Assembly: GCA_022842825.1 (NCBI GenBank)
Contig: JALHOU010000017.1
Coordinates: forward strand, 1 to 41,265
Direction of reading: 5' to 3'
DNA from: Rubrivivax sp.
GTDB lineage: Bacteria; Pseudomonadota; Gammaproteobacteria; Burkholderiales; Burkholderiaceae_C
DNA length: 41,265 nt
Below are positions 1 to 41,265 of the stretch, in pieces. The position numbers and the translations under genes are program-made. The notes under the pieces were generated by a model, which worked only from the letters and a program-made list of their open reading frames with translations, made no database searches and had not been told where the DNA came from. The stretch's first letter is position 1; every line of letters begins with the position of its first letter.

Positions 1-2
1 CG

Positions 3-137
3 GCCGCCGCCTCGGCACCCGCGGCCGCCGCTGCCGTATCGGCCGCGTCCGCCGCGGCCGCTGCCGGCGTGCCTGCTCCTGCGGCCACCATCCCGGCGGT
101 ACAGCCGCCGGCGTCGGCCGCTTCGGCCGCGAAGTGA
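3..137 (+). CDS. secG: 3' end of a SecG-like protein (partial, Ala/Pro-rich C-terminal tail)
   Basis: Open frame from position 3 to TGA at 135-137 encodes AAASAPAAAAAVSAASAAAAAGVPAPAATIPAVQPPASAASAAK*. Position just before tRNA-Leu and nuoA matches the common secG-tRNA-Leu-nuo synteny. The conserved SecG core is outside the window. Confidence 0.55.
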   Translation, partial: AAASAPAAAAAVSAASAAAAAGVPAPAATIPAVQPPASAASAAK

Positions 138-239
138 ACGGCAGGTGAATCGGGCTAGAATTTCGGTCGGTCCCGGCGAGCCACTCCTCATGCAAGACGG
201 GGCCGATGCGAAGAGTTGGGATGGACGTCTGACGTCGCG

Positions 240-324
240 GCCGACGTGGTGAAATTGGTAGACACGCTATCTTGAGGGGGTAGTGGCGAAAGCTGTGCGA
301 GTTCGAGTCTCGCCGTCGGCACCA
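240..324 (+). tRNA. tRNA-Leu (anticodon GAG)
   Basis: Acceptor stem GCCGACG (240-246) pairs with CGTCGGC (314-320), followed by ACCA. Anticodon stem/loop CTATC-TTGAGGG-GGTAG gives GAG. Long variable arm and GTTCGAGTC T-loop are present. Confidence 0.95.
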
Positions 325-347
325 GATCAGCGAAGAACAAGAGATCC

Positions 348-392
348 AGGCGCGCCCAGTTCGGCGGGAGTCGGAACCAGCGCGCCTTTTTT
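348..392 (+). terminator. Rho-independent terminator downstream of tRNA-Leu
   Basis: AGGCGCGC (348-355) is perfectly complementary to GCGCGCCT (380-387), directly followed by a T-tract (TTTTTT, 387-392). Confidence 0.85.
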
Positions 393-472
393 GCGGCCCG
401 CGGGTTCGTTCGACCCAGATCAAGGGCCCGCCGACAGAAGACAGCGAACATCCGCGCGGAGCGAGAACCCCG

Positions 473-832
473 ATGGACCTGCAACCCTACCTGCCGGTGA
501 TCCTGTTCATCCTCGTGGGCGTGGCCGTCGGCGTGGCGCCGCAAGTGATCGGCTTTGTCTTCGGTCCGAACCGGCCCGACGCGGCCAAGAACAGCCCCTA
601 CGAGTGCGGCTTCGAGGCCTTCGAGGACGCGCGCATGAAGTTTGACGTGCGCTACTACCTCGTGGCCATCCTCTTCATCCTGTTCGACCTCGAGATTGCC
701 TTCCTCTTCCCGTGGGCTGTGGCCCTGCATGACATCGGCGCGTCAGGCTTCTGGGCGATGATGGTCTTCCTGCTGATCCTGGTGGTCGGCTTCGTCTACG
801 AGTGGAAGAAGGGCGCCTTGGACTGGGAGTAG
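473..832 (+). CDS. nuoA: NADH-quinone oxidoreductase subunit A
   Basis: 119 aa; [43 protein letters not shown] is the NuoA signature; first gene of the nuo operon. Confidence 0.98.
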
Positions 833-878
833 CCCCGTCCAGTCCGCAGGCCGCAGGGAGTGATGCTGGAGCGATCCG

Positions 879-1355
879 ATGGGAATTGAAGGCGTTCTGA
901 AGGAAGGCTTCGTCACCACGTCGGTCGACAAGCTCATCAACTGGTCGAAGACGGGCTCGCTGTGGCCGATGACCTTCGGGCTTGCCTGCTGCGCCGTGGA
1001 GATGATGCACGCCGGTGCGGCGCGCTACGACATTGACCGCTTCGGCATGCTGTTCCGCCCGAGCCCGCGCCAGAGCGACCTCATGATCGTCGCCGGTACG
1101 CTGTGCAACAAGATGGCGCCGGCGCTGCGCAAGGTCTACGACCAGATGGCCGAGCCGCGCTGGGTGCTGAGCATGGGCTCGTGCGCCAACGGCGGCGGCT
1201 ACTACCACTACAGCTACAGCGTCGTGCGCGGCTGCGACCGCATCGTGCCGGTGGATGTCTACGTGCCGGGCTGTCCGCCCACCGCCGAGGCGCTGCTGTA
1301 CGGCATCCTGCAGCTGCAGGCCAAGATCCGGCGCGAGAACACCATCGCGCGCTGA
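879..1355 (+). CDS. nuoB: NADH-quinone oxidoreductase subunit B
   Basis: [79 protein letters not shown]. Confidence 0.98.
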
Positions 1356-1391
1356 AGCGCACCGACCGCACGGAACAGCGCTGAACACCCG

Positions 1392-1991
1392 ATGACGCAG
1401 AAACTCGATCAACTGCAGGCCGCGCTTCAGTCCACGCTCGGCGAGCGCATCCGCTCGTTCGTGCGCGCGCGCGGCGAGGTCACGATCACGGTGTCTGCCG
1501 AGCACTACCTCGAGACGGCGCGCTTGCTGCAGTCGCACGAGGCATTGAAGTTCGAGCAGCTTGTCGACCTGTGCGGCGTCGACTATTCCGACTACCGCAA
1601 CGAGCCGTGGCAGGGCCCGCGCTTCTGCGTCGTCTCGCACCTGCTGTCGGTGGCGCGGAACTGGCGCGTGCGCCTGAAGGTCTTCGCGCCCGACGACGAG
1701 CTGCCGCAGGTGGCCTCGGTCACCGAGGTGTGGAACTCGGCCAACTGGTTCGAGCGCGAGGCCTTCGACCTCTACGGCATCATCTTCGAAGGCCACGTCG
1801 ACCTGCGCCGCATCCTCACCGACTACGGCTTCATCGGCCATCCGATGCGCAAGGACTTCCCGGTCAGCGGCCACGTCGAGATGCGCTACGACGAGCAGAA
1901 GAAGCGCGTCATCTACCAGCCCGTGACCATCGAGCCGCGCGAGGTCGTGCCGCGCGTGGTGCGCGAAGACCAGTACGGCGGGACGCACTGA
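1392..1991 (+). CDS. nuoC: NADH-quinone oxidoreductase subunit C
   Basis: [65 protein letters not shown]; 199 aa. Confidence 0.98.
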
Positions 1992-2000
1992 CTCCGAGCC

Positions 2001-3254
2001 ATGGCCGAGATCAAGAACTACACGCTCAACTTCGGGCCGCAGCACCCGGCGGCGCACGGCGTGCTGCGCCTCGTGCTCGAGCTCGACGGCGAAGTCATCC
2101 AGCGCGCCGACCCGCACATCGGCCTCTTGCACCGCGCCACCGAGAAGCTGGCCGAGACGCGCACGTACATCCAGAGCCTGCCCTACATGGACCGGCTCGA
2201 CTACGTGTCGATGATGTGCAACGAGCACGCCTACTGCCTGGCGATCGAGAAGCTGCTCGGCATCCCGGTGCCCGAGCGCGCGCAATACATCCGCGTCATG
2301 TTCGCCGAGCTGACGCGCCTGCTGAATCACCTGCTCTGGCTGGGCTGCCACGGCCTGGACTGCGGTGCGATGAACATCTTCATCTACTGCTTCCGCGAGC
2401 GCGAGGACATCTTCGACATGTACGAGGCGGTGAGCGGCGCGCGCATGCACGCGGCCTACTTCCGCCCCGGGGGCGTGTACCGCGACCTGCCCGACAGCCT
2501 GCCTCAATACCAGGTCAGCCGCATCAAGAACGAGCGCGCCATCAAGGCGCTCAACGCCAACCGCCAGGGCTCTCTGCTCGACTTCATCGACGACTTCGTC
2601 AAGCGCTTCCCGAAGTATGTCGACGAGTACGAGACGCTGCTCACCGACAACCGCATCTGGAAGCAGCGCACGGTGGGCATCGGTGTCGTCACGCCCGAGC
2701 GGGCGCTCAACCTCGGCTTCACCGGCGCCATGCTGCGCGGCAGCGGCATCGCCTGGGACCTGCGCAAGCAGCAGCCCTACGACGTGTACGCGAAGATGGA
2801 CTTCGACGTGCCCGTGGGCGTCAATGGCGACACCTACGACCGCTACCTCGTGCGCATCGAGGAGATGCGGCAGTCCAACCGCATCATCCGCCAGTGCGTG
2901 GATTGGCTGCGCGCCAACCCCGGACCGGTCATCACCGACAACCACAAGGTGGCGCCGCCGCCGCGCGTGGGCATGAAGGCCAACATGGAGGAGCTGATCC
3001 ACCACTTCAAGCTCTTCACCGAGGGCATGCACGTGCCCGAGGGCGAGGCCTACGCCGCGGTGGAGCACCCCAAGGGCGAGTTCGGCATCTACCTCGTGAG
3101 CGACGGGGCCAACAAGCCTTATCGCATGAAGATCCGCGCGCCCGGCTTCGCCCACCTTGCGGCGCTGGACGAGATGGCACGCGGGCACATGATCGCTGAC
3201 GCCGTGGCCATCATCGGCACGATGGACATCGTGTTCGGCGAGATCGACCGTTAG
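2001..3254 (+). CDS. nuoD: NADH-quinone oxidoreductase subunit D
   Basis: [43 protein letters not shown]; 417 aa. Confidence 0.98.
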
Positions 3255-3273
3255 GCCCCAGTTGAGCGCGACC

Positions 3274-3768
3274 ATGAGCTTCGTCATCTCGCCCGCGATG
3301 CGCGCCCGCTTCGACAAGGAAGTGGCCAAGTACCCCGCCGAGCAGAAGGGTTCGGCGGTGATGGCCTGCCTGGCCATCGTCCAGCACGAGCGGGGCTGGG
3401 TCAGCCCCGAGGCCGAGGCGGCCGTGGGCCAGTACCTCGGCATGCCCGCCATCGCGGTGCACGAGGTCACGACCTTCTACAACATGTACAACCAGCAGCC
3501 GGTGGGCAAGTACAAGCTCAACGTGTGCACCAACCTGCCCTGCGCGCTGCGCAGCGGCGACACGGCCCTCGAGCACCTGTGCCACAAGCTCGGCGTGGAG
3601 CCCTACGGCACCACCGCCGACGGCACCTTCACCGTGCAGCCCAGCGAGTGCCTCGGTGCCTGCGCCGACGCGCCGGTGATGCTCGTCAACGACCGCCAGA
3701 TGCTGAGCTTCATGAACAACGCCCGCCTCGACGAGCTGGTCGAGACGCTGAAGGCGGCCAAGGACTGA
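3274..3768 (+). CDS. nuoE: NADH-quinone oxidoreductase subunit E
   Basis: Thioredoxin-like [2Fe-2S] ligands CTNLPCALR and [13 protein letters not shown] at 3274 preferred over the TTG at 3262 in the ORF track. Confidence 0.95.
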
Positions 3769-3776
3769 CGCACACC

Positions 3777-5192
3777 ATGGCCGATCTCAAGAACCTGCTG
3801 TCCAAGTTCCAGGCCACCGGCCGGGAGACCTGCTTCCACGGCCGCCACGTCAATGCCCAGATCTACGCCGGGCTCGATGGCAGCAACTGGCGTCTGGCCG
3901 ATTACGTCAAACGGGGCGGCTACACCGCGCTGAAGAAGATCCTCGCCAAGGATGCGAATGGTCCAAGTGAGGCGGGCAACGAGGGCCTGACCCCGGACCA
4001 GGTCATCGCCGAGCTCAAGCTCTCGGCGCTGCGCGGCCGGGGCGGCGCCGGTTTCCCCACCGGCCTCAAGTGGAGCTTCATGCCACGCCAGTTTCCGGGC
4101 GCCAAGTACCTCGTCTGCAACAGCGACGAAGGCGAGCCCGGTACGTGCAAGGACCGCGACCTGCTCGCCTACAACCCGCACATCGTCATCGAAGGCATGG
4201 CCATCGCCGCCTACGCGATGGGCGTCAAGACGGGCTACAACTACATCCACGGCGAGATCTTCGAGGTCTACCAGCGCTTCGAGGAGGCGCTGGAAGAGGC
4301 GCGGGCCGCCGGCCTCCTGGGCGACAACATCCTCGGCAGCGGCTTCAGCTTCCAGTTGCACGCGCACCACGGCTTCGGCGCCTACATCTGCGGCGAGGAA
4401 ACGGGCCTGCTCGAGAGCCTCGAGGGCAAGAAGGGCCAGCCGCGCTTCAAGCCGCCGTTCCCGGCCAGCTTCGGCCTCTACGGCAAGCCGACCACCATCA
4501 ACAACACCGAGACCTTTGCCGCGGTGCCGTGGATCATCAACCACGGCGGCCAGGCCTACCTCGAGTGCGGCAAGCCGAACAACGGCGGCACCAAGATCTT
4601 CAGCGTCGTCGGCGACGTCAACATGCCGGGCAACTTCGAAGTGCCGCTCGGCACGCCGTTCGCCAAGCTGCTCGAGCTCGCCGGCGGCGTGAAGGGAGGG
4701 GCGCTGAAGGCGGTGATTCCCGGCGGCTCGTCGGCGCCGGTGCTGCCAGCCAAGACGATGATGGACATCACGATGGACTACGACGCCATCGCCAAGGCCG
4801 GTTCGATGCTGGGCTCGGGCGCCGTCATCGTGATGAACGAGCATCGCTGCATGGTCAAGAGCCTGCTGCGCCTGAACTACTTCTACATGCACGAGAGCTG
4901 CGGCCAGTGCACGCCCTGCCGCGAGGGCACAGGCTGGCTCTGGCGCCTCATCGACCGCATCGAGCATGGCAAAGGCAAGAAGGAGGACCTCGACCTGCTC
5001 GAGTCGGTCGCCTTCAACATCAAGGGCCGCACGATCTGCGCGCTCGGCGATGCCGCGGCCATGCCGGTGGAGGGCATGCTGAAGCACTTCCGCGACGAGT
5101 TCGTGTTCCACATCGAACACAAGACGTGCAGGGTTGGGCCGCAAGCGCAAGTGCGCGAGTCGCGCGCGCCGGGACAGGCGGAGACGGTATGA
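3777..5192 (+). CDS. nuoF: NADH-quinone oxidoreductase subunit F
   Basis: [78 protein letters not shown] at 3777; the ORF-track start at 3525 is an over-extension into nuoE. Confidence 0.97.
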
Positions 5193-7531
5193 CCACGCCC
5201 CAGGTCGAGATCGAACTCGATGGCCAGAAGGTGACCATCGCCGCCGGCAGCATGGTCATGCATGCCGCCGACGCGGCGGGGGTCTACGTACCGCACTTCT
5301 GCTACCACAAGAAGCTCAGCATCGCCGCCAACTGCCGCATGTGCCTGGTGGACATCGAGAAGATGCCCAAGCCGATGCCGGCCTGCGCCACACCTGTCAC
5401 CAACGGCATGGTCGTGCGCAGCAAGAGCGACAAGGCGGTGAAGGCGCAGAAGTCGGTGATGGAGTTTCTGCTCATCAACCACCCGCTCGACTGCCCCATC
5501 TGCGACCAGGGCGGCGAGTGCCAGTTGCAGGACCTCGCCGTCGGCTACGGCGGCAGCGCCTCGCGCTATGCCGAAGAGAAGCGCGTCGTCTTCCACAAGG
5601 ATGTGGGCCCGCTGATCAGCATGGAGGAGATGAGCCGCTGCATCCACTGCACGCGCTGCGTGCGCTTCGGCCAGGAGGTGGCCGGTGTGATGGAGCTCGG
5701 CATGATCCACCGCGGCGAGCACAGCGAGATCGCTACCGTCACCGGCGGCACCGTCGACAGCGAGCTCTCCGGCAACATGATCGACATCTGCCCGGTCGGC
5801 GCGCTGACGAGCAAGCCCTTCCGATACAGCGCACGCACGTGGGAGCTTTCGCGCCGCAAGACGGTGAGCCCGCACGACAGCGTCGGCGCCAACCTCATTG
5901 CGCAGGTCAAGGGCGCGTTGGTGATGCGCGTGGTGCCGCTGGAGAACGAAGACGTCAATGAGTGCTGGATCGCCGACCGCGACCGCTTTTCGTACGAGGC
6001 GCTCAACGGCGATCGGCGGCTCACGCAGCCGCAGATCAAGCAGGGCGGCCAGTGGAAGACGGTGGACTGGACCACCGCGCTCAACTATGTCGCCGACGGC
6101 CTGAAGCGCGTGAAGGGCGAATTCGGTACCGGCGCCATCGGCGCGCTGGGGCACCCCACCTCCACCACCGAGGAGTTGCACCTGCTGGCCAGGCTGATGC
6201 GCGGCTTCGGCAGCGAGAACGTCGACCACCGCCTGCGCCATGCCGACCATGCCAACGCGGCACCGGCCGGCGCCGCGCGCTGGCTGGGCACCTCGATCGC
6301 TTCGCTGTCCACGCTCGACCGCGCCTTCGTCGTCGGCAGCTTCCTGCGCAAGGACCACCCGCTGCTCGCGCAACGCATCCGCCAGGCCGCCCGCCACGGC
6401 GCCCAGGTGGCCAGCCTGCATTCCCTGGTCGACGACTGGGCACTGCCGGTGGCCGTGCGCCTGCTGGGGGCGCCCTCGGGCTGGGCAGCGCAACTGGCGC
6501 AGGTGGCCGCCGCCGTGGCCACTGCGCAGGGCGTGCCCGCGCCCGTGCCCGCGACGCCCGGTGCCGAGGCCCAGGCGGTGGCCAAGCTGCTGCTCGCCGG
6601 TGAACGCAAGGCCGTGCTGCTGGGCAACGCGGCCGCGCAGCACCCGCAGGCCGGGCAGTTGCTGGCGCTGGCGCAGTGGATCGCCGAGCACACTGGCGCG
6701 GCCTGCGGCTATCTCGGCGAAAGCGGCAACAGCGTCGGCGCGCAACTCGTGCGCGCCATGCCCGGGCCGGGCGGGCAACACGCCGGCCAGATGCTCGCCC
6801 AGCCGATGAAGGCGCTGCTGCTGCTCAACGTCGAGCCCGAACTCGACGCCGCTGATGCCGCCGCCGCGCGCAAGGCCCTCAAGGGCAGCGGCCTCGTGGT
6901 CTCGATGACCCCGTTCCGGGATGCCAACGCCGACATCGCCGACGTGATGCTGCCGATCGCGCCCTTCACCGAGACCGGCGGCAGCTTCGTCAACGCCGAG
7001 GGCCGCACCCAGGCCTTCCATGGCGTGGTCAAGCCGCTCGGCGACACGCGCCCGGGCTGGAAGGTGCTGCGCGTGCTGGGCAACCTGCTCGGTCTGGAGG
7101 GCTTCAACCACGAGACGGTCGAGGACGTGCGCGCCGAGGCGCTGGGCGACCCGGCGGCACTGGGTTCGCGGCTGGACAACCGCGCCACCGCCGCCCCCAC
7201 CCTGCCCGCCATATCGGCCGCCGCTTCGGTGATGGACTGCGAGCGCATCGCCGAGGTGTCGATCTACGCCACCGACGCCATTGTGCGCCGCGCGCCGGCG
7301 CTGCAGCGCACCGCCGATGCGGCCGCGCCGGTGATCGGCATCAACACGCCGCTGTGGGGTGCTCTGCGCTTGAAGGACAAGGCCCTGGTCAGCGCCGGCG
7401 AGACGACGGCGCTGATGGAGGCGCGCGAGGACAAGTCGCTCGCCGAGGGCGTCGTGCGCATTCCCGCCGGCCACCCGGCGATGGCCACCCTGGGTCCGAT
7501 GTTCGGGCCCGTGCGGATCGAAGGCGTCTGA
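5189..7531 (+). CDS. nuoG: NADH-quinone oxidoreductase subunit G
   Basis: N-terminal 2Fe-2S ferredoxin domain, [57 protein letters not shown] at 5189 overlaps the nuoF stop by 4 nt (ATGA). Confidence 0.97.
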
Positions 7532-7552
7532 CCCGGTCGAGCGAGGAAGAAC

Positions 7553-8617
7553 ATGTTCGATCCGCTGCACCAGCTCGGCACCACCTACCTCGGCCCCACG
7601 CTCTGGCTCGTCGTGTGGAGCCTCGTCAAGATCATCGCCGTCGTGCTGCCGCTGATGATCTGCGTCGCCTACCTCACGCTATGGGAGCGCAAGGGCATCG
7701 GCTTCACGCAGATCCGCATCGGCCCCAACCGCGTCGGTCCGTTCGGCCTTCTGCAGCCCATCGCCGACGCGGTGAAGCTGATCTTCAAGGAAATCATCCG
7801 CCCCACCGCCGCGCACAAGGGCTTGTTCTTCCTCGGCCCGGTGATGACCATCATGCCCGCCCTTGCCGCCTGGGCGGTGATTCCCTTCGGGCCCGATGTC
7901 GTGCTGGCCAACGTCAACGCCGGCCTGCTCTTCCTGATGGCCATCACCTCGCTGGAGGTCTACGGCGTCATCATCGCCGGCTGGGCGAGCAATTCGAAGT
8001 ACGCCTTCCTCGGTGCGCTGCGCGCCAGCGCGCAGATGGTGAGCTACGAGATCGCGATGGGCTTCGCGCTCGTGGTGGTGCTGATGGTCTCGGCCAGCAT
8101 GAACCTGGGCGAGATCGTCGCGCGCCAGGGCCGTGGCACGTTCGCCGACATGGGCGTGGGCATCCTGTCATGGAACTGGCTGCCGCTGCTGCCCATCTTC
8201 GTCGTCTACTTCATCGCCGGCCTGGCGGAGACCAACCGCCACCCGTTCGACGTGGTGGAAGGCGAGAGCGAGATCGTCGCCGGCCACATGATCGAATACT
8301 CGGGCATGAGCTTCGCGATGTTCTTCCTCGCGGAGTACGCCAACATGATCCTCGTCAGCACGATCTGCGTGCTGATGTTCCTCGGCGGCTGGCTGCCGCC
8401 CTTCGAGTTCCTCTCGTTCATCCCGGGCTGGATCTGGCTGGCCATCAAGGTCTTCGTGGTCGTCACGATGTTCCTCTGGGTGCGTGCCACCTTCCCGCGC
8501 TTCCGCTACGACCAGATCATGCGCCTGGGCTGGAAAGTCTTCATCCCGGTGACCCTGGTGTGGCTCGTCGTCGTGGGTCTGTGGATCCAGTCGCCGTTCA
8601 ATATCTGGAAACCTTGA
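7553..8617 (+). CDS. nuoH: NADH-quinone oxidoreductase subunit H
   Basis: [69 protein letters not shown]. Confidence 0.98.
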
Positions 8618-8618
8618 C

Positions 8619-9116
8619 ATGGCAACCCTGACCGCGCTCAAGGATGTGCTGTCGAGCTTCATGCTGCTCGAGTTGTGGAAGGGGATGGCGCTCACCGGCC
8701 GCCATTTCCTGAGCAAGAACATCACCATCCAGTTCCCGGAGGAACGGACGCCGCTCAGCCCGCGCTTCCGCGGCCTGCACGCCCTGCGCCGCTACGAAAA
8801 CGGCGAGGAGCGATGCATCGCCTGCAAGCTGTGCGAGGCGGTGTGCCCGGCACTGGCCATCACCATCGAGAGCGACGTGCGCGACGACGGCACGCGCCGC
8901 ACCAAGCGCTACGACATCGACCTCACCAAGTGCATCTTCTGCGGCTTCTGCGAGGAGAGCTGCCCGGTCGACAGCATCGTCGAGACGCACCACTTCGAGT
9001 ACCACGGTGAGAAGCGCGGCGACCTCTACTTCACCAAGGACATGCTGCTCGCCGTGGGCGACCGCTACGAGGCGGAGATCGCCGAGCGTCGCAAGGCCGA
9101 CGCGCCCTATCGCTGA
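8619..9116 (+). CDS. nuoI: NADH-quinone oxidoreductase subunit I
   Basis: Two 4Fe-4S motifs, [16 protein letters not shown] and [16 protein letters not shown]. Confidence 0.98.
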
Positions 9117-9155
9117 GGCGCACCACGCTCGTCGCAGACAACAACAAGACCGTCG

Positions 9156-9806
9156 ATGGATACCACCTTCGCCCTGTTCTGCGTCTTCTCGGCCGTGCTG
9201 CTGGTGGCCGCGTTCTGCGTCATCACGGCGAAGAACACCGTGCATGCGGCGCTCTACCTCGTGCTCGCGTTCTTCAGCGCTTCGTGCGTGTGGATGCTGC
9301 TGAAGGCCGAGTTCCTGGCCATCGCGCTCGTGCTCGTCTACGTCGGCGCGGTGATGGTGCTGTTCCTCTTCGTGGTGATGATGCTCGACCTCAACAGCGA
9401 CGGCCTGCGCGAGGGCTTCTGGAAGCACCTGCCGCTGGCCGGCCTGGTGGGCGCGGTCATCGCGCTGGAGATGGCGCTCGTCCTGATGCGCGGCTTCCGC
9501 GTGCAGAACGCGCCCGTGCCGCCGGCCAAGGACGTCGCGATGGGCAACACGCGGCTGCTCGGCATCGAGATCTACACCGACTACCTGTACCCGCTGCAGA
9601 TCGCCGCCGTGCTGCTGCTGGTGGCCATCATCGCCGCCATTGCACTGACGCTGCGCGAGCGCAAGGACAGCCGGCACATGGACGCCTCCGAGCAGGTGCG
9701 CGCAAAGAAGGCTGACCGGATCCGCATCGTCAAGATCGCGCCGACGATCGAGCAGCCCTCCGAGCCGCCCGCGGCGCCCGGTGGCGGCGAGGGGGCCAAG
9801 GCATGA
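9156..9806 (+). CDS. nuoJ: NADH-quinone oxidoreductase subunit J
   Basis: Multi-TM protein with [51 protein letters not shown]; located between nuoI and nuoK. Confidence 0.97.
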
Positions 9807-10111
9807 CGCTCACCCTCGGCCACTACCTCTCGCTGGGGGGCATGCTCTTCGCGCTGTCGGTCATCGGCATCTTCCTGAACCGCCGCAACCTGATCGTGCT
9901 GCTGATGGCCATCGAGCTGATGCTGCTTGCCGTCAACCTCAACTTCATCGCCTTCTCGCACTATCTGGGCGACATGGCCGGTCAGGTCTTCGTGTTCTTC
10001 ATCCTCACCGTGGCGGCGGCCGAGTCGGCCATCGGCCTGGCGATCCTGGTCGTGCTGTTCCGCAACCGCGCCTCGATCAACGTCGAAGAGCTGGACGACC
10101 TGAAGGGCTGA
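9803..10111 (+). CDS. nuoK: NADH-quinone oxidoreductase subunit K
   Basis: 102 aa; [31 protein letters not shown]; 4-nt overlap with nuoJ. Confidence 0.98.
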
Positions 10112-10123
10112 GGCGCAACGAAC

Positions 10124-12139
10124 ATGGCATCCACGCTCTCCCAAGGTCTGCTGCTGACGGTGCCGCTGGCGCCGCTGGTCGGCTCGCTGATTGCCGGCTT
10201 CGCGGGCAAGGCTGTCGGGCGCCGCGGCGCGCATTGGGCCACGATCCTCGGCGTACTCGTCTCCTTCATCTGCTCGGCCGTGGTGCTGATGCAGGTGGTC
10301 AACGGCGCCCGCTTCAACGCCACCATCTACGAGTGGATGGTGGTGGGCAAGCTCGTCATGGAGGTCGGCTTCCTGGTCGACGGGCTCACCGCGATGATGA
10401 TGGTCGTCGTCACCTTCGTGAGCCTGATGGTGCACATCTACACCATCGGCTACATGGAGGAGGACCCGGGCTACCAGCGTTTCTTCGCGTACATCAGCCT
10501 GTTCACCTTCTCGATGCTGATGCTCGTGATGAGCAACAACTTCCTGCAGCTGTTCTTCGGCTGGGAGGCGGTGGGCCTGGTGAGCTACCTGCTCATCGGC
10601 TTCTGGTTCAAGCGGCCGACGGCCACCTTCGCCAACATGAAGGCCTTCCTGGTCAACCGGGTCGGCGACTTCGGCTTCATCCTCGGAATCGGCCTGCTGC
10701 TCGCCTATGGCGGCAGCCTGAACTACGGCGAAGTCTTCGCCAAGGGCGGCGAGCTGGCCAAGCTCACCTTCCCCGGCACCGACTGGGGCATGCTCACCGT
10801 GGCCTGCATCTGCCTGTTCATCGGTGCCATGGGCAAGAGCGCGCAGTTCCCGCTGCACGTATGGCTGCCCGACTCGATGGAGGGCCCCACGCCCATCTCG
10901 GCGCTCATCCACGCCGCCACCATGGTGACGGCCGGCATCTTCATGGTCGCGCGCATGAGCCCGTTGTTCGAGCTCTCGGACACGGCGCTGAACTTCGTGC
11001 TCGTCATCGGCGCCATCACCGCCCTCTTCATGGGCTTCCTCGGCATCATCCAGAACGACATCAAGCGCGTGGTGGCGTACTCGACACTGAGCCAGCTCGG
11101 CTACATGACCGTGGCGCTCGGTGCCTCGGCCTACAGCGTGGCGGTGTTCCACCTGATGACACACGCCTTCTTCAAGGCGCTGCTGTTCCTGGCCGCCGGC
11201 AGCGTGATCATCGGCATGCACCATGACCAGGACATCCGCAACATGGGCGGCCTGCGAAAGTACATGCCCATCACCTGGATCACCTCGCTGCTGGGCTCGC
11301 TGGCGTTGATCGGCACGCCGTTCTTCTCGGGCTTCTACAGCAAGGACAGCATCATCATCGCCACCGCGGCGAGCAACCTGCCGGGCACCGGCTTCGCGGT
11401 CTTTGCGGTCACCGCGGGCGTCTTCGTCACCGCGTTCTACTCGTTCCGCATGTACTTCCTCGTCTTCCACGGCGAGGAACGCTTCCGCCACAAGCCCCAC
11501 CCCGCGGCCGACGACCACGGCCACGACGAGCACGGCCAGGTGCATGTGCCGCACGAGTCACCCGCGGTGGTGTGGGTGCCGCTGGCGCTGCTGGCCATTC
11601 CCTCGGTGGTGATCGGCTTCATCACCATCCAGCCGATGCTCTTCGGCGACTTCTTCAAGGACTCCATCGCCGGCGACCTGGTGCGCCACCCGGCGATGAA
11701 GGAGCTCGCCTCCCACTTCCACGGCGCCGCCAGCATGGCCGCGCATGGCTTGCAGACCGTGCCGTTCTGGCTGGCCGCCGCCGGGGTCTTCACGGCGTGG
11801 CTTTTCTACCTCAAGGCGCCGGCCCTTCCGGCCGCCTTCGACCGCGCGCTCCAGCCGCTGCGCACGGTGCTCGAGAACAAGTACTACATGGACTGGTTCA
11901 ACGAGCACGTGCTCGCCGCCGGCGCACGCCTGCTTGGCCGCGGCTTGTGGAAGGGTGGCGACCAGGCGGTGATCGACGGCACCATCAACGGCTCGGCGCG
12001 CGCCGTGGGCAGCATCGCCGGCATGATGCGCACGTGGCAGACCGGCCGCCTGTACCAGTACGCGCTTGTGATGCTGCTGGGCATCTTCGGCCTGCTCACC
12101 TGGCAGCTGTGGCCGTTCCTTGGCGCGCTGGTCCGCTGA
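10124..12139 (+). CDS. nuoL: NADH-quinone oxidoreductase subunit L
   Basis: 671 aa antiporter-like subunit; FFGWEAVGLVSYLLIGFWF, WLPDSMEGPTPISALIHAATMVTAGIFMVAR. Confidence 0.98.
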   Translation: MASTLSQGLLLTVPLAPLVGSLIAGFAGKAVGRRGAHWATILGVLVSFICSAVVLMQVVNGARFNATIYEWMVVGKLVMEVGFLVDGLTAMMMVVVTFVSLMVHIYTIGYMEEDPGYQRFFAYISLFTFSMLMLVMSNNFLQLFFGWEAVGLVSYLLIGFWFKRPTATFANMKAFLVNRVGDFGFILGIGLLLAYGGSLNYGEVFAKGGELAKLTFPGTDWGMLTVACICLFIGAMGKSAQFPLHVWLPDSMEGPTPISALIHAATMVTAGIFMVARMSPLFELSDTALNFVLVIGAITALFMGFLGIIQNDIKRVVAYSTLSQLGYMTVALGASAYSVAVFHLMTHAFFKALLFLAAGSVIIGMHHDQDIRNMGGLRKYMPITWITSLLGSLALIGTPFFSGFYSKDSIIIATAASNLPGTGFAVFAVTAGVFVTAFYSFRMYFLVFHGEERFRHKPHPAADDHGHDEHGQVHVPHESPAVVWVPLALLAIPSVVIGFITIQPMLFGDFFKDSIAGDLVRHPAMKELASHFHGAASMAAHGLQTVPFWLAAAGVFTAWLFYLKAPALPAAFDRALQPLRTVLENKYYMDWFNEHVLAAGARLLGRGLWKGGDQAVIDGTINGSARAVGSIAGMMRTWQTGRLYQYALVMLLGIFGLLTWQLWPFLGALVR

Positions 12140-12188
12140 AGCCCCGCACGGCCCCTGCCCCTACAGAAGAACTACAGAGAGAACGACG

Positions 12189-13664
12189 ATGGGTTTGCTC
12201 AGCATCGCGATCTGGCTGCCGATCGCCTTCGGTGTGCTGCTGCTCGCCGTGGGCCGCGACCAGAATGCGGGCACGGTGCGCGCGCTGGCGCTGGTGGGCG
12301 CGCTCGCTTCGTTCGCCGTCACCATCCCGGTGATCACCGGCTTTGGCGCCGGCACCGCGGCCATGCAGTTCGTCGAGAAGGTGAGCTGGATCGCGCGCTT
12401 CAACGTCCACTATCACCTGGGCGTGGACGGCCTGTCGATGTGGTTCGTGCCGCTCACGGCCTTCATCACCGTCATCGTCGTCCTCGCCGGCTGGGAGGTC
12501 ATCACCGACCGCGTGGCGCAGTACTACGGCGCCTTCCTCGTCCTCTCGGGGCTGATGGTGGGCGTGTTCTCGGCGCTCGACGGGCTGCTGTTCTACGTCT
12601 TCTTCGAGGCGACCCTCATTCCGATGTACATCATCATCGGCGTCTGGGGCGGGCCGCGGCGGGTCTACGCGGCGTTCAAGTTCTTCCTGTACACGCTGCT
12701 GGGCTCGCTGCTGATGCTGGTGGCGCTGGTCTACCTCTACTTCAAGAGCGGCGGCAGCTTCGACATCCTGGCCTGGCACAAGCTGCCGCTGTCGCTGCAC
12801 GCGCAGGCGCTGCTGTTCTTCGCCTTCTTCGCTGCCTTCAGCGTGAAGGTGCCGATGTGGCCGGTGCACACCTGGCTGCCCGACGCGCACGTCGAGGCCC
12901 CCACCGGCGGTTCGGTGGTGCTGGCGGCCATCATGCTCAAGCTCGGCGCCTACGGCTTCCTGCGCTTCTCGATGCCGATCGCCCCCGACGCGGCACGCAC
13001 CTACGACTGGGTGATCATCGCGCTGTCGATCGTCGCCGTCGTCTACATCGGCCTCGTGGCGTTGGTGCAGACCGACATGAAGAAGCTCGTCGCCTACAGC
13101 TCGGTGGCGCACATGGGCTTCGTGACGCTGGGCTTCTTCATCTTCAACGACCTCGGCGTGGCCGGCGGCATCGTGCAGATGATCAGCCACGGCTTCGTCT
13201 CCGGCGCGATGTTCCTGTGCATTGGCGTGCTCTACGACCGCGTCCACAGCCGCGACATCGCCGCCTACGGCGGCGTCGTCAACACGATGCCCAGGTTCGC
13301 GGCGCTGGCCGTCTTCTTCGCCATGGCCAACTGCGGCCTGCCGGGCACTGCCGGCTTTGTCGGCGAGTGGATGATCATCCTCGGTGCCGTGAAATACAAC
13401 TTCTGGATCGCGGCCCTGGCGGCCACGGCGCTCGTCTTCGGCGCCGCGTACACGTTGTGGATGGTCAAGCGCGTGTACTTCGGCGACATCGCCAACGACG
13501 ACGTGCGCTCGCTCACCGACATCAACGGGCGCGAGTTCCTCGTGCTCGGCCTTCTCGCTGCGGCGACCCTGTACATGGGGCTCTACCCCAAGCCCTTCAC
13601 CGACGTCATGAACGCCTCGGTGGCCGAACTGCTGCGCCACGTGGCGCTTTCCAAGCTGCCATGA
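12189..13664 (+). CDS. nuoM: NADH-quinone oxidoreductase subunit M
   Basis: FFEATLIPMYIIIGVWGG, FSVKVPMWPVHTWLPDAHVEAPTGGSVVLAAIMLKLGAYGFLRF. ATG at 12189. Confidence 0.98.
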   Translation: MGLLSIAIWLPIAFGVLLLAVGRDQNAGTVRALALVGALASFAVTIPVITGFGAGTAAMQFVEKVSWIARFNVHYHLGVDGLSMWFVPLTAFITVIVVLAGWEVITDRVAQYYGAFLVLSGLMVGVFSALDGLLFYVFFEATLIPMYIIIGVWGGPRRVYAAFKFFLYTLLGSLLMLVALVYLYFKSGGSFDILAWHKLPLSLHAQALLFFAFFAAFSVKVPMWPVHTWLPDAHVEAPTGGSVVLAAIMLKLGAYGFLRFSMPIAPDAARTYDWVIIALSIVAVVYIGLVALVQTDMKKLVAYSSVAHMGFVTLGFFIFNDLGVAGGIVQMISHGFVSGAMFLCIGVLYDRVHSRDIAAYGGVVNTMPRFAALAVFFAMANCGLPGTAGFVGEWMIILGAVKYNFWIAALAATALVFGAAYTLWMVKRVYFGDIANDDVRSLTDINGREFLVLGLLAAATLYMGLYPKPFTDVMNASVAELLRHVALSKLP

Positions 13665-13689
13665 CCGACCTTGGTGCCCTGAATCTGCC

Positions 13690-15171
13690 ATGACCACCAT
13701 GAACTGGGCTCTCCTTTACCCCGAGATCTGGCTGCTGGTGATGGCCTGCGTGGTGCTGCTGGTCGACCTCTTCGTCACCGACCCGCAACGTGGCCTCACC
13801 TTCTGGCTCACCCAGGCCACCATCGCCGTGTTCGCCTGGCTGCACCTCGAGGGCCACAACGGCGGCCTCACCGCCTACGGCATGCAGGGCATGGTCGTGG
13901 TCGACCCGATGGGCCACCTGCTGGCCGTCTTCGCGGCGCTGGCGGTGATGATCACCCTGGCCTACGCGCGCCCCACGCTCGCCAGCCGCGACATGGCCAA
14001 GGGCGAGTTCTACCTGCTGACGCTGTTCATGCTGCTGGGCATCTCGGTGATGTGCTCGGCCAACAACTTCCTGGTCGTCTACCTCGGACTGGAGCTGATG
14101 AGCCTGTCGCTGTATGCGCTGACCGCGCTGCGCCGCGACCATGCCCTGGCCACCGAAGCGGCGATGAAGTACTTCGTGCTCGGCGCGCTGGCCAGCGGCT
14201 TCCTTCTCTATGGCCTGTCGATGATGTACGGCGCCACCGGCACACTGGAGATCCCCAAGACCTTCGAGCAGATCGCTGCCGGCCGCATCAACAAGGAAGT
14301 TCTGGTGCTCGGCGTCGTCTTCGTCGTCGCCGGGCTCGGTTTCAAGCTCGGTGCGGTGCCGTTCCACATGTGGGTGCCCGACGTCTACCAGGGTGCACCC
14401 ACCGCGGTGACGCTGCTGATCGGCGGTGCGCCCAAGTTCGCCGCCTTCGCCATCACCATCCGCCTGCTCGTCGAGGGCATGCTGGGCCTGGCCATCGACT
14501 GGCAGCAGATGCTCATCGTCATGGCAGTGGGCTCGCTGCTGGTCGGCAACGTGGCGGCCATCGCGCAGACCAACCTCAAGCGCATGCTGGCCTATTCCAC
14601 CATCGCGCAGATGGGCTTCATCGTGCTCGGTCTGTCGGCCGGCGTGGTGAGCGGCAACACGCTCTCGGCGGCCAACGCCTACAGCTCGGCCATGTTCTAC
14701 CTGCTGGCCTACGTGCTGACGACGCTCGGCACCTTCGGGCTCATCATGTTCCTGTCGCGCCAGGGCTTCGAGAGCGAGGAGGTGGCCGACCTCGCGGGCC
14801 TGGCGCGTCGCGCACCCTGGGTGGCCGGTGTCATGACGGTGTTCATGTTCTCGCTGGCCGGCGTGCCGCCGATGGTCGGCTTCTTCGCCAAGCTGTCGGT
14901 GATCCAGGCGCTCGTGACGACCAACCAGGCTCTCTACATCTGGCTGGCCGTGATCGCGGTGCTGTTGTCCCTGGTCGGCGCGTACTACTACCTGCGCGTG
15001 GTGAAGGTGATGTGGTTCGACGAGCCCGGCCAGACCTCGCCCGTGCAGCAGGGGCAGGGCGTCACTGCGCTGCTGGCGCTCAATGGCGCGGCCGTGCTGC
15101 TCTTCGGCCTGTTCAGCGGCGGCCTGATGGCCCTGTGCCGCGACGCCATCCAGCGTACCTTCACGACCTGA
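13690..15171 (+). CDS. nuoN: NADH-quinone oxidoreductase subunit N
   Basis: LGFKLGAVPFHMWVPDVYQGAPTAVTLLIGGAPKFAAFA; last gene of the nuo operon. Confidence 0.97.
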   Translation: MTTMNWALLYPEIWLLVMACVVLLVDLFVTDPQRGLTFWLTQATIAVFAWLHLEGHNGGLTAYGMQGMVVVDPMGHLLAVFAALAVMITLAYARPTLASRDMAKGEFYLLTLFMLLGISVMCSANNFLVVYLGLELMSLSLYALTALRRDHALATEAAMKYFVLGALASGFLLYGLSMMYGATGTLEIPKTFEQIAAGRINKEVLVLGVVFVVAGLGFKLGAVPFHMWVPDVYQGAPTAVTLLIGGAPKFAAFAITIRLLVEGMLGLAIDWQQMLIVMAVGSLLVGNVAAIAQTNLKRMLAYSTIAQMGFIVLGLSAGVVSGNTLSAANAYSSAMFYLLAYVLTTLGTFGLIMFLSRQGFESEEVADLAGLARRAPWVAGVMTVFMFSLAGVPPMVGFFAKLSVIQALVTTNQALYIWLAVIAVLLSLVGAYYYLRVVKVMWFDEPGQTSPVQQGQGVTALLALNGAAVLLFGLFSGGLMALCRDAIQRTFTT

Positions 15172-15196
15172 ACGACCGGACGGCGCGCGCGACACG

Positions 15197-15862
15197 ATGG
15201 CCGATCCGGCAGGCCCTCCCGATTCGGCCTCGACCCAAGGGGGCAGCGACGATCACCTGCGCGAGCGGCTGGTCGAGCCGCACACGCTGCTGAGCGGCGG
15301 CTTTCTCACCGTGCGCCGCGATGTCGTGGCGCTGCCCGACGGCACGCGCGCGACACGGGAGTTCATCGAGCACCCGGGCGCCGTCGCGGTGGTGCCCATC
15401 CTCGACGACCAGCGGCTCGTGCTCGTGCGCCAGCACCGCTATCCAGTCGACCGCGTGCTGCTCGAGTTCCCGGCCGGCAAGCTGGACCGTGGCGAAAGCA
15501 CGCTTGCCTGTGCCATGCGTGAGCTGGCCGAGGAGACCGGCTACACCGCCGCCGAATGGGCCTTCGGCGGTGAGATCGTCAATGCCGCCGCCTACTCCAC
15601 CGAGAGCCTGTGGATCTGGTTTGCGCGTGGGCTCACCGCCGGTCAGACGCGACTCGACACCGGCGAGTTCGTCGAGACGGTGGTGTGCACCGAGACCGAG
15701 CTGCACGAGCTCGACCGCGCCGGCCAGCTGCCCGACGTGAAGACCATCATCGGCCTGCACTGGCTGACGGCCTGGCGATCGGGGTCGCGCGAGATTTCGT
15801 TCGCGTCCACGGCCCAGGCCATCGCGCACGCCGCCGGCAGCGCGGCGACGTCGCGCCTATGA
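15197..15862 (+). CDS. NUDIX hydrolase (ADP-ribose pyrophosphatase-like)
   Basis: Nudix box GKLDRGESTLACAMRELAEETGY (Gx5Ex7REUxEExGU). Confidence 0.92.
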   Translation: MADPAGPPDSASTQGGSDDHLRERLVEPHTLLSGGFLTVRRDVVALPDGTRATREFIEHPGAVAVVPILDDQRLVLVRQHRYPVDRVLLEFPAGKLDRGESTLACAMRELAEETGYTAAEWAFGGEIVNAAAYSTESLWIWFARGLTAGQTRLDTGEFVETVVCTETELHELDRAGQLPDVKTIIGLHWLTAWRSGSREISFASTAQAIAHAAGSAATSRL

Positions 15863-15863
15863 T
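15858..15863 (+). promoter_or_regulatory. Candidate -10 box (TATGAT) 9 nt upstream of the DUF1178 ATG
   Basis: cgcgccTATGATggctctcccATG; overlaps the NUDIX stop. No convincing -35 seen. Confidence 0.35.
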
Positions 15864-15872
15864 GGCTCTCCC

Positions 15873-16340
15873 ATGAAGGTCCTGAACCTGCGCTGCGCGA
15901 ACGGTCATGTCTTCGAAGGCTGGTTTGCCTCCGACGAGGACTACATGGACCAGAATGGCCGCGGCCTCGTCGAATGCCCTCTGTGTGCCGACAAGGTGGT
16001 CACGCGCATGCCGAGCGCGCCGCGGCTGAACCTCTCGGGCGCGCGCGAGCCCGGGGCGTCGGCAACGTTGCCCTCGGCGTCGCAACCCGGGCCACAGACC
16101 GCGCCGCAGCCGGCGGATCTGCAGGCCGCCTTCATGAAGGCGGTGCGCGAGATGATGCAGCGCACCGAGGACGTGGGCGCGCGCTTTGCCGAGGAGGCAC
16201 GACGCATCCACTACGGCGAGACGCCCGAACGCGGCATCCGCGGCAAGGCCAGCCCCGAAGAGCGCGAAGCGCTGCGCGAGGAGGGCATCGAGACCTTCGC
16301 ACTGCCGTTGCCGCCGGGCCTTGAGGGGCCGCTGCAGTAG
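15873..16340 (+). CDS. DUF1178 family protein
   Basis: MKVLNLRCANGHVFEGWFASDEDYMDQNGRGLVECPLCADKVVTRMPSAPRLNLS is characteristic of DUF1178. Confidence 0.92.
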   Translation: MKVLNLRCANGHVFEGWFASDEDYMDQNGRGLVECPLCADKVVTRMPSAPRLNLSGAREPGASATLPSASQPGPQTAPQPADLQAAFMKAVREMMQRTEDVGARFAEEARRIHYGETPERGIRGKASPEEREALREEGIETFALPLPPGLEGPLQ

Positions 16341-16376
16341 AGCGGCCGCGCCGCCGGGCCTTCGCCGCGCGACAAT

Positions 16377-17792
16377 TCAGAGCACGCGGCCGGGGTTGAG
16401 CAGTCCCATCGGGTCGAACGAAGCCTTCACGCGCTTCATCAAGGCCAGCGCAACGGGCGACTTGCGCGCCGCGAGCTCATCGCGCTTGAGCGCGCCGATG
16501 CCATGCTCGGCCGAGAACGAACCGCCGAAAGGCACGAGCGCGTCGAAGACGATGCGATTCACCTCGTGCTCGTTCTCGTCGAGGAAGCGCCTGGCGTCGC
16601 CCCCCTCGGGGCACTGCACGTTGTAGTGCAGGTTGCCGTCGCCCAGATGGCCGAAGTTCACCAGCCGCGCCCCGGGGAAGCGTTGCGTGAGCAGCGCATC
16701 GGTGTGCGCGACATACGCAGGTATGGCCGACACCGGCAGAGAGATGTCGTGCTTGATGTTGAGGCCTTCCTCGGACTGCGCGAGCGGGATCGACTCGCGC
16801 AGGTGCCACAGCGCCTGCGACTGCGCCATGCTCTCCGCCACCACGGCGTCGTTCACCACGCCGGCCTCGAGCGCGGCACCCAGCAGCGTCTCGAAGCGCG
16901 CCCGCGCCGCCCCTTCGCTCTCGGTATCGCTGTGCTCCAGCAGCACGGTCCACGGCGCCGAGGGCAGGGGCCGCGGCAGCTGCGGGAAGTGCCGTGCCAC
17001 GAGGTCGAGCGCGATGCGCCCCATCACCTCGAAGCCCGTCAGCCCGCTGCCCAGCCGCGCGCGCGCCAGGTTCAGCAGCTCGACACAGGCGGCGAGCGAC
17101 TCGCAGGCCGCGAGCGCGGTCATGGTGGCGGCCGGCATCGGCGCCAGCTTCATCGTCGCGGCGGTGATGATGCCCAGCGTGCCCTCGCTGCCGACGAAGA
17201 GGTCGCGCAGGTCGTAGCCGGTGTTGTCCTTGCGCAGGCCGGTGAGGCCCTCCCACACCTCGCCCTCGGCGGTGACGACCTCCAGCCCCAGGCACAGCTC
17301 GCGCGTGTTGCCCCAGCGCAGCACCTGCGTGCCGCCGGCGTTCGTGGCGAGATTGCCGCCGAGCGTGCAGCTGCCCTCGGCCGCCAGGCTGAGCGGGAAC
17401 AGCAGGCCGGCATCGGCCGCCGCCTGCTGCACCGCCTGCAGCACACACCCGGCCTCGGCGGTGAGGGTCAGATTCGCGGCATCGATGCCACGCACGCGGT
17501 TGAGCCGCTGCAGGCTGAGCAGCACCTGCGTGCCGCTCGCATCGGGCACGCCGCCGCCCACGAGGCCGGTATTGCCGCCCTGCGGCACGATGGCCACGCC
17601 GGCCGCGGCGCAGGCGCGCACGACCGCAGCCACTTCGGCCGTACTGCCGGGGCGCACCACCGCCAGCGCCCGCCCGCGCCAGCGGCGGCGCCAGTCGACC
17701 AGGAAGCCCTCCAGCGTGCCGTCGGCGCCTTCGACAAGCACCTGGGCGGCGCCGACAGTGCGGCGCAGGGTGTCGAGCAAGGGGGCGCTCAT
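16377..17792 (-). CDS. FAD-binding oxidase (GlcD / D-2-hydroxyacid dehydrogenase-like)
   Basis: VPQGGNTGLVGGGVPDASGTQVLLSL, GTLGIITAATMKLAP, C-terminal NFGHLGDGNLHYNVQ and SAEHGIGALKRDEL. ATG (complement) at 17792. Confidence 0.93.
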   Translation of the reverse strand: MSAPLLDTLRRTVGAAQVLVEGADGTLEGFLVDWRRRWRGRALAVVRPGSTAEVAAVVRACAAAGVAIVPQGGNTGLVGGGVPDASGTQVLLSLQRLNRVRGIDAANLTLTAEAGCVLQAVQQAAADAGLLFPLSLAAEGSCTLGGNLATNAGGTQVLRWGNTRELCLGLEVVTAEGEVWEGLTGLRKDNTGYDLRDLFVGSEGTLGIITAATMKLAPMPAATMTALAACESLAACVELLNLARARLGSGLTGFEVMGRIALDLVARHFPQLPRPLPSAPWTVLLEHSDTESEGAARARFETLLGAALEAGVVNDAVVAESMAQSQALWHLRESIPLAQSEEGLNIKHDISLPVSAIPAYVAHTDALLTQRFPGARLVNFGHLGDGNLHYNVQCPEGGDARRFLDENEHEVNRIVFDALVPFGGSFSAEHGIGALKRDELAARKSPVALALMKRVKASFDPMGLLNPGRVL

Positions 17793-18232
17793 GGCGTGGC
17801 GCGGGCCGCCGCGCCATCGGCCAACCGGCGGCGGATGTAGAAGGTGACGATGGCGAACAGCGCCACCGCCAGCACGACCTCCACCGCGGCCAGCGCGGAG
17901 GCGGGCAACGCTTCGCTGGTGGCGCGCACCAGGCCCTCGAGCACATACAGCCACACGAGCAGGCTCAGCCAGCGGTAGGTGTAGAGGCGGTGCCGCCACA
18001 GGCCGGGCAGCGCGGCGACGAGCGGCAGCACCTTGAGCGTCAGCGTGCCGCGACCGGTGGGTGCCAGCCAGGCCTCCCAGGCCAAGCCCAGCACGACGAG
18101 CGCCAGCGTCGCGCCCAAGGCCAGACGGCGTGCCAGGGCCACCGGCGCGCTCGGGGCCGAAGCGGGCGAAGCAGGCGGGTCCACGCGAGCGGACGAGGCG
18201 GGCGAGGCCGGCAGCGAGGGCGGGGCGGTCAT
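17789..18232 (-). CDS. DUF2069 family membrane protein
   Basis: LKVLPLVAALPGLWRHRLYTYRWLSLLVWLYVLEGLVRATSE; 4-nt overlap with the downstream FAD-oxidase start. Confidence 0.85.
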   Translation of the reverse strand: MTAPPSLPASPASSARVDPPASPASAPSAPVALARRLALGATLALVVLGLAWEAWLAPTGRGTLTLKVLPLVAALPGLWRHRLYTYRWLSLLVWLYVLEGLVRATSEALPASALAAVEVVLAVALFAIVTFYIRRRLADGAAARATP

Positions 18233-18250
18233 GCTGGCATCATTGTCGCC

Positions 18251-19564
18251 ATGTTTCCGAGTGCCGGTTCCCCCGGGGCCGACCGGCCCGCCGCCGAGAG
18301 CGAACTGGCGGTCGCGCCCGCGGGCGCGAAGCCGCGCCTGCAGCAGCGCCTTGCCGACCTGCTGGCCACGCTGCAGCGCTGGCCCTGGTTCGAGACCCTG
18401 CGCACGCTGCGCAAGCGCTTTGCCGAAGACAACCTCGGCCTCACCGCCGGCAGCCTGACCTTCACGACACTGATCGCGCTCGTGCCGTTGGTGACGGTGA
18501 CGCTGGCGATCTTCTCGGCCTTCCCGATGTTCTCGAGCTTCCAGGTCGCGCTCGAAAAGTACCTGCTGCAGGCCCTGGTGCCCGAGAGCATCGCGCGGCC
18601 GGTGCTGCGCAGCCTGACGATGTTCGCGGGCAAGGCGCGCACCATCGGCACCGCCGGCCTCGTCGTGCTCGTCATCAGTGCACTGGCGCTCGTGCTCACC
18701 ATCGACCGCACGCTCAACCGCATCTGGCGCGTGCGCGAGGTGCGGCCGATCGGCCAGCGCATCCTCGTCTACTGGGCCGGCATGACGCTCGGGCCGCTGG
18801 TGCTGGGTGTGAGCCTGTCGCTGGGCAGCTATGCGCTCTCGGCCTCGCAGGGCTGGGCGGCGGCGCTGCCCGGCGGTGTCGAGTTCGTGCTCGACACGCT
18901 CGAATTCATGCTGCTGGCGGCCACCATGGCCGGGCTCTTCCACTACGTGCCCAACGCGCCGGTGCGCTGGTCGCATGCCTGGGCCGGCGCGTTCTTCGTG
19001 GCCGTGGCGATGGAGCTCGCCAAGCGTGGCCTCGCGTGGTACCTGAAGGCGGTACCGAGCTTCTCGGCCATCTACGGCGCCTTCGCGACGTTGCCCATCC
19101 TGCTGCTGTGGATCTACCTCGTGTGGGTGATCGTGCTGCTGGGGGCCGTGGTGGCCGCCTATGCGCCCAGCCTGGCCATGCGCGCCGTGCGGCGGCCGGA
19201 CACGCCGGGGCAGCGCTTCGAGATCGCGCTGGCGCTGCTGGCCGAGCTCGATGCGGCGCGGCGCGCCGGCCGCGGCGGGGCCACGCTCACGGAGCTGGCG
19301 ACACGGTTGCGCGTCGACCCGCTGCAGCTGGAGCCGGTGCTGCACCGGCTGCGCAGCATCGACTGGGTGGCCCGGCTGCATGAAGCCGCAGTACGTGGCC
19401 AGTCGGACGACGAGCCCCGCATCACGCTGCTGTGCGACCCCGAAACAACGCTGGCGGCGCGACTCGTCGACGCGTTGCTGCTCGCGCCGGGCGAGGCGAG
19501 CGCCACCTTCCGCCGCCTGGCGGGGCTGGACCGCATGACGCTGGCGCAGGTGCTGGCGCGCTGA
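18251..19564 (+). CDS. YihY/virulence factor BrkB family membrane protein
   Basis: [78 protein letters not shown]. Confidence 0.92.
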
Positions 19565-19609
19565 GCGGCCCGGCGCAGCCACCGATCCCTTCACATTCAC
19601 TCCGCACCC

Positions 19610-20611
<1,002 letters not shown>

Positions 20612-20682
20612 GTTGTGGCCTTGCCCCCGCGCTGCTCGAGGGCCGCTCTCAGACACTCCCCGACTTCACCGTGGTCTCTGGA

Positions 20683-20718
20683 GAGCCGGATGCATAGCGA
20701 AAGGTGCACGTCCGGTTC
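20683..20718 (+). ncRNA. Group II intron domain V-like hairpin (orphan intron 3' fragment)
   Basis: GAGCCGGAUGCAUAGCGAAAGGUGCACGUCCGGUUC. An 8-bp basal helix (GAGCCGGA/UCCGGUUC) contains the AGC triad; 2-nt CG bulge (20709-20710) on the 3' strand; upper helix UGCAU/GUGCA; GAAA tetraloop. No intron-encoded RT ORF nearby. Confidence 0.8.
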
Positions 20719-20740
20719 GGCGAGGGGGCACGCGCAACTG

Positions 20741-20802
20741 CCCGCCGCGAGATTGGCGCGGTGCGCGTGTTCGCTTCGTCGCGGGAAAACCCGCCGCGAG
20801 AT
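20741..20802. repeat. 13-bp direct repeat CCCGCCGCGAGAT, two copies (20741-20753 and 20790-20802)
   Basis: Two identical 13-mers 49 bp apart in the noncoding gap after the domain V-like element. Confidence 0.8.
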
Positions 20803-20860
20803 CCTCTGCGCCTTTCCAAGGGTTGCCGCGCGCCTTTTTCGAGGGACTTCGCCAAGCCTG

Positions 20861-21301
20861 TCAGGCCGCCTGTAGCTTCTTCACCAGCCCGCGCAGCGCC
20901 AGCAGGTACCCCTCCACCCCGAACCCCACGACGATGCCCGCCGCGATCTCCGAGAGGTAGCTGTGGTGCCGGAACGGCTCGCGAGCATGCACGTTCGAGA
21001 CGTGGATCTCGGCGAACGGGATCGCCGTGCCGGCGAAGGCATCGCGGATGGCCACGCTCGTGTGCGTGTAGGCGCCGGGGTTGATGACGACGCCGGCCAC
21101 GCCCTCGGTGCGCGCGGTGTGGATGCGGTCGACGATGCCGCCCTCGTGGTTGCTCTGGAAGCAGGCCACCTCGATGCCGAGTGCCGCGCCGGCCTCGCGC
21201 ACCATCGCCTCCACCTCGGGCAGCGTGGTGTGGCCGTACTTGGCCGGCTCGCGTGTGCCCAGCAGGTTGAGGTTGGGGCCGTTGATGAGCAGGATCTTCA
21301 T
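20861..21301 (-). CDS. aroQ: Type II 3-dehydroquinate dehydratase
   Basis: 146 aa; [76 protein letters not shown]. Confidence 0.97.
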
Positions 21302-22272
21302 CTTGTCGATGTCGTGAGGGTGGAGGGGCGCAGTGGCGTCGCGAACAGGCCTTCTTCGCCGGCAGTGCCTCCGGCGCCGATGGCGCCGGGTGGCCTTCGG
21401 GTCGACGCGGGCAACGGCACGGCGCGCTGCAGCACGTCCTCGGCCAGCCAGGCGGCGCTCTTGCGTGCCCGCTCGGCCACGGTGGGCAGGGGCATCTGCT
21501 GGTAGTCGTCGTTGAAGACCTCGAAGCTGAAGTCGCCTTCGTAGCCCAGGCCGTCCAGGGCACGCACGAGCTTGGCCACTTCGTCGCTGTGCACGCCCTC
21601 GCCGGGGAAGACGCGGAAGTGGCGGGCCGTCTCGATGCGCTCGGCCACGGTGTGGATCTCGCTCCACATGAAGTCGGACAGCTGCACGAGGAAGATCCTG
21701 GCCGGGTCGATCTCGTCCAGAGCCTCGACGGGCGTGCGCGTGGCGAAGCTGTGGAAACTGTCGATACCGATGCCGAGGTTGGGGCAGTCGGCGCGGCTCA
21801 CGACGTCGAAGGCGCCGAGGCAGTCGTTGATGTGCCGGCCCCAAGAGAGGCCCTCGAAGGCTACCTTGATGCGGAAGGGCAGCGCCATCATCGCCAGCTT
21901 GCGCAGGTCGCGCGCGATGGCGTCGCGGTCGTCGGTGGCGTGCACGCTTGTGCTGCTGCAGGCCAGCAGCACCGGGCTGCCGAGCGCAGCGGCCATCTCG
22001 ATCATCGAGCGCGCGATGTCGACCTTGTAGTCGTGCAGGTGGCTCGCGTTCTCTCGAGGCAGGCCCTCGAAGTCGCGCAGCACCTGGAAGCCCGTGACGC
22101 GCAGGCCGCTCGCGCGCACCTCGCGCACGGCGGCCTGCCAGCCCTCGGGGTGGCCGACGAGGTCGCGCGCGGCCAGCATCACCTGCGTGAAGCCGGCGTC
22201 GCGCATGGCCGCCAGCTTGGCCTTGAGCGGCCCGGCCAGCGAGATGGTGTCCATGCCGAAGTCGCGGAACAT
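21298..22272 (-). CDS. Sugar phosphate isomerase/epimerase-type TIM barrel, probable 3-dehydroshikimate dehydratase (QuiC1 N-domain-like)
   Basis: [53 protein letters not shown] motif order recalled from QuiC1-type dehydratases. Stop overlaps the aroQ start by 4 nt. Confidence 0.85.
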
Positions 22273-22287
22273 GGCGGTGGCTCCGTC

Positions 22288-23229
22288 TCAGCCGCGCGGC
22301 GGCTCGTGATGCCCGAGCTGATGCGCTGGCGGCAGCTCATGGTGCCTGAACCGGCGCGCCAGCGGCAGCTCATGGTGCACCAGCTCGAACATCACGCCAC
22401 CGAGTTGTTCGCACGTGAGCGCACCGCGTGCCGTGCTGTGCAGCGCCGAAGCCTCGACAAACTCGACACCCCGCTCGCGCAGTGCGCGCACGGCCGCGGG
22501 CACTTCAGGGGTGCCGAAGGCGAGGCGGTGCAGCCGCTCGGCGCTCGTCAGGTCTTCGCTGTCGCTCGCGGGCTCGATCAGCTGCAGGAAGAACGTGCCG
22601 CAGGGCGAGCGCAGGATGTTGCCGGCCGGCAGGATGCCGAAGGTCTGCTCGGGGCTGAGCACCGTGAAGCCGAAAAGGGAACCGTAGAACTCGCACCAGT
22701 CGGCAGCCCGCTCCAGGCCCACGTACTGCACGACGCCGAACCAGTGCATGCCGGCCAGCGGCGGCACCTCGGGCGCCACGGTGGGGATGGGCACGAAGTC
22801 GACGTCGTAGATCGAGAACTCGCGCCAGCGGTCGATGAAGTAGACGCGGCTCGTGCCCACGCCGTGCACGCCGGGGATGTGCAGCTCCATCGGCTGCACC
22901 TTTACCGGCACCGGCCAGGCGCCGAGCTCGACGACGCGCCGGTGCGCGGCGCCCGCGTCGCGCACGCGCAGGGCGATGGCGGCGATCTGCGGCGTCTCGG
23001 GGGCGCCCGACGGCAGGCCGTGCGCATTGATGACCACGTTCATGCCGCCCTGCCGGTACAGCAGCACCTCGCGCGAGCGGTGCCGCGCCACCGGGCGGAA
23101 CCCCACCTGCTCGAGCAACTGGCCCAGCGCCTGCGGCTTGGGGGTCGTGTACTCGATGAACTCGATGCCCTCCAGCCCCAGCGGGTTGGGCACTTCGAGC
23201 ACCGCTTCGCGGACCAGGCTCTGCGTCAT
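22288..23229 (-). CDS. 4-hydroxyphenylpyruvate dioxygenase-like (VOC superfamily) protein, QuiC1 C-domain-like
   Basis: [54 protein letters not shown]; putative H/H/E ligands in [20 protein letters not shown] and [10 protein letters not shown]. Confidence 0.85.
22310..22378 (-). repeat. 11-codon (33-bp) tandem repeat at the 3' end of the HPPD-like gene
   Basis: Identical 17-mers GCGGCAGCTCATGGTGC at 22329-22345 and 22362-22378 (33 bp apart). Protein end: [29 protein letters not shown]. Confidence 0.75.
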
Positions 23230-23252
23230 TGGAGGCATTCTCCTCGGGATCG

Positions 23253-24146
23253 TCAGGAAGACGGCTTCGCCACCATCGAGCGGAAGTGCGCGTCCATGCG
23301 CGCCGCGTCGGGCGCGTTGCCGGTGAAGAGGCGGAACGCCCCCACCGCCTGGCCGACCGCCATGGTGCCACCGTCGCAGACAGCGCAGCCTGCGGCGCGT
23401 GCCGCTTGCACCAAGGCTGTCTGCAGTGGAAAGTAGACGATCTCCGAGACCCACAGGTCGCGGCGCAGCAATGCCGCGTCGAGCGGCAGGCCGGGCAACT
23501 TGTCCATGCCGGTGGGCGTGGCGTGGACGAGGCCGGTCGCGCCACCACCGGCCGCCAGCGCCGCGGCGGCGCTGGCGGCATGGCTGGCGCGCCGGCCGGG
23601 GTAGATGGCGTTCAGCCGCTCGGCCACCTCGGCCGCGCGCGCCGGGTCGACGTCGACGAGCACGAGGGTCTTGGCCTCCATGCGCAGCAACGCATGGGCG
23701 ATGGCGGAGCCGGCGCCGCCGGCGCCGAGCAGCACCACGCGCGAAAGGTCGGCCTTGGGCAGCGCGCGCTCGAAACCCCAGCGCCAGCCCGAGCCGTCGG
23801 TGTTGTGGCCGACGGCCCGTACCTCGCGGCGGCCAGGGTCGCGTTCGAAGACGACGGTGTTCACCGCGCCCATCGCCCGGGCCTCGTCGGACAGGGCGTC
23901 GAGCAGCGGCATCACCGCCTGCTTGCACGGGTAGGTGATGTTGAGGCCTGCAAACCCCATCGTGCGTGCGGCGCTGATGAGGGTGGGCAGGGCCTCCACG
24001 CCCTGGCCGGCGAGGTCGAGGTCGATGAGCTGGTAGTGCAGAGCGAGGCCCTGGGCGTGGGCCTCGCTCTCGTGCATGGCCGGTGTGAGCGAGCGCTGGA
24101 TGCCGGCGCCGATGAGGCCGACGAGTCGCCTGGCGGGAGCCGTCAT
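23253..24146 (-). CDS. Shikimate/quinate dehydrogenase (AroE family, probable NAD-dependent catabolic type)
   Basis: IGAGIQRSLTPAMHESEAHAQGL, NITYPCKQAVMPLLD, GHNTDGSGW, GAGGAGSAIAHALL, LVLVDVDPARAAEVAERLN in place of an NADP-type basic motif. Confidence 0.9.
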   Translation of the reverse strand: MTAPARRLVGLIGAGIQRSLTPAMHESEAHAQGLALHYQLIDLDLAGQGVEALPTLISAARTMGFAGLNITYPCKQAVMPLLDALSDEARAMGAVNTVVFERDPGRREVRAVGHNTDGSGWRWGFERALPKADLSRVVLLGAGGAGSAIAHALLRMEAKTLVLVDVDPARAAEVAERLNAIYPGRRASHAASAAAALAAGGGATGLVHATPTGMDKLPGLPLDAALLRRDLWVSEIVYFPLQTALVQAARAAGCAVCDGGTMAVGQAVGAFRLFTGNAPDAARMDAHFRSMVAKPSS

Positions 24147-24198
24147 CGTGGTGCGCTCCGGTTCAGCCCGATGCCTTCCGCGGCCCGCGCACCCAACG

Positions 24199-25203
24199 TC
24201 ACTTGCGCAGCTTGGCCAGCTCGGCCTGCAGTTCACTCACGGTGGCGGTGATGCCTTCGCTGTGCTTCTCGATCACCGGCGCGAGCTTGGCGCGCAGCTT
24301 GGCCTGCTCGGCGGGGCTGAACTCGGTGACCTGCATGCCGGCCTTCTTCAACTGGTCGAGTTGGCTGGCGGCGGCGTCGCGGTTCACCTGCCGCTGGAAG
24401 CGGCCGGCCTCGACGGCGGCGTCGCCCACGATCTTCTTCTCTTCGGCCGAGAGCGTGTCCCAGACCTTCTTGCTGAAGATGAACGACTGCGGGTTGTACT
24501 GGTGGTTGGTGATCGCAAGATGCTTCTGCACCTCGGCGAACTTGTTGGCCAGGATGACGCTGAAGGGGTTCTCCTGCCCGTCGATGGCCTTGCTCTCCAG
24601 GCCCGCGTACACCTCGGGGAAGGCCATCGGCGTGGGGTTGGCGCCCAGCGCCTTGACCCAGTCGACGTTGATGGCGTTGGGAATGACGCGCAGCTTCAGG
24701 CCGGCAATGTCCTCCACCGTGTTGATGGCGCGGCGGCCGTTGGTCATGTTGCGGAAGCCGAGCTCCCAGTAGGCGAGGCCCACGATGCCCTTCTCGCCGA
24801 GCCTGGCGTGCATCTTCTGGCCGAAGGGGCCGTCGACCACGGCGTCGGCCTCTCTCGCGCTGGCGAACATGAAGGGGAAGTCGAAGACGGTGAAGTCCTT
24901 CACCTGCGAGGCGAGGATGCCGCTGTTGAGGACCGTGATCTCCACCGTGCCGCCCTGCAGCGCCGAGACGGTGGGCGCGTCGCCGCCCAGCGTGCCGCCG
25001 GGGAAGACGTTGACCTTGAGCTTGCCGCCGCTCTTGGCCGTCACGAGCTCGGCGAACTTGGCCGCGCCCTGCTCGAGCGGATGGCCCTTGGGGTTCTGCA
25101 GGCCGAGCTTGAAGGTGCGTTCCTGCACCTGGGCATGGGCGGGGGCGCCGAAGGCGGCGAGGGTTACCGCGGCGATGGCGGTCTGGAGGAAGTAGCGCTT
25201 CAT
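24199..25203 (-). CDS. dctP: TRAP transporter substrate-binding protein (DctP family)
   Basis: Signal peptide MKRYFLQTAIAAVTLAAFGAPAHAQ; DctP features FPGGTLGGDAPTVSALQGGTVEI, GLKLRVIPNAINVDWVKALGANPTPMAFPEVYAGLESKAIDGQENP. Confidence 0.95.
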   Translation of the reverse strand: MKRYFLQTAIAAVTLAAFGAPAHAQVQERTFKLGLQNPKGHPLEQGAAKFAELVTAKSGGKLKVNVFPGGTLGGDAPTVSALQGGTVEITVLNSGILASQVKDFTVFDFPFMFASAREADAVVDGPFGQKMHARLGEKGIVGLAYWELGFRNMTNGRRAINTVEDIAGLKLRVIPNAINVDWVKALGANPTPMAFPEVYAGLESKAIDGQENPFSVILANKFAEVQKHLAITNHQYNPQSFIFSKKVWDTLSAEEKKIVGDAAVEAGRFQRQVNRDAAASQLDQLKKAGMQVTEFSPAEQAKLRAKLAPVIEKHSEGITATVSELQAELAKLRK

Positions 25204-25275
25204 GGGTTGTCTCCTCGGACAGGATGGGAGGGCAGTGAAGAAGGGGAAGGCAGGAATGAACGGGTCGGGGCAGGG

Positions 25276-26553
25276 TCAATAGAAGAGCTTGAGCGGCCCG
25301 AGCACAAGCTGAGGGAAGAGCACGAGCAGGAAGAGCACGATGAGCTGCGCGGCCATGAAGGGCAGCACGCCCAGCGTCACCTGGTCCATCTTCATCTTGC
25401 CCACGCCGGCCACCACGTTGAGCACGGTGCCCACGGGCGGTGTGATGAGGCCGATGGCGTTGTTGATGATGAAGAGCACGCCGAAGTACACCGGGTCGAT
25501 GCCGGCGGCCTTCACCACCGGCATCAGCACCGGTGTGAGGATGAGGATGGTGGGCGTCATGTCCATCGCCGTGCCCACCGCGATGACGAGCAGCATGATC
25601 ATGATCAGCAGCAGCGTCTGGTTGTCCAGGAAGGGCTGCAGCATGGCCACCAGCTCGGCGGGCAGCTGCGCCACGGTGATCATCCAGGCGCTCACCATCG
25701 CCGCGGCGACGAGGAACATCACCACCGCCGTGGTCCTGGCCGCGGAGGCGAAGAGGGCGTAGAGCTGCGAGAACTTCAGCTCCTTGTAGACGAAGACGGC
25801 GACGAAGAGGGCGTAGACGGCCGCCACCACCGCGGCCTCGGTGGGCGTGAAGACGCCCATCTTCAGGCCCACGAGCACGATGACGGGCAGGAAGAGCGCC
25901 CAGGTCGACTCGCGCAGTGCCGCCCAGCGCACCGGGGCGCTGGCCTTGGGCGGCGGCGTGATGTTCTCCTTCTTGGCCACGAGATACCAGGTGATGGCGA
26001 TGGCCAGGCCGAGCAGGAGGCCGGGCACGATGCCGGCGAGGAAGAGCTTGGTGATCGAGACGTTGGCCGCGACGCCGAAGATGACGAAGCCGATGGAAGG
26101 CGGAATGACCGGCGCGATGATGCCGGCGCTGGCGATCAGCCCGCCGGCCTTGGCCTTGTCGTGGCCGGCCCGCACCATCATCGGCAGCAGCAGTGCCGCG
26201 AGCGCGGCGGTATCGGCCACCGCCGAGCCCGAGAGCGCGGCCATCATCACCGCGGCCATCACCGTCACATAGCCCAGGCCGCCGCGCACATGCCCCACGA
26301 GCGTGAGCGCGAGGTTGACGATGCGCTTGGACAGGCCGCCCGCATTCATGATCTCGCCGGCGAGCATGAAGAAGGGCACGGCGAGCAGCGGGAAGCTGTC
26401 GGCGCCGTTGATCGTGTTCTGCGCCAGGATCTGCGCGTCGAACATGTTCATGTGCCACATCAGCGCGGCGCCGGAGATCAGCAGTGCATAGGCGATGGGG
26501 ATGCCCAGCGCCATCGCCGCCAGCAGCGAGCCGAGGAAGACGGCGACGGTCAT
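25276..26553 (-). CDS. dctM: TRAP transporter large permease (DctM family)
   Basis: 426-codon multi-TM protein; AVPFFMLAGEIMNAGGLSKRIVNLA, AALSGSAVADTAALAALLLPMM, GIIAPVIPPSIGFVIFG, NNAIGLITPPVGTVLNV. Confidence 0.95.
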   Translation of the reverse strand: MTVAVFLGSLLAAMALGIPIAYALLISGAALMWHMNMFDAQILAQNTINGADSFPLLAVPFFMLAGEIMNAGGLSKRIVNLALTLVGHVRGGLGYVTVMAAVMMAALSGSAVADTAALAALLLPMMVRAGHDKAKAGGLIASAGIIAPVIPPSIGFVIFGVAANVSITKLFLAGIVPGLLLGLAIAITWYLVAKKENITPPPKASAPVRWAALRESTWALFLPVIVLVGLKMGVFTPTEAAVVAAVYALFVAVFVYKELKFSQLYALFASAARTTAVVMFLVAAAMVSAWMITVAQLPAELVAMLQPFLDNQTLLLIMIMLLVIAVGTAMDMTPTILILTPVLMPVVKAAGIDPVYFGVLFIINNAIGLITPPVGTVLNVVAGVGKMKMDQVTLGVLPFMAAQLIVLFLLVLFPQLVLGPLKLFY

Positions 26554-27134
26554 GGCCGGGTGCTCCCGCCGTGACCGCTCGCCCCGGGCTTGCCCGGTGC
26601 CGCCTGTTCTTCTGCCTTCAGGTGCGCGAGGTCTTCGCTCTCCTGCACCATCACGAGCTCGGCCTCGCTCATCTGACCGCTCAGCAGGCGCCAGAGTTCG
26701 CGCAGCAGCAGCACCAGCGCCGAGGCGGCGAAGACCACGCCGGCGGCGTACACGACGGCCATCGGCGCGCCGGTGACGGGGGCCTCGGTGCCGAGGTTGA
26801 TGACCGTCTGCGTCCAGCTGCCCTTGAGGAACATGGCCGTGACGAACAGCATCAACAGCTGCCCGAGCACGAGGCAGGACTTCTTGCCCGCCGGGCCCAG
26901 GCGGCTGACCAGCATGTCGGTGCCGAGGTGGGCATGCTCCTTCAGGCCCACGACGGCACCGAGGAAGGTGAGCCAGACGAAGAACCAGCGCGAGAGCTCC
27001 TCCGACACCGTGATGCCGGAGTTGAACGCGTAGCGCAGCACGACGTTGCCGAAGACCATGACCACCATCGCTGCGAGGGCGGCGACGAGCAGGGCTTCGA
27101 GCAGCCGGCAGTAGCCGTCGACGAGGCGAGTCAC
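26550..27134 (-). CDS. dctQ: TRAP transporter small permease (DctQ family)
   Basis: GNVVLRYAFNSGITVSEELSRWFFVWLTFLGAVVGLKEHAHLGTDMLV; 4-nt overlap with dctM. Confidence 0.95.
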   Translation of the reverse strand: MTRLVDGYCRLLEALLVAALAAMVVMVFGNVVLRYAFNSGITVSEELSRWFFVWLTFLGAVVGLKEHAHLGTDMLVSRLGPAGKKSCLVLGQLLMLFVTAMFLKGSWTQTVINLGTEAPVTGAPMAVVYAAGVVFAASALVLLLRELWRLLSGQMSEAELVMVQESEDLAHLKAEEQAAPGKPGASGHGGSTRP

Positions 27135-27209
27135 GGTGTCTCCTCGCGGGTCTTGAAGTGGATCCTCGTTGCCGACGCGCGCCCCGCTGCGCCTTGGCGG
27201 GCATGAATG

Positions 27210-27225
27210 TACGAACTGGTTAGTA
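27210..27225. promoter_or_regulatory. Candidate TetR-type operator (interrupted palindrome) upstream of the TRAP/quinate genes
   Basis: TACgAACtgGTTaGTA is symmetric at TAC.AAC..GTT.GTA; AT-rich island in a GC-rich intergenic region, about 75 bp upstream of the dctQ start and overlapping a possible minus-strand -10 (TACATT). Confidence 0.5.
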
Positions 27226-27401
27226 GTGTTGCATCGGGGTTTACCCGCGTGATCGTCGATGGAGGTCGTGTGCTTGCGCTGCCAGCGAGGCAGGCGGGCT
27301 CATCGAGATCGACGAGCGAGCGGTCGCAGCGTCGCCTGTGCCCGGTGCGCCCGGCGCGGCCACGCGCCGTGTGGCCGCATTGCCAGGCCCGGCCCGCGCG
27401 C

Positions 27402-28256
27402 TCAGGGCTGCTGCTGGATGTGGCCGCGGTGGTGGCCGAGGCCCCAGGTCTCCTGCTCGCGTGCCGGCCAGCGGGCCGCATGCAACTCGGCGATGGCCCG
27501 GGCCCAGCTGGCGGCCAGCGAGTCGAGGATGGCGTCGCCCTGCTCGCGCGTGGCGGGCAGCGGGTCGCCGATGATGCCGCTCGGCCCGAAGTCGCGTGCA
27601 CTCCAGGCGCAGGCGGGGCGGCCGTCGGGCGAGAGCAGCCGGCTCGGGAACTCCGGCGGGTAGTTGGTCACGGCGCGCTCCATGTGCACCGTGTCGGGTG
27701 CGAGCGCCATCATGATGGCCGTCTCGGCGTGGCCGGCATGCATGGCGAGCTTCTTCTCGCGCTCGCTGAGGTAGCGCCCGGCCACGTGCGGCAGGCGCCA
27801 GGTGCTGTGCGGCACGACGATGTAGTCGCCATGGCGCAGGCGCAGTTCGCGCGCCGCCATCTCCATCACCTGGGGCTGGCCGCCATGGCCGTTCACGATG
27901 AGGAACTTGCGGAAGCCCGAGCGGTAGGCCGACTCGGCCACCTGCACCACGGTCTGGTACAGCGCATCGCCATCGAGCGTGAACGTGCCCGGGAAGTGCA
28001 GGTGCTCCTCGCTCTTGCCGTAAGTGATGGGCGGCAGCGCGAAGGCGGGCACCTGCGCCGGCAGGCGCGCCAGTGCGTGGCCGACGACGCCGGCGCTGAT
28101 GACGGTATCCACCGCGCAGGGCAGGTGCGGCCCGTGCTGCTCGATGCTGCCGGTGGGCAGCACGATGACCGTGTTGGCGCGGTCGGGCAGGGCGGCCACT
28201 TCCGTCCAGCTGAGGTAGGGCAGGAAGCGGGCGGGGGGGCAATAGCCGTGGATCAT
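27402..28256 (-). CDS. Creatininase family protein (putative amidohydrolase)
   Basis: VIVLPTGSIEQHGPHLPCAVDTVI, GKSEEHLHFPGT, FLIVNGHGGQ, HAGHAETAIMMALAP. Confidence 0.93.
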   Translation of the reverse strand: MIHGYCPPARFLPYLSWTEVAALPDRANTVIVLPTGSIEQHGPHLPCAVDTVISAGVVGHALARLPAQVPAFALPPITYGKSEEHLHFPGTFTLDGDALYQTVVQVAESAYRSGFRKFLIVNGHGGQPQVMEMAARELRLRHGDYIVVPHSTWRLPHVAGRYLSEREKKLAMHAGHAETAIMMALAPDTVHMERAVTNYPPEFPSRLLSPDGRPACAWSARDFGPSGIIGDPLPATREQGDAILDSLAASWARAIAELHAARWPAREQETWGLGHHRGHIQQQP

Positions 28257-28378
28257 GCGGACGTTCTCCGAAGTGCCGCGACGAGGCCCGCCAAGGGCAT
28301 GCCGCACAGCGATGGTCACGATAGCAGCGCCGTTGGGTGGCCGCTTCGCGTCAAACCCGTGCCTTGCAGGCGAGCCCC

Positions 28379-29431
28379 TCAGCCGACCTCCACCGCCACC
28401 TCGCGGCGCTGCCGCGCGCTCATCGCCAGGGCCTCCAGCGTGGCGGCAATGTCCACGCTGGCGGCGGCCGCGCGTTCGATGGCGGCGTGGTCGCCGGACA
28501 CCACGACGCCGGCGAAGGCCTCGGCGGCGAAGCGGAAGCCGCTGCCGCAGGCCGAGCGCACGGCCTCGTAGGGGGCCGGGCCTGCGGTGCCGCCGCGCAC
28601 GCGCATGAGGCTCGGCAGGTGGCCCAGGGCGTTGCCGCCGGGCTCCTCGCTCGTGTGGTTCAGGTATTCGGTCTCGATGCTGCCTGCGCTGCCCACGACG
28701 AGGGCGCGGCGGTGCACCGCCGCGTCCATGGCGCACTCGATCTGGGCGTGCCGACCGTCGGCGAAGTGCAGTGTCGCCGTCATGCCGATGTCCACGCCCG
28801 TGGGGGCCCAGCGCGCCTCGGCGCGCACGCGGGTCGGGGCCTGGCCCATCGCCAGGCGCACGAAGCTCACCGCATAGCTGCCCGCATCGAGCAGCGCGCC
28901 ACCGCCGAGCTCGGGCGACATGCGGATGTTGCCTTGCGGCTTGGCGATCGGGAATCCGAAGGCGGCATGCACGTAGCGCACTTCGCCGATCGCACCGCCG
29001 TGCAACAGGCGCAGCAAGTCGCCGGTCTGCGGCTGGAACCAGTAGGGATAGGCTTCGAGCAGCATGACGCCGGCCGTGCGCGCCGCCGCAAACATGGCAC
29101 GCGCCTCGGCGCGCGACATCGCAAGCGGCTTCTCGCACAGCACGTGCTTGCCGGCCTGCGCGGCGGCGGCCGCCCAGTGCGCATGCAGGCTGTTGGGCAG
29201 CGGGACGTAGATGGCGTCAACCCCAGCGTCGGCCAGCAGCGCCTCGTAGCTGCCGTGCAACCGTGGCGCCCGCAGGCTGGCCGAGAGTTCGGCGGCAAAG
29301 GCGCGCACCTTCGCGGCATCGCGGCTGGCCAGGGCCACCACCTGCACGTGCGGGCTCGAGGCCACGTCGCGGACGAAGCTGCGGGCGATGTTGGCGCAGC
29401 CGAGCACGCCCAACCGAAGCGGTGCATTCAT
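28379..29431 (-). CDS. Gfo/Idh/MocA family oxidoreductase
   Basis: RLGVLGCANIARSFVRDVASSPHVQVVALASRD, VDAIYVPLPNSLHAHWAAAAAQAGKHVLCEKPLAMSRAEA. Confidence 0.94.
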   Translation of the reverse strand: MNAPLRLGVLGCANIARSFVRDVASSPHVQVVALASRDAAKVRAFAAELSASLRAPRLHGSYEALLADAGVDAIYVPLPNSLHAHWAAAAAQAGKHVLCEKPLAMSRAEARAMFAAARTAGVMLLEAYPYWFQPQTGDLLRLLHGGAIGEVRYVHAAFGFPIAKPQGNIRMSPELGGGALLDAGSYAVSFVRLAMGQAPTRVRAEARWAPTGVDIGMTATLHFADGRHAQIECAMDAAVHRRALVVGSAGSIETEYLNHTSEEPGGNALGHLPSLMRVRGGTAGPAPYEAVRSACGSGFRFAAEAFAGVVVSGDHAAIERAAAASVDIAATLEALAMSARQRREVAVEVG

Positions 29432-29452
29432 CGTGGGACTCCTTGTCGCGTG

Positions 29453-30121
29453 CTACCGGCGCACGAAGCGCACCATCATCTCGACAATGCTGTCGCGGCG
29501 CGCGATCATGGCCGCGGTCGAGTCGAGGTCGCGCTGGAAGATCAGCGAGAAGGTGTGCTTGTTGGCCACGTTGAACACCGACAGCGCCGAGATCGACATG
29601 TGCAGGTCGATGGGGTCGAGCCCGGCGCGGAACAGACCCGCCGCCACGCCGCGCTCGTAGACCTTGCGCAGGCCCTCGATGGCCGGCACGTTGAGCTGGT
29701 GGATGGTCTTGCTCTGCGCCAGGTACTCGCCGCGGTGGATGTTCTCGGTCATCACGAGGCGGATGAAGTCGGGGTTGGCGCGCTGGTAGTCCACCGTGAA
29801 GCCGACCAGCTTGCGCAGCGCGTCCTCGGGCGGCAGGTCGTCCAGGTGCAGGTCGGCCTCGATGTGACGCATGCGCCGGTAGGCCTCCTCGAGCACCGCG
29901 ACGTACAGCCCCTCCTTGCTGCCGAAGTAATAGTAGATCATGCGCTTGCTGGTGCGCATGGCCTCGGCGATGACGTCGATGCGCGCGCCGGCCAGGCCCT
30001 TCTCGGCGAACTCGCGCGTGGCCACCGCAAGGATGTCGGCCATCGTGCGCTCGGGGTCGTTGGTGCGGGCCCGCGCGGTCCGAGGCGGGGCCGGCTTGCG
30101 GGAATGGACGGGCCGGTTCAT
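29453..30121 (-). CDS. TetR/AcrR family transcriptional regulator
   Basis: N-terminal HTH ILAVATREFAEKGLAGARIDVIAEAMRTSKRMIYYYFGSKEGLYVAVLEEAY. Confidence 0.94.
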   Translation of the reverse strand: MNRPVHSRKPAPPRTARARTNDPERTMADILAVATREFAEKGLAGARIDVIAEAMRTSKRMIYYYFGSKEGLYVAVLEEAYRRMRHIEADLHLDDLPPEDALRKLVGFTVDYQRANPDFIRLVMTENIHRGEYLAQSKTIHQLNVPAIEGLRKVYERGVAAGLFRAGLDPIDLHMSISALSVFNVANKHTFSLIFQRDLDSTAAMIARRDSIVEMMVRFVRR

Positions 30122-30127
30122 CCGGGC

Positions 30128-30133
30128 AGTGTA
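30128..30133 (-). promoter_or_regulatory. Candidate -10 box (TACACT) 6 nt upstream of the tetR ATG
   Basis: Minus strand reads ccCTACACTgcccggATG. Confidence 0.4.
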
Positions 30134-30215
30134 GGGTGCCGCGGCCCGCGTGGAGGCCCCCGGCGCTGCCTGAAGATCGTTCTGAAGGCGACGCCGCCGA
30201 AGCGTCGAGCTGCCC

Positions 30216-31016
30216 TCAGATCAAGGCGCTGCGCACCGCGGCCAGCGTGTCGTCGGGCGCCTCTCCCATCTGGAGGTGACCGCTGGCCACGAAGACGACG
30301 CGCGCCTTGAGTGCGGCCACGAGGTCCTTCGTGGCGCGTGGCGGCGTCATCGCATCGGCGCGGCCGAGCACCAGGGTGGTGGAGCAGCGCACTCGCGCCG
30401 CGGCCACGAGGCCGTCCTGGTAGGCGTTGCACACCGAGAAGCCGTGCAGGAAGACATTGCTGCCCGCGCCGGCGGCCTGCACACGGCGCATGAGCGCCAG
30501 ATTGCCGCCGTGGAGCCAGTTTCCAGGGCCCGGGTACTCGGGCTTGCTGGCGAGGCTGGAGATGCTCCACGCGTTCACCATGGCCATCGCTTCGAGCGGG
30601 CGCTCCCGCGCCGTCGCCAGAAGTGCGTCGCTCACCTTCATCGGGTAGGCGGTGCCGATCAGTACCAGGCGGCTCACGCGATCCGGCGCCAGCCCGGCCG
30701 TCTCGAGGGCGATGAGCGAGCCCATGCTGTGCCCCACCAGGGCGGCCTGGCGCACGCCGGCGGCATCGAGCAAGGCCAGCAGCCAGCGTGCGTAGGCGGC
30801 CACGTCGGGCAACAGGGGACCGGCGCTGCGCATGTGGCCGGGCAGGTCCACGGCCAGCACGGCGTGGCCATGGTGCGCAAACCACCGCGCCAGCAGCGTG
30901 AAACCGCTGTGGTCATGGCAGGCGCCGTGGATGAAGACGACGCAGGGCAGCTGGGGGTCAGACGGCTTGCCCCCGGTGTAGGCGTAGGCCTCACGGCCCT
31001 CGACGCTGAACTTCAT
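30216..31016 (-). CDS. Alpha/beta fold hydrolase
   Basis: VVFIHGACHDHSGF oxyanion region, nucleophile elbow GHSMGS, late SGHLQMGEAP His motif. Confidence 0.92.
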   Translation of the reverse strand: MKFSVEGREAYAYTGGKPSDPQLPCVVFIHGACHDHSGFTLLARWFAHHGHAVLAVDLPGHMRSAGPLLPDVAAYARWLLALLDAAGVRQAALVGHSMGSLIALETAGLAPDRVSRLVLIGTAYPMKVSDALLATARERPLEAMAMVNAWSISSLASKPEYPGPGNWLHGGNLALMRRVQAAGAGSNVFLHGFSVCNAYQDGLVAAARVRCSTTLVLGRADAMTPPRATKDLVAALKARVVFVASGHLQMGEAPDDTLAAVRSALI

Positions 31017-31023
31017 GCCGCCC

Positions 31024-32352
31024 TCACTTTGCTTTCTGCGCCACCTTGAAGGCGAGCTTGAGGTCCTCGATGAGATCGTCGGCGTCCTCCAGCCCGATCG
31101 ACAGCCGGATCGTGCCCGGCGTGATGCCGGCGGCGGCGAGCGCGGCGTCGTCCATGCGGAAGTGCGTCGTGCTCGCCGGGTGGATGACGAGCGAGCGACA
31201 GTCGCCGACGTTGGCCAGGTGGCTGAAGATCTTCAGTGCCTCGATGAAGGCCTTGCCCTGCATGCGGCTGCCCTGGAGGTCGAAGCTGAAGACACTGCCG
31301 CAGCCGCGCGGCAGCAGCTTCTTCGCCAGCGCGTGGCTCGGGTGCCCCTCGAGCTCGGGGTAGCCGACCGCCGCCACCATCGGGTGCGCGGCCAGGAAGG
31401 CCACCACCTTGCGCGTGTTCTCGACGTGCCTCGCCATGCGCAGCGGCAGCGTCTCGATGCCCTGCAATATCAGCCAGGCGGTGTGCGGGCTCATGCAGGC
31501 ACCGAAGTCGCGCAGCCCCTCGCGGCGCGCGCGAAGCAGGAAGGCGCCGACCGTGCTTTCCTCGGTGAACACCATGCCGTGGAAGCCGGCGTAGGGCTCG
31601 CACAGCTCGGCGAAGCGGCCGATCGGTCCATGGGGCCCGCTGCGCGCATGCGCGGCGTCCCAGTCGAAGAGGCCGCTTTCGGCAAGCACGCCGCCGATGA
31701 CCGTGCCGTGCCCGGAAAGGAACTTGGTGGCGCTGTGGAACACGAGATCGGCACCGTGCGCCATCGGCCGCATCAACCAGGGCGTGGTGAAAGTGCTGTC
31801 CACCAGCAGCGGCAGCCTCGCCTCGTGCGCGATGGCGCTGACGGTGGGGATGTCGAGCACGTCCAGGCCCGGGTTGCCGAGCGTCTCGCCGAACAGCAGG
31901 CGCGTCTCGGGCCGGATGGCGGCACGCCAGCCGTCGACGTTGCCCGGCTTCACGAAGGTGGTCTCGATGCCGAAGCGCTTGAGCGTGTAGGCGAGCAGGT
32001 TGTGGCTGCCGCCGTACAGCGCCGTGCTCGCCACGACGTGGTGGCCGGCGCCAGCGATGGTGCAGATGGCCAGGTGCAGCGCCGCCTGGCCGCTGGCGGT
32101 GGCGATGGCGCCGCTGGCGCCCTCGAGCGCGGCGACGCGCTCCTCGAGCACGGCGTTGGTGGGGTTGCTGATGCGCGAGTAGACGTGCCCCGAGCGCTCC
32201 ATGTTGAACAGGCTCGCGGCGTGCTCACTGTTCTCGAAGACGAAGCTCGTCGTGAGGTGGATCGGCACGGCGCGCGCGCCGGTGGCGGGGTCGGGGGCGG
32301 CACCGGCGTGCAGCGCCAGGGTGTCGAAACCGGGGTCGGCGGATCCGGCCAT
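31024..32352 (-). CDS. O-acetylhomoserine/O-succinylhomoserine sulfhydrylase-type PLP enzyme
   Basis: FDTLALHAGAAPDPATGARAVPIHLTTSFVF, YSRISNPTNAVLEERVAALEG, PLP-lysine motif HSATKFLSGHG. ATG (complement) at 32352. Confidence 0.93.
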   Translation of the reverse strand: MAGSADPGFDTLALHAGAAPDPATGARAVPIHLTTSFVFENSEHAASLFNMERSGHVYSRISNPTNAVLEERVAALEGASGAIATASGQAALHLAICTIAGAGHHVVASTALYGGSHNLLAYTLKRFGIETTFVKPGNVDGWRAAIRPETRLLFGETLGNPGLDVLDIPTVSAIAHEARLPLLVDSTFTTPWLMRPMAHGADLVFHSATKFLSGHGTVIGGVLAESGLFDWDAAHARSGPHGPIGRFAELCEPYAGFHGMVFTEESTVGAFLLRARREGLRDFGACMSPHTAWLILQGIETLPLRMARHVENTRKVVAFLAAHPMVAAVGYPELEGHPSHALAKKLLPRGCGSVFSFDLQGSRMQGKAFIEALKIFSHLANVGDCRSLVIHPASTTHFRMDDAALAAAGITPGTIRLSIGLEDADDLIEDLKLAFKVAQKAK

Positions 32353-32507
32353 GCAGTAAGCTCCGCGCCCCTTGCGCCGGGGCATCGTTGGGAGAGGGGG
32401 CCCGCGTCATTGTGGGCTATATTGAGCTGCGCCCGCCACCTCGGCGGTGCCCGGCAGGCAGGTGGGCACGCACGGTGCACGCCGGCGCGAATCGAGGCCC
32501 ACGGATC

Positions 32508-32963
32508 ATGAAAGTCACCGACATCCTGCGCGTCAAGGGCAACACGCTCTACACGGTCGCGCCCGAAGACGCGCTTGTCGACGCGGTGCAGATGATGGCG
32601 TTGCACGACATCGGCTCGCTCGTCGTCATGGAGCACGGCGACCTCGTGGGCATGCTCACCTTCCGCGAGGTCATCTCGGCGGTCGTGGCCAACGGCGGCA
32701 GCGTCGGCACGCAGCGCGTGCGCTCGGTGATGGACGACGCGCCGCTGACCTGCACGCCCGCGACCGACATCGACGAGGTGCGCCGCATGATGCTCGGCCG
32801 CCATGCGCGCTACATGCCGGTGCTCGAGCGGCGCGTGCTGATGGGCGTGATCTCCTTCTACGACGTGGCCAAGACGGTGGTGGACGCGCAGGACTTCGAG
32901 AACCGCATGCTCAAGGCCTACATCCGCGACTGGCCGGAGGAGAAGGGCGAGCAGAGCGGCTGA
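32508..32963 (+). CDS. CBS domain-containing protein
   Basis: MKVTDILRVKGNTLYTVAPEDALVDAVQMMALHDIGSLVVMEHGDLVGMLTFREVI; two CBS repeats in 151 aa. Confidence 0.93.
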   Translation: MKVTDILRVKGNTLYTVAPEDALVDAVQMMALHDIGSLVVMEHGDLVGMLTFREVISAVVANGGSVGTQRVRSVMDDAPLTCTPATDIDEVRRMMLGRHARYMPVLERRVLMGVISFYDVAKTVVDAQDFENRMLKAYIRDWPEEKGEQSG

Positions 32964-32997
32964 AGCCGCGATCGATGAGGAGCCTGCCGCCTGAACC

Positions 32998-33033
32998 GGG
33001 CTCTCTCGTGGGCTCTCTTGTGCGCTCCCTCGG
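32998..33033 (+). repeat. Three imperfect 12-bp tandem repeats upstream of aroC
   Basis: GGGCTCTCTCGT / GGGCTCTCTTGT / GCGCTCCCTCGG. Confidence 0.6.
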
Positions 33034-33043
33034 GCCGGCTCCA

Positions 33044-33049
33044 TAGAAT
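33044..33049 (+). promoter_or_regulatory. Candidate -10 box (TAGAAT) 8 nt upstream of the aroC ATG
   Basis: ccaTAGAATcaccgccgATG; spacing would place the TSS at or next to the start codon. Confidence 0.4.
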
Positions 33050-33057
33050 CACCGCCG

Positions 33058-34185
33058 ATGAGCGGCTCCACCTTCGGCGAACTCTTTCGCGTCACCAACT
33101 TCGGCGAGAGCCACGGGCCCGCCATCGGCTGCGTGATCGACGGCTGCCCGCCCGGGCTGGCGCTCGCCGAGGCCGACATCCAGCCCGACCTCGACCGGCG
33201 GCGGCCCGGCACGAGTCGGCATGTGACGCAGCGCAACGAAGCCGACGCGGTGGAAGTGGTCTCCGGTGTGTTCGAGGGCCTCACCACCGGCACGCCGATC
33301 TGCCTGCTCATCCGCAACACCGATCAGCGCAGCAAGGACTACGCGAACCTGCTCGACACCTTTCGTCCGGGCCACGCCGACTACACCTACTGGCGCAAGT
33401 ACGGCCACCGCGACCCGCGCGGTGGCGGCCGCAGTTCGGCGCGCCTGACGGCGCCGATGGTCGCCGCCGGCGCGGTGGCCAAGAAGTGGCTGCGCGAGCG
33501 CCACGGCACCACCTTCACCGGCTGGATGAGCGCGCTCGGCGAGATCGCCATCCCGTTCGAGGACGCCGCGCAGATCGCGCTCAATGCCTTCTTCGCGCCC
33601 AATGCGGGCATCGTGCCGCAGCTGGAGGCGCACATGGACGCGTTGCGCAAGGCCGGCGACAGCTGCGGCGCTCGCATCGAGGTGCGTGCCTCGCGCATGC
33701 CTGCGGGCCTGGGCGAGCCGCTCTTCGACAAGCTCGATGCCGACATCGCGCACGCGATGATGGGCATCAACGCCGTCAAGGGCGTCGAGATCGGCTCCGG
33801 CTTCGGCACCGTCAGCGAGCGCGGCAGCGAACATGGCGACGAGCTCACACCGGAAGGCTTCGCCAGCAACCACGCCGGCGGCGTGCTGGGTGGCATCAGC
33901 ACCGGGCAGGACTTGGTGGTGAGCCTGGCCATCAAGCCGACGAGTTCGATCCGGCTGCCGCGCCGTTCGATCGACCGCGCCGGGCAGGTCACCACGGTCG
34001 AGACGCATGGCCGCCACGACCCTTGCGTGGGCATCCGCGCCACCCCCATCGCCGAGGCCATGCTGGCCCTGGTGGTGATGGACCACGCCCTGCGCCACCG
34101 GGCGCAGAACGGCGACGTGGTGCACGCCGTGCCCGCCATCGCGGGTTCGGTCGCGGGCAGCCTTCCCGATTCGGCACGCGGATGA
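33058..34185 (+). CDS. aroC: Chorismate synthase
   Basis: [76 protein letters not shown]. Confidence 0.98.
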
Positions 34186-35510
34186 CGCCGGTGCCGGCGG
34201 CCGGCACTGTGCTGTCGCGCTTTGCGGCGGTTTCGTGCACGTACTTCGCCGCCATGGGCATGTTCGCGCCCTATGCGCCGCTGTGGTTCCAGTCCCTGGG
34301 CATGTCGACGCTGGCCATCGGCGCCATCTCGTCGCTGCAGAGCTGGACGCGCGTGTTCACGCCCTACGCCTGGGGCTGGCTCGGCGACCACAGCGGCAAG
34401 CGCGTCGAGCTCATCCGCATCGCCGCGGCAGGCGCACTGCTCTCGGCGCTGGCGCTGCTGGGCGTGCAGGCGGCGGTGCCGGTGGCCGTGGTGACGGTGA
34501 TGCTGTTCCTGGCCAACGGCGGCGTGGTGCCGCTGTACGAGGCGACGCTGGCGCACCTGCTCAACACCGGCCGCGGCATCGACCCGGCGCGCTATGGCCG
34601 CGTGCGCGTGTGGGGCTCGATCGGCTTCATCGTCGCGGTGGTGGCGGGCGGCGCGCTGCTGCAGTGGCTGGGCATCGGCGCCTTCCCGTGGCTGGTGGCG
34701 GCGCTCAACGCCACCTTGCTGGTGGCCGCGTGGCGCCTGCCGCCGCAGCGCGACGAGTGGCACGACGCGTTGACATCGCCGCCGCCGGTGCTGCGCCTGC
34801 TGCGCCAGCCGGCCGTGGCGTGGTTCTTCGCCAGCATCTTCTTCACCGTGCTGGCGCACACGGCGATGTACGCCTTCCTTTCGCTCTACCTGGTGGAGCT
34901 GGGCTACTCCAAGGCGGCCGTGGGTGCGCTGTGGGCGCTGGCCACCGGGGCCGAAATCGTCTTCTTCTGGCAGCAGGGGCGCTGGTTCCGACGGCTGGCC
35001 TCCGAGCGCTGGCTGCAGGTGGCGGCCGCCAGCTCGGCGCTGCGTTTTGCGGCGGTGGCCGGGCTGGCGGCATGGCCCCTCGTTCTGGTGCTCAGCCAGT
35101 TGGCGCACGCACTCACCTTCGCCGCGCACCATGCGGCCTGCATCGACCTGGTGCAGCGGCACTTCCCCGGGCGGCTGCGTGGCCGCGGTCAGGCCCTCTA
35201 CACGATCCTGGGCTACGGCATCAGTGGCGTCCTCGGTGGCGTGGGCGGCGGCTGGCTCATCGAGCGGCTGGGCTTTGCAGCCGCCTTCTGGGCCGCCACA
35301 CTGGCGGCCCTGGCCGGGCTTGCCTGCGCCTGGCGTGCGCAGCAGGAGGGCCGGGCCGGGCACGATGACGGGGGCGGGCTGTCGCAGCCGCATGAGTTGC
35401 CGACAGGCGCGGCGCGGCCTGCGGCGGACGAAGTCCTCACCCCGCCCCAGGTGGCCCCCCACGTGCAAGTGGTCACTCCCCCCGCCGCGCCCGGCGAGAA
35501 TGGTCGCTGA
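34182..35510 (+). CDS. MFS transporter (HcaT/phenylpropionate permease-like)
   Basis: About 12 predicted TM segments; [60 protein letters not shown] overlap with aroC. Confidence 0.88.
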
Positions 35511-35512
35511 AC

Positions 35513-37021
35513 ATGTCCGACAAGTCCGACGCCGCCGACGAATCCGCGCCCCCCGCCCAGACCGAGGACGTGCCGGCTCGCGCCAAGGCCAAGCCACGCC
35601 GGGCGCAGTCCACGCAGTGGCGCGTGCGCATGGCGGTGTACCTCACGTTCCTCCTCGTGGCGGCGCTGGCGGCGCTGGAGGCCTGGAACGGCGTGGCGAT
35701 GAACGAGCGCGCGCACCGCGAGGCCGCTCTGCAGCAGCGCGTGACCGAGGCGCGCGTCGAGGCCTTCGAGCTGGCGTTGAACGCCACCGTCGTGCTCACG
35801 CAGCCCTCGCAGCGCGACAGCGCGCTTGCGCTGCTCAGCCGCCGCATCGGCCATGCCGCGGCGGCGATGCCGGTGATCGAGCAGATGCTCGGCCGCGAGC
35901 TCGCCGAAGCCGAGGTTCGCAAGCGCTTCGACGCCTGGAAGCTCGCCCACGAGCGGCTGCGCGAGCGTCTGTCGGGCTTCGTCGGCCCGGGCATTCCCAC
36001 CGAAGCCGATGCGGTGGATTCGGCGCTGCGCTCCGTGTTGGCCGAAGCCGACGCCGCTGCCACCAGTGCCGATTCGCTGGCCGACACGCTGGCCTCGATG
36101 CACAAGCGCTCGACCAGCCGCGCCGAGGTGATCGTCTGGGCGCAGGTGGGTCTGCTGGTGATGGTGCTGCTGCTGTTGGCGCTGCTGGTCATCGAGCCCA
36201 TGGTGCGCTCGGTCGACCGCCGCATGGCCAGCGCACGCACCCTCGCCGGACCGCTGCGCCGCCTGGCGCTCGTGCCCGAGTACACGTCCTCGCTCGTGCT
36301 CATCACCGACAGCCACGACCGCATCCGCTGGAGCAACCCTGCCTTCACGCAGGTCGTCGGCTGGCGCTACGACGAGGTGCGCCACGGCCTGCCGGCCGAG
36401 GTGCTGCGCCACCCCGAGGCCGACACCGAGTCGCTGCGTGCGCTGCGCGACGCGGTGGCGCACGCGCGAGCGCTGCGCCAGCAAAGCCTGCACCGCCGCA
36501 AGGACGGCGCCGATCTCTGGCTCGACCTCGAGGTCAAGCCGCTGCGCGACCCCTCGGGCAAGGCACGCGGCTTCATCTACATGGCCACCGACATCACCGA
36601 GCGCGTGGCCGAGCAGGCACGCACGCGGCTGTTGTGGCTGGCGCTGCCGGTGGGCGTGCTCGTGCACGCGCCCGACGGGGTCATCACCGACAGCAATCGC
36701 GAGGCCGAGCGCCTGCTCGCCTGCACGCGCGAAGACCTCGTCGGCCGCCGCCTGCCCGATGCCGGCTGGCGCTTCGTGCGCGGCGACCTCACGCTGTGCC
36801 CGCCGGGCGACCTGCCGGCCGAGCGCACGCTGCGCGACCGCATCCCGCTCATCGGCGAAGTGCTTGGCCTGCGCCAGGCCGACGGCGGCCTGCGCTGGCT
36901 GCTCGTGAACTCGCACCTGCAGATCGGCATGGGCGGCGCCGTCACCGAGGTGCTGGTGAGTCTCGCCGACATCACCGGGCGCTTCGAGGCGACGCGCGCG
37001 CGGCCGGTGGCGGTGGCCTGA
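35513..37021 (+). CDS. Membrane-anchored PAS-domain sensor protein without a recognisable output domain
   Basis: Two TM segments (VYLTFLLVAALAALEAW and VIVWAQVGLLVMVLLLLALLVIEPMV) flank an extracytoplasmic helical region; PAS/PAC blocks SSLVLITDSHDRIRWSNPAFTQVVGW...GFIYMATDITERV and GVLVHAPDGVITDSNREAERLLAC...LVSLADITGRFEATRA. Confidence 0.85.
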   Translation: MSDKSDAADESAPPAQTEDVPARAKAKPRRAQSTQWRVRMAVYLTFLLVAALAALEAWNGVAMNERAHREAALQQRVTEARVEAFELALNATVVLTQPSQRDSALALLSRRIGHAAAAMPVIEQMLGRELAEAEVRKRFDAWKLAHERLRERLSGFVGPGIPTEADAVDSALRSVLAEADAAATSADSLADTLASMHKRSTSRAEVIVWAQVGLLVMVLLLLALLVIEPMVRSVDRRMASARTLAGPLRRLALVPEYTSSLVLITDSHDRIRWSNPAFTQVVGWRYDEVRHGLPAEVLRHPEADTESLRALRDAVAHARALRQQSLHRRKDGADLWLDLEVKPLRDPSGKARGFIYMATDITERVAEQARTRLLWLALPVGVLVHAPDGVITDSNREAERLLACTREDLVGRRLPDAGWRFVRGDLTLCPPGDLPAERTLRDRIPLIGEVLGLRQADGGLRWLLVNSHLQIGMGGAVTEVLVSLADITGRFEATRARPVAVA

Positions 37022-37229
37022 ACCCGGCCGTCGCCGAAGGCACTCTCGCTGCCCGGCCGGTGTCGCGGTGCGCCGCGCCGGGTTCCATCCGGTTGTCGCC
37101 AGGACCTGCAGTTCGTCGGCCACGGCCTGCGCTTCATCGCAACCCTGTCCTCCGACCGGGCGGCGCTCCTACACTGCGCCCCGCCTGCCGGATGGATCCC
37201 GGCTTCGCGACGGACGGAGGAACCTGGCG

Positions 37230-38429
37230 ATGAAGAAGAAGTGGCTGGCCGGCGGCTTGGCTCTGCTGGTGGGCGCAGGAGCCGGCGGCGCCTGGTACAC
37301 CGGTGCGCTCGAGCGGTTCCTGCCCGGTGGCGAGGTGATGGCGGGCAGCGCCTACGCGAAGGGCAAGGACGGCAAGAAGCCCGAGCCGCCGCTCGAGTTC
37401 GTCGCGCGCGAGGTGGTGCAGCCGGCGTTGGTACGCCTGCCGGCGCTGATCGAGTTCTCCGGCCCCTTGGTGGCGCCGCAGACGGCCATGCTGCGGGCCA
37501 AGGCCGGCGGCACACTGGTGGAGCTGCGCGTCGCCGAGGGCCACCGAGTGACCGCCGGTCAGACGCTGGGCCGCATCGACATGGCCGAGATCGCCAGCCG
37601 CGTTGCCGAGCGCAACGCCATGCTCGAATCGGCGCGCGCCGCGCTGGCGCAGGCCGAGCGCACTCACGCCAGCAACGAGCGCCTGGCGCAGCAGAACTTC
37701 ATCTCGCCGATCGCGCTGGAGAACTCGCGCGCGGCGCTGGAGACGGCGCGCGCCAACCTCAACGCCGCGCAGGCGTCGCTGGACACGACGCGGGTGGCGA
37801 TGCGTGACGCGCTCATCACGGCGCCGATCGCCGGCATCGTCGCCAAGCGGCATGTGCTGCCCGGCGAGAAGGTGAGCCCCGAGCAGCAGGTGCTCACCAT
37901 CGTCAACCTCGCCACGCTCGAGCTCGCGGGCACGGTGGGCACGCACGAAGTGGGCCGGCTGACACCCGGCATGCCCGTGCAGGTGCAGGTGGAGGGCGTG
38001 AGCGAGGTGGCGCCGGGCCGCATCGCGCGCATCGCGCCGGCGGCCGAGCCGGGCACGCGCTCGATCGGCGTGACCATCGAGCTGCAGAACCCGAAGGAGG
38101 CGCTGCGCGCCGGCCAGTACGCCCTCGTGCGCACGACGCTGCCCGACGACACCGAACGCCTGACGTTGCCGGCCGCCGCGGTGGGCAACACCGCGGGCCA
38201 GGACCATGTGTGGGTGATCGAAAGCGGCACCCTGGCGCGCCGCGCCGTGACGCTGGGCCGACGCGACGGGCGCGAAGGCCGCATCGAGGTGCTGCAGGGC
38301 GTCTCGCCGGCCAGCCTCGTGCTCGCGGCGCGCTTCGACAACCTGCGCGAAGGCGCGAAGGCGAGCGTCGTGGCCAGCAAGAGCGCGCCGGTGGCATCGG
38401 CGGCCGCGTCGACGCCGGCGCTGCGCTGA
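37230..38429 (+). CDS. RND efflux transporter periplasmic adaptor (membrane fusion) protein
   Basis: N-terminal anchor, LRVAEGHRVTAGQTLGRIDMAEI, coiled-coil hairpin, ALITAPIAGIVAKRHVLPGEKVSPEQQVLTIVNLATLEL. Confidence 0.95.
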   Translation: MKKKWLAGGLALLVGAGAGGAWYTGALERFLPGGEVMAGSAYAKGKDGKKPEPPLEFVAREVVQPALVRLPALIEFSGPLVAPQTAMLRAKAGGTLVELRVAEGHRVTAGQTLGRIDMAEIASRVAERNAMLESARAALAQAERTHASNERLAQQNFISPIALENSRAALETARANLNAAQASLDTTRVAMRDALITAPIAGIVAKRHVLPGEKVSPEQQVLTIVNLATLELAGTVGTHEVGRLTPGMPVQVQVEGVSEVAPGRIARIAPAAEPGTRSIGVTIELQNPKEALRAGQYALVRTTLPDDTERLTLPAAAVGNTAGQDHVWVIESGTLARRAVTLGRRDGREGRIEVLQGVSPASLVLAARFDNLREGAKASVVASKSAPVASAAASTPALR

Positions 38430-38441
38430 ATTCGGCTCCGT

Positions 38442-38486
38442 CTCTCGCACTCAAAGGCGAAGCCTTCGGCTTCGAGTGCGGGAGAG
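38442..38486 (+). other. Nested stem-loop between RND adaptor and pump genes
   Basis: CTCTC-GCACTC ... GAAGCC-TTC-GGCTTC ... GAGTGC-gg-GAGAG. Confidence 0.6.
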
Positions 38487-38509
38487 GGGGAAGAGAGAAG
38501 GAAACCGTC

Positions 38510-41265
38510 ATGTGGATCACGCGCGTCTCGATCAACAACCCCGTCTTCGCCACCATGATGATGGTGGCGCTGACGGTGCTCGGTCTCTTCGCCTATGCCA
38601 AGCTCGGCGTCGAGCAGATGCCCGACGTCTCGCCGCCAGTGGCCTTCATCGACGTGCGCTACCCGGGCGCCAGCCCCGAGGCGGTGGAGCGCGAGGTCAC
38701 CAAGCTCATCGAGGAGGCGGTGAACAGCATCGCCGGCGTCAAGCGCATCACCTCGCGCAGCTTCGAGGGCCGCAGCCAGAGCAGCGTGGAGTTCAGCCTC
38801 AACGCCGACATGGCGCGTGCCATGCAGGACGTGCGCGACCGCATCGCCGCCGTGCAGGCCGCCTTTCCGCGCGACGCCAAGGCGCCGCTCATCAGCCGCT
38901 TCGACAACGACAACAGCCAGCCGGTCGTCAATCTGGCGCTGATCTCGGCCACGCGCAGCGCGCGCGAGCTGTCGATCCTCGGCGAGACCACCGTGGGCAA
39001 GCGGCTGCAGCGCGTGGAAGGCGTGGCCCGTGTGGACATCAACGGCCTGCAGCAGCGCGAGGTGCGCATCGACCTCGATCCGGCGCGCCTGCGTGCCTAC
39101 AGCGTGACGCCGGGGCAGATCGCCGCCGCGCTGCGCGAGGCCAACGCCGACGAGCCGGTGGGTCTGCTCACCAACCCCGTGCACGACACGCTGCTGCGCG
39201 TGGAGGGCCGCGTGCGCGACCCGCGCCAGTTCCAGGGCGTGGTCGTGGCGCACCGCAACGGCCTGCCGCTGACGCTGGCCGACTTCGGCACGCTCGTCGA
39301 GCGCGAGCGCGAGGCCGACACGGTGGCGCGCATCAACGGCCAGCGTGCCATCAACTTCAACATCTTCAAGCAGCAGGACGCCAACATCGTCGCCACCGGC
39401 GACGCCGTGAAGGCGGCGATGGAGGAGATCCGCAAGACGCTGCCGCCCGACGTGGAGCTGCGCCTCATCTACGCCAACAGCGACTGGGTGAAGGGCTCGC
39501 TCAAGGGCCTGCAGCACACGCTGATCGAAGGTGCGCTGCTCACCGTGGCCATCGTCTTCCTCTTCCTGCACAGCTGGCGCAGCACGGTCATCACCGGCCT
39601 CACGCTGCCCATCGCCGTCATCTCCAGCTTCATCGCCGTCCACGCCTTCGGCTTCACGCTGAACTTCATGACGATGATGGCGCTCAGCCTGTGCATCGGC
39701 CTGCTCATCGACGACGCCATCGTCGTGCGCGAAAACATCGTGCGCCACGTCGCCATGGGCAAGGACCACCTCACCGCGGCGCGCGAGGGCACCGACGAGA
39801 TCGGCCTGGCGGTGATGGCCACCACGTTCGCCATCTGCGCTGTCTTCGTGCCCGTGGCCTTCATGGGCGGCATCGTCGGCAAGTTCTTCTTCCCGTTCGG
39901 CATCACCGTGGTCGTGGCGGTGCTCGTGAGCCTCTTCGTCAGCTTCACGCTCGACCCGATGCTCTCGTCGATCTGGCGCGACCCGCCGTCGGCGCACATG
40001 AAGAAGGTCTGGGGCATCGGCCACGCCATCCGCGCCACCGACCGCGGCATGGACGGGCTGCACGCCATCTACGAGCGCCTCATCCGCTGGGCCTTCAGCG
40101 CGCGCCGCTGGACGCTGCCGCTGCCGGCCTACGGGCGCCCGTTCGACACCGCGTTGCAGCGCGACGCCGGCCAGCCGCGGCGCTGGCGCCGCGCCACCCT
40201 CACGCCGCGCGGTGCCGTGCTCGGCGTGGGGGCGCTCAGCTTCGTTGCCGCGCTGGCGCTCGCACCGCTGGTGGGCAGCGAGTTCATCCCACAGACCGAC
40301 CAGGGCTTCACGCAGCTGTCGATCCGCATGTCCACCGGTTCCAGCCTCGAACGCAGCGACGCCAAGGTCCGGCAGGTGGAGGCCGTGGTGGCGGGCTTCC
40401 CCGAAGTGCGCAACGTCTCCACCAGCGTCGGCGGCACCGGCAACGGCCTCTCGGTCGGGCGCAACCAGGCCTCCATCAACATCGGCCTCGTCGACCGCAA
40501 GGACCGCAAGCGCACGCAGAAGCAGGTCGAAGATGCCATCCGCGAGAAGATCGCCAGCATCCCGGGCATCGAGGTCTCGGTGGGCTTCGACCGGCCGATC
40601 TACGTCGCCATCCTCGGCAGCGATTCCGAGGCCCTGGCGCAGCTCGCGCGCGACTTTGCCGAGAAGGTGAAGTCCATCCCGGGCATCACTGACGTCGAGC
40701 TGTCGGTGAAGCCGGGCCTGCCGACCTATGCCGTGCGCATCCGCCCGGGGGCGGTGCGCGAGATCGGGCTCACCGCGCCGCAGCTGGCCTCGAGCCTGCG
40801 CGCCTACATCAACGGCGAGGTGGCCACCTACTGGACGACGCCGGCCGGCGACCAGGTGGAGGTGCTGCTGCGCCTGCCCGAGACGCAGCGCGAGCGCGTC
40901 GACCAGCTGCGCGGGCTGCCGGTGGCCTTTGCACGCGACGGCACGCCGATCACGCTGGACAGCGTCGCCACCATCGAGCCCGTGGTCAACCCCGAGGTCA
41001 TCCGGCGCCAGAACCTGCAGCGGCGCGAGGCCATCTTCGCCGGCGTCCAGGGCCGGCCTTCGGGCGATGTCGGCAACGACGTGCAGAAGCTCATCAAGGA
41101 GACCTCGCTGCCGCCCGGCTACACCTTCGACCTCGGCGGCGCCACCAAGGAGCAGAAAGAGGCCTTTGGCGCCATGCTCGGCGCCATGGCGCTGGCGGTG
41201 ATCTTCATCTACATCGTGCTGGCCAGCCAGTTCGGCAGCTTCCTGCAGCCGGTGGCGATCATGGC
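38510..41265 (+). CDS. RND efflux transporter permease (AcrB/HAE1-like), 3' truncated by window
   Basis: MWITRVSINNPVFATMMMVALTVLGLFAYAKLGVEQMPDVSPPVAFIDVRYPGASPEAVEREVTKLIEEAVNSIAGV; ALSLCIGLLIDDAIVVREN; open to the window end. Confidence 0.95.
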   Translation, partial: MWITRVSINNPVFATMMMVALTVLGLFAYAKLGVEQMPDVSPPVAFIDVRYPGASPEAVEREVTKLIEEAVNSIAGVKRITSRSFEGRSQSSVEFSLNADMARAMQDVRDRIAAVQAAFPRDAKAPLISRFDNDNSQPVVNLALISATRSARELSILGETTVGKRLQRVEGVARVDINGLQQREVRIDLDPARLRAYSVTPGQIAAALREANADEPVGLLTNPVHDTLLRVEGRVRDPRQFQGVVVAHRNGLPLTLADFGTLVEREREADTVARINGQRAINFNIFKQQDANIVATGDAVKAAMEEIRKTLPPDVELRLIYANSDWVKGSLKGLQHTLIEGALLTVAIVFLFLHSWRSTVITGLTLPIAVISSFIAVHAFGFTLNFMTMMALSLCIGLLIDDAIVVRENIVRHVAMGKDHLTAAREGTDEIGLAVMATTFAICAVFVPVAFMGGIVGKFFFPFGITVVVAVLVSLFVSFTLDPMLSSIWRDPPSAHMKKVWGIGHAIRATDRGMDGLHAIYERLIRWAFSARRWTLPLPAYGRPFDTALQRDAGQPRRWRRATLTPRGAVLGVGALSFVAALALAPLVGSEFIPQTDQGFTQLSIRMSTGSSLERSDAKVRQVEAVVAGFPEVRNVSTSVGGTGNGLSVGRNQASINIGLVDRKDRKRTQKQVEDAIREKIASIPGIEVSVGFDRPIYVAILGSDSEALAQLARDFAEKVKSIPGITDVELSVKPGLPTYAVRIRPGAVREIGLTAPQLASSLRAYINGEVATYWTTPAGDQVEVLLRLPETQRERVDQLRGLPVAFARDGTPITLDSVATIEPVVNPEVIRRQNLQRREAIFAGVQGRPSGDVGNDVQKLIKETSLPPGYTFDLGGATKEQKEAFGAMLGAMALAVIFIYIVLASQFGSFLQPVAIM

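What the first reader, a model, noticed from the sequence alone, without database searches (positions are those of the whole stretch)
20683..20718. Orphan group II intron domain V hairpin between an LLM oxidoreductase and the quinate/shikimate genes
Seen directly: GAGCCGGAUGCAUAGC-GAAA-GGUGCACGUCCGGUUC, with an 8-bp basal helix containing AGC, a 2-nt bulge, a GAAA tetraloop and a 16-nt 3' strand. Established: this is the layout of group II intron domain V, the catalytic core, normally 34 nt. Here the 5' strand has 2 extra nt (A20696, G20697) near the loop. Only about 70 nt separate it from the upstream CDS and no RT/maturase ORF is present. Inference: a 5'-truncated intron relic or a co-opted domain V hairpin sitting in the gap between convergent genes.
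Basis: partly seen in the sequence, partly recalled or inferred. Interest (0 to 1): 0.72.

Follow-up and report, generated by a model that had tools for sequence, protein, structure and literature searches.

The report
Truncated group II intron remnant
The hairpin is a genuine piece of a group II intron (a mobile self-splicing RNA), but it is only a dead 114-base leftover of one copy in the gap between two genes, of a kind that is common in bacteria.

Summary
In detail: window 20683-20718 (+) is a group II intron domain V (DV). DV belongs to a 114-nt fragment (20659-20772) of an intron's 3' end, 92% identical to an intact RT/maturase-bearing intron on Variovorax sp. WDL1 plasmid 4 and 90-92% identical to copies on beta-proteobacterial contigs. 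The fragment keeps the last 12 codons and stop of the maturase (PDFTVVSGEPDA*, TAG inside DV), all of DV, and domain VI up to just before the branch point. It has lost DI-DIII, nearly all of DIV/ORF, the branch adenosine and the 3' splice site, so it cannot splice or move. Two domain VI pairs are broken. The "two extra nucleotides" in DV are normal for this intron lineage. No other DV and no maturase were found in the assembly. A same-genus genome with the same gene order has a 45-nt gap and no DV (249 nt here). Orphan DVs occur in other genomes of the genus, and published surveys report many truncated copies. Nothing supports co-option, though expression was not testable. Ordinary; low interest.

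The parts
20659..20772 (+). group II intron 3'-end fragment, whole (about 114 nt)
   Evidence: 92% identical, ungapped, to L033 4000-4113 (Variovorax WDL1 intron) and 90-92% to L067-L071; identity stops abruptly at both ends
20659..20697 (+). last 12 codons and TAG stop of the intron-encoded RT/maturase (PDFTVVSGEPDA*); the stop lies inside DV
   Evidence: translation aligns with PDFTVVPGEPDA* of the intact maturase
20683..20718 (+). domain V (36 nt), no substitution private to the window
   Evidence: RF00029 37.3 bits; alignment; fold
20722..20772 (+). domain VI, incomplete: 5' arm, loop and most of the 3' arm; two distal pairs broken (20743/20754, 20745/20752); the branch A and 3' splice site are missing
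   Evidence: alignment to the intact 3' end GUGCUCUACUCAAC, fold and pair check
19610..20611 (+). upstream neighbour: LLM class (luciferase-like) oxidoreductase, MsnO8 family
   Evidence: PF00296, TIGR03558 445 bits
20861..21301 (-). downstream neighbour, convergent: AroQ, type II 3-dehydroquinate dehydratase
   Evidence: PF01220, TIGR01088 198.5 bits

Best explanation
A dead remnant of one group II intron copy. At some point a retroelement intron of the lineage found intact in Variovorax sp. WDL1, or DNA carrying it, entered this genome. Deletion or truncated integration left only the last part of the maturase ORF, domain V and most of domain VI in the gap between the LLM oxidoreductase gene and aroQ. 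Without domains I-III, the branch adenosine and the 3' splice site it cannot splice, be mobilised or act as an intron. If transcribed by read-through, it would only form a passive hairpin. Shown: homology, truncation at both ends, broken pairs, no maturase found elsewhere in the assembly, absence from the syntenic relative. Inferred: the route of entry and the order of the deletions.
For: 114-nt ungapped 92% match to the ltrA-bearing intron of Variovorax WDL1 and 90-92% to beta-proteobacterial contigs. RF00029 37.3 bits here against 47.9-52 in intact copies. Last 12 maturase codons in frame. Homology ends 7-8 nt before the intact intron's 3' end. Two domain VI pairs (of 31 DV+DVI pairs checked) are broken. 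Only one DV and no GIIM maturase domain in G000, while the same search finds GIIM over cut-off in G035, G023 and G140. Sibling G012 has the same LLM-aroQ order with a 45-nt gap (249 here) and no DV hit in its genome. DVs without a detectable maturase also occur in other genomes of the genus. Literature: a majority of bacterial group II intron copies are truncated (PMC4028801); 111 fragments, 55 distinct, in 90 Enterobacteriales strains, generally without an intact copy of the same intron in the genome (PMC3522654).
Against: DV carries none of the 8 window-private substitutions (0 of 38 nt against 8 of 76 elsewhere; Fisher p = 0.05). This could be read as retained selection, but DV is also nearly invariant in intact introns, so the 8 changes may predate truncation. 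The assembly is 95.6% complete in 502 contigs, so an intact copy collapsed or lost as a repeat cannot be excluded.
Confidence: 0.94

Rival explanations
1. Co-opted DV hairpin: the remnant serves as a 3'-end structure (transcript stabiliser, spacer or terminator) for the convergent LLM and aroQ genes.
For: It lies between convergent genes and folds well (z = -3.6; z = -2.9 with DVI). DV has no private substitution. PMC5894124 speculates that a persisting fragment, FRE652, may be a cis element.
Against: No terminator-like site in 20550-20900 on either strand. The syntenic relative G012 lacks the insert, so there is no sign of conservation. Adjoining DVI pairs are broken. A stable fold is inherited from the intron and is not evidence of a new role.
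Confidence: 0.04
2. Part of a fragmented, trans-splicing or trans-complemented intron whose other pieces lie elsewhere in the genome.
For: DV and the flanking RNA are intact enough to fold.
Against: The branch point and 3' splice site are absent, no exon of a split gene is apparent on either side, and no maturase or other DV was found in the assembly.
Confidence: 0.01
3. Chance hairpin that resembles DV.
For: Score is under the RF00029 gathering cut-off.
Against: 114-nt 92% homology that includes the maturase C-terminus; genome-wide E = 2.1e-5.
Confidence: 0.001

Closest known systems
Group II intron of Variovorax sp. WDL1 plasmid 4 (ltrA WP_068683952.1; NZ_LR594692.1)
   Same: 92% identity over 114 nt: maturase C-terminus, DV and DVI in the same order
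   Different: The Variovorax copy has a 507-aa RT/maturase (TIGR04416) and a complete 3' end; the window copy lacks almost everything 5' of DV and the last 7-8 nt of the intron
Fragmented bacterial group II introns, e.g. FRE652 in Sinorhizobium (PMC5894124) and the fragments counted in Enterobacteriales (PMC3522654)
   Same: Immobile remnant of a retroelement intron left in the chromosome or plasmid
   Different: FRE652 keeps DI-DIII and part of DIV and recurs across strains; this one keeps DV and most of DVI and was found in one genome only

Membership tests
Group II intron (RF00029), by descent | Domain V hairpin with AGC, 2-nt bulge and GNRA-type loop, recognised by the covariance model | tested here: met
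   below the gathering cut-off but E = 2.1e-5 genome-wide
Group II intron (RF00029), by descent | Sequence homology to introns that carry an RT/maturase | tested here: met
   92% over 114 nt to the Variovorax intron with RT/maturase
Functional group II intron | Domain VI with bulged branch-point adenosine and 3' splice site (AY) | tested here: not met
   Homology stops before UACUCAAC
Functional group II intron | Domains I-III with exon-binding sites and 5' GUGYG end | tested here: not met
   Only 47 nt lie between the LLM stop codon and the fragment
Functional group II intron | Intact intron-encoded RT/maturase, in cis or elsewhere in the genome | tested here: not met
   Only the last 12 codons here; none found in the assembly; the assembly is incomplete
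Co-opted regulatory RNA | Conserved position and structure across related genomes | tested here: not met
   Absent from syntenic G012, the only relative found with LLM beside aroQ
Co-opted regulatory RNA | Stable discrete transcript | not testable with these tools
   needs RNA-seq

The most novel reading that the evidence does not exclude
The retained DV-DVI hairpin has been kept as a cis-acting RNA element between the convergent LLM and aroQ transcripts, with DV preserved while domain VI decays.
Probability: 0.03. Interest if true: 0.45.

Novelty: new member of a known kind. Interest (0 to 1): 0.08.

Why it matters
Little beyond annotation: it is a clean example of a group II intron remnant that falls just under Rfam's cut-off and would go unannotated. 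It records a past visit of a mobile intron to a genome in which no intact copy was found.

Tried and rejected
An exact DV pattern search of viral contigs gave nothing. The whole gap has no second copy in the genome. The rest of the gap (20612-20658 and 20773-20860) gave no convincing match: the best plasmid and phage matches all lay within the first 113 query bases, and matches elsewhere in relatives are short and marginal. I considered, and did not pursue, an assignment to a named class (for example RmInt1/class D): the Variovorax maturase (507 aa) is 59% identical over its length to a Sinorhizobium meliloti pSymA homologue, but no class-labelled reference was compared.

Full report
Observation. 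The 36-nt sequence is present exactly as described at 20683-20718 on the + strand. It is far beyond chance: with three mismatches allowed it occurs once in the window and never in 100 shuffles. Rfam RF00029 matches 20681-20807 with 37.3 bits, E = 1.1e-5 for a 701-nt stretch and 2.1e-5 for the whole 5.7-Mb assembly. It misses the curated cut-off of 40 bits, so a default Rfam scan does not report it. The predicted fold is the described hairpin.

What it is. A blastn of 20660-20840 against plasmids gave a 92% match over 113 nt to an annotated group II intron RT/maturase region of Variovorax sp. WDL1 plasmid 4. Realigned, homology runs without gaps from 20659 to 20772. A collection scan with the DV core found five further copies on contigs from beta-proteobacterial genomes, plus WDL1 itself, all 90-92% identical to the window over the same stretch. 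Where their contigs extend far enough, the other copies continue on both sides; the window does not. Upstream, the Variovorax maturase runs 507 aa (RVT_1 and GIIM; TIGR04416). The window keeps only its last 12 codons and stop, PDFTVVSGEPDA* against PDFTVVPGEPDA*. Downstream, the other copies read GUGCUCUACUCAAC and then soon differ from one another, which places the intron end there, while the window reads GUGUUC and then unrelated sequence. The bulged branch adenosine (inferred to be the A of CUACUC, 7 nt from the end) and the 3' splice site are therefore missing.

The 'two extra nucleotides'. All nine homologues compared have a DV of the same 36-nt length, with a distal stem of the form GCRYARCGAAAG, so this is a lineage trait and not an oddity of this copy. 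The homologues score 47.9-52 bits with RF00029, which indicates that the window's low score comes from its damaged domain VI.

Decay. The window has 8 private substitutions in 114 nt, whereas the six closest copies of the lineage differ from one another at 0-6 positions. Two of the private changes sites break pairs of the distal domain VI stem (20743/20754 and 20745/20752; 2 of 31 pairs checked). None falls in DV (0 of 38 against 8 of 76, Fisher p = 0.05). I do not read that as selection on the relic, because DV is also nearly invariant in the other copies.

Genome context. The fragment lies in a 249-nt gap between an LLM class oxidoreductase gene (MsnO8 family) and a convergent aroQ. In same-genus genome G012 the same two genes are neighbours with a 45-nt gap, and G012 has no RF00029 match at E <= 0.001. 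Both flanks in the window are collinear with G012, so a chimeric contig at this point is unlikely. The window's assembly holds no other DV and no GIIM maturase domain, while the same GIIM search finds several over cut-off in G035, G023 and G140. The assembly is 95.6% complete in 502 contigs, so a missed repeat copy is possible.

How unusual. Of 149 related genomes searched, 36 (the window's own among them) carry an RF00029 match at E <= 0.001. Of the 50 DV loci that I examined, 39 had at least 1 kb upstream, and 6 of these (L077, L114, L115, L118, L122, L124; four of them from the same genus) gave no maturase match with a profile built here, while several others gave only partial ones. The profile is rough and divergent maturases could be missed. 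Most of the remaining loci sit at contig ends. The literature agrees: most bacterial group II intron copies are truncated (PMC4028801), and 111 fragments were counted in 90 Enterobacteriales strains, generally with no counterpart of the same intron in the same genome (PMC3522654).

Verdict. An ordinary, inactive group II intron remnant. Descent from a group II intron is established. Membership among functional group II introns fails on three tested features (no DI-DIII, no branch point or 3' splice site, no maturase). Co-option is not excluded, since expression could not be tested, but nothing here supports it.

Noticed in passing
L033 1436-1552 and about 1890-4122: In Variovorax WDL1 the intact intron interrupts a transposase-like ORF downstream of an ALIL frameshift pseudoknot (RF01497, 116.7 bits); the 3' exons of L070 and L071 look like the same transposase region, so this lineage probably homes to an IS3-family transposase site.
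   Followed up: partly
window 20741-20753 and 20790-20802: Exact 13-nt direct repeat CCCGCCGCGAGAT, one copy inside the relic's domain VI and one just outside it; origin unexplained.
   Followed up: no
window 20612-20658 and 20773-20860: The rest of the enlarged gap (about 135 nt beyond the fragment, against 45 nt in total in G012) has no identified source.
   Followed up: partly
window 240-324: tRNA-Leu(GAG) gene near the start of the window.
   Followed up: no
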